A DNA stretch of 41,602 nt from the IMG/VR virus record IMGVR_UViG_3300023192_000293, positions 1 to 41,602 of that record. One strand, written 5' to 3'. Positions 1 to 41,602 of this stretch are shown here, piece by piece (positions within the stretch are counted from its first letter, which is position 1; each line of letters starts with the position of its first letter). The DNA is from a virus. The translations under genes were made by a program, and so were the position numbers. The notes below the pieces were generated by a model, which was given only the letters and a program-made list of their open reading frames with translations, was not told where the DNA came from and did no database searches.

Positions 1-3000
1 CATCTAAAACTATGATTGTTGCAAATGTCGGTTCTACTGCAAATAGATTTTGGGGTTGTGATGCAAGTGATGGTGAAATTTCACTTGGTCGTGCAGATTG
101 TTTTAGACTTCGTGCCGTTTATGAATCTTTATCTTCAGGCACAAATGCTGTTGCTCCAACTTTAACTACACCAAGTATCACAGGTACTTTCCAAAGAGGC
201 GAAATAATTACTGGTGGAACAACTGGTGCAAAAGGATATCTTATTAAGACAACAAGCCCATTACAATATGTATTGGCAACTGCAACAGATTTTTCAAGCA
301 CAGATGCACTTACAGGTGCAACATCTGGTGCTACTGCAACTGCATCTGCAAAAACAGATGGTGATACTGTTGTAACAAGTAATTTTACACTTGATACTGG
401 ACAACGAGATAACTATTATGATATTTCAAGAATTGTTAGAAAACCAGGTCATCCAGCACCAACTGGAAAATTACTTGTAGTCTTTGATTACTTCGAACAT
501 GATAGTGGTGATTTATTTACCGTAGATTCATATCCTACTTCTGGAACAGAGTTTGGTTATAAAGATATACCAACATATAGTGCAACAAGAATTGACCCAG
601 ATGTAAGAGAACCAACTGGTCAATATTTTTTAAGTGATTGTGCAGATTTTAGACCAAGAGTCGCTGATATAGCAGGCGCAAGTGCAACTATTGCTAATGT
701 AGATACAATCACAGGATATTCGTTTGACTTTGCTTCCAGAGCATTTACTGGAACAGCTGGGGATGGCTCATCAATTACAGATATGTGTCAAGATGGAACA
801 AATATTCAAGCAGATATTGATTACTATCTTGCAAGAAAATCTTCTTTATTCCTAACATCACAAGGTGAATTTAAAGTTATAGATGGTGCTCCTGCTGAGA
901 TTGGTTTTACAACTTATCCAAAATCACTTGATAATTCAATGAAACTTGCAGATTTTGATTTTGACCCATATGTAAGAACTATAAAAGATGATACTGTAGT
1001 TACTAGAATGAATAATAAACGATACACAATGCGTGATATTGGGTATTTAGAAAAAAGAATTAAAAATATTGAATATTATACTGCATTAAGTATGTTAGAA
1101 AACGAAGCACAAAGTTTTGAAGTTCAAGATGAAAATGGATTGAATAGATTTAAATCTGGTTTGGTGGTAGATAATTTCTCTGGACATAGAGTTGGAGATG
1201 TTAATCATAAAGATTATAGATGTTCTGTAGATATGGAAATTAATGAACTTCGACCAAAATACTTTATGAAAGGTATTGATTTAACAGAAGAAAATACTAC
1301 AACTGCAGAAAGAACTTTAGATGGATATCAATTAACTGGTGATGTCGTAACATTACCTTATACTAATACTGCAAGTATTACTCAACCATATGCTACTACA
1401 ACAGAAAATATAAATCCATTTTTACAATTTTTATGGGTAGGTATTTGTACATTAGGCCCAAATGGTGATGAATGGTTTGAAACTCAATATAATCCAGATG
1501 TTATTCAATTTGCAGAAGGAAACTTTGATACGATTCTTGCAGAAAATCAGAATGCAATTGGAACGATATGGAATGCATGGGAAACTCAATGGAGTGGAGT
1601 TACGAGGGCTGATATAATTGGTAGAAGGGATATGGGTAATCCCTTGGGTGGTCCAGTATGGTGGAATGTAGTACGACAAAGAGGAATATCAAGCAGAACA
1701 GGAATAAACACACAAGTTGTTGAACAAATTGATACAGAAATAATAAATGATAGGTTGGTTTCAATGGGGATAGTTCCATTTGTTCGTGCAAGAAATGTAA
1801 CATTTAGTGCAGTTGCTATGAAACCTAATACAAAAGTTTATCCTTATTTTGATAAAGAACTTGTAACTGCATATATAACACCGACTGATGGTGCATTGGG
1901 TGGAATTTTAACAACAGATGCAAATGGTGCAGTAAGTGGAACATTTGCGATTCCAAGTCCGACTGTACCAGGAAATCCTATATGGCAAACTGGTGATATT
2001 AATTTTAGAGTAACATCAAGTTCAACAAATTCAACATTAGCAAGAGCAGATACTTTTGCACAAGCAATTTATAGTGCTTCTGGAATATTAGAAACAAGAG
2101 AAAGAGATATTGTTTCAACTAGAAATGCTAGAGTACAAACAATATCTATAACGGAAAATATTACTACTACCAGAGAATTCGCCACCAATCGTCACTTTGA
2201 CCCACTTGCACAATCGTTTATATCTGAAAGTGGTACTGGAGAATTTATAACAAAGGTAGATATATATTTTGCTACTAAAGATTCTACGATTCCCGTAACA
2301 TTACAAATAAGAGAGATGGATAATGGATTTCCTACTCCAAAGGTTTTACCATTTGGTAGTGTAACATTAAATCCATCTTCAGTAAATATTGATGCGAGTA
2401 CGGCTGCTACTGCAACAACATTTACTTTTGAATCACCAATTTATATTGTACCTAATGTAGAATATTGTATGGTATTAATGACAGATTCACAGGATTATAA
2501 TGTTTGGATTTCTCGAATGGGCGAAACAGATGTAACTGCTGGTAGATTTATAAATGACCAACCATTTCTTGGTGTGTTATTCAAATCACAAAATAATTCT
2601 ACTTGGAGTGCATATGATTTTGAAGATTTAAAATTTACTTTATATCGAGCATCATTTACAACTGGAATATCTGGTACTTTAACATTAAATAATGATGCGC
2701 TATCAACACAAACTTTAAAAGCAAATCCTATTGAAAGTTTTGCTTCAACTGCTCTTGTTAAAGTTAGACAAACAGACCATCAAATGTATTCAAAATCAAA
2801 CAATGTAACTATTGCTGGTGTATCAAGTGGATTATCAACGACCTTAAATGGTGCGATTGGTACTACTGGTGCCCCTATTTTAGATTCTGTAACAAACTTT
2901 ACAGATACAAGTGGAGTTTATAATAGAATTTCAATATCAAGTGTGAATACATATCATATTAAAATTGATGATGAGATTATTTCATACACAGGTGTTTCTA

Positions 3001-4037
3001 CCAAGACACTTTCTGGTACTGTAACAAGAGCGGCAAGAAGTACAACTGCAGCTAGTCATGATGATGATGCAACGGTTGAGTTCTATCAATTTAATGGATT
3101 AATATTAGATGAAATTAATAAAACACATACTGCAGTTGCAAATGGAACAGATGTTCAAACTTTAGTAGGAATTGATTCTTATACTGTTACAACTACACTT
3201 TCAGCTGAAACTGCTGGAACATTTGGTGGTAGTTCTGTAACTACAACACAAAACGCATTATTTGATACTTTTAAAGTATTGATGCCATCATTAGGATTTC
3301 CAGAAACTACATTAAGTCCAACTATTAAATCTACAGCTGGAACAAGTCCGAATGGAAGTCAAAGTTCATTTACTAAAGCAAGTACAGGTATATCATTTGA
3401 TTTAAATGAAAATCATGATTTTGATGTTCCAAAAATTATTGCATCTGGTATTAATGAAACAAATGAAATGTCTAGTGTTAAATCATTATCGTTAGATTTT
3501 GTATTACATAGTACAAGTGAATATGTTTCACCATATATTGATTTAGACCAAAAATCAATTGTTTGTGTTGCAAATAGAATAACGAATGTAGATAGTTCAT
3601 CTGATGTTTATCCAACAGGTGACTTTGTTGATGCAGTCGAACCAGAAGGCGATAGTGGCGAAACAGTTTATATGACTAGAAAGGTCGGATTGGATACTCC
3701 TGCTACTGCGTTAAGACTTATACTTGATGCACATAAACCTTCTACTTCTGATATTAAAGTTATGTATAAAATTCTAAGGTCAGATGATGCATCTAGTTTT
3801 GAGGATTTGGGTTGGGTATATTTTAATACTACAGGAACTACTGATAATACTGTAAGTTCAAATACTACGAAAGATGACTTTACTGAATATCAATATACTG
3901 CAGGCAAAAAAGATGATGGTACAGGAAGTGCATTAAATGAATTCATTACATTTGCAATCAAGATTAAAATGCAAGGAACAAATTGTGCTGAAGTACCAAG
4001 AATAAGAGATTTAAGGGCGTTGGCATTAGCAACATAA
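1..4037 (+). CDS. Large DUF4815-like virion structural protein (5' partial)
   Basis: The frame is open to the left edge of the window; the first in-frame ATG is at 12, but the protein very probably starts upstream, so the N-terminus is missing. More than 1,340 residues remain. Segments such as YDISRIVRKPGHPAPTGKL, VFDYFEHDSGDLFTVDSY and the region ending in IDLTEENT resemble the large DUF4815 structural proteins encoded next to the neck genes of marine T4-like phages. The C-terminal half is Ser/Thr/Asn-rich and beta-rich, as in fibre or baseplate-periphery proteins. Residues about 59-112 (counted from the ATG at 12) carry a GE-x-I-x-G module that recurs in gp14. It lies directly upstream of the neck genes, which supports a virion role. 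Family by recognition; exact position in the particle unknown. Confidence 0.7.
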   Translation, partial: SKTMIVANVGSTANRFWGCDASDGEISLGRADCFRLRAVYESLSSGTNAVAPTLTTPSITGTFQRGEIITGGTTGAKGYLIKTTSPLQYVLATATDFSSTDALTGATSGATATASAKTDGDTVVTSNFTLDTGQRDNYYDISRIVRKPGHPAPTGKLLVVFDYFEHDSGDLFTVDSYPTSGTEFGYKDIPTYSATRIDPDVREPTGQYFLSDCADFRPRVADIAGASATIANVDTITGYSFDFASRAFTGTAGDGSSITDMCQDGTNIQADIDYYLARKSSLFLTSQGEFKVIDGAPAEIGFTTYPKSLDNSMKLADFDFDPYVRTIKDDTVVTRMNNKRYTMRDIGYLEKRIKNIEYYTALSMLENEAQSFEVQDENGLNRFKSGLVVDNFSGHRVGDVNHKDYRCSVDMEINELRPKYFMKGIDLTEENTTTAERTLDGYQLTGDVVTLPYTNTASITQPYATTTENINPFLQFLWVGICTLGPNGDEWFETQYNPDVIQFAEGNFDTILAENQNAIGTIWNAWETQWSGVTRADIIGRRDMGNPLGGPVWWNVVRQRGISSRTGINTQVVEQIDTEIINDRLVSMGIVPFVRARNVTFSAVAMKPNTKVYPYFDKELVTAYITPTDGALGGILTTDANGAVSGTFAIPSPTVPGNPIWQTGDINFRVTSSSTNSTLARADTFAQAIYSASGILETRERDIVSTRNARVQTISITENITTTREFATNRHFDPLAQSFISESGTGEFITKVDIYFATKDSTIPVTLQIREMDNGFPTPKVLPFGSVTLNPSSVNIDASTAATATTFTFESPIYIVPNVEYCMVLMTDSQDYNVWISRMGETDVTAGRFINDQPFLGVLFKSQNNSTWSAYDFEDLKFTLYRASFTTGISGTLTLNNDALSTQTLKANPIESFASTALVKVRQTDHQMYSKSNNVTIAGVSSGLSTTLNGAIGTTGAPILDSVTNFTDTSGVYNRISISSVNTYHIKIDDEIISYTGVSTKTLSGTVTRAARSTTAASHDDDATVEFYQFNGLILDEINKTHTAVANGTDVQTLVGIDSYTVTTTLSAETAGTFGGSSVTTTQNALFDTFKVLMPSLGFPETTLSPTIKSTAGTSPNGSQSSFTKASTGISFDLNENHDFDVPKIIASGINETNEMSSVKSLSLDFVLHSTSEYVSPYIDLDQKSIVCVANRITNVDSSSDVYPTGDFVDAVEPEGDSGETVYMTRKVGLDTPATALRLILDAHKPSTSDIKVMYKILRSDDASSFEDLGWVYFNTTGTTDNTVSSNTTKDDFTEYQYTAGKKDDGTGSALNEFITFAIKIKMQGTNCAEVPRIRDLRALALAT

Positions 4038-4041
4038 AACT

Positions 4042-4176
4042 ATGAGTGGAAGAATACCAGTAAAAGGTAAATCAGATTTAGCAAGAGATGTTCATTCTGG
4101 TGGGATTATAAACACAAATAGAAGTGCATACGAAACTGCAGTTAAAAGGTCAAGAGATGCACAAAGACAATCTTAG
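4042..4176 (+). CDS. Small conserved-looking basic protein (44 aa)
   Basis: A 44-residue protein starts at the ATG four bases after the stop of the large structural gene. It begins MSGRIPVKGKSDLARD and ends RSRDAQRQS, is rich in Arg, Lys and Ser, and has no membrane segment or cysteine. I believe similar MSGR-type mini-proteins sit before the neck genes of other marine T4-like phages, but I cannot confirm that here. It would be co-transcribed with the preceding gene; the next gene has its own late promoter. Possible role as a small virion or assembly component; function unknown. Confidence 0.55.
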   Translation: MSGRIPVKGKSDLARDVHSGGIINTNRSAYETAVKRSRDAQRQS

Positions 4177-4198
4177 TCGTTTATTAACCCATCTTCTT

Positions 4199-4206
4199 TA
4201 TAAATA
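4199..4206 (+). promoter_or_regulatory. T4-type late promoter before gp13
   Basis: The exact T4 late box TATAAATA sits in the context CTTTATAAATATAAAC, 19 nt upstream of the gp13 ATG at 4226. A Shine-Dalgarno-like AAGGAAG lies between box and start. In T4 this box is recognised by RNA polymerase carrying gp55, activated by the gp45 clamp; both proteins are encoded in this window. Confidence 0.75.
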
Positions 4207-4225
4207 TAAACAAAGGAAGAAGTAA

Positions 4226-5044
4226 ATGGCAACACCGACAACAAAAACAACATTTAAAAATTACTGTTTAAGGTCATTAGGTCAACCTGTTATTGAAATT
4301 AATGTTGATGATGACCAATTAGATGATAGAGTTGAAGAAGCACTTCAATATTTTCAAGAAATGCACTATAATGGTGTAGAAAGAGTTTTTCTTAAACACA
4401 TCATGACAGCTGCAGATTTAACAAGGGGACAAGCAAACGATACTGCTGAAACTCCAACAGATGATAAAGATGGTTCAACAACTGCCGATTGGGTAGAACA
4501 AAAAGGTTGGATACCTGTTCCAGATACAGTTTTATCAGTTGTTAGAGTTTTTCCTTTTGATGATAGTTCAACAAATAATTTATTTGATGTGAGATATCAA
4601 TTAAGATTAAATGATTTATATGATTTTTCTTCTACTTCTATCATGCATTATAAAATGACAATGCAACATTTATCTTTTTTAAATCAAATGTTAGTAGGAG
4701 AAATTCCTTTAAGACATAATCAACATCAAAATAGATTATATGTAGATATGGATTGGACAAATGATATTGCATCTGGTGAATATTTAATTATAGAAGCATA
4801 TAGACAACTCGACCCAGCAACTTATACTTCGATATGGAATGATATGTTTTTTAAAAGATATGCAATCGCATTGATAAAAAAACAATGGGGAAATAATCTA
4901 CTTAAATTTAGAGGCATGCAAATGTTAGGTGGTGTTGAGATTAATGGTGAAGCCATTCTTACGGAAGCCAAAGAAGAAATAGAAAAACTTCAAGAAGAAA
5001 TAAAATTAGCATATGATGTACCACCAATGGTTCAAATAGGATAG
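4226..5044 (+). CDS. gp13: Neck protein gp13 (head completion)
   Basis: 272 residues (T4 gp13 is about 309). The N-terminus reads VIEINVDDDQLDDRVEEAL followed by QYFQEMHYNGVERVFLKH, a signature of marine T4-like gp13. In T4, gp13 and gp14 form the neck that closes the filled head and accepts the tail. The C-terminal part contains KKQWGNNLLKFRG and a helical tail rich in Glu and Lys. The start at 4226 is preceded by AAGGAAG and by a late promoter. gp14 follows after 4 nt, so the neck genes form a late operon. Confidence 0.92.
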   Translation: MATPTTKTTFKNYCLRSLGQPVIEINVDDDQLDDRVEEALQYFQEMHYNGVERVFLKHIMTAADLTRGQANDTAETPTDDKDGSTTADWVEQKGWIPVPDTVLSVVRVFPFDDSSTNNLFDVRYQLRLNDLYDFSSTSIMHYKMTMQHLSFLNQMLVGEIPLRHNQHQNRLYVDMDWTNDIASGEYLIIEAYRQLDPATYTSIWNDMFFKRYAIALIKKQWGNNLLKFRGMQMLGGVEINGEAILTEAKEEIEKLQEEIKLAYDVPPMVQIG

Positions 5045-5048
5045 ATAA

Positions 5049-6128
5049 ATGCCAACTAATGTATACTTTGATACTGGAACTCAATCAGAACAAGACCTTT
5101 ATGAAGCAATCATTGTTGAACAAATAAGGATACAAGGTCAAGAAGTATACTATTTACCAAGAACACTTGTAAAAGAAGATAGTCTTTTTTATGAAGATAC
5201 TCTTTCTAAATTTGATGATGCGTATTTAATCGAAATGGTATTTAATGACGTTGAAGGTTTTGGTGGTGAAAAAGAATTAATGGGCAAATTCGGTTTGGAA
5301 ATGAGAGAGGAATGTTCTTTTACTGTCGCAAGAAGAAGATTTGAAGAATTGGTTGGAATTGATTCTAATATAATAGTTTCATCAAGACCAAATGAGGGTG
5401 ATTTAATTTACTTCCCAAAAACAAATAAAATGTTTGAAATAACATTTGTAGACCATGACGACCCATTCTATCAAGTACAAAATAGACCTACATATAGATT
5501 AAGTTGTAGAACATTTGAATATTCAAGTGAAATTATTGATACTGACATTGCAGAAATAGATGCAATAGAAACAACATTTACAAGAGATTCAATGCAGTAT
5601 CAAGTTTCAATGGAACAATCTGGTTCATATACAGAAAGTTTTCAATTAGAAGAATCTTATGGTGGAGAGAATTTAATATTAGACGGAACAGATGGTTCTA
5701 GTACAAATGCTGATAGTGATATTCAAGGTGAAACTGAATACTTATCTGGTGCGATTCTTGCAGAAGATACTGAACAATCAAGAATTGATTTCTATAATAA
5801 TTTTGGTTTATCATTTATAGTTGGCGAAAGAATTGTCGGTGCAAGTTCTGGCGCTATTGGATATGTATTAGATATATTAGACCCAATGGCATATACTTTA
5901 ATTACTTCAACAGAATTTACAGATGGTGAAACTTTTACTGGACAAACCAGTCAAACCACAGCAAAAATAAAAGATTTACTAGGAACAAAACACTATATAG
6001 TTAAAGAGGATTATGTGGTAGGAGACCAAAGTTCAGACTATAAAGCACAAAATGAATATCTTAATGTACTTGATGATACTATTTTTGATTTTTCTGAATC
6101 AAATCCATTCTCAGAAGGTGGATTATAG
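5049..6128 (+). CDS. gp14: Neck protein gp14 with inserted GE-x-I-x-G module
   Basis: 359 residues, about 100 longer than T4 gp14 (256). The N-terminal part is typical of gp14: EQDLYEAIIVEQIRIQGQEV, then YYLPRTLVKEDSLFYED, then FGGEKELMGKFGLEMREE. gp14 works with gp13 in the neck connecting head and tail. The extra length lies in the C-terminal half, where residues about 256-315 hold a beta-rich module (GERIVGASSGAIGYVL) also present in the large structural protein at the left edge. The stop is followed after 12 nt by gp15. The identification is firm; the role of the extra module is unknown. Confidence 0.9.
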   Translation: MPTNVYFDTGTQSEQDLYEAIIVEQIRIQGQEVYYLPRTLVKEDSLFYEDTLSKFDDAYLIEMVFNDVEGFGGEKELMGKFGLEMREECSFTVARRRFEELVGIDSNIIVSSRPNEGDLIYFPKTNKMFEITFVDHDDPFYQVQNRPTYRLSCRTFEYSSEIIDTDIAEIDAIETTFTRDSMQYQVSMEQSGSYTESFQLEESYGGENLILDGTDGSSTNADSDIQGETEYLSGAILAEDTEQSRIDFYNNFGLSFIVGERIVGASSGAIGYVLDILDPMAYTLITSTEFTDGETFTGQTSQTTAKIKDLLGTKHYIVKEDYVVGDQSSDYKAQNEYLNVLDDTIFDFSESNPFSEGGL

Positions 6129-6140
6129 GAGTTATAAATT

Positions 6141-6944
6141 ATGTTAGGACAATCACAATTTTATCACGAAACAATTAGAAAGTTAGTAGTAGCTTTTGGA
6201 AGTATGTTTAATGATATTCAGTTGGTTCGTAAGAACAACGCTGGTGTAATTACACAAAGTATGAAAGTCCCACTTGCATACGGTCCAAAACAAAAATTTC
6301 TTGCAAGACTTAGACTGGATGCAACTTTAGATAATAAAGTTTCAATAACTTTGCCTCGTATTGGTTTTGAAATAACTGGATTGACTTATGACCCCACACG
6401 AAAATTAAATCGTGTTCAGAAATTCAAAAAAATTAAAAGTGGTAGTGATAAACGATTAGAAACTCAATATATGCCCGTTCCTTATAATTTGGAATTCGCA
6501 TTAAACATCATGTCAAAGAATAGTGATGATGGATTACAAATATTAGAACAGATACTTCCATACTTTCAACCAGACTATACTGTAACAATCAATGATAATG
6601 TTGCAATGAATTCCAAAAGAGATATTCCTATTATATTAAATGGTATTACTTATGAAGATAGTTATGAAGGCGATTATGCTTCAAGACGTTCTATATTATA
6701 TAATCTTGCTTTCACATTAAAATTTTATCTATACGGACCAGTTACTTCAACAAGCGTTATTAAAACTGTGCAAGTTGACCAATATGTAGACATGCCTGAT
6801 AAATCTCCTACAAGAGAACAGAGATATACAGTTACACCTGTCCCAACATCTGCAGATGCAGATGATGATTTTGGATTTAATGAAACAACATCTTTTTATC
6901 AAGATGCAAAAGATTATAATCCAACTACAGGTTCTGACGAATAA
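6141..6944 (+). CDS. gp15: Tail sheath stabilizer and completion protein gp15
   Basis: 267 residues (T4 gp15 is 272). The N-terminus contains FYHETIRKLVVAFGSMFNDI, followed by VPLAYGPKQKFLARL and TLPRIGFEITGLTYDP, characteristic of gp15. In T4 it forms the terminal ring that caps the finished tail, stabilises the sheath and joins the neck. A Shine-Dalgarno-like TAGGAG lies just upstream of the ATG. The position between gp14 and gp16 is the canonical one. Confidence 0.93.
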   Translation: MLGQSQFYHETIRKLVVAFGSMFNDIQLVRKNNAGVITQSMKVPLAYGPKQKFLARLRLDATLDNKVSITLPRIGFEITGLTYDPTRKLNRVQKFKKIKSGSDKRLETQYMPVPYNLEFALNIMSKNSDDGLQILEQILPYFQPDYTVTINDNVAMNSKRDIPIILNGITYEDSYEGDYASRRSILYNLAFTLKFYLYGPVTSTSVIKTVQVDQYVDMPDKSPTREQRYTVTPVPTSADADDDFGFNETTSFYQDAKDYNPTTGSDE

Positions 6945-6965
6945 ATACTTTTGTAGAGTAGTATT

Positions 6966-7403
6966 ATGAGTATTGATGAAAAAATAAATGAAGCATTGAA
7001 TATTGTTGGGGATATAAAAAAAGAAGAAAAGAAAGTTATTCCCCGACCAGAAGGCGATGATGAAAAAGAGATTGATTACAAGTATAGTCGTGAAAATTTT
7101 TATAATCTAATTGAAAAAGGACAAGATGCGATTGAAGGCATTCTTGCTCTTGCAAAAGAATCAGAACATCCAAGAACGTATGAAGTTGCTGGACAATTAA
7201 TTAAAAATGTTTCTGAAGTAACAGAAAAATTAATGCAACTTCAAAATGATATGAAGAAATTAAAAGAAGTTCCAAATAATGCACCAAAAAATGTAACCAA
7301 TGCATTATTTGTTGGTTCAACTGCTGAATTACAAAAAGTATTAACTGGAAAAGGGAGAATTATAGATGCCGACACTAGAGACACAGACAGCGGAACTGAC
7401 TAA
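6966..7403 (+). CDS. gp16: Small terminase subunit gp16
   Basis: 145 residues (T4 gp16 is 164). The central part, RENFYNLIEKGQDAIEGILA, then ALAKESEHPRTYEVAGQL and KNVSEVTEKLMQLQNDMKK, is the helical oligomerisation core of T4-like small terminases. gp16 recognises concatemeric DNA and regulates the gp17 motor. Its 3' end overlaps the following MscS-like gene by 38 nt, and gp17 follows that gene. Confidence 0.9.
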   Translation: MSIDEKINEALNIVGDIKKEEKKVIPRPEGDDEKEIDYKYSRENFYNLIEKGQDAIEGILALAKESEHPRTYEVAGQLIKNVSEVTEKLMQLQNDMKKLKEVPNNAPKNVTNALFVGSTAELQKVLTGKGRIIDADTRDTDSGTD

Positions 7404-7806
7404 TTTTTTATTGCCATGGGTTGGCATTTTACTTAGTGCCATCATTGCGATTATGTTTAAAGATTGGGCGACATCTTTAGCAAAAGGATTACAATTTAAA
7501 TGGAATCCTGCTTTTAATGAAGGCGATAAAGTTATTCTTGATGGTGCAGAAGGAATGATTGTAAAGATTGGTACAAGAGAAACAGTATTTAGTGTATATT
7601 CTAAGAGTGGTTTAATATGGAGATATGTTCCAAACGAAAGAATTGCATATTTAAAATTAGAAAAAGTGATTAATCCTGATTTACATTTAGATAGCGAAGA
7701 AGAAAAAGCAAAAAAATTACAGAAAATGATTGATGTGTTGCAAGATAAAAAAATTATTGAGAATAAAAAAGATATAGAGCAACTGAAAAATGGCGACATC
7801 AAGTAA
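7366..7806 (+). CDS. Small MscS-like membrane protein (one TM helix plus MscS beta domain)
   Basis: 146 residues. The N-terminus has one strong hydrophobic segment (about residues 13-31, ending in ILLSAIIAIMF). Then AKGLQFKWNPAFNEGDKVIL, DGAEGMIVKIGTRETVF and a VPNERI motif follow the beta-domain pattern of MscS mechanosensitive channels (F-x2-GD-x-V-x-I-x-G-x2-G-x-V-x2-IG, then VPN). The C-terminus is a charged coiled-coil-like helix. Full MscS proteins have three or more helices, so this is a minimal version. The start is supported by AAGGGAG 8 nt upstream. The gene overlaps gp16 by 38 nt and gp17 by 17 nt, implying translational coupling to the packaging genes. Channel activity is not established. 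Confidence 0.7.
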   Translation: MPTLETQTAELTNFLLPWVGILLSAIIAIMFKDWATSLAKGLQFKWNPAFNEGDKVILDGAEGMIVKIGTRETVFSVYSKSGLIWRYVPNERIAYLKLEKVINPDLHLDSEEEKAKKLQKMIDVLQDKKIIENKKDIEQLKNGDIK

Positions 7807-9439
7807 ACATTATTTAAACAATCCGAATCTTAAAGCTGCGAACACAAAGATAGGATGGACACCAGAAACTATTGAAGAATACACTAAGTGTATGAAAGAC
7901 CCACTTTATTTTATTGAAACTTATATTAGAATTATATCTCTTGATGAAGGTCTAATACCTTTCAAGATGTATAAGTTTCAAAGAAAAATGATTAAGACTT
8001 TTCATAAGAATCGTTTTACTATTTGTAAACTTCCAAGACAATCTGGAAAATCTACAACCATAATATCTTATTTGTTATATTATGTTTTATTTAATTCAAC
8101 TGTTAATGTTGCTATTCTCGCAAACAAAGCTGCAACTGCAAGAGATATTCTTGGAAGATTACAACTTGCATATGAAAATTTACCTAAGTGGTTGCAACAA
8201 GGTGTATTACAATGGAATAAAGGTTCTCTTGAATTAGAAAATGGTTCAAAAATACTTGCTGCTGCTACAAGTGCTAGTGCAGTAAGGGGTGGTAGTTATA
8301 ATATTATTTTCTTAGATGAGTTTGCATATGTTCCAAGTAATATCGCAGAACAATTTTTTAGTTCTGTTTATCCTACGATATCTGCTGGTAAAAATACAAA
8401 AGTAATTATCGTTTCAACCCCACGAGGTATGAATATGTTTTACAAATTGTGGGTTGATTCGGAACATAAAAGAAATTCATACATACCAATAGAAGTTCAT
8501 TGGAAAGAACTTCCTGGAAGAAATGAAAAATGGAAAAGAGAAACGATACGAAATACATCAGAAGCACAATTCCAAACAGAATTTGAATGTGAATTTTTAG
8601 GTTCTGTAAATACTTTAATATCGCCATCTAAATTAAGACAACTTACATATATAACCCCGATTAAATCAAATGCTGGATTACAGGTTTATGTGATGCCAGA
8701 AGAAGGACATACTTACATGTTGGTTGCAGATGTATCAAGAGGACTCGCAAATGATTATTCTGCATTTCTAATGATTGATATAACGGACCTGCCATATAAA
8801 GTCGTTGCAAAATATAGAGATAATGAAATTAAACCTTTATTGTTTCCAAATAAAATATATGATGTTGCAAGAGCGTATAATCAAGCATTCGTACTTGTGG
8901 AAGTAAATGATATCGGAGACCAAGTCGCACATGCATTACAATTTGATTTAGAATATGATAATATGTTAATGGCGATGATGCGTGGACGTGCTGGGCAGAT
9001 ACTTGGTTCTGGACTTGGTGGAGCTGGTAGGTCGCAACTTGGAGTAAGAACAACAAAATCGGTAAAGAAAATTGGTTGTTCTAATTTTAAAACATTAATA
9101 GAATCAGATAAACTTATTACAGAAGATTATGATTTGATAAATGAAATGTCAACTTTTGTTATTCATGGAAGTTCATATACGGCAGATGATGGGTGTAATG
9201 ATGATTTGGTAATGTGTGGTGTATTATTCTCATGGTGTACTACTCAACAATTTTTTAAAGAACTAACTGATATTGATTTAAGAAAAAGGATAAGTTTAGA
9301 ATCATCAGAACAACTTGAAAGTGATTTGTTACCATTTGGGTTTGTCATAAATGGTTTAGAAGAAGAAAATATTGGTGAAATGGTAGATGATTTTGGAACC
9401 CGGTGGACACCTGTTGTAAGAGCAACTGATGATTTTTAA
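7790..9439 (+). CDS. gp17: Large terminase subunit gp17 (packaging ATPase-nuclease)
   Basis: 549 residues (T4 gp17 is 610). The ATPase domain has the Walker A region LPRQSGKST (residues 81-89) and Walker B FLDE (174-177). The nuclease domain begins around MLVADVSRGLANDYSAF, where D314 matches the first metal-binding aspartate of the T4 RNase H-like nuclease. gp17 docks on the portal, cuts the concatemer and pumps DNA into the prohead. The ATG overlaps the MscS-like gene by 17 nt. The gene ends against the convergent HNH-like gene without an obvious terminator. Confidence 0.96.
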   Translation: MATSSKHYLNNPNLKAANTKIGWTPETIEEYTKCMKDPLYFIETYIRIISLDEGLIPFKMYKFQRKMIKTFHKNRFTICKLPRQSGKSTTIISYLLYYVLFNSTVNVAILANKAATARDILGRLQLAYENLPKWLQQGVLQWNKGSLELENGSKILAAATSASAVRGGSYNIIFLDEFAYVPSNIAEQFFSSVYPTISAGKNTKVIIVSTPRGMNMFYKLWVDSEHKRNSYIPIEVHWKELPGRNEKWKRETIRNTSEAQFQTEFECEFLGSVNTLISPSKLRQLTYITPIKSNAGLQVYVMPEEGHTYMLVADVSRGLANDYSAFLMIDITDLPYKVVAKYRDNEIKPLLFPNKIYDVARAYNQAFVLVEVNDIGDQVAHALQFDLEYDNMLMAMMRGRAGQILGSGLGGAGRSQLGVRTTKSVKKIGCSNFKTLIESDKLITEDYDLINEMSTFVIHGSSYTADDGCNDDLVMCGVLFSWCTTQQFFKELTDIDLRKRISLESSEQLESDLLPFGFVINGLEEENIGEMVDDFGTRWTPVVRATDDF

Positions 9440-9742
9440 TTATACAAATTCGAGTAAATCATTATCTATTTTTAACCAACAATTATAACAAACAATTTTA
9501 CATTCAGACAACAATTGATTAATTTCTTCTCTGCTTGATTCATTCAACCCTTTTCTTTTAGAAAGTTTTCTAATTTTCGCATCATGTGGGTGGAATTTAA
9601 GACATACTGTTTCACTTTCACCACAAGGTTTACATGATTTACCGATTAGATACTCATTTAACCATTGAACACGTTTATAATAGTTTCTTCTCGCAACTTT
9701 TTTAATCGTATCTTTATATTTGTCATAATGATGATTACTCAT
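9440..9742 (-). CDS. HNH-endonuclease-like zinc-finger protein, possibly degenerate
   Basis: The only convincing minus-strand gene, placed between gp17 and gp18. From the ATG at 9742 it encodes 100 residues; an upstream in-frame ATG at 9766 would add eight. It resembles small phage HNH proteins: ARRNYYKRVQWLNEYL, a first Cys pair in CKPCGESE, then LKFHPHDAKIRKLS, and a second pair in CKIVCYNCWLKIDN. In typical members the second pair reads CxNCH; here the final His is Trp, so catalysis may be impaired. I prefer the 9742 start because a TATAAATA box lies exactly 5 nt before it and no Shine-Dalgarno is present. It could be a free-standing homing nuclease or a DNA-binding relic. Confidence 0.65.
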   Translation of the reverse strand: MSNHHYDKYKDTIKKVARRNYYKRVQWLNEYLIGKSCKPCGESETVCLKFHPHDAKIRKLSKRKGLNESSREEINQLLSECKIVCYNCWLKIDNDLLEFV

Positions 9743-9747
9743 AAAGA

Positions 9748-9755
9748 TATTTATA
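9748..9755 (-). promoter_or_regulatory. Minus-strand late box for the HNH-like gene
   Basis: On the minus strand TATAAATA is followed by TCTTT and then the ATG at 9742. T4 late transcription starts 6 nt after the box, which would place +1 on the A of the ATG, giving a leaderless mRNA. It is divergent from the gp18 late promoter 42 bp away. Confidence 0.5.
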
Positions 9756-9797
9756 TGTCTTATCACATATAAAACATGTTTTTAGAAACATTAATTT

Positions 9798-9805
9798 TAT
9801 AAATA
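9798..9805 (+). promoter_or_regulatory. Late promoter of the tail sheath gene
   Basis: TATAAATA in the context TTTATAAATATTATTA, 64 nt upstream of the gp18 ATG at 9870. The same 16-base context occurs at the gp22 late promoter (15576-15591), suggesting an extended late promoter consensus in this phage. Confidence 0.75.
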
Positions 9806-9810
9806 TTATT

Positions 9811-9846
9811 AAAATCTAAAAAGATTTTTATGATAATTATCATAAA
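9811..9846 (+). promoter_or_regulatory. Structured 5' leader of gp18: hairpin plus 20-bp palindrome
   Basis: Two inverted repeats lie between the late box and the gp18 ribosome binding site. The first is AAAATCT-AAAA-AGATTTT (9811-9828). The second is a perfect 20-bp palindrome with core ATGATAATTATCAT (9827-9846). They touch at 9827-9828, so only one may form fully at a time. Both would be in the 5' untranslated part of the sheath mRNA. They could stabilise the message, terminate other transcripts or bind a dimeric protein. Confidence 0.5.
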
Positions 9847-9869
9847 TTTTGATAAAAGGAGACACAAAC

Positions 9870-11873
9870 ATGGGATTTTTAGTTTCTCCAGGTGTACAAG
9901 TTAAAGAAATTGATTTAACTAATATCATACCTGCTGTTTCTACTTCCATTGCAGCTATTTCATTGCCTGCATATAAAGGACCAGTAGAAGACGTAGTAGA
10001 TATTACTTCTGAACAAGAACTTGTACAAACTTTTGGAAAACCAAACGGTAGTAATTTCGAGCCTTGGTTCGTTGCTGCCAACTTTCTTAAATATGGAAAT
10101 GCATTAAGAGTTGTAAGACCAACATCTGCAATTGTAAATGCTTCTGCAAGTGGTACTGCTGTATTAATCAAGAATGATGACCATTACCAAGAAAACTATG
10201 CAAGTGGAGAGGGTTCAATCGGCGAATGGGCTGCAAGAACTGCTGGTGCTTGGGGTAATTCAGTCGGCGTTTCAATATGTCCAAGTGCAACTGCATTTGA
10301 ACAACATCTTGGTGCAAGTGCTAGAGTAAATGACGCATCTGCAGCCATATTAGAGACAACTATAACTGTTGATACTAGTGCTGGTAGCACAATTAATGTC
10401 GGCGACTTTATATCTTTCTCATCTGCTGACGCATCATCTGATTCAAGCGCATTTAGTGATGTAACAGGTCATGAAGGTATTGAGTATGAAGTAACAGCAA
10501 ATAGTGGTACTGTATTGACTATCCGTCAAAAAGACCATTCAGATGGTAAAGGATTAGAAGCTGCTGTTGCAGATGATTCCTTCATTCGTAGACGTTGGAG
10601 ATGGTATGATTTATTTGCTGCAGCTCCAGGCACATCTGCATGGGCAACTGCAAATGCTCGTGGGACAAATGATGAAATGCATTTAGTTGTATATGATACA
10701 ACTGGTGATATTACTGGAAAAGATGTTGACGTAAAAGGTCAAAGAACAGATTCAGTTATTGAAACTTTTGCATTTATGTCTAAAAACTCAGCGGCAAAAA
10801 CATCACAGGGTGGTACTAATTACTATCCAGATATAATTTTTACACAATCACAATGGATTTATTGGACAGACCATAATTCAAGTGGTTCAAACTGGGGTAC
10901 AGATACAACTTCAACATATACTGCTGTAAATGCACCAACTAAAAGTGAACTTTCAAGTGGTACTGATGATTATTCAGTAACACTTGGCGAACATACAGTT
11001 GCTTATGACAAGTTTAAAGACCCTGAAACATTAGATGTTAATCTAATTTTAGCTGGAAAAACACCAAACTCTGCAACAGATGGTGATACATATGGTACAA
11101 TGTTAATCGACCTTTGTGAAAAAAGGAAAGATTGTATTTGTTTCATCTCGCCAGCAAGAAATGATGTTGTAAATATAGCAACTGCATTAACACAAACTGA
11201 TAATGTTAAAACATTTTTTGATACATTACCATCTTCATCTTATGCAATATTCGATAGTGGATATAAATATATGTACGATAAGTACAATGATGTTTATCGA
11301 TTTGTTCCATTAAATGGAGATATCGCTGGGACTTGTGCAAATACAGATATTGTAACTGACCCTTGGTTCTCGCCTGCTGGACTTAACAGAGGGCAGATTA
11401 GAGGTGCAGTAAAACTTGCATACGACCCAAAACAAGCACACAGAGATACTCTTTATAAAGCACGAGTTAATCCAGTAGTTAATTTTGCTGGACAAGGTGT
11501 GCATTTATTTGGAGATAAAACTGCATTAACAAAACCAAGTGCATTTGATAGAATCAACGTAAGGAGATTGTTTATTGTTCTTGAAAAAGCAATTGCAACT
11601 GCTGCTAAATATCAACTCTTTGAATTCAATGATGAATTTACAAGAGCACAATTTAGAAATATGGTTGAACCTTTCTTGAGAGATGTACAAGGTAGACGAG
11701 GAATTACAGACTTTAGTGTGGTTTGTGATGCGTCTAATAATACAGGAGAAGTCATTGACAGAAATGAGTTTATTGCCGATATATACATTAAACCAGCAAG
11801 GTCAATCAACTTCATCACACTAAATTTCATAGCAACAAGGACTGGTGTCGCATTTAGCGAGGTCGGTGGTTAA
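9870..11873 (+). CDS. gp18: Tail sheath protein gp18
   Basis: 667 residues from the ATG at 9870 (T4 gp18 is 659). An upstream TTG at 9849 is in frame, but the AAAAGGAG at 9854-9861 is correctly spaced for 9870 and the protein then starts MGFLVSPGVQVKEIDLT, the usual start of the family. PWFVAANFLKYGNALRVVRP near the N-terminus, and the C-terminal EFNDEFTRAQFRNMVEPFL and ADIYIKPARSINFITLNFIA, are sheath signatures. It forms the contractile tube around gp19. The gene has its own late promoter and a structured leader; gp19 follows after 12 nt. Confidence 0.95.
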   Translation: MGFLVSPGVQVKEIDLTNIIPAVSTSIAAISLPAYKGPVEDVVDITSEQELVQTFGKPNGSNFEPWFVAANFLKYGNALRVVRPTSAIVNASASGTAVLIKNDDHYQENYASGEGSIGEWAARTAGAWGNSVGVSICPSATAFEQHLGASARVNDASAAILETTITVDTSAGSTINVGDFISFSSADASSDSSAFSDVTGHEGIEYEVTANSGTVLTIRQKDHSDGKGLEAAVADDSFIRRRWRWYDLFAAAPGTSAWATANARGTNDEMHLVVYDTTGDITGKDVDVKGQRTDSVIETFAFMSKNSAAKTSQGGTNYYPDIIFTQSQWIYWTDHNSSGSNWGTDTTSTYTAVNAPTKSELSSGTDDYSVTLGEHTVAYDKFKDPETLDVNLILAGKTPNSATDGDTYGTMLIDLCEKRKDCICFISPARNDVVNIATALTQTDNVKTFFDTLPSSSYAIFDSGYKYMYDKYNDVYRFVPLNGDIAGTCANTDIVTDPWFSPAGLNRGQIRGAVKLAYDPKQAHRDTLYKARVNPVVNFAGQGVHLFGDKTALTKPSAFDRINVRRLFIVLEKAIATAAKYQLFEFNDEFTRAQFRNMVEPFLRDVQGRRGITDFSVVCDASNNTGEVIDRNEFIADIYIKPARSINFITLNFIATRTGVAFSEVGG

Positions 11874-11885
11874 TAGGAGAAAACA

Positions 11886-12419
11886 ATGGCAACATTAGAC
11901 GAATTTAAAGCTCAGTTAATCGGCGGCGGTGCTAGACCAAACCAGTTTAGAGTAACATTAACACCGCCATCTGGAATTGCAATCGGATTAGATGTAAGAA
12001 GAACATCTTTTCTTATTAAATCAGCTAGTTTACCAACACAAAATATAGGTGAAATACCTGTACCATTTAGAGGTAGAACACTTTATATGGCAGGTGATAG
12101 AGCAGAATTTGATGCATGGTCAACAACTGTCATCAATGATACTGACTTTATGGTAAGAAATGCAATAGAAAGATGGATGAATGGTATTAATGATACTGCA
12201 TTAAATACAGGTGTTACTGATACCGCTGATTATCAGACAGACGCAACCGTAGAACAACTCGATAGGGATGATACTGTATTGAAAACATATATCTTTAGAG
12301 GAATATGGCCACAAATGTTGGGTGCAATTGAATTAAGTCATGAGACTGCAAACGCACTTGAAGAATTTGAGGTTACTTGGAGATATCAACACTTTGTAGC
12401 ATCTGGAGTTAACTTCTAA
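11886..12419 (+). CDS. gp19: Tail tube protein gp19
   Basis: 177 residues (T4 gp19 is 163). ATLDEFKAQLIGGGARPNQF, then FLIKSASLPTQNIGEIPVPF and YMAGDRAEFDAWSTTVINDT match the T4-type tail tube family, which assembles stacked hexamers forming the inner tube. The C-terminal TWRYQHFVASGVNF is typical. AATAGGAG lies just before the ATG. It is transcribed with gp18. A second, divergent tube-like gene occurs at 20724. Confidence 0.93.
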   Translation: MATLDEFKAQLIGGGARPNQFRVTLTPPSGIAIGLDVRRTSFLIKSASLPTQNIGEIPVPFRGRTLYMAGDRAEFDAWSTTVINDTDFMVRNAIERWMNGINDTALNTGVTDTADYQTDATVEQLDRDDTVLKTYIFRGIWPQMLGAIELSHETANALEEFEVTWRYQHFVASGVNF

Positions 12420-12471
12420 TTTAGTCTTACTAAATAATAGTATAGAAAAATTAGAAGGCAGGTAATACACA

Positions 12472-14061
12472 ATGGCAGAACTCTTTGGGTTCAAGATTAC
12501 CAGAGTTAAAGATGGAGAAGGTAGTGGTGAAGGTTTCACTACTCCATCTCCTGATGATGGGGCGGTTGAAGTCTCAGGCGCTGGTCATTTTGCAACAGTA
12601 TTAGATTTAGACGGCAAATCAAAAACAGATGATGATTTAATTCGTAGATATCGTGATATCGCACAACAATCAGAGTGTGATATGGCAGTAGAAGATATTG
12701 TTAACGAAGCGATTGTCGCTGATGAAACTGACCAATCCATTTCACCTATTCTGGAAAATGTTCCTGTTCCAGAAAATATCAAAAAAAAAATACGAGAAGA
12801 ATTTAATACTATTTTAAGTCTTTTAGAATTTCAAAAGAAAGGACATGATATTTTTAGAAGATGGTATGTTGACGGAAGATGTTATTATCATATGATAATA
12901 GATAAAAATAATCCGAAAGCAGGTATCAAAGAATTAAGATATATCGACCCACGCAAAATTAAAAAAATAAGACAAGTAAATAGAAAAAAAGACCCCAAAA
13001 CTGGAATAGATTTAGTAACGAATATAGATGAATTTTATGTATATAATGAAAAAGGATTACAACAAGGTATCAATACTTCTGGTATCCAAATCGCAGGTGA
13101 TTCAATTGCATATTGTCCATCTGGATTAATAGACCAAAATTCTGGCAGAATTCTTTCACATTTACATAAAGCAATCAAACCTGTTAATCAATTAAGAATG
13201 ATTGAGGATTCCCTTGTTATTTACAGAATATCAAGAGCGCCAGAAAGAAGAATTTTTAAAATTGATGTAGGAAATTTACCTAAAGTAAAAGCAGAACAAT
13301 ATCTTCGTGATGTAATGAATCGTTATAGAAACAAACTTGTATATGATTCAAGTACTGGTGAAATTCGTGATGATAGAAATCATATGTCAATGCTAGAAGA
13401 TTTCTGGCTACCGATTAGAGAAGGTGGTAGAGGAACAGATGTTCAAACTTTACCTTCTGGACAAAATCTTGGTGAAATTGAAGATATAAAATATTTTCAA
13501 AAAAGATTATATCGTTCATTAAATGTTCCAGTTTCAAGACTTACAGAAGAATCTCCAGGAACAGTAGTAGGTGCTGGTAGGTCAACTGAAGTAACAAGAG
13601 ATGAATTAAAATTTACAAAGTTTGTTCAAAGATTAAGAAAGAAATTTACAGGACTATTTGTTGATATGCTTAGAACACAATTAATATTAAAAGGGATAAT
13701 CAATGATGAAGATTGGCATGAAATGAAAGAACATATCAATTTCAATTTCTTAAAAGATGGACATTTCTCAGAATTAAAAGACGCAGAACTATTACAAAAT
13801 AGAATAGATACTCTTGATAGAATGCAATCATATATCGGAACATTTTATAGTAAAACTTATGTACAAAAATATGTTTTACAAATGAGTGATACTGAGATAG
13901 CAAGAACGAAAGATGAAATTAAACAAGAAAGTAGTGAAGGCGAACTTAATATGCCAGACCATAGTGATGGTGTAACAAGATATCCAATTATGCCTCCAGG
14001 TGCTACTCAGATTGATATGACAAAAACTGAAGAAGAACCAGGAGAAGAAGAAGGAGAATAA
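12472..14061 (+). CDS. gp20: Portal vertex protein gp20
   Basis: 529 residues (T4 gp20 is 524). Conserved blocks include SECDMAVEDIVNEAIVAD, YYHMIIDKNNPKAGIKELRY, RISRAPERRIFKIDVGNLP, DFWLPIREGGRGTDVQTLP and YFQKRLYRSLNVPVSRL, all portal signatures. Twelve copies form the DNA entry vertex on which gp17 docks. The C-terminus is acidic and runs into a tightly packed set of prohead genes (next start 6 nt after the stop). No perfect late box precedes it. Confidence 0.96.
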   Translation: MAELFGFKITRVKDGEGSGEGFTTPSPDDGAVEVSGAGHFATVLDLDGKSKTDDDLIRRYRDIAQQSECDMAVEDIVNEAIVADETDQSISPILENVPVPENIKKKIREEFNTILSLLEFQKKGHDIFRRWYVDGRCYYHMIIDKNNPKAGIKELRYIDPRKIKKIRQVNRKKDPKTGIDLVTNIDEFYVYNEKGLQQGINTSGIQIAGDSIAYCPSGLIDQNSGRILSHLHKAIKPVNQLRMIEDSLVIYRISRAPERRIFKIDVGNLPKVKAEQYLRDVMNRYRNKLVYDSSTGEIRDDRNHMSMLEDFWLPIREGGRGTDVQTLPSGQNLGEIEDIKYFQKRLYRSLNVPVSRLTEESPGTVVGAGRSTEVTRDELKFTKFVQRLRKKFTGLFVDMLRTQLILKGIINDEDWHEMKEHINFNFLKDGHFSELKDAELLQNRIDTLDRMQSYIGTFYSKTYVQKYVLQMSDTEIARTKDEIKQESSEGELNMPDHSDGVTRYPIMPPGATQIDMTKTEEEPGEEEGE

Positions 14062-14066
14062 TTATA

Positions 14067-14261
14067 ATGAGTGATGAAGTTAAAAAAGTAATTGATTCAA
14101 TCGAAAAAGGAAACAATGTCAAAGCAGAAACGGGATTTAAAAGCGCCATGACGACAAAAGTTGCAGATGCACTTGAATTTCGTAGGCAAGAAGTCGCATC
14201 TACTATAGTTAAAACGGTAGTTCCCAAAGATAGTGTTAACGATAAATTAGATGAAGAATAA
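14067..14261 (+). CDS. gp67: Prohead core protein gp67-like
   Basis: 64 residues beginning MSDEVKKVIDSIEKGNNVKA, followed by FKSAMTTKVADALEFRRQEV. The pattern of a small helical protein with a short internal repeat of the FxxAMxxKVADALE type, located directly after the portal gene, matches gp67 core proteins (T4 gp67 is 80 aa). In T4, gp67 is part of the scaffold core and is degraded by gp21. GAAGGAGA precedes the start by a few bases. It overlaps the next gene by 11 nt. Confidence 0.7.
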   Translation: MSDEVKKVIDSIEKGNNVKAETGFKSAMTTKVADALEFRRQEVASTIVKTVVPKDSVNDKLDEE

Positions 14262-14505
14262 AAGGTTCGAAGATTTCTTTTCTCAGATATCTGAGAAAGA
14301 TGAACATAAAAAAACTAAAGGATATAAAAAGCTTTCTCCGAAAATGAAGAATGCTGTAGACTCTATTATGAAAAAAATGCATAATAAACCACAAAATTTC
14401 CTAAATAGTTTTGATAAGAGTATAAAAGATACTGCAACAAAGTTTAAAGTAACAAAAAACGAACTTATAGACTATTTTGAAAAAGAATTATTTGCAGTAA
14501 TGTAA
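14251..14505 (+). CDS. Small basic protein at the gp68 position (possible prohead core protein)
   Basis: 84 residues, Lys-rich and probably helical: KKLSPKMKNAVDSIMKKM, then FLNSFDKSIKDTATKFKV and ENELID-like acidic C-terminal residues. It lies where T4 gp68 (141 aa) lies, between gp67 and gp21, and overlaps gp67 by 11 nt. Position and composition suggest a prohead core component, but I see no firm sequence signature of gp68. It could also be an unrelated DNA-binding protein. Confidence 0.6.
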   Translation: MKNKRFEDFFSQISEKDEHKKTKGYKKLSPKMKNAVDSIMKKMHNKPQNFLNSFDKSIKDTATKFKVTKNELIDYFEKELFAVM

Positions 14506-14517
14506 GGATAAAAAGAT

Positions 14518-14907
14518 ATGGCAGTAACGAATCAAACATTAATAGATACAAGTTTTAAAACAGTTATCAAAACAGTAAGTGATAACGCAGCAAATAGTGC
14601 AGTAAGTATTTTAGATGCATCTGCAATGACTCTCGCAGATAGCAATCCAAGACTGTCTATTGCAAAAATATGGTGGTCTATTGAATCTGCATCTGGTGGT
14701 GTTGAACTTTTATGGGACGCAGATACAGATGTTCAAGCGGTTATTTTAGCTGGTAATGGTAATTATGGTTATACTGCTGGACAACCATCATTATCAAATA
14801 ATGCAGGCTCAGGAATTACTGGTGATGTTAAGGTCACAAATGCGACTGGTACGTTTACTTTAGTTACAGAATTTCATAAAATATCTGGTTGGACTAATAC
14901 CACATAA
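14518..14907 (+). CDS. Beta-rich probable virion protein of unknown family (129 aa)
   Basis: 129 residues, low in Lys and charge compared with its neighbours and rich in Ala, Ser, Thr, Asn and Gly: NQTLIDTSFKTVIKTVSDN, KIWWSIESASGGVELLWDAD, GNGNYGYTAGQPSLSNNAG and FTLVTEFHKISGW. The alternating hydrophobic pattern predicts a beta sandwich. It sits inside the prohead block between the core proteins and the protease, under late control, so a capsid decoration or head-fibre-like protein is a reasonable guess. I do not recognise the family. Confidence 0.65.
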   Translation: MAVTNQTLIDTSFKTVIKTVSDNAANSAVSILDASAMTLADSNPRLSIAKIWWSIESASGGVELLWDADTDVQAVILAGNGNYGYTAGQPSLSNNAGSGITGDVKVTNATGTFTLVTEFHKISGWTNTT

Positions 14908-14921
14908 GAGGGAATATTCAA

Positions 14922-15575
14922 ATGGCATTAAAGTTAATATCAGAACACATAGAAGATGTAGAATACATTACAGAAGAAAATGAGAAAGGTGAGAAAGAAT
15001 ATAGAATAAAAGGTATATTCATGCAGGCTGATGTTAAAAATCGGAATGGTAGAGTATATCCGTTTGATATTCTAAACAAGGAAGTTGCTAATTACAATAG
15101 GAACTTCACAAGACAGAAAAGAGCATTCGGTGAATTAGGACACCCAGACGGTCCAACTGTAAATCTTGAAAGAGTTTCACATATGATTACAGATTTGTAT
15201 GCAGATGGTAAGAACTTCATAGGAGAAGCGAAAATCATGGATACACCAATGGGTAAAATTGTCAAGTCGTTGATGGATGAAGGTGCTAAACTTGGAGTAT
15301 CTAGTCGTGGATTAGGTTCTCTAAAAGAAAAAAATGGTGCATCATACGTTAAGGATGATTTTTACCTAGCAACAGCTGCTGATATCGTTGCTGACCCATC
15401 TGCGCCAAACGCTTTCGTAGAAGGTATTATGGAAGGAAAAGAGTGGATTTGGGACAACGGTATATTAAAAGAAGCAGAAATTGCAAAACATAAAGAGGCA
15501 ATTGAGAAAGGAATTCGTTCAAGAGACGCAAACATCTACGCATTAGAGTTTGCAAAGTTTCTCAAAAAACTTTAA
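14922..15575 (+). CDS. gp21: Prohead core protease gp21
   Basis: 217 residues (T4 gp21 is 212). The family core is present: FMQADVKNRNGRVYPFDIL, FGELGHPDGPTVNLERVSH with likely catalytic H74, and GAKLGVSSRGLGSL with the likely nucleophile S127 or S128. AADIVADPSAPNAFVEGIME completes the fold. gp21 is a serine protease that, after assembly, cleaves scaffold and capsid proteins at L/I-x-E sites. The ATG at 14922 is preceded by GAGGGA. Scaffold gp22 follows from its own late promoter. Confidence 0.94.
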   Translation: MALKLISEHIEDVEYITEENEKGEKEYRIKGIFMQADVKNRNGRVYPFDILNKEVANYNRNFTRQKRAFGELGHPDGPTVNLERVSHMITDLYADGKNFIGEAKIMDTPMGKIVKSLMDEGAKLGVSSRGLGSLKEKNGASYVKDDFYLATAADIVADPSAPNAFVEGIMEGKEWIWDNGILKEAEIAKHKEAIEKGIRSRDANIYALEFAKFLKKL

Positions 15576-15577
15576 TT

Positions 15578-15585
15578 TATAAATA
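15578..15585 (+). promoter_or_regulatory. Late promoter before scaffold gp22
   Basis: TATAAATA in TTTATAAATATTATTA, overlapping the gp21/gp22 gap, 39 nt upstream of the gp22 ATG at 15625. The leader carries AAAAAGGAG. The flanks are identical to those of the gp18 late promoter. Confidence 0.75.
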
Positions 15586-15624
15586 TTATTAGAAAAAAAA
15601 ATATAGGAAAAAGGAGATTTCCAC

Positions 15625-16812
15625 ATGTCAGAAATAGATAAAACAATTGAGGAACTTGAAACAGAGGTATTAGCCGAACTCGAAGATGAAGCAATAACCG
15701 AGAAAAAAGCTCCAAAAGTTGAAATGAAGGACGTAGAGGATTTAGGTCCTGCTGTTACATCTCCTACTGATAAACAATCTGCTGCTGCAAAAGCTGGTGC
15801 AAAAATCAAAAAAAGCAAGGATGACGCACTTAAACATGCTGCACCTGGAGATAAACCAGAAACATTAAAAGCAGAAGATATGATAAAAGCGATATCTGAT
15901 AAATTATCGAAAGCAGATGAAGCTAAGTTAGTGAAGATGTACAATCAAATCGTTAACGAACAACTCGAAGATGACGAAGAAGACGAGGACGAAGACGAGG
16001 ACGATGATAAAAAAGAACTTGCAAAAGCAAAAAAAGAAGAAAAAAAGAAAGCAATGGAAAAAAGAATTAAAGAAATCAAAGTCAAAGAAGATGTTGATGC
16101 TCTTGTATCTGGAGAAGATGAAATTTCAGATGAATTCAAAGAAAAAGCTTCTACAATCTTCGAAGCTGCTGTAAAATCAAAAGTCAGAACAGAAATTGAA
16201 AGACTAGAAGATGAATATGCTAAGGAACTTACTGAACAATCTTATAAATCAAAAGATGAGTTAATAGACAAAGTTGATTCTTATCTTGACTATGTAGTTC
16301 AAGAATGGATGAAAGAAAATGAACTCGCAATTGAAAGAGGATTAAAAGGTGAGATTTCTGAGGATTTCATTAGTGGTTTAAAACAATTGTTTGATGACCA
16401 TTATATTGATGTTCCTGACGAAAAATACGATGTGTTAGAAGCTCAATCTAAAAAAATTGAAGAACTTGAAGAACAACTCAATCAACAAATTGAGAAAGAC
16501 AAAGAACTTCATGCAGAGATTGGCGAATTAACAAAAGATTCTATCATAAAAGATGTATCAGACGATTTGGTTGATACAGAGGTAGAAAAATTCAAAGGTC
16601 TTATTGAAGATGTTGACTATACAGGTGATGAGAGTTATAAATCAAAACTCGAAACATTGAAAGAGTCATATTTCCCACAAAAGACTGGAGAATATAGCAC
16701 AAATGATATTATTAATTTAGATGAAACTACTAATGAAGTAGATACATCTGATAAGATGGCTGCGTATATGTCCGCTATCAGTAAAGGTCATGAACGTGCA
16801 ACAGACAAATAA
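15625..16812 (+). CDS. gp22: Prohead scaffold protein gp22
   Basis: 395 residues, longer than T4 gp22 (269). It is almost entirely helical and highly charged, with an acidic run about residues 115-129 followed directly by a Lys-rich run, and later coiled-coil heptads such as KKIEELEEQLNQQIEKDKEL. The N-terminus (EIDKTIEELETEVLAELEDE) and the location between gp21 and gp23 are those of the major core scaffold. It shapes the prohead and is then degraded by gp21. The charged insert explains most of the extra length. Confidence 0.9.
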   Translation: MSEIDKTIEELETEVLAELEDEAITEKKAPKVEMKDVEDLGPAVTSPTDKQSAAAKAGAKIKKSKDDALKHAAPGDKPETLKAEDMIKAISDKLSKADEAKLVKMYNQIVNEQLEDDEEDEDEDEDDDKKELAKAKKEEKKKAMEKRIKEIKVKEDVDALVSGEDEISDEFKEKASTIFEAAVKSKVRTEIERLEDEYAKELTEQSYKSKDELIDKVDSYLDYVVQEWMKENELAIERGLKGEISEDFISGLKQLFDDHYIDVPDEKYDVLEAQSKKIEELEEQLNQQIEKDKELHAEIGELTKDSIIKDVSDDLVDTEVEKFKGLIEDVDYTGDESYKSKLETLKESYFPQKTGEYSTNDIINLDETTNEVDTSDKMAAYMSAISKGHERATDK

Positions 16813-16879
16813 ATTGAATTATATTGATGGAAGTATAGACATATACACAAAAGTAAAATTTTAAAAGGAGACGCAAAAA

Positions 16880-18208
16880 ATGTTTCAAACAAACAATTTA
16901 CAAGAAAAGTGGCAGCCTGTCCTTGAGCATCCAGATTTACCTGAAATCAAAGACCCTTATAGACGTGCTGTAACTACTGTAATTCTCGAAAACCAAGAAA
17001 AAGCGTTAAGAGAAGATAGAAGCTTTTTACAAGAAGCTGCGCCAAGTAACTCAACTGGTTCTAGTGTAGATAATTGGGAACCAATCCTAATTTCACTCGT
17101 TAGACGAGCAATGCCTAATTTGATTGCCTACGACATTTGTGGTGTGCAACCAATGACTGGTCCTACTGGTCTTATTTTCGCAATGAGAAGTAGGTCAGTA
17201 TCACAAACAGGTGCTGAAGCGTTAGTTGATGAAGCTGATTCTGGTTTATCAAATGATGACGCTGCTGGTGATTTAACATCATCTGCAATGACTGGAAGCA
17301 ACCCTTCAACTCTAAACGATTCACCATCTGCTGGTACATACTTGTCGCCAGGCGGTATGACTACTGCACAAGGTGAAGCACTTGGAGATGCAAGTGGTAA
17401 TGCTTTCGCAGAAATGGCTTTCTCAATTGAGAAACAAACCGTTACTGCTAAATCCAGAGCATTAAAAGCTGAATATTCTATGGAACTCGCACAAGACCTT
17501 AAAGCCGTTCATGGTCTTGACGCTGAAACTGAGCTTGCTAACATTCTCTCTGCAGAAATACTTGCAGAAATAAACAGAGAAGTTGTAAGAACAATTTACA
17601 TTGTTGCTAAAAAAGGTGCCCAAGTTAACACAACTACTGCCGGTATTTTTGATTTAGACACAGATTCAAATGGTAGATGGTCAGTTGAGAAATTCAAAGG
17701 ACTATTATTTTCAATCGAGAGAGACGCCAACGCTGTTGGTCAACAAACAAGGAGAGGAAAAGGTAACATAATCATTTGTTCTGCTGATGTAGCATCTGCA
17801 TTACAAATGGCGGGTGTGCTTGATTACACTCCTGCATTAAACTCAAATCTTAATGTTGATGATACTGCAAACACATTTGCTGGTACATTAAACGGAAGAT
17901 ATAAAGTTTATGTTGACCCATATGCTGCAAACGTAGCTGCTTCACAGTACTATGTTGTAGGATATAAAGGTAGTTCACCTTATGATGCTGGTATCTTCTA
18001 TTGTCCATATGTACCACTACAAATGGTAAGAGCAGTTGGAGAAAATACTTTCCAACCAAAAATTGGATTTAAAACAAGATATGGTATTACAGGTAACCCA
18101 TTTGCTTCAGGTGTACTTGCATCTGGAACAGCTGCTGGTGATGTCGGTGCTTTAGACGCAAACGACAATGTTTACTATCGTAGAGTAAAAGTCACTAATC
18201 TTCTATAA
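16880..18208 (+). CDS. gp23: Major capsid protein gp23
   Basis: 442 residues (T4 gp23 is 521). Signatures of marine T4-like capsids are clear: PNLIAYDICGVQPMTGPTGL, IFAMRSR, EMAFSIEKQTVTAKSRALKA, EYSMELAQDLKAVHGLDAE and NREVVRTIYIVAKKG. The fold is HK97-like and the protein forms the hexamers of the head. A gp21 processing site is likely at LQE (residues 50-52) before AAPSNSTG. AAAAGGAGACGC precedes the ATG. A strong terminator follows, so this gene ends the head operon. No perfect TATAAATA is seen in its 67-nt leader. Confidence 0.97.
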   Translation: MFQTNNLQEKWQPVLEHPDLPEIKDPYRRAVTTVILENQEKALREDRSFLQEAAPSNSTGSSVDNWEPILISLVRRAMPNLIAYDICGVQPMTGPTGLIFAMRSRSVSQTGAEALVDEADSGLSNDDAAGDLTSSAMTGSNPSTLNDSPSAGTYLSPGGMTTAQGEALGDASGNAFAEMAFSIEKQTVTAKSRALKAEYSMELAQDLKAVHGLDAETELANILSAEILAEINREVVRTIYIVAKKGAQVNTTTAGIFDLDTDSNGRWSVEKFKGLLFSIERDANAVGQQTRRGKGNIIICSADVASALQMAGVLDYTPALNSNLNVDDTANTFAGTLNGRYKVYVDPYAANVAASQYYVVGYKGSSPYDAGIFYCPYVPLQMVRAVGENTFQPKIGFKTRYGITGNPFASGVLASGTAAGDVGALDANDNVYYRRVKVTNLL

Positions 18209-18268
18209 ACGAAGACTATACTTTACTATATGTTCTTGGCTTCTTTAGCAAGTTAAGAAATGCAAGAG

Positions 18269-18292
18269 AGGGAACTTTAAGTTCCCTTTTTT
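18269..18292 (+). terminator. Rho-independent terminator after gp23
   Basis: AGGGAACT, a TTA loop and AGTTCCCT form a perfect 8-bp stem, followed by an uninterrupted run of six T (18287-18292, sharing the last stem base). It separates the head operon from the accessory genes. Confidence 0.88.
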
Positions 18293-18340
18293 GTAATAAA
18301 ACTTACATCAAATTGGTGATGATATTGGAAGAAATAAATA

Positions 18341-18655
18341 ATGGCAAATAAAGGCAAAAAATTAACAGAAGAACATAAAGAAAAAATTTCACAAGGACTT
18401 ATGGGTCATACCCAACCACAATCGCAAAAAGATGCAGTTACAGACGCAAATTCAATGAATTGGTTGGTTACAACTCCTGAAGGTAAGAGAAAAAGAGTAT
18501 TCAATCTTTGCGAATACGGAAGAACACATAATCTCGGTCATGCATGGCAAGGAAATTGTGTAAAACATGGTCACAGTAAAGGTTATCTTGTTAAAAGACT
18601 TTCCAGAACCAAGTCAAAAAAAGTATCAATTGATTTAAGGAGGATGCAATATTGA
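18341..18655 (+). CDS. Orphan homing-endonuclease DNA-binding protein (NUMOD3-like)
   Basis: 104 residues. The start, KGKKLTEEHKEKISQGLMG, is a NUMOD3-type DNA-binding motif as found in the tails of GIY-YIG and HNH homing endonucleases. It is followed by NWLVTTPEGKRKRVFNL and CEYGRTHNLG, resembling a second DNA-recognition module seen in the same proteins, and a basic C-terminus. No GIY-YIG, HNH or other catalytic domain is present, and there is no room for one upstream because of the gp23 terminator. It may be a remnant or a domesticated binding protein. A weak GGAAG precedes the ATG. Confidence 0.7.
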   Translation: MANKGKKLTEEHKEKISQGLMGHTQPQSQKDAVTDANSMNWLVTTPEGKRKRVFNLCEYGRTHNLGHAWQGNCVKHGHSKGYLVKRLSRTKSKKVSIDLRRMQY

Positions 18656-18679
18656 CTTTATGGTCAATGGTGTTATAAT
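18652..18679 (+). promoter_or_regulatory. Host-type promoter inside the start region of the exported protein
   Basis: TTGACT (18652-18657) and TATAAT (18674-18679) are separated by 16 bp. Transcription would begin near 18686, just downstream of the preferred start codon at 18681, so it cannot serve that gene and more likely drives the DUF59, PIMT and methyltransferase genes. It could also be a chance match. Confidence 0.5.
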
Positions 18680-18680
18680 T

Positions 18681-19127
18681 ATGATAAGAGTATTAGTTTT
18701 ATTATTATTATGTACGACACTCCTTTATGCAGATACAAAAATCATAATAAATGGATTGTCTTGGCATGATAACAATGGCGGATTTAATGAAAAAAATTAT
18801 GGTTTAGGATTAGAAAAAGATTTAAACAAAAAAGTTTTTATATATGGTGGTTTTTTTAAAGATAGTTTTAATGTAACAGCAAAATATATAGGAACAGGTT
18901 ATAGAATTTTATCAAAAGGAGATGTTAGTTTTAACGGAATTGTGGGAGTAACACATAAAAATATAAATTGGAACGAAGATAGGACGTTGCCGTATATGCT
19001 TCCAAGTATTTCATTTTATAATTTTAATCTTGTTATACTACCAGAAGGCGAATATAAAGATTATAAATGGCCTACAACATTGTTTCTACAATATAAACTA
19101 AATATTAATAATGTTAACAGAAGATGA
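18681..19127 (+). CDS. Exported, probably outer-membrane beta-barrel-like protein
   Basis: From the ATG at 18681 the protein has 148 residues and starts with a classic short signal peptide, MIRVLVLLLLCTTLLYA before DT. An in-frame ATG at 18660 adds seven residues and follows AAGGAGG at a long distance. The mature part has alternating strands with aromatic girdle residues (NYGLGLEKDL, VFIYGGFFKDSFNVTAKYIG, LPYMLPSISFYNFNLVIL) and ends in LFLQYKLNINNVNRR, suggesting a small barrel or periplasmic beta protein. It overlaps the DUF59 gene by 17 nt. Possible envelope modification or superinfection role; function not known. Confidence 0.65.
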   Translation: MIRVLVLLLLCTTLLYADTKIIINGLSWHDNNGGFNEKNYGLGLEKDLNKKVFIYGGFFKDSFNVTAKYIGTGYRILSKGDVSFNGIVGVTHKNINWNEDRTLPYMLPSISFYNFNLVILPEGEYKDYKWPTTLFLQYKLNINNVNRR

Positions 19128-19422
19128 AGTATTAGGTTTACTTTCTAGTATTTACGACCCAGAGATACCTGTGGATATCGTAAATTTAGGACTTATCTAT
19201 TCAGTAAAGATTTCAGAACTGAAGGATAAGAGTTCGGATGTACAAATAACAATGACTTTAACATCACCTGGCTGTCCAGCAAGTCACGAAATAATGGTTA
19301 ATATGTCAAACACACTATATGCCAATGGTGCTGGTAAGGTTGATATAGATTTAACATGGGAACCGCCATGGAATCAAAACATGATGAGTGAAGACGCTAA
19401 AGCGGGGATGGGTGTTGTTTAA
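19111..19422 (+). CDS. DUF59 / MIP18-family Fe-S cluster assembly protein (PaaD/SufT-like)
   Basis: 103 residues with the full DUF59 pattern: EVLGLLSSIYDPEIPVDIVN, LGLIYSV, then MTLTSPGCPASHEIM with the conserved Cys55, and a final WEPPWN motif. Bacterial members (SufT, PaaD) help insert Fe-S clusters into target proteins. A phage copy is most easily seen as an auxiliary metabolic gene that supports host or phage Fe-S enzymes during infection. It overlaps the exported-protein gene by 17 nt and is followed by the PIMT gene after 26 nt. Confidence 0.85.
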   Translation: MLTEDEVLGLLSSIYDPEIPVDIVNLGLIYSVKISELKDKSSDVQITMTLTSPGCPASHEIMVNMSNTLYANGAGKVDIDLTWEPPWNQNMMSEDAKAGMGVV

Positions 19423-19448
19423 TTAATAAACTAGAAAAAATTCAAAAA

Positions 19449-20051
19449 ATGGTTGAAACAATCAGGAAATATGATTCTACCATTGAAGAAGAAGTATTAT
19501 TAGCAATGCAAATTGTTCCAAGAGAGAAATTCGTAGATGAAAATCCTTTTGGGAATCATCCAGTATCAATAGGTCATGGACAAACTATATCGCAACCATT
19601 CATAGTTGCGTATATGACACATAAATTAAATTTAAAACCAAATCATAAAGTATTAGAAATAGGAACTGGTTCAGGATATCAAACTGCTATTCTATCAACA
19701 TTATGTGAATCTGTTTATACGATAGAAAGACTTGAAGATTTATCTCTTAAATCACAAAAGACACTTGAAACTTTGGAATATAATAATATACAATTTGCGA
19801 TTGAAGATGGACATTTGGGTTGGGAAGAACATGCACCTTATGATAGAATCATGGTAACTGCAACAGCAAAGGGTGTACCTATGAATTTAGTAAAACAACT
19901 TAAACTAAATGGTAAGATAATAATTCCAGTTGAAATTAAAAATGGTAGAGAACAATTGCTTTTAATAACCAAAACAAATTATGATTGTATGTATGAACGA
20001 GAAGATTTAATATTTGTACGTTTTGTTCCTTTAGTACTCGGAACTCCTTGA
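19449..20051 (+). CDS. pcm: Protein-L-isoaspartate O-methyltransferase
   Basis: 200 residues, close to the bacterial Pcm length of about 208. Family motifs are intact: VPREKFVDENPF, IGHGQTISQPFIVAYMTHKL (residues 41-60), the SAM-binding VLEIGTGSGYQTAIL (68-82), a YDRIMVTA motif and the C-terminal FVRFVPLVLG. The enzyme methylates isoaspartyl residues that arise by ageing, starting protein repair. All diagnostic motifs are retained, so it is probably active. No Shine-Dalgarno is obvious. The stop overlaps the start of the next methyltransferase (TGATG). Confidence 0.92.
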   Translation: MVETIRKYDSTIEEEVLLAMQIVPREKFVDENPFGNHPVSIGHGQTISQPFIVAYMTHKLNLKPNHKVLEIGTGSGYQTAILSTLCESVYTIERLEDLSLKSQKTLETLEYNNIQFAIEDGHLGWEEHAPYDRIMVTATAKGVPMNLVKQLKLNGKIIIPVEIKNGREQLLLITKTNYDCMYEREDLIFVRFVPLVLGTP

Positions 20052-20569
20052 TGGCAACAATAACTTATAAAAATCAACCAGCGATAGAAAAAACCAAGGG
20101 AAGTGTGCCACTTGCTGGTACAAGCCATATTTATACTGTTAAAAAAAGATTGTGGAACGATAGCATTGAAGATGTTTTACAGTCCTTATTTAAAGGAACA
20201 GTTTTACATTTATGCTGTGGAGTAAGTAGGTTAGGAGATGTAAGAGTTGATAGTGATATAACACATTCTCCTGATATTGTTTGTGATGCTTCAGATACTA
20301 AAGAGTATATTAAGAATGGAGAGTTTGATACTGTTTTGTGCGACCCTCCTTATAATGGGAAGTTCCAATGGAATCATGATTTGTTAGCTGAATTGCCGAG
20401 AGTGGCAAAAAAAAGAATAATTTTTCAACATTGGTTTCTGCCTTGTGATTCATTAGGTAGATATAAAAAAAATCATACATTTTTATTAAAGGAGTTATTG
20501 TGCTGGCAACCTAAAACTTATTTTGGGCGAGTTCAAATGATTAGCATTTTTGATAAGAAAATTGAGTAA
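20051..20569 (+). CDS. DPPY-motif SAM-dependent methyltransferase (possible DNA methyltransferase)
   Basis: 172 residues from the ATG at 20051; an in-frame TTG sits one codon earlier. A degenerate SAM-binding motif (TVLHLCCGVSRLGD, residues 50-63) precedes FDTVLCDPPYNGKF, with DPPY at 98-101. DPPY is typical of amino-methyltransferases acting on adenine-N6 or cytosine-N4, and also of some RNA and protein-glutamine methyltransferases. It is short and has no separate target-recognition domain. It is translationally coupled to pcm through TGATG. The substrate cannot be decided from sequence. Confidence 0.75.
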   Translation: MATITYKNQPAIEKTKGSVPLAGTSHIYTVKKRLWNDSIEDVLQSLFKGTVLHLCCGVSRLGDVRVDSDITHSPDIVCDASDTKEYIKNGEFDTVLCDPPYNGKFQWNHDLLAELPRVAKKRIIFQHWFLPCDSLGRYKKNHTFLLKELLCWQPKTYFGRVQMISIFDKKIE

Positions 20570-20582
20570 AGAATTATATTGT

Positions 20583-20590
20583 TATAAATA
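20583..20590 (+). promoter_or_regulatory. Late box in the gap upstream of the second tail-tube-like gene
   Basis: TATAAATA in the context TTGTTATAAATAGTAA. It is 133 nt upstream of the ATG at 20724; a transcript from here would begin near 20596 and include the hairpin at 20608-20642. Confidence 0.55.
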
Positions 20591-20607
20591 GTAATAATAG
20601 GCAATGG

Positions 20608-20642
20608 GTGGGTTAGATTCGAGATAACGGTCATTAACTCAC
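20608..20642 (+). other. Stem-loop between two late boxes (possible leader element or small RNA)
   Basis: GTGGGTTA (20608-20615) pairs with TAACTCAC (20635-20642) with one G-U pair, and G20616-T20634 can extend it; the loop is about 17-19 nt. The 130-nt gap (20591-20723) holds no convincing open reading frame. There is no T-run, so it is not an intrinsic terminator. Confidence 0.4.
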
Positions 20643-20710
20643 GAAGAAAATCAAGAGATTGATACTATAAAAATCTAAATATTTCACTCATGCCTTATAT
20701 TGTCCTTCTT

Positions 20711-20718
20711 TATAAATA
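20711..20718 (+). promoter_or_regulatory. Late promoter giving a predicted leaderless mRNA
   Basis: TATAAATA in CTTTATAAATATTAGT, followed by exactly 5 nt and the ATG at 20724. By the T4 late promoter geometry +1 would be the A of the ATG. No Shine-Dalgarno is present. Confidence 0.6.
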
Positions 20719-20723
20719 TTAGT

Positions 20724-21344
20724 ATGGCAACTATAGCAAATGCTCTATCAAGGCAACCTACCAAACTAGATTACGCTGCTCCTACGCAGTTTAAATTCAG
20801 CATAGTTAACCTACCTAAAGTAGAATATTTTATAATTACTGCTAATTTGCCAGGCATAAGTCTTACTCCTATAGACCACGCCACCCCATTTAAAATAACA
20901 CCCATTATGGGTGATGGATTAGTATATGATAATTTAGAGATATCTTTTATCGTAGATGAAAACTATGAAAATTATCTTGAACTTCATGATTGGTTAGTCG
21001 GGATTGGTTTTCCAAAATCAAGACAACAGTTTAAAGAGTATAGAGATACAGAATCAAGTAGATTTCCTAGTGCAAAAACAAGATACACAAGTAAAGATAT
21101 TGGAGATACAAAACCTGGAGCTGCAACTCCAGATAGAAGTTTGTATAGTGATGCAACCATGACACTTCTTTCTTCTAAACACAATCCTATTGTTGAAGTT
21201 AGATTTAAAGATGTTTTTCCACTAACAATGTCGGCATTAGAATACAATCAAGCAGATAGTGATGTAACATATTTAACCATGACATCAAGTTTTGCTTATT
21301 CATATTATGAAATTATAACTCTAGCTGGAGTAGCTACTTCATAA
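20724..21344 (+). CDS. Second tail-tube-like structural protein (gp19/baseplate tube family)
   Basis: 206 residues from the ATG at 20724; an in-frame TTG at 20700 would add eight residues but lies upstream of the late box. Motifs include NLPGISLTPIDHATPFKITP, LEISFIVDENYENYLELHDW, LVGIGFPKS, then DATMTLLSSKHNPIVEVRF and DVFPLTMSALEYN. This pattern (VDEDxxN-x-LHDW, GFP, then a FPxxLSxLxY C-terminal part) is that of marine T4-like proteins related to gp19 and other tube or tube-initiator proteins. It is likely a baseplate or tube cap component, late expressed although surrounded by non-virion genes. Confidence 0.75.
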   Translation: MATIANALSRQPTKLDYAAPTQFKFSIVNLPKVEYFIITANLPGISLTPIDHATPFKITPIMGDGLVYDNLEISFIVDENYENYLELHDWLVGIGFPKSRQQFKEYRDTESSRFPSAKTRYTSKDIGDTKPGAATPDRSLYSDATMTLLSSKHNPIVEVRFKDVFPLTMSALEYNQADSDVTYLTMTSSFAYSYYEIITLAGVATS

Positions 21345-21365
21345 ATAATAATACAACTTAAACTA

Positions 21366-21394
21366 TTGACTTGATTGACAAAATAAGGTATAAT
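21366..21394 (+). promoter_or_regulatory. Host sigma70-type promoter of uvsY (predicted leaderless)
   Basis: TTGACT (21366-21371), a 17-bp spacer and a perfect TATAAT (21389-21394). The uvsY ATG is at 21402, 7 nt after the -10 box, which places +1 at or one base before the start codon. No Shine-Dalgarno exists upstream. Confidence 0.8.
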
Positions 21395-21401
21395 ATATAA
21401 A

Positions 21402-21830
21402 ATGGATTTGAATATGTTACAGGAAGAAGTAGACAAAGATGTCAAAATTAAATCTGACCATTTGGATATTGAGTCTTTGCGAATTCCTGAACTCCACAAC
21501 AAATATTTAAAATACTATAATCGTTTCCAACTACTTCTTAAAAAAACAGAAACAGATTACAAAGAACTTTATAAAGAGAAATGGGAATATTATACTGGCA
21601 AATCTGCACCACAAGTTTATAAAGAAAATCCATTTGAATTTAAAATATTAAAAGCAGATGTTCCGACCTATCTTGAAAGTGATAAAGATTTGATAAGACT
21701 ACAACACAAAATTAATTACAACAAAACAATCGTAACATATCTTGAACAGGTTTTACGGTCAATAAATAATCGTACATTCACAATTAAAAATGCGATTGAC
21801 TGGAAAAAATTTGAAGCGGGAGCAATATAA
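21402..21830 (+). CDS. uvsY: Recombination mediator UvsY
   Basis: 142 residues (T4 UvsY is 137). IESLRIPELHNKYLKYYNRF, then KELYKEKWEYYTGKSAPQVY and NRTFTIKNAIDWKKFEAG are UvsY signatures. UvsY loads UvsX recombinase onto gp32-coated single-stranded DNA during recombination-dependent replication. The gene starts an early/middle operon with two oxygenases and uvsW; its stop overlaps the next ATG (ATAATGG, 1 nt shared). No ribosome binding site is visible and the promoter abuts the ATG. Confidence 0.93.
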   Translation: MDLNMLQEEVDKDVKIKSDHLDIESLRIPELHNKYLKYYNRFQLLLKKTETDYKELYKEKWEYYTGKSAPQVYKENPFEFKILKADVPTYLESDKDLIRLQHKINYNKTIVTYLEQVLRSINNRTFTIKNAIDWKKFEAGAI

Positions 21831-22408
21831 TGGCAAAAAAAGAACCTAAAATTGGTGATTACATTCAAGAATATCCAAACATCTTGTCACCTAAACTTTG
21901 TGAACAAATCATCAAATATTATGAAGCAACTGGTGAATTTGTTAAGAGTACATATAGTACAGAGGGTGGTGTATCATCCGAAACCGAAGAACGAGTAAAA
22001 ATGAACGAACAATGGATTACTAGAAAAGACAAGGGTGGATTGTATGGTGATTTGTTAGCAGGATTTAAAATTGCACTACAAAAATATACTGAAGAATATC
22101 CAGATATCATTATCCAACATTCAACACCTTTTAGATTAAACAAATATTCTGTAGGTGGATTCATGGTAAGACATATCGATAATATACATCACAGTCATGG
22201 ACAACAATATGGATTTCCACATGTAACAATGTTATTGTATTTAAATGATAACTATGGTGGTGGAGAGTTTGAGTTGTGTAATGGGTTAATAAGTAAAAAA
22301 CCTAAAACTGGAACTTGTGTGGCTTTTCCTTCTAATTTTATGTATCCACATGAAGTAAAACTAGTTACGGAAGGAACAAGATACACAGTCATGGTTTGGC
22401 TGATGTAG
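21830..22408 (+). CDS. 2OG-Fe(II) oxygenase, prolyl-4-hydroxylase/PiuC-like
   Basis: 192 residues forming one double-stranded beta-helix domain. Metal ligands are visible as H115-x-D117 in MVRHIDNIHH and H174 in MYPHEVKLV; R184 in EGTRYTVMVWL is the likely 2-oxoglutarate anchor. The order and spacing match P4Hc-type oxygenases. Such enzymes hydroxylate amino acids, nucleobases or small molecules with 2-oxoglutarate and O2; the substrate is unknown. Encoded in the uvsY-uvsW operon, it might act on DNA, a phage protein or host metabolism. All ligands are intact. Confidence 0.88.
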   Translation: MAKKEPKIGDYIQEYPNILSPKLCEQIIKYYEATGEFVKSTYSTEGGVSSETEERVKMNEQWITRKDKGGLYGDLLAGFKIALQKYTEEYPDIIIQHSTPFRLNKYSVGGFMVRHIDNIHHSHGQQYGFPHVTMLLYLNDNYGGGEFELCNGLISKKPKTGTCVAFPSNFMYPHEVKLVTEGTRYTVMVWLM

Positions 22409-22418
22409 AGGATAAAAT

Positions 22419-23033
22419 ATGAAAGATTTACAACATTACAAGATATTTCCTACTCATGTTTTTTCATTTAAAGGTGAAGATGTAAATGAAAAGAAAATAC
22501 AAGAATATCTTGAAAAGAAATCAAAAGAAAAATCAGGCAATAGAGGAAATTGGCAATCTGACCCTGACTTGCATAAAAATAAAATATTCAAGTCGTTGTC
22601 AGACAATATACTTGAAGCTACCAAACAAGTTTGTAACATATTAAAGTTTGACCCTAATTATGAACTTGAAATCACAAATATGTGGGGTAATGTTTTACAA
22701 CAACACGAATGTCATCCTCCCCATTCACATTCAAATAATGTATGGTCGGGTACATATTACATAACACAATCACCAGAACAAAGTAGCATTCAATATTTTA
22801 TTGGACAACAACAATCACAAGTTTTGTTACCAAGAGTAAGTGAACAAAATATAGACAACGGAAACCTTGTTGGTTTTCCATCTGAAAGAGGACGAGGATA
22901 TATATTCCCAAGTTGGTTAGTACATTGGGTGCCGCCCCATTTAGATAAGATACCGAGATTAAGTGTTGCATGGAATATAATACTCAGAGGTGAATATGGA
23001 CATCAGCGTGATTATCAATATGCTAAAATTTAA
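22419..23033 (+). CDS. Second 2OG-Fe(II) oxygenase, TIGR02466-like
   Basis: 204 residues. MWGNVLQQHECHPPHSHSNN is followed by VWSGTYYI, then GYIFPSWLVHWVPPH and PRLSVAWNI, the block order of the TIGR02466 (putative 2OG-Fe(II) oxygenase) family widespread in marine T4-like phages. Likely ligands are H102 or H104 in HSHSN and H169 in WLVHW; R180 may bind 2-oxoglutarate. It is only distantly related to the oxygenase just upstream, so this is not a recent tandem duplication. GAGGAT lies upstream of the ATG. Substrate unknown. Confidence 0.88.
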   Translation: MKDLQHYKIFPTHVFSFKGEDVNEKKIQEYLEKKSKEKSGNRGNWQSDPDLHKNKIFKSLSDNILEATKQVCNILKFDPNYELEITNMWGNVLQQHECHPPHSHSNNVWSGTYYITQSPEQSSIQYFIGQQQSQVLLPRVSEQNIDNGNLVGFPSERGRGYIFPSWLVHWVPPHLDKIPRLSVAWNIILRGEYGHQRDYQYAKI

Positions 23034-23045
23034 GATTGAAAACAA

Positions 23046-24530
23046 ATGTCACCGATTCTTTACTCATGTATTGTAACAAAGGTAAATGAAGTTTATCTAC
23101 ATTTAGATGTAGAACGTCATATCGCTTATGAATTATCAGATTTCTTTACGTTCACCGTTCCAGGTTCAAGATTTATGCCGAGTGTTCGTAATAAATTTTG
23201 GGACGGAAAGATTAGACTTTTCAATCAACAAACTAGTGAAATATATTGTGGTTTGTTGCCACAAATCAAAGAATTTTGCAAACGCAATGAAGTAGAAATT
23301 GTAATTGCAGATGATGTTGAAACTTCCAGAGAAATAGATAAATCCATTGTAGAGGATTTTATTAAATCTCTTAACCCTAAATCAAAAGGAAAACTTTTAA
23401 CAGTAAGAGATTATCAAGTAGATGCAGTTCATACTGCGATATCAAACAATCGTGCATTATTGTTATCCCCTACTGCATCTGGTAAATCACTTATTATCTA
23501 TGCGTTAGTTCGGTATTATCAAATGATGAATTTAAAATCATTGATAATCGTTCCCACAACAAGTCTTGTTGAACAAATGTACTCTGATTTTCTTGATTAC
23601 GGTTGGAAAGAAAATTATTTACAAAAATTATATCAAGGTCATGATAAAAAAGTTATAAGTGATGTTATGATATCAACTTGGCAATCTTTATATAAAATGC
23701 CGAAAAAATATTTTGATGAATTCGGTTGTGTCATAGGAGATGAAGCCCATCTATATAAGGCAAAATCTCTTACGAATATTCTTACTAAATTAACCAATGC
23801 AAAATATCGTTTTGGTTTGACTGGGACTCTTGATGATTCACAAACTCATAGATTAGTTCTTGAAGGATTATTCGGAAGTTTAAGTAAAGTTGTTAAAACT
23901 AAAGAGTTAATGGATTCAAAAACACTTGCAGAATTAAATATCAAATGTTTGTTATTGGAATATCCTGAAGATGATTGTAAATATATAAAAGATTTTAAAT
24001 ATGCACAGGAAATAGATTTTCTTGTAACATCTAAAAAAAGAAATGAATTTATTTCAAATTTAATTGTATCTATGAAAGGAAATACTTTATGTTTATTTCA
24101 ATTGGTAGAAAAACATGGCAACCCTTTATATGATTTAATAAAACAAAAAGTTTCTACAAATAGAAAAGTATTTTTTGTTTTCGGTGGAACGAGTACAGAT
24201 ACAAGAGAAGATATTCGTGGGATAACTGAAAAAGAAAAGAATGTTATTATCGTAGCATCTTATGGGACATTTTCTACTGGAATCAACATTCGTAATTTAC
24301 ACAATGTTGTTTTTGCTAGTCCATCTAAAAGTAGAATTCGGGTATTACAGTCAATTGGTAGAGGATTAAGAAGGGGAGATAATAAGAAAGATGTAAAGCT
24401 TTATGATATCGCTGATAATTTAACACATAAAAGTAGAAAGAATTTTACTTTAAAACACTTCATAGAAAGGATTAATCTCTATAATGAAGAACAATTTGAA
24501 TATGATATCAGAAAGATACGAATGAGATAA
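23046..24530 (+). CDS. uvsW: Recombination/replication helicase UvsW
   Basis: 494 residues (T4 UvsW is about 500). An N-terminal UvsW-type domain includes FMPSVRNKFWDGKIRLFNQ. The superfamily 2 core follows: LTVRDYQVDAV, Walker A SPTASGKS (141-148), DEAH (232-235), FGLTGTLDD and the motif VI region LQSIGRGLRRG. UvsW unwinds branched DNA, reverses stalled forks and removes R-loops at origins. It ends the uvsY operon except for the Sm-like gene 10 nt downstream. Confidence 0.95.
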   Translation: MSPILYSCIVTKVNEVYLHLDVERHIAYELSDFFTFTVPGSRFMPSVRNKFWDGKIRLFNQQTSEIYCGLLPQIKEFCKRNEVEIVIADDVETSREIDKSIVEDFIKSLNPKSKGKLLTVRDYQVDAVHTAISNNRALLLSPTASGKSLIIYALVRYYQMMNLKSLIIVPTTSLVEQMYSDFLDYGWKENYLQKLYQGHDKKVISDVMISTWQSLYKMPKKYFDEFGCVIGDEAHLYKAKSLTNILTKLTNAKYRFGLTGTLDDSQTHRLVLEGLFGSLSKVVKTKELMDSKTLAELNIKCLLLEYPEDDCKYIKDFKYAQEIDFLVTSKKRNEFISNLIVSMKGNTLCLFQLVEKHGNPLYDLIKQKVSTNRKVFFVFGGTSTDTREDIRGITEKEKNVIIVASYGTFSTGINIRNLHNVVFASPSKSRIRVLQSIGRGLRRGDNKKDVKLYDIADNLTHKSRKNFTLKHFIERINLYNEEQFEYDIRKIRMR

Positions 24531-24540
24531 ATATAAGCAT

Positions 24541-24951
24541 ATGAGTGATTTAACTAAGGAACTTCCAACATATTATATAATTAAATTTCTTAATGGTGAA
24601 GAAATCGTTTGTTCATTAAAACAAGCAGATAAATCAATTATAAAAATAATTAATCCAATGAGAATCCATGCTTATCCTAAGATGACAAAAACAGGACAGG
24701 TCACAGAACAAATCGTACTGCAGAAATGGTTACACCCTTATTCGAATGAAATAGAATTTGAGATTGATAAAAAACACATAATAACAATTGCAAAGTGTTC
24801 GGATACAATGATAACATATTATGAAAACTTTTTATACAAAAAAGACAAAGAGAATATAATACATAAAGATGTTCAGATGCAATCAGATGGAGAATCAGAA
24901 AAACATAAACGGGATTATGTTACGGTTGATACTGAAGAAGACGTTCACTAA
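24541..24951 (+). CDS. Sm/LSm-like small phage protein A
   Basis: 136 residues. The first 100 residues follow the Sm-like beta-barrel pattern: YYIIKFLNGEEIVCSLKQ, IIKIINPMRIHAYPK, WLHPYSNEIEFEIDKKHIIT and IAKCSDTMITYYENFL. Sm-like proteins of cyanophage origin are known, and RNA binding is typical of the fold. The C-terminal 35 residues are charged and probably disordered. It follows uvsW after 10 nt. A second protein with the same layout occurs at 35954. RNA binding is inferred, not shown. Confidence 0.65.
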   Translation: MSDLTKELPTYYIIKFLNGEEIVCSLKQADKSIIKIINPMRIHAYPKMTKTGQVTEQIVLQKWLHPYSNEIEFEIDKKHIITIAKCSDTMITYYENFLYKKDKENIIHKDVQMQSDGESEKHKRDYVTVDTEEDVH

Positions 24952-25026
24952 CATATATTTGAAACCCCACATGGTTAGTATACACAAAAAAAATAATTTT
25001 GTCAAGTTTTTGTAGAAATAAATTAA

Positions 25027-25054
25027 TTGACAATGTAACAAAATAATGTATAAT
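25027..25054 (+). promoter_or_regulatory. Host sigma70-type promoter of gp55 (predicted leaderless)
   Basis: Perfect TTGACA (25027-25032) and TATAAT (25049-25054) with a 16-bp spacer. The gp55 ATG at 25062 is 7 nt after the -10 box, and no Shine-Dalgarno is present, so the mRNA should start at or next to the start codon. Confidence 0.85.
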
Positions 25055-25061
25055 TAATATA

Positions 25062-25637
25062 ATGACAAAAAGAAAATCAAGAAAGACAACTGATGAACAT
25101 TATGTAGATAACAAAAAGTTTCTACAAGCGATGAAAGATTGGAAAGATGAATGTAGGATTGCGAAAAATTTAAACAACCCTGTTCCAATTGTTTCTGATT
25201 ACATTGGTGAATGTTTTATGAAGATAGCGAATCATTTATCTTATCGCCCCAATTTTATTAATTATACTTATAGAGACGAAATGATTTCAGATGGAATAGA
25301 AAATTGTATACAATATAGTTATAATTTTAATGCAGCGAAATCAAGCAACCCATTTGCATATTTTACGCAAATAATTTTTTATGCGTTTGTGAGAAGAATA
25401 CAAAAAGAAAAGAAACAAACACATATTAAAAACAGGCTGATGGAACGAGATGTTTTTGAACCTTATACGAAACACCCTAGAGATACAACTGATTATCGTA
25501 GTTCATCATTTGATGAGTTTAAAAATATGATGTTACCAGAAGAAGATGTTTATAAACCTAAGAGTAAGAGTAATAAAAAATCTTTAAAGAAAAAAGGAAT
25601 ACTATTAGGATTAGAAATATTCATGGACAAAAACTAA
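25062..25637 (+). CDS. gp55: Late transcription sigma factor gp55
   Basis: 191 residues (T4 gp55 is 185). The sigma region 2-like core is clear: YIGECFMKIANHLSYRPNF, YTYRDEMISDGIENCIQYSY and NPFAYFTQIIFYAFVRRIQK. The C-terminus, LLGLEIFMD, resembles the hydrophobic/acidic clamp-binding tail of T4 gp55. It redirects host RNA polymerase to TATAAATA promoters, of which several occur in this window. It has its own strong host-type promoter, consistent with expression before the late phase. Confidence 0.93.
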   Translation: MTKRKSRKTTDEHYVDNKKFLQAMKDWKDECRIAKNLNNPVPIVSDYIGECFMKIANHLSYRPNFINYTYRDEMISDGIENCIQYSYNFNAAKSSNPFAYFTQIIFYAFVRRIQKEKKQTHIKNRLMERDVFEPYTKHPRDTTDYRSSSFDEFKNMMLPEEDVYKPKSKSNKKSLKKKGILLGLEIFMDKN

Positions 25638-25653
25638 ATAACAATTTAAAATT

Positions 25654-26724
25654 ATGAAAATAGCGATAATTGGCGACCAGCACATGGGCGCAAGAAACGA
25701 TAATCTTTCGTTTGTAAAATATTTTAAAAAGTTTTATGAGGAAATATTTTTTCCTTATATGGATGAACACAATATCACTACTATAATAAATTTGGGTGAT
25801 ATGTTTGATAGAAGGAAGTATGTTAACTTTAATACTTTACATTTTACAAAAGAGATATGGTTAGAACCTTTAAGAAAAAGAAATATTAATGTTCATTGTC
25901 TTGTAGGAAACCATGATACTTATTTTAAAAACACAAATGAGATAAATTCTTGTAATCTTTTATTTGATGAATATGAAAATATTCAGATATATTCAGAACC
26001 AGAAGTAATTGAATTTGGTGGAGTGCCAGTATTGTTTATGCCATGGATGAATTCAGAAAACTATCCAGAGTGCCTTCGATATATTCAACAAGCAAAAACT
26101 GATATATGTTTTGGTCATTTAGAAATAAGTGGATTTGAACAACATAAAGGACATGTCGCAGAACAAGGTTATGATAAAAGTTTATTTAAAAGGTTTGAGT
26201 TGGTTTTTTCTGGACACTACCACCGTAAATCAGATGACGGACAGATTTATTATCTTGGTTCACCATATGAAATGACATGGAGTGATTATGAATGCTCAAA
26301 AGGGTTTCATATTTTTGATTTAAACACAAGAGAACTAACAAGGATTGAAAATCCATATAAGATTCATAAAAAGATTTATTTTGATGATAAGGAAAATGAT
26401 TATGATAAACATGATGTATCACAATATAAAGATTCTTATGTAAAAATAATTGTTGTTAACAAAAATGATTTTTATAAGTTTGATAAGTTTACGGATAGAC
26501 TTATAGGTGATTCTGAAGCATATGAAGTAAAAATTATAGAAGATTTTTCTGAAATAAATGCCGAGAATATAAGTGACGAGATTATGGAGAACACAGAAGA
26601 TACAATGACATTGGTTGAAAAATATATTGATGATATAGATACAGACTTAGATAAAAAAAGATTAAAGAACATAATGAAAAGTTTATATGTTGAGGCAAGT
26701 GATTTAGATGTCGGTAGTATTTAG
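25654..26724 (+). CDS. gp47: Recombination endonuclease subunit gp47 (Mre11-like)
   Basis: 356 residues (T4 gp47 is 339). Calcineurin-like phosphoesterase motifs are in order: IIGDQHMGARNDN with D8 and H10, NLGDMFDRRKYVN, LVGNHDTYFKN and FSGHYHRKSDDG. gp47 pairs with gp46 to resect DNA ends for recombination and to degrade host DNA. It follows gp55 after 16 nt and overlaps gp46 by 17 nt, indicating coupled synthesis of the two subunits. Confidence 0.95.
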   Translation: MKIAIIGDQHMGARNDNLSFVKYFKKFYEEIFFPYMDEHNITTIINLGDMFDRRKYVNFNTLHFTKEIWLEPLRKRNINVHCLVGNHDTYFKNTNEINSCNLLFDEYENIQIYSEPEVIEFGGVPVLFMPWMNSENYPECLRYIQQAKTDICFGHLEISGFEQHKGHVAEQGYDKSLFKRFELVFSGHYHRKSDDGQIYYLGSPYEMTWSDYECSKGFHIFDLNTRELTRIENPYKIHKKIYFDDKENDYDKHDVSQYKDSYVKIIVVNKNDFYKFDKFTDRLIGDSEAYEVKIIEDFSEINAENISDEIMENTEDTMTLVEKYIDDIDTDLDKKRLKNIMKSLYVEASDLDVGSI

Positions 26725-28426
26725 CAAAGTAAAATGGAAAAACATTTTATCTACAGGCAATAATTTTATAGAAATAGATTTAAATTCTAAACCAAAAACA
26801 TTAATTGTGGGTGAGAATGGTTCTGGTAAATCTACTATTCTTGACGCAATTTGTTTTGGATTGTTTAATAGACCATTTCGTCAAATAACTAAAGGACAAC
26901 TGGTTAATTCTGTAAACGAAAGAGATGGTGAAGTTCAAGTAGATTTTTCTGTTGGACAACAAAAGTTTAAAATTATTCGTGGGATTAAACCGAACAAGTT
27001 TGAGATTTATTCTAATGGGTCAATGATAAATCAAGATGCAGCTGTTAAAGATTATCAAAAATATCTTGAACAACAAATACTTAAATTAAATTATCGTTCT
27101 TTTACTCAGGTTGTTATTTTGGGTTCTTCTACATTTGTTCCCTTTATGAAATTATCATCTACACACCGTAGAGAAGTTGTTGAAGAAATCTTGGATATTA
27201 AAATCTTTTCATTGATGAATCTTTTATTAAAAAATAGATTAAAAGATATTACTAATGATATTGTTTCTATAAACAACGAATACAAATTAAAAGAACAGAA
27301 AATAGAACTTCAACAAAAACATTTAAAAGATTTACAAGACAACAAAGACAAAATTGTTGCTGATAATAATAAAAAGGTTGTAAGAAATGTTAAATCTATT
27401 TTAACAAGACAAGATAAAGCGGAAGAACTAGAAACAAAGAATGTAGGTTTTATGAAACAGATTGAAGAACAACCTGTTATTGCCAAGAAATTAAAAAGAT
27501 TGAATAAACTTCATATTACAATAACTGAAAAACAAACAAGGATTGAGAAAGAAGTAGAATTTTTTGATAACAATGAAGAATGTCCTACATGTGAACAAAT
27601 TATTGATTCTGATTTTAAAGCAAAAGCAATAGAATTAAGAACAATGAAACTTGGAGAGTATATCCTCGGATTAAAAGATATTGAAAAGGATATTGATGTA
27701 AATGAATGGGAACTTGATACGATAAAAACTATTTTCGAAAAGATTAAAAAGAACGATATTGAGATTGGTAAACTAAATTCTTCTATTGAAGAATTAGAAA
27801 ATGTTAATAGAGAATATGAAGATGAGATTAAATCATATACTGATGAAGATGTTACAGAAAAACAATTAAAAGAATTAACTAAATTACAAGAAGATTTGTT
27901 TGCCTTTGGAAAAAGAAAGGCAGACTTAGTTGAAGATAAACATTATAATACCGTTGTAAGAAACATGTTGCAAGATACTGGTATCAAAACTAAAATTATT
28001 AAAAGATATCTTCCTGTTATGAACAAATTAATTAATGGGTATCTATCTTCAATGGATTTCTTTATTAATTTTACTATAGATGAAAACTTCAATGAAGTTA
28101 TCAAATCGAGATATCGTGATGAGTTTAAATATTACTCTTTCAGCGAAGGAGAGAAAATGAGAATTGATTTATCATTGCTGTTCACATGGAGAGCAATTGC
28201 TAAAATGAAGAATTCTACAAATACAAATCTTTTACTTCTTGATGAGATATTTGATAGTTCATTAGATGGAACTGGAACAGATGATTTTTTAAAAATATTA
28301 AATACATTTAAAGGCGAGAATGTGTTTGTTATTTCTCATAAAGGAGATGTACTGTTTGATAAGTTTGCCCATATTATTAAATTTGAGAAGATTCAAAACT
28401 TTAGTAAGTTGGTAGATGTGATATAA
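26708..28426 (+). CDS. gp46: Recombination endonuclease subunit gp46 (Rad50-like)
   Basis: 572 residues (T4 gp46 is 560). SMC/Rad50 architecture: Walker A GENGSGKS (35-42), a coiled-coil arm broken by a zinc hook CPTC (292-295), a second coil, the ABC signature FSEGEKMRIDL, and Walker B LLLLDEIFD. The complex with gp47 processes double-strand ends. Its 3' end is followed by the promoter and tRNA cluster. Confidence 0.96.
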   Translation: MSVVFSKVKWKNILSTGNNFIEIDLNSKPKTLIVGENGSGKSTILDAICFGLFNRPFRQITKGQLVNSVNERDGEVQVDFSVGQQKFKIIRGIKPNKFEIYSNGSMINQDAAVKDYQKYLEQQILKLNYRSFTQVVILGSSTFVPFMKLSSTHRREVVEEILDIKIFSLMNLLLKNRLKDITNDIVSINNEYKLKEQKIELQQKHLKDLQDNKDKIVADNNKKVVRNVKSILTRQDKAEELETKNVGFMKQIEEQPVIAKKLKRLNKLHITITEKQTRIEKEVEFFDNNEECPTCEQIIDSDFKAKAIELRTMKLGEYILGLKDIEKDIDVNEWELDTIKTIFEKIKKNDIEIGKLNSSIEELENVNREYEDEIKSYTDEDVTEKQLKELTKLQEDLFAFGKRKADLVEDKHYNTVVRNMLQDTGIKTKIIKRYLPVMNKLINGYLSSMDFFINFTIDENFNEVIKSRYRDEFKYYSFSEGEKMRIDLSLLFTWRAIAKMKNSTNTNLLLLDEIFDSSLDGTGTDDFLKILNTFKGENVFVISHKGDVLFDKFAHIIKFEKIQNFSKLVDVI

Positions 28427-28454
28427 AAAAGGCGTGGCTAGAAGTACTCATGTA

Positions 28455-28482
28455 TTGACATTTAAGATAGATGTGTTATCAT
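28455..28482 (+). promoter_or_regulatory. Host-type promoter of the tRNA
   Basis: TTGACA (28455-28460), a 16-bp spacer and TATCAT (28477-28482). The tRNA begins at 28489, 6 nt after the -10 box, so transcription would start almost exactly at the tRNA 5' end. Confidence 0.7.
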
Positions 28483-28488
28483 TATTAA

Positions 28489-28565
28489 GCGGGTATAGTA
28501 TAATTGGTAAATACACTATTCGTCCAGAATAGAAACATGGGTTCGAATCCCATTCACCCGCTCCA
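28489..28565 (+). tRNA. tRNA-Gly (TCC), with unusual features
   Basis: A cloverleaf can be drawn by hand. The acceptor pairs GCGGGT with ACCCGC, the D stem is GTAT/ATAC, and the anticodon stem is CTATT/AATAG. The T arm is ATGGG-TTCGAAT-CCCAT. The discriminator is T28562 and an encoded CCA follows at 28563-28565. Positions 34-36 are TCC (28523-28525), giving glycine, and discriminator U fits bacterial tRNA-Gly. Two oddities: position 33 is G instead of the near-universal U, and C28555 appears bulged in the acceptor stem. It could be functional or decaying. Confidence 0.8.
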
Positions 28566-28575
28566 AAATTACCCC

Positions 28576-28608
28576 TTGACAAAAGAAAACTAATGATTAC
28601 CTTATAAC
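28576..28608 (+). promoter_or_regulatory. Possible promoter before hsp20 (long spacer)
   Basis: A perfect TTGACA (28576-28581) lies upstream of TATAAC (28603-28608), but the spacer is 21 bp, longer than optimal. hsp20 may instead be read through from the tRNA promoter, or use a weaker -10 near 28595. Confidence 0.3.
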
Positions 28609-28609
28609 T

Positions 28610-28634
28610 AAGATATTGCCGAAAGGAATATCTT
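28610..28634 (+). promoter_or_regulatory. Hairpin with GAAA tetraloop in the hsp20 leader
   Basis: AAGATATT (28610-28617) pairs perfectly with AATATCTT (28627-28634); inside, CC-GAAA-GG adds two pairs and a GNRA tetraloop, leaving one bulged G. The segment TCTTT at its 3' side can alternatively pair with AAGGA of the Shine-Dalgarno (28647-28651). That allows two exclusive structures. Confidence 0.5.
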
Positions 28635-28661
28635 TAACTTGCTTAAAAGGAGATAAAAGTT

Positions 28662-29105
28662 ATGAGATTAGTTCGATATACGACTAATGAGTTAGATGAC
28701 CTGTTTAAATTGACACCGTTTTCAGTCGGTTTTGATGGTATGTTTGATAGGTTATTAACAAATACTTACAATACATCTGAGACATATCCACCTTACGATG
28801 TAGTAAAAGTGGATTTTGCTAATTATGAAATTAGAGTGGCACTTGCTGGATTTACCAAGAAAGATATTCAAGTCAAATATGAAGATGGTACTTTGAGTAT
28901 TGAATCTGTTGAATCTGATTCAGAAGTTGTTGATAAAGAAGAACATCTGGTTCATGGAATTTCCAGTAGAAAATTTAGAAGAATATTTACTCTTTCAGAT
29001 GATATGGTAGTAAATGATGCTAAATTTAAAGACGGTCTATTGACAGTCAAACTTGAGAAAATTATACCAGACGAAAAGAAACCAAAAATGATAGACATTA
29101 AATAA
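28662..29105 (+). CDS. hsp20: Small heat shock protein Hsp20
   Basis: 147 residues with an alpha-crystallin domain at about residues 40-140: PPYDVVKVDFANYEIRVALA, GFTKKDIQVKYEDGTLSIE, SSRKFRRIFTLSDDMVVNDA and FKDGLLTVKLEKIIPDE. Hsp20 is a signature gene of marine T4-like phages, thought to help capsid folding or protect host proteins. AAAAGGAG (28646-28652, spaced 9 nt) precedes the ATG at the end of a structured leader. A strong terminator follows, so the gene forms a short unit with the tRNA. Confidence 0.95.
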   Translation: MRLVRYTTNELDDLFKLTPFSVGFDGMFDRLLTNTYNTSETYPPYDVVKVDFANYEIRVALAGFTKKDIQVKYEDGTLSIESVESDSEVVDKEEHLVHGISSRKFRRIFTLSDDMVVNDAKFKDGLLTVKLEKIIPDEKKPKMIDIK

Positions 29106-29130
29106 TGATGTTTATATTTTGTTATGAGTG

Positions 29131-29159
29131 GGGGTTGTTGTATGACAATCCCTTTTTTT
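29131..29159 (+). terminator. Rho-independent terminator after hsp20
   Basis: GGGGTTGT and ACAATCCC form an 8-bp stem with one G-U pair and a 6-nt loop, followed by seven T. It insulates the replisome operon downstream. Confidence 0.85.
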
Positions 29160-29181
29160 ATAAAAATTTTGTTATTACCTA

Positions 29182-29209
29182 TTGACATGATGGGGCAATA
29201 AGGTATAAT
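29182..29209 (+). promoter_or_regulatory. Consensus host-type promoter of the replisome operon
   Basis: Perfect TTGACA (29182-29187) and TATAAT (29204-29209), 16-bp spacer. +1 near 29216 gives a leader of about 22 nt with AAAGGAG before the gp45 ATG. Unlike uvsY and gp55, this transcript has a normal leader. Confidence 0.9.
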
Positions 29210-29237
29210 ATTAGAATACAATTAAAGGAGTCACATT

Positions 29238-29909
29238 ATGAAACTAAGTGAACAAACTAGAGAAGTCCTTAAAAACTTTTCTACTATTAACCAAAATTTA
29301 TTGGTTAAACCTGGGAAAACGATTACTACAATGTCGGCAATGAAAAATATTGTTGCAAAGGCAGAAGTTAAGGATTCATTCCCAAAAGAATTTGCAATTT
29401 ATGATTTAAATGAATTTTTAGCTGCACTATCTTTATTTCAAATGCCTGATTTGGATTTCCAAGAACATTGTGTTGTTATTACAGAAGGGAAAACAAAGAA
29501 TAAAACTTTAAAATACTTTTATTCTGACCCTAGTGTTATAACTTCACCAACAAAAGAAATACAAATGCCCAAGGCAGAAGTATCATTCGAATTCAAACAT
29601 GATACATTTAATAAGGTTACAAAGGCATCTGCAGTTCTTGGAGTGCCTGACCTTGTATTAAATGGAAGTGGTGCTTTATCAGTTACGGATAAGAAAAATT
29701 CTTCTGCAAATAATTTTTCGGTAAATGTTGATGTAAAAGGAACAGGAGATTATAAGTTTTATTTCAAAGTTGAAAATTTGAAAATTATTTCTGGCGACTA
29801 TGATGTAGAAATTTCTTCGAAAAACATTTCACATTTTATAAATAAGAGTAATGACAAGAATGTTCAGTATTGGATTGCACTTGAACCAGATTCTTCTTAT
29901 ACTGAATAG
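29238..29909 (+). CDS. gp45: Sliding clamp gp45
   Basis: 223 residues (T4 gp45 is 228). The N-terminus KLSEQTREVLKNFSTINQNL, then AIYDLNEFLAALSLFQMPDL and the C-terminal NISHFINKSNDKNVQYWIAL and EPDSSY are gp45 signatures. The trimeric ring tethers polymerase gp43 and, in T4, also activates late transcription through gp55 and gp33. First gene of the operon 45-44-62-regA-43 driven by a consensus promoter. Confidence 0.95.
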   Translation: MKLSEQTREVLKNFSTINQNLLVKPGKTITTMSAMKNIVAKAEVKDSFPKEFAIYDLNEFLAALSLFQMPDLDFQEHCVVITEGKTKNKTLKYFYSDPSVITSPTKEIQMPKAEVSFEFKHDTFNKVTKASAVLGVPDLVLNGSGALSVTDKKNSSANNFSVNVDVKGTGDYKFYFKVENLKIISGDYDVEISSKNISHFINKSNDKNVQYWIALEPDSSYTE

Positions 29910-29928
29910 TGTAGTGGAGTAACAGAAA

Positions 29929-30096
29929 TTGGAAAAATATTTTAAGAAAATATTTTCTACAGATAGTTGGAAACATTTTTGGGGACTGCCCGAAATGGCG
30001 AATTTTGATGAAATCGACTGGCAAAAGATTTGTAAATATAGTATGATATATTGGGGAACGATTTTAGTAGGTTTTGCGTCAGTTTGGTTATTTTAA
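29929..30096 (+). CDS. Small single-pass membrane protein (TTG start)
   Basis: A 55-residue reading frame between clamp and clamp loader starts with TTG, 9 nt after a clear GGAG (29916-29919). It is unusually rich in Trp and aromatic residues (STDSWKHFWGLPEMANFDEI, then DWQKICKYS) and ends in a membrane segment, MIYWGTILVGFASVWLF. An internal ATG at 29995 would give 33 residues with the same membrane segment. Position inside the replisome operon and the good ribosome site support a real gene. It may anchor something at the membrane; function unknown. Confidence 0.65.
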   Translation: MEKYFKKIFSTDSWKHFWGLPEMANFDEIDWQKICKYSMIYWGTILVGFASVWLF

Positions 30097-30120
30097 TATT
30101 ATGAATAAGGTGATTACATT

Positions 30121-31059
30121 ATGGAAAACATATTTTTATTTGTCGAAAAATATAGACCGACAAAAATTAATGATTGCGTATTAACGAAAGAACTTAAAGA
30201 AACTTTTTCTAAGTTTGTAGAACAACGATATATACCAAATCTATTATTAACAGGTGGTGCTGGTATAGGAAAAACTACAGTTGCGAAATCAATGGTAGAT
30301 GAAATCGGTGCGACTTGGTATATGATAAATGGTTCAGAAGAATCTGGAATTGATATTCTACGAACTAAGATTAAAAACTTTGCATCTACATCTTCATTGG
30401 AAGGTGGCAGAAAATATGTTATCATCGATGAAGCAGATTATCTTAATCCACAATCTACACAACCTGCGTTGCGTGGGTTTATAGAGGAATTTCATAAGAA
30501 CTGTGGATTTATTCTTACTTGTAATTTTAAAAATAGAATTATTGAGCCATTACATTCAAGATGTAGTGTTATAGATTTTATCATTCCTGTATCAGAGAAA
30601 CCAATTCTTGCAGAGAATTTTTTCAAAAGAGTTTCAAATATATTAGAAAAAGAACAAATACCTTTTGATGCAAAAGTTATTGCAGAACTTATTAATACAT
30701 TTTTTCCAGATTGGAGAAGAATACTAAATGAGATTCAAAGATATTCTGTATCTGGAAAGATAGACGCAGGGATTTTAGTCAATCTTTCAGATGTGAACAT
30801 GAAAGATTTGGTATCTCATATGAAAGAAAAAGATTTTAAGTCAGTTCGTAAATGGGTTGTAGAAAATATGGATAACGACCCTGCTAAACTTTTTAGAAAG
30901 ATATATAACCATGCGAATGATTATATTCAACCAAGTAGTGTTCCACATCTTGTGTTAATCCTAGCAGAGTATCAATATAAACAAGCGTTTAGTGCAGATA
31001 GCGAGATTAATGTTCTCGCATGTCTTATAGAAATTATGGGGGATTGTAAATTTAAATGA
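30121..31059 (+). CDS. gp44: Clamp loader large subunit gp44
   Basis: 312 residues (T4 gp44 is 319). AAA+ motifs: Walker A GGAGIGKT (45-52), Walker B IIDEAD (D103), FILTCNFKNRIIEPLHSRC with the sensor and SRC arginine-finger motif, and FFPDWRRILNEIQRYS in the lid. Four gp44 with one gp62 open the gp45 ring. The stop overlaps the start of gp62 by 4 nt (ATGA). Confidence 0.96.
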   Translation: MENIFLFVEKYRPTKINDCVLTKELKETFSKFVEQRYIPNLLLTGGAGIGKTTVAKSMVDEIGATWYMINGSEESGIDILRTKIKNFASTSSLEGGRKYVIIDEADYLNPQSTQPALRGFIEEFHKNCGFILTCNFKNRIIEPLHSRCSVIDFIIPVSEKPILAENFFKRVSNILEKEQIPFDAKVIAELINTFFPDWRRILNEIQRYSVSGKIDAGILVNLSDVNMKDLVSHMKEKDFKSVRKWVVENMDNDPAKLFRKIYNHANDYIQPSSVPHLVLILAEYQYKQAFSADSEINVLACLIEIMGDCKFK

Positions 31060-31457
31060 AGAAAGAAGAACCATATGCTTTAAAACATTATTTGAATGCA
31101 ATCAACTATACAAAAGAAAAGTTGATGGATGCTGATGATGAAATGTGGGAAAAAAAATATCCATCTTTTATTGTTAATAAGGCATTATCTGCATTTGAGG
31201 AGTGTATTTTATTGGTAAATGAGCTTAACATTAAACCTCATATAGATAAGAAACTACAATTCTCATTTCTGATAAATAGTGTACGAATAAAGAAACGATT
31301 TTCTCCATGGTTGAGGAAATCAAAGATAAATGATTTGGATATATGTAAAGAATACTATGGTTACAATAATGAAAAAGCAAAGGAAGCTCTTCGAATACTT
31401 ACCAAACAACAATTACAAATCATCAAACAAAAATTAAACAGAGGTGGAACCAAATGA
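31056..31457 (+). CDS. gp62: Clamp loader small subunit gp62
   Basis: 133 residues, shorter than T4 gp62 (187). YPSFIVNKALSAFEECILLV, then NELNIKPHIDKKLQFSFLIN and KKRFSPWLRKSK match gp62 of marine T4-like phages, and a helical C-terminus follows. It completes the clamp loader. It is start-stop coupled to gp44 upstream (ATGA) and to regA downstream (4-nt overlap). The missing length is at the C-terminus relative to T4. Confidence 0.9.
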   Translation: MKKEEPYALKHYLNAINYTKEKLMDADDEMWEKKYPSFIVNKALSAFEECILLVNELNIKPHIDKKLQFSFLINSVRIKKRFSPWLRKSKINDLDICKEYYGYNNEKAKEALRILTKQQLQIIKQKLNRGGTK

Positions 31458-31885
31458 CAGAAACTAAATGGGGTATTGAAGATATGTTGGAAGTGTCTTT
31501 AAAAGAACCAGATGATTTTTTAAAAGTTAGAGAAACATTATCTAGGATGGGTGTTGCATCAAGAAAAGAAAAAAAGTTATTTCAATCTTGTCATATATTA
31601 CATAAACAAGGGAAATATTATATAGTGCATTTTAAGGAATTGTTTGCACTTGATGGAAAAGAAACGAACATCAGCGAAAATGATGTTGCTAGAAGAAATA
31701 CTATAACACAACTTTTGGCAGATTGGGGACTTGTTTCTATTATTGGCATCAACGAACTGAAAGCACCACTAAGTCAAATAAAAGTTATTTCTTTTAAAGA
31801 AAAAAGTGAATGGATATTGGAAACTAAATACAATATTGGAAAAAATATAGAAAAGAAACCAGTTCCAAAAAAAATAGTTGACTAA
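31454..31885 (+). CDS. regA: Translational repressor RegA
   Basis: 143 residues (T4 RegA is 122). EVSLKEPDDFLKVRETLSRM, GVASRKEKKLFQSCHILHKQ, GKYYIVHFKELFALDGKE and LLADWGLVSIIG align block by block with T4 RegA. RegA binds the initiator region of several early phage mRNAs and blocks translation. The extra residues are at both ends. Coupled to gp62 by ATGA. Confidence 0.95.
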   Translation: MTETKWGIEDMLEVSLKEPDDFLKVRETLSRMGVASRKEKKLFQSCHILHKQGKYYIVHFKELFALDGKETNISENDVARRNTITQLLADWGLVSIIGINELKAPLSQIKVISFKEKSEWILETKYNIGKNIEKKPVPKKIVD

Positions 31886-31903
31886 TAACTAAAGGAGTAT
31901 ATT

Positions 31904-32161
31904 ATGGCAATTGATTATGATTTAGAAATCCTGGTTAAGGATAAAAAGAAATCTCGATATCATGTTATATTGGATGCACTAAAATTAAAATATGAAAGTG
32001 AAATCGCTATAGCAAAAGTTAATATTAAGGTTTATCTTGAGAATTCAGTTGGTGTTGGCGAACACCCAACTATAGTTGAAGCGGTTGAGTTAGAACTTAA
32101 AAAAGTTGATAATGCACAGAGCATACTTGATACTATTCAAAAACATTATTTCGTAGAATAA
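31904..32161 (+). CDS. Unknown small protein between regA and gp43
   Basis: 85 residues, probably all helical: MAIDYDLEILVKDKKKSRYH, then VILDALKLKYESEIAIAKVN, KVYLENSVGVGEHPTIVEAV and a final helix. It has AAAGGAG well placed before the ATG and sits between regA and the polymerase gene, 9 nt before gp43. No catalytic motif, membrane segment or Cys pair. Its place in the replisome operon suggests a replication accessory role. Not recognised. Confidence 0.7.
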   Translation: MAIDYDLEILVKDKKKSRYHVILDALKLKYESEIAIAKVNIKVYLENSVGVGEHPTIVEAVELELKKVDNAQSILDTIQKHYFVE

Positions 32162-32170
32162 AAATATTAT

Positions 32171-34750
32171 ATGATGTTTTATACCAATGTATATCAATGG
32201 GGTGATAATTTACTTGTTCGTGCAATCGAAAATGGCAAACGAGTTTCGAAACGAGTAAGATATGAACCTACTTTGTTTGTTCCTGTTCGGAAACAAACTT
32301 CGTTTACTACATTAGATGGTAAGTTTCTCACACCAATGAAATTTACTTCTATAAAAGAAGCGAAAGAATTTGTTGAACAATATAAAGACCAGTCTCATTT
32401 GGTTTTTGGACATACTCAATATGCATACACTTATATTGCAGATAAATATCCAGAAGATATTAAATGGGAACTTGATAAATTGCTTTTGATTACAATTGAT
32501 ATTGAAGTTGAATGTGAAAATGGATTTCCTAATGCTAGACAAGCAATCGAGCCACTTCTTTCTATTACTGTAAAGAATCATCAAACACAAAAAATAGTTG
32601 TTTGGGGACTTAATAATTTTACAACAGATAGAGATGATATAACTTATGTTCAATGTAAAGATGAAAAACATTTACTTGAAGAATTTATGGTGTTCTGGGA
32701 ACAGAATACTCCAGATATTGTAACTGGTTGGAATATTGATTTCTTTGATATTCCTTATCTTATGAATCGTATCAAACACTTGTTCGGTGAAGATAAATTA
32801 AAAGTATTTTCTCCATGGGGCAATGTGAGTGATAAAGAAGTTTATATGATGGGAAGAAAGCATCAGATGTATGATATTCTTGGTGTTGCAATATTAGATT
32901 ATTTGGAATTATACAGAAAGTTTACTTATACAAGTCAAGAAAATTATCGTTTAGACCATATTGCATCTGTTGAATTGGGTGAACAGAAACACGAAAACCC
33001 ATATGAAACTTTTAAGGAGTGGTATACAAAAGATTATCAGTCGTTTATAGAATATAATATTGCAGATGTTGAACTTGTTGATAAACTTGAAGATAGATTA
33101 AAATTGATTGAACTTCTTATTACTATGGCGTATGATTGTAAAGTAAATTATAGTGATATGTTGGGTTCAGTAAAATATTGGGATATATTGATTTATAATT
33201 ATCTTCGTAAAAAAAATATTATTGTTCCACAAAAAAGAAAATATTCAGAAAAATCACACAGATATCAAGGTGCATATGTTAAAGAGCCACAAGTTGGTTT
33301 ACATAATTGGGTTGTAGGACTGGATTTAAATTCACTTTATCCCCATTTGATAATGCAATACGGCATATCTCCAGAAACTATGATAGAGGAAAAAGATATA
33401 CAGAAAAGAATAGATGCGTCAAAATCTTCGCAAGAGATTGCAGACTTGGAAAAACTACTTGAACTAAAACATAATGCATCTGTTGAAAACTTTCTTGGTA
33501 AAAAGTTAGATACTACTGTGCTCCAAAAGTTGGGGATTACTATGACACCTAATGGTGCAATGTATAGAATTACTGGACGTAGAGGATTCTTACCAGAGTT
33601 AATGGAAAAGATTTATACTGATAGAGTTATCTATAAAAGAAAAGCACTAAATGCTAGTCAACTTTATGAAGATACAAAAGATAAAAAATATCTTAATGAT
33701 ATTTCTCGATATCATACAAAACAGTTAGCACAGAAAATTTCTTTGAATAGTGCTTATGGTGCTATTGGAAACGAATGGTTTCGTTATTATGATATTCGAA
33801 ACGCAGAAGCAATCACGACTTCTGGCCAACTTGCAATCCGTTGGATTGAAAAGAAGATGAACGAATATCTTAATGAATTATTTGATACAGATGATGCAGA
33901 TTATATTATTGCATCAGATACAGATAGTATCTATGTTACATTTGATAAACTTATATCTCGTGTATTCAAAGAAGACGTATCGCCTACAAAGATTATTACT
34001 TTTCTTGATAAGATTACCAAAGAAAAAATTGAACCGTTCATTGATAAATCATATGAAGAACTTGCAAAATATTTAAATGCATACGAACAAAAAATGGTAA
34101 TGAAACGAGAAATTATTGCAGATAAAGGAATATGGACTGCAAAGAAAAGATATATTTTAAATGTATGGGATAATGAAGGTGTGAGATATAAAGAACCACA
34201 TTTAAAAATAATGGGGATTGAAGCAGTAAAATCTTCAACACCTGCTTCGTGTAGAGAAAAGATTAAAGAGGCACTTAAATTAATTATGACTGGTAATGAA
34301 AAAGAATTAAATAAATTTATACAAGATTTTCGTAAAGAGTTTTTAAAATTACCACCAGAAGATATTGCGTATCCACGGTCAGTAAATGGTGTGAGTAAAT
34401 TTATGGATTCAAATGCTTTATATAAGAAAGGAACACCCATACACGTTAAAGGTGCGATATTATATAATCATTTATTGAAGAAAAATAAATTGATAAACAA
34501 GTATCCTATAATCCAAGATGGAGATAAGATAAAGTTTTTTCCATTAAGACAGCCGAACATATATCAATCAAACGTGATGTCTTTTTTTACAAAGATGCCA
34601 AAAGAATTTGAGATTGATGATATTATAGATTATGATACACAGTTTGATAAGGCATTTGTAGAACCACTTAACTTTGTTATTGAAAGGATTGGGTGGAAAG
34701 TTGATAGAAGTTATGGAACACAATTATCTTTAGAGGATTTCTTTGCATGA
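32171..34750 (+). CDS. gp43: Family B DNA polymerase gp43
   Basis: 859 residues (T4 gp43 is 898). The 3'-5' exonuclease motif is DIEVE (D110, E112), followed by TGWNIDFFDIPYLMNRI and YNIADVELVDKL. Polymerase motif A is DLNSLYPHLI (D385), motif B NSAYGAIGNEWFRYYD, and motif C SDTDSIYV (D583, D585). The C-terminus (GTQLSLEDFF) is a clamp-binding peptide. Two ATGs in tandem (32171, 32174) are possible starts. The stop overlaps the next gene by 4 nt. Confidence 0.97.
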   Translation: MMFYTNVYQWGDNLLVRAIENGKRVSKRVRYEPTLFVPVRKQTSFTTLDGKFLTPMKFTSIKEAKEFVEQYKDQSHLVFGHTQYAYTYIADKYPEDIKWELDKLLLITIDIEVECENGFPNARQAIEPLLSITVKNHQTQKIVVWGLNNFTTDRDDITYVQCKDEKHLLEEFMVFWEQNTPDIVTGWNIDFFDIPYLMNRIKHLFGEDKLKVFSPWGNVSDKEVYMMGRKHQMYDILGVAILDYLELYRKFTYTSQENYRLDHIASVELGEQKHENPYETFKEWYTKDYQSFIEYNIADVELVDKLEDRLKLIELLITMAYDCKVNYSDMLGSVKYWDILIYNYLRKKNIIVPQKRKYSEKSHRYQGAYVKEPQVGLHNWVVGLDLNSLYPHLIMQYGISPETMIEEKDIQKRIDASKSSQEIADLEKLLELKHNASVENFLGKKLDTTVLQKLGITMTPNGAMYRITGRRGFLPELMEKIYTDRVIYKRKALNASQLYEDTKDKKYLNDISRYHTKQLAQKISLNSAYGAIGNEWFRYYDIRNAEAITTSGQLAIRWIEKKMNEYLNELFDTDDADYIIASDTDSIYVTFDKLISRVFKEDVSPTKIITFLDKITKEKIEPFIDKSYEELAKYLNAYEQKMVMKREIIADKGIWTAKKRYILNVWDNEGVRYKEPHLKIMGIEAVKSSTPASCREKIKEALKLIMTGNEKELNKFIQDFRKEFLKLPPEDIAYPRSVNGVSKFMDSNALYKKGTPIHVKGAILYNHLLKKNKLINKYPIIQDGDKIKFFPLRQPNIYQSNVMSFFTKMPKEFEIDDIIDYDTQFDKAFVEPLNFVIERIGWKVDRSYGTQLSLEDFFA

Positions 34751-35892
34751 TATTAGATAGAAAAGATTCGATTTATGCTGCTAATGTTTTTGTTTCTTAT
34801 TACAAAGACTTTGGTCGTATAGATGATTATTTAAGAAAAGTTAAACTTGAAAGAATGGAGAATTATCCAACTGCATTACCTGGTATGGGACCTGAAGATG
34901 AATTCTTTTCTGATTTTACTATGCATCCACAAGATATGGAGTTTTCTATTTATGAACCAAAAACATCTGATTTTGTTAATTATCTTGAAATCACGACATC
35001 TCATGCAGTCGAAGCATCTATTCTTGGTAAAAAATTGATGTGGATGATAAAAGAAAAAAATACGAATAAGATTGTTGGATTTATTCGTTTTGGTTCTCCG
35101 ACTATTAATTCAGGACCAAGAAATGAATTTTTAGGAAACCCATTGGATACATCGAATGCAGATGTCATGAAAAGATTTAATAATTCTTGTATCATGGGAT
35201 TTATTATTGTTCCAACACAACCATTTGGATTTAATTATCTTGGTGGAAAATTACTTGCTGGTATTTGTTGTTCTCATTTAGCAAGAGAAACATTGAATGC
35301 AAAATATGATGCGAATATTTGTATGTTTGAAACGACATCACTTTATGGTTCTGCGAAAACTACTTCGATGTATGATGGTATGAAACCTATGTTGAGATTT
35401 ATGGGATTAACCCAATCTAATTTTTTACCAATGATTAATGATGATAATTTTCTTAAACTAAATGCTTGGTTTAAGGATAGGAACAATGGAGAAGTATTAA
35501 TTCCAGACTACTCCAAAAGTGGATGGCCTACATCATCTCGTAAATTAAAAATCCACACGAAAATGATATCTATTATTAAAGCATCTTTAAAAGAAGTTGA
35601 TATAAAATTATATGATACATTTTGTGAGAAAATAAATGATGCAAAAAATCTTACTCAACGAAAAAGACAATATATGTGTACATATGGATTTGATAATATT
35701 AAAGAATATTTTAATTTGGAAACGGACACATTGATTAAAAAGAATAATTATGATAGATTTGAATTGGATAATATGATTGAGTGGTGGAAAAAGAAAGCGA
35801 CTAATCGTTATAATAATTTAAAGAAAGATGGTAGATTAAGAACTGAACTTGAAACTTGGAATGTTAGGAGTGATATAGATATCATAAGATAA
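34747..35892 (+). CDS. DruA/DUF4338-like protein coupled to the DNA polymerase
   Basis: 381 residues. The central part resembles DUF4338, the domain of Druantia protein DruA: KIVGFIRFGSPTINSGPRNE, NNSCIMGFIIVPTQPFGFNY, LGGKLLAGICCSHLARETL and ANICMFETTSLYGSAKTTSM. DUF4338 proteins have a comparable order (a GxL.xAS/GSP segment, RN/RD, an IPW/IVPT strand, a helix with KLLA and an ETF/ETT strand). The C-terminal 130 residues are Lys-rich and helical. The ATG overlaps the gp43 stop (ATGA), implying translational coupling with the polymerase. Family assignment is by eye; role in DNA metabolism is inferred. Confidence 0.55.
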   Translation: MILDRKDSIYAANVFVSYYKDFGRIDDYLRKVKLERMENYPTALPGMGPEDEFFSDFTMHPQDMEFSIYEPKTSDFVNYLEITTSHAVEASILGKKLMWMIKEKNTNKIVGFIRFGSPTINSGPRNEFLGNPLDTSNADVMKRFNNSCIMGFIIVPTQPFGFNYLGGKLLAGICCSHLARETLNAKYDANICMFETTSLYGSAKTTSMYDGMKPMLRFMGLTQSNFLPMINDDNFLKLNAWFKDRNNGEVLIPDYSKSGWPTSSRKLKIHTKMISIIKASLKEVDIKLYDTFCEKINDAKNLTQRKRQYMCTYGFDNIKEYFNLETDTLIKKNNYDRFELDNMIEWWKKKATNRYNNLKKDGRLRTELETWNVRSDIDIIR

Positions 35893-35893
35893 C

Positions 35894-35921
35894 TTGACAA
35901 ATCATGAAAATCAGGTATTAT
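35894..35921 (+). promoter_or_regulatory. Host-type promoter of the uvsX-gp41 operon
   Basis: TTGACA (35894-35899), a 16-bp spacer and TATTAT (35916-35921), starting 2 nt after the previous stop. +1 near 35928 leaves a leader of about 26 nt with TGGAG before the ATG at 35954. Confidence 0.8.
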
Positions 35922-35953
35922 TTAAATAAGAATAATTTTAATGGAGATATAGA

Positions 35954-36256
35954 ATGTATAATAAAGGAAATGTTGTAACCGTTATGTTTTTAAATGGTAT
36001 GGAACTAATCGGTACATTAGTTAGTGAAGGAGAAGATGTAGTTGTGATAGATAAACCTATGTTATGTCAAGCGACCAAAAATGGTGTTTCATTTACCCCA
36101 GCGATTTCTTTAACTGGAGATGTTGTTGAAGGTGAATTGGAACTTGCGAAACGTAATGTGATGTATATTTTAAAAACTTTAAATGAAATTTCAGAGTCAT
36201 ACACAAAAAGATTGAGTGATATAATTACTTCAGATAAAGCAACGATTATTGCGTGA
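35954..36256 (+). CDS. Sm/LSm-like small phage protein B
   Basis: 100 residues. VVTVMFLNGMELIGTLVSEG, DVVVIDKPMLCQATKNGV and ELELAKRNVMYILKTLNEIS follow the same Sm-like plan as the protein at 24541 (FLNGxE...P-x...then a strand with a helix). RNA binding would be typical of the fold. A helical tail (TKRLSDIITSD) follows. It opens the uvsX operon and overlaps or abuts the MazG-like gene. Direct similarity between the two copies is low beyond the FLNG-x-E block. Confidence 0.65.
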   Translation: MYNKGNVVTVMFLNGMELIGTLVSEGEDVVVIDKPMLCQATKNGVSFTPAISLTGDVVEGELELAKRNVMYILKTLNEISESYTKRLSDIITSDKATIIA

Positions 36257-36261
36257 TAGTT

Positions 36262-36642
36262 ATGACAAATTTTGAAAAAGTAAAAACATTTATGAAAGCA
36301 TTTGGACAAGAAGTAAAAAATAAACCTAATTTTCCAGATGAAGAAGTTGTGGAATTAAGACTTAATTTGATAAACGAAGAATTTATTGAATTGGTAAATG
36401 CGACACAAGAAAATAGTTTAGTTGATATTGCAGATGCACTTTCAGATTTACTTTATGTTGTTTATGGAGCTGGACATACATTTGGATTAGACCTTGATAA
36501 ATGTTTTGAGGAAGTACATGAAAGTAATATGTCTAAATTTGATAAAGGGAAACCTATATATCGTGTAGATGGAAAAGTTTTGAAGTCGGATACATATAGA
36601 CCACCAGATTTAGAGAAAATTTTATTTTCAGAAGGAGAATAG
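36262..36642 (+). CDS. MazG-like / all-alpha NTP pyrophosphohydrolase
   Basis: 126 residues from the ATG at 36262; an in-frame GTG at 36253 would add three. The metal-binding pattern is visible: EEFIE (39-43) and D-x2-D-x3-D in VDIADALSDLLYVVYGAGH. The rest, FGLDLDKCFEEVHESNMSKF followed by DGKVLKSDTYRPPDLEKIL, is typical of phage phosphoribosyl-ATP-pyrophosphohydrolase-like/MazG-like proteins. These hydrolyse (d)NTPs to monophosphates, sanitising the pool or lowering alarmones. No good Shine-Dalgarno is seen, so translation may depend on the upstream gene. Confidence 0.85.
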   Translation: MTNFEKVKTFMKAFGQEVKNKPNFPDEEVVELRLNLINEEFIELVNATQENSLVDIADALSDLLYVVYGAGHTFGLDLDKCFEEVHESNMSKFDKGKPIYRVDGKVLKSDTYRPPDLEKILFSEGE

Positions 36643-36643
36643 T

Positions 36644-36820
36644 ATGAGTACACATGATAAAATAATGGAACATTTTAGTGTTTACATGGGTGAACAAGAA
36701 AAGTTCGAGCACAAAAATGTAAAAGCTGCTGCTTCTCGTGCAAGAATAGCTTTAACAGCGATAGTAAAACTTGCAAAAGTAAGAAGAGCAGAAATACAAA
36801 AAAGAAAACACACTTTATAA
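36644..36820 (+). CDS. Small basic Hc1/histone H1-like protein
   Basis: 58 residues. The second half, HKNVKAAASRARIALTAIVK and LAKVRRAEIQKRK, resembles the Hc1/histone H1-like family (GNKAA-x-RxR-x2-L-x2-I-x-KLAK-x-RKE). The first half is an amphipathic helix. The start has GAAGGAGA correctly placed and lies 1 nt after the MazG-like stop; uvsX follows after 3 nt. It could bind DNA or RNA non-specifically. A short protein, so the family call is tentative, but the gene is well supported. Confidence 0.6.
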   Translation: MSTHDKIMEHFSVYMGEQEKFEHKNVKAAASRARIALTAIVKLAKVRRAEIQKRKHTL

Positions 36821-36823
36821 GAT

Positions 36824-37846
36824 ATGAAAAATATAGATTTTTTAAAAAAGATTATAAAAGAAACTGGTAATGAATATGCATCTATTGTTGCAGAAGGAGT
36901 AACTGCAGGCGATATAGAATCTTTTATTGATACGGGTTCATATTCGTTTAATGCATTGTTATCTGGTTCGATTTATGGTGGTTTGCCGTCTAATAAGATT
37001 ACTGCATTAGCAGGAGAATCTGCAACGGGTAAAACATTTTTTGTATTGGGAATGGTAAAACATTTTCTTGATGCAAATCCAGAAGGTGGAGTTTTATATT
37101 TTGAATCTGAGTCTGCATTGACTAAATCAATGGTAGAAAATAGAAGCATTGATTCTACCAGAATGGTAATAGTGCCAGTAACGACTGTTCAGGAATTTAG
37201 AACACAGGCGATTAAAATTGTAGATTCATATCTTAAACAACCAATAGAAGAAAAACAACCATTGTTCCTTGCATTAGATTCGCTTGGTATGTTATCAACC
37301 ACAAAAGAAGTTGAAGATACAACCGAGGGGAAAGAAACAAGAGATATGACACGAGCACAAATCATAAAAGCTGCGTTTCGTGTTTTAACTTTAAAACTTG
37401 GTCGTGCAAAAATTCCAATGGTTATCACGAATCATACATATGATGTTGTTGGTTCGTATATACCCATGAAAGAAATGTCGGGGGGTAGCGGCATCAAATA
37501 TGCTGCTTCGACTATCATTTATCTTTCAAAGAAAAAAGACAAAGAGGGAATAGAAGTTGTTGGAAATATTGTAAAGTGCAAAATTCATAAATCAAGGATT
37601 ACAAAAGAGAATACATCAATTGATGTTAGAATAAGTTATGACAAAGGTCTTGATAAATATTATGGATTGATAGACCTTGCAGTTAAACATGGTATTTTTA
37701 AACAGGTTTCTACAAGAATAGAATTACCAGATGGTACAAAACAATATGGTAAAACTATTTTAGGCGACCCAGAAAAATATTTTACAAAAGATGTTTTAAA
37801 TCAAATTGACAAGGCAGCTAAAAAGGAATTTACATATGGCGGATAG
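36824..37846 (+). CDS. uvsX: RecA-like recombinase UvsX
   Basis: 340 residues (T4 UvsX is 391). Walker A GESATGKT (64-71), [15 protein letters not shown], Walker [11 protein letters not shown] and the loop region [20 protein letters not shown] are UvsX signatures. UvsX performs strand invasion, helped by UvsY, at 21402. The C-terminus is shorter than in T4. It overlaps the next gene by 11 nt. Confidence 0.96.
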
Positions 37847-38210
37847 CGTACAAGATATATTAGAAGAATGGGTGTGTGAGTATCATACTACGGGAATAAC
37901 ACCGAATGGTGTTAAAATTGTTTTCATGGAATATACTGAGGGGTTTGATGACGATGCTCAGGAAGGATATATAGATGAAAATCAACCGATTTATGAAGTA
38001 ATGATTCATAAACAATCGGCAGAGGATAATAAAGAATTTTCAGAAGATTATGATGTTGAAGATGAGGAAATGATTATATATCATATAACTTATAATATTT
38101 TAGAAAATTGGTTTATAGTAGAACCAGTTGTATCTAAGACAGCAGAAGTATATTTGAGTGAAAGTGAAATAGAAATTTTATTAAACAAGATTCAGGATAA
38201 TATACATTAA
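37836..38210 (+). CDS. Unknown acidic protein between uvsX and gp41 (A)
   Basis: 124 residues from the ATG at 37836, overlapping uvsX by 11 nt; an in-frame TTG at 37806 is less likely. Strongly acidic, with [38 protein letters not shown] and an [10 protein letters not shown] run. The C-terminus alternates strand and helix ([31 protein letters not shown]). No known motif. The acidity and location suggest a binding partner or DNA mimic, which is speculation. It ends 1 nt into the next ATG. Confidence 0.65.
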
Positions 38211-38545
38211 TGCAACAAACTCCAGAGAATATAAGCGAATATTTTAAATATGTTACAGATAAAAAACAACGGTTTGCTGGGATTGGTTTAACCGAAAAGG
38301 CAGGTGAATTTCAAGGTGTCGTTTATAAATATGGAACTATAGTGCCACCAGAAGAAATCGTTAAGATTATACCAGGCGCTGATAAAGATAATAAAGTGCC
38401 ATTCAAATTTGAATGGGAAATTTTAGATTCAAATGGATTACCAAAAGAAAGATTTAATGAGAAGTTTTTTCAATTGATAGGTGATGTTTTAGTACATATA
38501 ATATTTAAGGAAAGATTATATAATGATAGAAAGAACGATACTTGA
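38210..38545 (+). CDS. Unknown protein between uvsX and gp41 (B)
   Basis: 111 residues; the ATG shares one base with the upstream TAA. TPENISEYFKYVTDKKQRFA, then GEFQGVVYKYGTIVPPEEIV, PFKFEWEILDSNGLPKERF and QLIGDVLVHIIFKERL. Mixed alpha/beta, no recognised motif. It overlaps the gp41 start by 23 nt, so it is coupled to the helicase. A small helicase accessory or loader-like role is possible because no gp59-like loader is present in the window, but this is only positional reasoning. Confidence 0.65.
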   Translation: MQQTPENISEYFKYVTDKKQRFAGIGLTEKAGEFQGVVYKYGTIVPPEEIVKIIPGADKDNKVPFKFEWEILDSNGLPKERFNEKFFQLIGDVLVHIIFKERLYNDRKNDT

Positions 38546-39911
38546 AAATTTAATTACTAATGAAGAATATGCTCGAAAAGTTTTACCTTTTATAAAAAAA
38601 GAATATTATACTGATAGACATGAAAGAGTTCTTTTTGAAGAAATCGCAAAGTTTATTCAAAAATATAATAATCTTCCTACACAAATTTCATTAGAGATAG
38701 AATTACAAACTCGAAAAGATTTAAATGGAGAAGATTATAGGAAAATCGTTGATATACTTAAAAATTTTAATAATAATGATGATAACACCGATAGTACTGA
38801 TTTTGTTTGGTTGGTTGATACTACAGAAAAGTTTTGTAAAGATAAAGCGATATATAATGCAATCGTAGAAGGAATTAATATCATAGATGGAAAGGATACT
38901 GATAAAAGAACTACATCAGCAATACCATCTATTCTCTCAGAAGCACTTGCAGTTGGTTTTGATAATGCGATAGGACATGATTATTTAAGAGATGCCGAAT
39001 CTCGATATGATTTTTACAATCGTGTAGAAACCAAAATACCATTTGATTTAGACTATTTTAATAAAATGACAAAGGGTGGATTACGCACCAAGACATTAAA
39101 CATTGCACTTGCTGGAACGGGTGTTGGTAAATCATTATTCATGTGTCATATGGCTGCGAGTTGTTTATCTCAAAATAGAAGTGTTTTGTATATCACTTTA
39201 GAGATGGCAGAAGAAAGGATTGCAGAAAGGATAGATGCGAATTTGATGAATGTTACAATGGAAGATTTGCATGACTTACCAAAGAAGATGTTTGAAGATA
39301 AGATTTCAAGGATTGCAACAAAGACAAATGGTCAACTGGTAATCAAAGAATATCCTACTGCATCTGCTCATGTAGGACATTTTCGTGCATTGGTAAAGGA
39401 ACTTGCATTGAAAAAGAGTTTTAAACCAGATATAATCTTTGTTGATTATATCAATATCTGCACAACTGCAAGATTTAAGAATACTTCTAATATGAACTCT
39501 TATAGTTATGTAAAAGCAATTGCTGAAGAACTTCGTGGACTTGCAGTAGAATTAAATCTACCTGTGATGAGTGCGACACAAACAACCAGGAGTGGTTTTA
39601 CAAATACAAATATAGATTTGACTGATACTTCAGAGAGTTTTGGGTTGCCAGGAACTGCTGATTTGATGTTTGCATTGATATCTACAGAAGAATTAGAAGG
39701 ATTGAATCAGATTCTTGTCAAACAACTAAAAAATAGATATGCCGATATATCTTCATACAGAAGATTTATCATTGGAATTGATAGGTCGAAGATGAAACTC
39801 TATGATGTAGAACAAACAGCACAGACTGACCTTGTAGATTCTATTGAAGAACAACAAGATTCGTTTAAATCTACCATTTCACATGGTAATTACGGAGATT
39901 TCAAAGTTTAA
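38523..39911 (+). CDS. gp41: Replicative DNA helicase gp41
   Basis: 462 residues (T4 gp41 is 475). DnaB-type helicase: an N-terminal helical domain, FDLDYFNKMTKGGLRTKTL, Walker A GTGVGKS (198-204), LYITLEMAEERIAERIDANL, Walker B IIFVDYINIC and NLPVMSATQTTRSGF. It unwinds the fork and works with primase. The start overlaps the previous gene by 23 nt. The operon ends here; a late promoter follows. Confidence 0.96.
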   Translation: MIERTILENLITNEEYARKVLPFIKKEYYTDRHERVLFEEIAKFIQKYNNLPTQISLEIELQTRKDLNGEDYRKIVDILKNFNNNDDNTDSTDFVWLVDTTEKFCKDKAIYNAIVEGINIIDGKDTDKRTTSAIPSILSEALAVGFDNAIGHDYLRDAESRYDFYNRVETKIPFDLDYFNKMTKGGLRTKTLNIALAGTGVGKSLFMCHMAASCLSQNRSVLYITLEMAEERIAERIDANLMNVTMEDLHDLPKKMFEDKISRIATKTNGQLVIKEYPTASAHVGHFRALVKELALKKSFKPDIIFVDYINICTTARFKNTSNMNSYSYVKAIAEELRGLAVELNLPVMSATQTTRSGFTNTNIDLTDTSESFGLPGTADLMFALISTEELEGLNQILVKQLKNRYADISSYRRFIIGIDRSKMKLYDVEQTAQTDLVDSIEEQQDSFKSTISHGNYGDFKV

Positions 39912-39915
39912 GTTA

Positions 39916-39923
39916 TATAAATA
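39916..39923 (+). promoter_or_regulatory. Late promoter before the nuclease-like / KxDG gene pair
   Basis: TATAAATA in TTATATAAATAATAAG, 38 nt upstream of the ATG at 39962; the leader holds TGGAG 7-8 nt before the start. It puts the two genes at the right end in the late class, in contrast to the replication genes just upstream. Confidence 0.65.
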
Positions 39924-39961
39924 ATAAGTGTAAATCTATATATTTTGAATGGAGAAATTGA

Positions 39962-41356
39962 ATGGGTCGTCTGCAACAGGCAGTTCAACAACTGAAATCT
40001 AAAAATCAACTGATACTTAATAATACTGGTAGAGCTTTAGGACTTCTTAATTTAAATGAAGTGCGTAGCGAAAATGTAACTTTACCATCAGAGATTTTTG
40101 ATGGATTTAATTCAGAAAAATCAAGAAAAAGCACTTCTCGAAGAACTATAATTGTTGTTAAATCTGATGATAGAGATTCGGATAGAGAAGAAATCGGCAG
40201 ACGATTAAAACAACAAGATATATCATTTTCTATTAAAGATTCTAGTTTATCTGGATTCGACCCAATATTTTTACGATATGAAGATAAAGAATTTGTTATT
40301 GTTTTTAAACCAGTAAGGGGTGGTATGAGTGAAACAACTTTAAATTCCAGTATTACCGAATTATTTCCATGTATTGCATGGGAAAGAAAACATAAACCTA
40401 AAAATGAACGAGACTTTTATGATTTTATTATAGATTATAAAAAAGTTGATTCTTTAAAGTGTATTCATCCATCTGATTTAGAAAGTGCTAAAGAGTTTAT
40501 AGACAAAGCACCAACTTCATCCAAATTTAATGAAAAGATGCAAAATGCAATTGCGATAACGAAATATTTTAAAGAGCTGGAAAAAGATAAAAAAATTAAA
40601 ACTATTCGTTGGGGATATAGAAAAAATTCAAAACCACCAGGTGTTGATGCTAATCATCCAGGCGATGTTTATGCCATGTATGCTGATAATACTGTGTTGG
40701 GTATTAGTTTAAAAGCTGGTGGAAAGAAAACATCAGAACCAAAATTAAATACATATGTTGGTAAAATGTTTGAAATATTTAATGCAAAGAAAGATTTTGA
40801 ATCACTTGGAAAAAATGTTTATAACAAGGTTTACAAAAAGATAGAAGGACTAAGTTTAGCTAATCATTTAAAAGTATGGAAAAATGGTAGAGATAGAGCT
40901 AGAAAAGACATAAGTCAGGTATTAAGAAAATTTTCTGACAATAGAAAAACTAAGCAACTATATGAACAATATTATGATGAATATTTGGAAATGAATAGAA
41001 TGGCATTAATAAAATTATTTACGAAAGACAAAAAAATAACTTTATCATATATTAAATCTGCAATTTTAAGAGATGCACCTGATACTCCAACAGTTGTTAT
41101 AAAAGCTATTGGTAATGAATTTAAACAAATTACTGAAGAAGATGATTTAGGTGTATTCTTACCAGTAGTAAAAGTTATTAGAACTAGAAAAAGCCCATCG
41201 TCTAAACAAGATTGGTTTATAGATTTACAAGCTAAAGATAGTATTCTTACAATGAAAATGAGTGTTAGAACTAATAAGGGTGGACATAATGGGGTTAAAA
41301 AATTAGGACAATTTAATCTTGCAGTAAAATATAACGGGATAATCGTAAAGAAATGA
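39962..41356 (+). CDS. Large unknown protein with PD-(D/E)XK-like nuclease signature
   Basis: 464 residues, basic. The middle contains WGYRKNSKPPGVDANHPGDV followed by YAMYADNTVLGISLKAGGKK. D235 and the S-x-K at 249-251 fit the D...(D/E/S)xK active-site pattern of restriction-like nucleases, with H232 nearby and E134 (ITELFPCIAW) as a possible helix glutamate. The N-terminal 130 residues include strands RTIIVVKSDD and FVIVFKPVRG. The C-terminus is long and Lys-rich. It follows a late promoter and overlaps the KxDG gene by 4 nt (ATGA). I do not know the family; nuclease activity is inferred from motif layout only. Confidence 0.6.
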   Translation: MGRLQQAVQQLKSKNQLILNNTGRALGLLNLNEVRSENVTLPSEIFDGFNSEKSRKSTSRRTIIVVKSDDRDSDREEIGRRLKQQDISFSIKDSSLSGFDPIFLRYEDKEFVIVFKPVRGGMSETTLNSSITELFPCIAWERKHKPKNERDFYDFIIDYKKVDSLKCIHPSDLESAKEFIDKAPTSSKFNEKMQNAIAITKYFKELEKDKKIKTIRWGYRKNSKPPGVDANHPGDVYAMYADNTVLGISLKAGGKKTSEPKLNTYVGKMFEIFNAKKDFESLGKNVYNKVYKKIEGLSLANHLKVWKNGRDRARKDISQVLRKFSDNRKTKQLYEQYYDEYLEMNRMALIKLFTKDKKITLSYIKSAILRDAPDTPTVVIKAIGNEFKQITEEDDLGVFLPVVKVIRTRKSPSSKQDWFIDLQAKDSILTMKMSVRTNKGGHNGVKKLGQFNLAVKYNGIIVKK

Positions 41357-41602
41357 TAATACAATATTACTTAACAGAAGATAAACAAGGAAAGAATTTA
41401 CACCTCGAACATCTCGAAGATGAAATAATTAATTTTGGAATTAAGGGTGGGAGAGCTTCAATTGATTTTCTTCGGTCACTTCGTAATATGTTATCTGGTG
41501 CTGCTAGAAGTTCTGTTAATATGACAGTCAAGTGGGATGGTGCTCCAGCAATCTTTGCTGGTATCGACCCATCCGATAATAAATTTTTTGTTGCAAAGAA
41601 AT
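41353..41602 (+). CDS. KxDG nucleotidyltransferase-like protein (DUF6267-type; 3' partial)
   Basis: The first 83 residues are in the window. GKNLHLEHLEDEIINFGI, then GGRASIDFLRSLRNMLSG and VNMTVKWDGAPAIFAGIDP belong to a protein type common in T4-like marine and gamma phages, which I recall as DUF6267. K60-x-D62-G63 matches motif I (KxDG) of DNA/RNA ligases and mRNA cappers, with the Lys that is adenylylated in that superfamily. The window ends before the other motifs, so ligase activity is open. The ATG overlaps the upstream stop (ATGA), indicating coupled synthesis with the nuclease-like protein. Confidence 0.75.
   Translation, partial: MIIQYYLTEDKQGKNLHLEHLEDEIINFGIKGGRASIDFLRSLRNMLSGAARSSVNMTVKWDGAPAIFAGIDPSDNKFFVAKK

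What the first reader, a model, noticed from the sequence alone, without database searches (positions are those of the whole stretch)
39916..41602. Late-expressed, start-stop coupled nuclease-like + KxDG nucleotidyltransferase-like pair
Seen: a late box, then a 464-aa protein with D235 and S-x-K249-251 in a strand-turn-strand context, overlapping by ATGA a protein with VKWDGAPAIFAG, a KxDG ligase motif I. Known: KxDG Lys is the nucleotidylated residue of ligases and cappers, and D-x(n)-(D/E/S)xK is the restriction-nuclease pattern. Inference: a cut-and-seal or end-processing module made late, perhaps for nick repair or DNA maturation before or after packaging. Neither gene has a T4 counterpart I know. 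This is my best candidate for an undescribed system.
Basis: partly seen in the sequence, partly recalled or inferred. Interest (0 to 1): 0.72.

Follow-up and report, generated by a model that had tools for sequence, protein, structure and literature searches.

The report
Phage nuclease-like protein plus ligase-like DUF6267
At the end of this marine T4-like phage fragment, a probable DNA-cutting protein is coupled to a protein carrying the signature motifs of DNA/RNA ligases, from a family found in phages where no DNA ligase was known; both look late-expressed and may be packed into the virus particle, which would fill two known gaps in how these phages handle DNA.

Summary
Both genes are real and start-stop coupled. 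The second is the N-terminal fifth of Pfam DUF6267. In 103 full-length relatives the KxDG lysine is invariant, and motif III-like QGD, motif IV EGxV and a motif V lysine follow in order: most likely a covalent nucleotidyltransferase, probably a polynucleotide ligase without an OB domain. 19 T4-like genomes carry both DUF6267 and DUF6433 (a published stand-alone ligase DNA-binding domain); 18 of them show no ligase family that I searched. T4 and KVP40, which have gp30, lack both. The 464-aa protein (PHROG_2496) keeps E133, D235, S249-x-K251 and NTY265 in PD-(D/E)xK order, but its fold is unconfirmed. 51 of 63 distinct homologues are followed by DUF6267, and that slot also holds other, sequence-unrelated partner classes, most with D..SxK. 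Partners sit behind T4-type late boxes. Many DUF6267 proteins, the virion-detected cytidylyltransferase of the same operon and some partners begin like the T4 capsid-targeting sequence; one partner-superfamily member is annotated as a virion protein. 'Cut and seal' is partly supported; I favour late, probably head-packaged DNA-processing enzymes. Against this, DUF6267 itself has not been reported in virions, and the window's own copies have only degenerate leaders.

The parts
39916..39923 (+). T4-type late promoter box TATAAATA
   Evidence: Exact match; same octamer within 100 nt 5' of 25/48 ORF464-type and 24/37 partner genes versus about 1.2% expected
39962..41356 (+). ORF464, PHROG_2496, nuclease-like 5' partner
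   Evidence: 80 further IMG/VR loci; alignment; model pLDDT 83
39962..40060 (+). Variable N-terminal leader, residues 1-33, ending in LNE; divergent form of the leaders ending in LxE seen in relatives
   Evidence: Comparison of N-termini; model pLDDT under 50 for residues 9-37; inferred, not cleavage-tested
40358..40360 (+). E133, invariant glutamate in helix 122-141
40664..40666 (+). D235, invariant candidate metal ligand
40706..40714 (+). S249-L-K251, invariant SxK
40748..40756 (+). N263-T264-Y265, invariant, next to helix 266-272 (Q-L-N-T-Y in many relatives)
41353..41356 (+). ATGA start-stop overlap
   Evidence: spacing -4 in 39 loci
41353..41602 (+). DUF6267 (PF19782), N-terminal 83 residues, cut by the contig end; starts MIIQYYLTED (degenerate capsid-targeting-like leader)
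   Evidence: full-length relative L010, 413 aa, 91% identical over the shared part
41530..41541 (+). KWDG, nucleotidyltransferase motif I, K60

Best explanation
DUF6267 is a covalent nucleotidyltransferase: its invariant KxDG lysine takes up AMP and passes it to a nucleic-acid 5' end, so it most likely acts as a polynucleotide (probably DNA nick-sealing) ligase. It has no OB domain and may borrow DNA binding from a separate protein such as DUF6433. ORF464 is a PD-(D/E)xK-like nuclease (E133, D235, S249-x-K251) that fills an interchangeable slot in the same late operon. Both are made late and, in this clade, are probably carried into the head by N-terminal capsid-targeting-type leaders, together with the neighbouring cytidylyltransferase/NMNAT-like protein, and enter the next host with the DNA. 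There the nuclease would attack host or rival DNA and the ligase would seal breaks in, or circularise, the phage genome. Shown: genes, motifs, late boxes, co-occurrence, complementary distribution with known ligases, leader statistics. Inferred: catalysis by both proteins, packaging of DUF6267 and ORF464, their targets.
For: Motifs I, III, IV and V in order, invariant or nearly so in 103 sequences. Ligases in 14 of 50 VIA rows. DUF6267 in all marine T4-like genomes tested, absent from T4 and KVP40; PF01068 only in T4, KVP40 and DLP_6, PF09414 and PF09511 only in T4 and KVP40, PF01653 in none; DUF6433 in the same genomes. ORF464: invariant E133, D235, SxK, NTY in the expected secondary-structure order; D..SxK in most other partner classes. 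Coupling in 51/63. Late box. Capsid-targeting-like leader in 52/76 DUF6267 proteins, few other genes, and in T4 only on IP-type proteins. Cytidylyltransferase with this leader detected in virions and fused to DUF6267 in PHROG_455. Partner-superfamily member SSCSM1_90 labelled virion protein.
Against: No significant fold or sequence match to a known ligase or nuclease. Motif V has one lysine (KLV instead of KxK). DUF6267 is not labelled or listed as a virion protein in S-SCSM1 or S-SZBM1, though those copies lack the leader. The window's own two leaders are degenerate. DUF6267 is often without a nuclease-like neighbour. P1' in DUF6267 leaders is mostly D, not A or G.
Confidence: 0.42

Rival explanations
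1. DUF6267 is simply the intracellular replication and repair DNA ligase of these phages (a gp30 analogue working with the DUF6433 protein). It is not packaged, and the variable nuclease-like genes are unrelated passengers that share a late promoter.
For: Near-universal in Kyanoviridae and complementary to gp30; next to replication genes gp43, uvsX, gp41; cyanophage forms lack the leader.
Against: Late box 5' of the operon; leader pattern in 52/76 members; fusion to a virion-detected protein.
Confidence: 0.27
2. DUF6267 is an RNA-end enzyme (RNA ligase or capping-like) that repairs host or phage tRNA or mRNA after defence nucleases cut it; ORF464 acts on RNA too or is unrelated.
For: No OB domain after motif V, as in T4 RNA ligases; T4 Rnl2, REL1 and tRNA ligase among the VIA rows.
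Against: Archaeal DNA ligases are listed at similar Z; co-distribution with a ligase DNA-binding-domain-like protein and absence of other DNA ligases.
Confidence: 0.13
3. Cut-and-seal DNA maturation: the two enzymes process DNA ends or nicks before or during packaging.
For: Late expression and coupling.
Against: DUF6267 without the partner in about half of loci; partner swapped among unrelated classes; leaders and a virion-labelled relative point to the head interior.
Confidence: 0.08
4. ORF464 and the other partners are non-catalytic internal head or core proteins; D..SxK is a structural motif.
For: No match to a solved nuclease; structural matches only to uncharacterised phage proteins; fast divergence, as in T4 internal proteins.
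Against: Invariance of the candidate catalytic residues; the same D-h-x(n)-h-S-x-K in sequence-unrelated classes, short form in 25 of 38 against 7% in shuffles; one partner with a classical D-x(n)-ExK (L031).
Confidence: 0.1

Closest known systems
DUF6267 (Pfam PF19782) / PHROG_455 / T4-GC 71
   Same: The second protein is a member
   Different: Family has no assigned function; the nucleotidyltransferase reading and motifs III-V are added here; no paper in the library names it
T4 gp30 and ATP-dependent DNA ligases (PF01068)
   Same: Motif order KxDG, III, IV, V; complementary phylogenetic distribution
   Different: No sequence match, no OB domain, no attached DNA-binding domain
T4 Rnl1 and Rnl2 RNA ligases (PF09511, PF09414)
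   Same: Nucleotidyltransferase core without an OB domain; Rnl2 among the VIA rows
   Different: No family match; long helical stretch between motifs IIIa and IV
Stand-alone ligase DNA-binding domain of jumbo cyanophages, AAX44695.1 / DUF6433 (PMC7824862)
   Same: In the same genomes as DUF6267; those authors found no ligase in most of that group
   Different: They suggested recruitment of a host ligase; the DBD assignment is not confirmed here by PF04675
PD-(D/E)xK nucleases
   Same: E on a helix, D and SxK on neighbouring strands, then N-T-Y before a helix
   Different: S replaces the usual acidic residue; no structural match found
T4 internal head proteins (IPII, IPIII) and their capsid-targeting sequence
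   Same: Leader pattern aromatic-4, residue 7, [LI]xE, late gene, fast divergence
   Different: Much larger, enzyme-like proteins; P1' mostly D in DUF6267; presence in virions shown only for operon neighbours and one partner relative

Membership tests
Covalent nucleotidyltransferase superfamily (DNA/RNA ligases, cappers) | Motif I KxDG | tested here: met
   K59-x-D-G 103/103
Covalent nucleotidyltransferase superfamily (DNA/RNA ligases, cappers) | Motif III acidic residue after a strand | tested here: met
   D129 of QGD 103/103, in strand 125-133 of the model
Covalent nucleotidyltransferase superfamily (DNA/RNA ligases, cappers) | Motif IV EGxV | tested here: met
   E379, G380, V382 in 102/103
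Covalent nucleotidyltransferase superfamily (DNA/RNA ligases, cappers) | Motif V KxK | tested here: inconclusive
   K393 in 102/103, but the second lysine is V (VKLVDR)
Covalent nucleotidyltransferase superfamily (DNA/RNA ligases, cappers) | Fold of the adenylation domain | tested here: inconclusive
   Foldseek none significant; VIA 14 ligase rows at Z 3.7-4.8; motif IV-V region of the model has low confidence
Covalent nucleotidyltransferase superfamily (DNA/RNA ligases, cappers) | Lysine-AMP adduct | not testable with these tools
   Needs biochemistry
Canonical ATP-dependent DNA ligase | OB domain C-terminal to motif V | tested here: not met
   Protein ends about 20 residues after motif V
Canonical ATP-dependent DNA ligase | Sequence match to PF01068 | tested here: not met
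   Pfam scan at E up to 10 gives DUF6267 and chance hits only
PD-(D/E)xK nucleases | D and (D/E/S)xK on neighbouring strands, conserved | tested here: met
   D235, S249, K251 invariant; strands 236-240 and 245-251
PD-(D/E)xK nucleases | Conserved acidic residue on a preceding helix | tested here: met
   E133 invariant, helix 122-141
PD-(D/E)xK nucleases | Alpha-beta-beta-beta-alpha-beta core fold | tested here: inconclusive
   No match for the core in PDB searches; not excluded
PD-(D/E)xK nucleases | Metal-dependent DNA cleavage | not testable with these tools
   Needs biochemistry
T4-type internal head proteins | N-terminal capsid-targeting sequence ending in [LI]xE | tested here: inconclusive
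   Pattern in 52/76 clade DUF6267 proteins and some ORF464 relatives (L130); degenerate in the window's own copies and absent in cyanophage DUF6267
T4-type internal head proteins | Late expression | tested here: met
   Late box conserved 5' of the genes; sequence evidence only
T4-type internal head proteins | Presence in purified virions | tested here: inconclusive
   From records and papers only: SSCSM1_90 labelled virion protein, cytidylyltransferase detected in several phages; DUF6267 not reported

The most novel reading that the evidence does not exclude
Marine T4-like phages use a split DNA ligase, with the catalytic nucleotidyltransferase (DUF6267) and a DNA-binding domain (DUF6433) on separate proteins. 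In the Melnitz-like clade the catalytic part is packed in the head with an interchangeable nuclease and an NMNAT-like enzyme, which could turn released NMN back into NAD+ if the ligase uses NAD+, and the set is injected as a ready-made DNA-processing kit.
Probability: 0.13. Interest if true: 0.86.

Novelty: new variant of a known kind. Interest (0 to 1): 0.62.

Why it matters
Published reviews note two gaps in cyanomyoviruses: no DNA ligase (PMC2984593; PMC7824862 for the jumbo ones) and no known means of host-DNA degradation (PMC2984593). DUF6267 is a widespread, testable candidate for the first, and the swapped D..SxK partners, one of whose relatives is labelled a virion protein, are candidates for the second. 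If they are injected, marine T4-like phages carry enzymes where coliphage T4 carries Alt and the IP proteins, and a simple leader motif would let the injected cargo of very common ocean phages be read from sequence.

Tried and rejected
Sequence profiles against the PDB gave only chance hits. hhalign of DUF6267 against Rnl2 and gp30 profiles found nothing, but the positive control Rnl2 against gp30 failed too, so it is uninformative. Pfam, NCBIfam and PADLOC gave no nuclease or defence family for ORF464 or the other partner classes tested. VIA matches of ORF464 residues 29-119 to terminal uridylyltransferases (Z up to 9.2 over 86 residues) were set aside: this domain is missing in L076 and L014, and I saw no catalytic DxD in it. 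Single-linkage clustering of the partners (46 in one cluster) was not taken as homology, since the shared leader alone could link them; with leaders removed only the ORF464 and SNK classes are clearly related (hhalign 96%). The late box was accepted only for its conserved position, not its count. No UniProt/AlphaFold DB search of cellular proteins was possible. A DUF6433 homologue was looked for in the window and not found, as expected for a fragment.

Full report
OBSERVATION. The window is a 41.6-kb IMG/VR virus record, a fragment of a T4-like marine phage. The nearest cultured relatives found are the Methylophilales phages Melnitz (82% over the DUF6267 stub). The stretch 39916-41602 holds a TATAAATA box, a 464-codon gene and, overlapping it by ATGA, an open frame cut by the contig end. 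Both genes belong to families: ORF464 to PHROG_2496 (E 5.7e-99) with no Pfam match, and the stub to Pfam DUF6267 (E 5.8e-26). Annotated relatives are nearly all 'hypothetical protein'.

THE SECOND PROTEIN. Full-length relatives are about 410 aa, or about 300 aa in many cyanophages. In 82 aligned sequences, widened to 103 with cyanophage and metagenome-assembled forms, the invariant or nearly invariant residues are K59-x-D-G (motif I), Q-G-D129 (motif III-like), E379-G-x-V (motif IV) and K393 in VKLVDR (motif V), in that order. A set of 20 diverse members gives the same picture. The protein ends about 20 residues after motif V, so there is no OB domain. A structure model (pLDDT 75, weak at motifs IV-V) gives no significant Foldseek match. 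The second-look alignment lists 14 ligases among 50 rows at Z 3.7-4.8, including T4 Rnl2, REL1 and archaeal DNA ligases, mixed with helical and ATP-grasp rows. I read this as a covalent nucleotidyltransferase, on the strength of motifs rather than fold.

A MISSING LIGASE. DUF6267 was found in 17 of 19 first-tested records, all except T4 and KVP40, and in S-SCSM1 and S-SZBM1; S-SM1 has it as T4-GC 71. A protein search of the phage collection finds it in 471 records, mostly cyanophages. PF01068 occurs only in T4, KVP40 and DLP_6; PF09414 and PF09511 only in T4 and KVP40, and PF01653 in none, of the records searched. The review by Clokie and colleagues (PMC2984593) says that gene 30 ligase homologues are not found in cyanomyoviruses, thinks that the host ligase substitutes, and notes that denA, denB and ndd are absent, so that an undescribed way of degrading host DNA may exist. 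[quoted passage not shown] That protein (DUF6433) has homologues in 19 of 21 records searched, all of which carry DUF6267, and none in T4 or KVP40. PF04675 did not confirm the domain assignment. Co-distribution within one virus group is partly common descent, so it supports but does not prove a split ligase.

THE FIRST PROTEIN. In 25 homologues E133, D235, S249-L-K251 and N263-T-Y265 are invariant. The model (pLDDT 83) puts E133 in a helix, D235 just before strand 236-240, SxK at the end of strand 245-251, then helix 266-272. This is the order of a PD-(D/E)xK core. No solved nuclease was matched, and BFVD gave only uncharacterised phage proteins among the significant matches. Nuclease is likely but unproven.

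PAIRING AND SWAPPING. Of 63 distinct ORF464 homologues with room downstream, 51 are followed by DUF6267; the spacing is -4 in 39 loci. Seen from DUF6267, 30 of 58 loci with at least 1.5 kb upstream have a nuclease-like 5' neighbour, 10 have the gp41 helicase gene directly and 18 something else. The neighbours fall into classes mostly unrelated in profile comparison once leaders are removed; only the ORF464 and SNK types are clearly related. Most share D-h-x(n)-h-S-x-K: 25 of 38 match the short form against 7% in shuffles. In a few of the 25 the pattern picks another site than the intended one, while several with a longer spacer do not count; the test is therefore approximate. One partner (L031) has a classical D..ExK. 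In S-SSM7 and IMG/VR genome G002 the two genes lie far apart. The pair is a favoured neighbourhood, not an obligatory module.

LATE GENES AND HEAD LEADERS. TATAAATA lies within 100 nt 5' of 25/48 ORF464-type and 24/37 partner genes, against about 1.2%. The T4 review (PMC9026906) describes the IP capsid-targeting sequence: residues 4 and 7 for targeting, cleavage after L/I-x-E. DUF6267 of this clade typically begins like MIKFSNFLTE-DKAGKNL. 52 of 76 fit the pattern. Among other ORFs of the same loci 34 of 558 match, but by inspection most of these are further DUF6267 proteins, five are cytidylyltransferases of this operon and a few are ORF464-type, leaving about six. A strict form picks 2 of 233 ORFs in T4, both with the MKTYQEFIAE leader of the IP proteins, and 3 of 187 in Melnitz, one being the DUF6267 partner. 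Other partners carry a longer leader, roughly RQLxPxxESYxxPVDKIQxLLxE, shared between classes whose mature parts are unrelated. The cytidylyltransferase next door bears the short leader in S-SM1, S-SCSM1 and S-SZBM1 and was detected in their virions and in those of S-CREM2. It is fused to DUF6267 in PHROG_455. SSCSM1_90, labelled virion protein in record MK867354, is 29% identical over 362 aa (E 1.6e-22) to the DUF6267 partner of L035. I take the label as the authors' mass-spectrometry result; I did not see the peptide table.

LIMITS. DUF6267 is not labelled a virion protein in S-SCSM1 nor seen among the detected S-SZBM1 proteins that I could read; those copies lack the leader. The window's own DUF6267 starts MIIQYYLTED and its ORF464 leader is divergent, so packaging of these two copies rests on relatives. 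The authors of PMC10665884 warn that highly expressed proteins may contaminate virion preparations. No catalytic activity has been shown for any member.

VERDICT. The ligase-type reading of the second gene is strengthened and fits a known gap. The nuclease reading of the first is plausible. The cut-and-seal maturation idea gives way to late, probably head-delivered DNA-processing enzymes, at moderate confidence.

Noticed in passing
L008 (S-PM2) 4992-6771: DUF6267 is split over two frames in S-PM2: the annotated 193-aa gene holds the first part, and the rest lies in the frame of the gene annotated as cytidylyltransferase, so it is either a frameshift or a natural fusion.
   Followed up: partly
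window 18341-18655: A small protein right after the major capsid gene begins like the modules that accompany homing endonucleases (KLTEEHKEKIS...), perhaps a remnant of a mobile endonuclease (by eye).
   Followed up: no
window 9440-9766 (-): A minus-strand 108-aa frame after the terminase gene has paired CxxC motifs resembling an HNH or zinc-ribbon nuclease (by eye).
   Followed up: no
window 7366-7806: A 146-aa membrane protein just before the terminase gene resembles the beta domain of MscS-type channels (by eye).
   Followed up: no
L236 5001-6179 (NZ_RMVE01000006.1): DUF6267 also occurs on a 188-kb contig of the isolate Nonlabens xiamenensis and on contigs of several metagenome-assembled bacterial genomes, probably phage contigs outside the known cyanophages.
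   Followed up: no
Melnitz MZ577097 21306-21701 and 82-1131 (L197, L198): Two further genes begin with capsid-targeting-like leaders (MKNFKNHIAEE, MTQKFSQFITEE) and are candidates for other internal head proteins.
   Followed up: no
L031 195-1001: A 268-aa DUF6267 partner with the long shared leader and a classical D-x(n)-E-V-K nuclease motif (ADIKVTAQNGNTSWVEVK) has no meaningful family match.
   Followed up: partly
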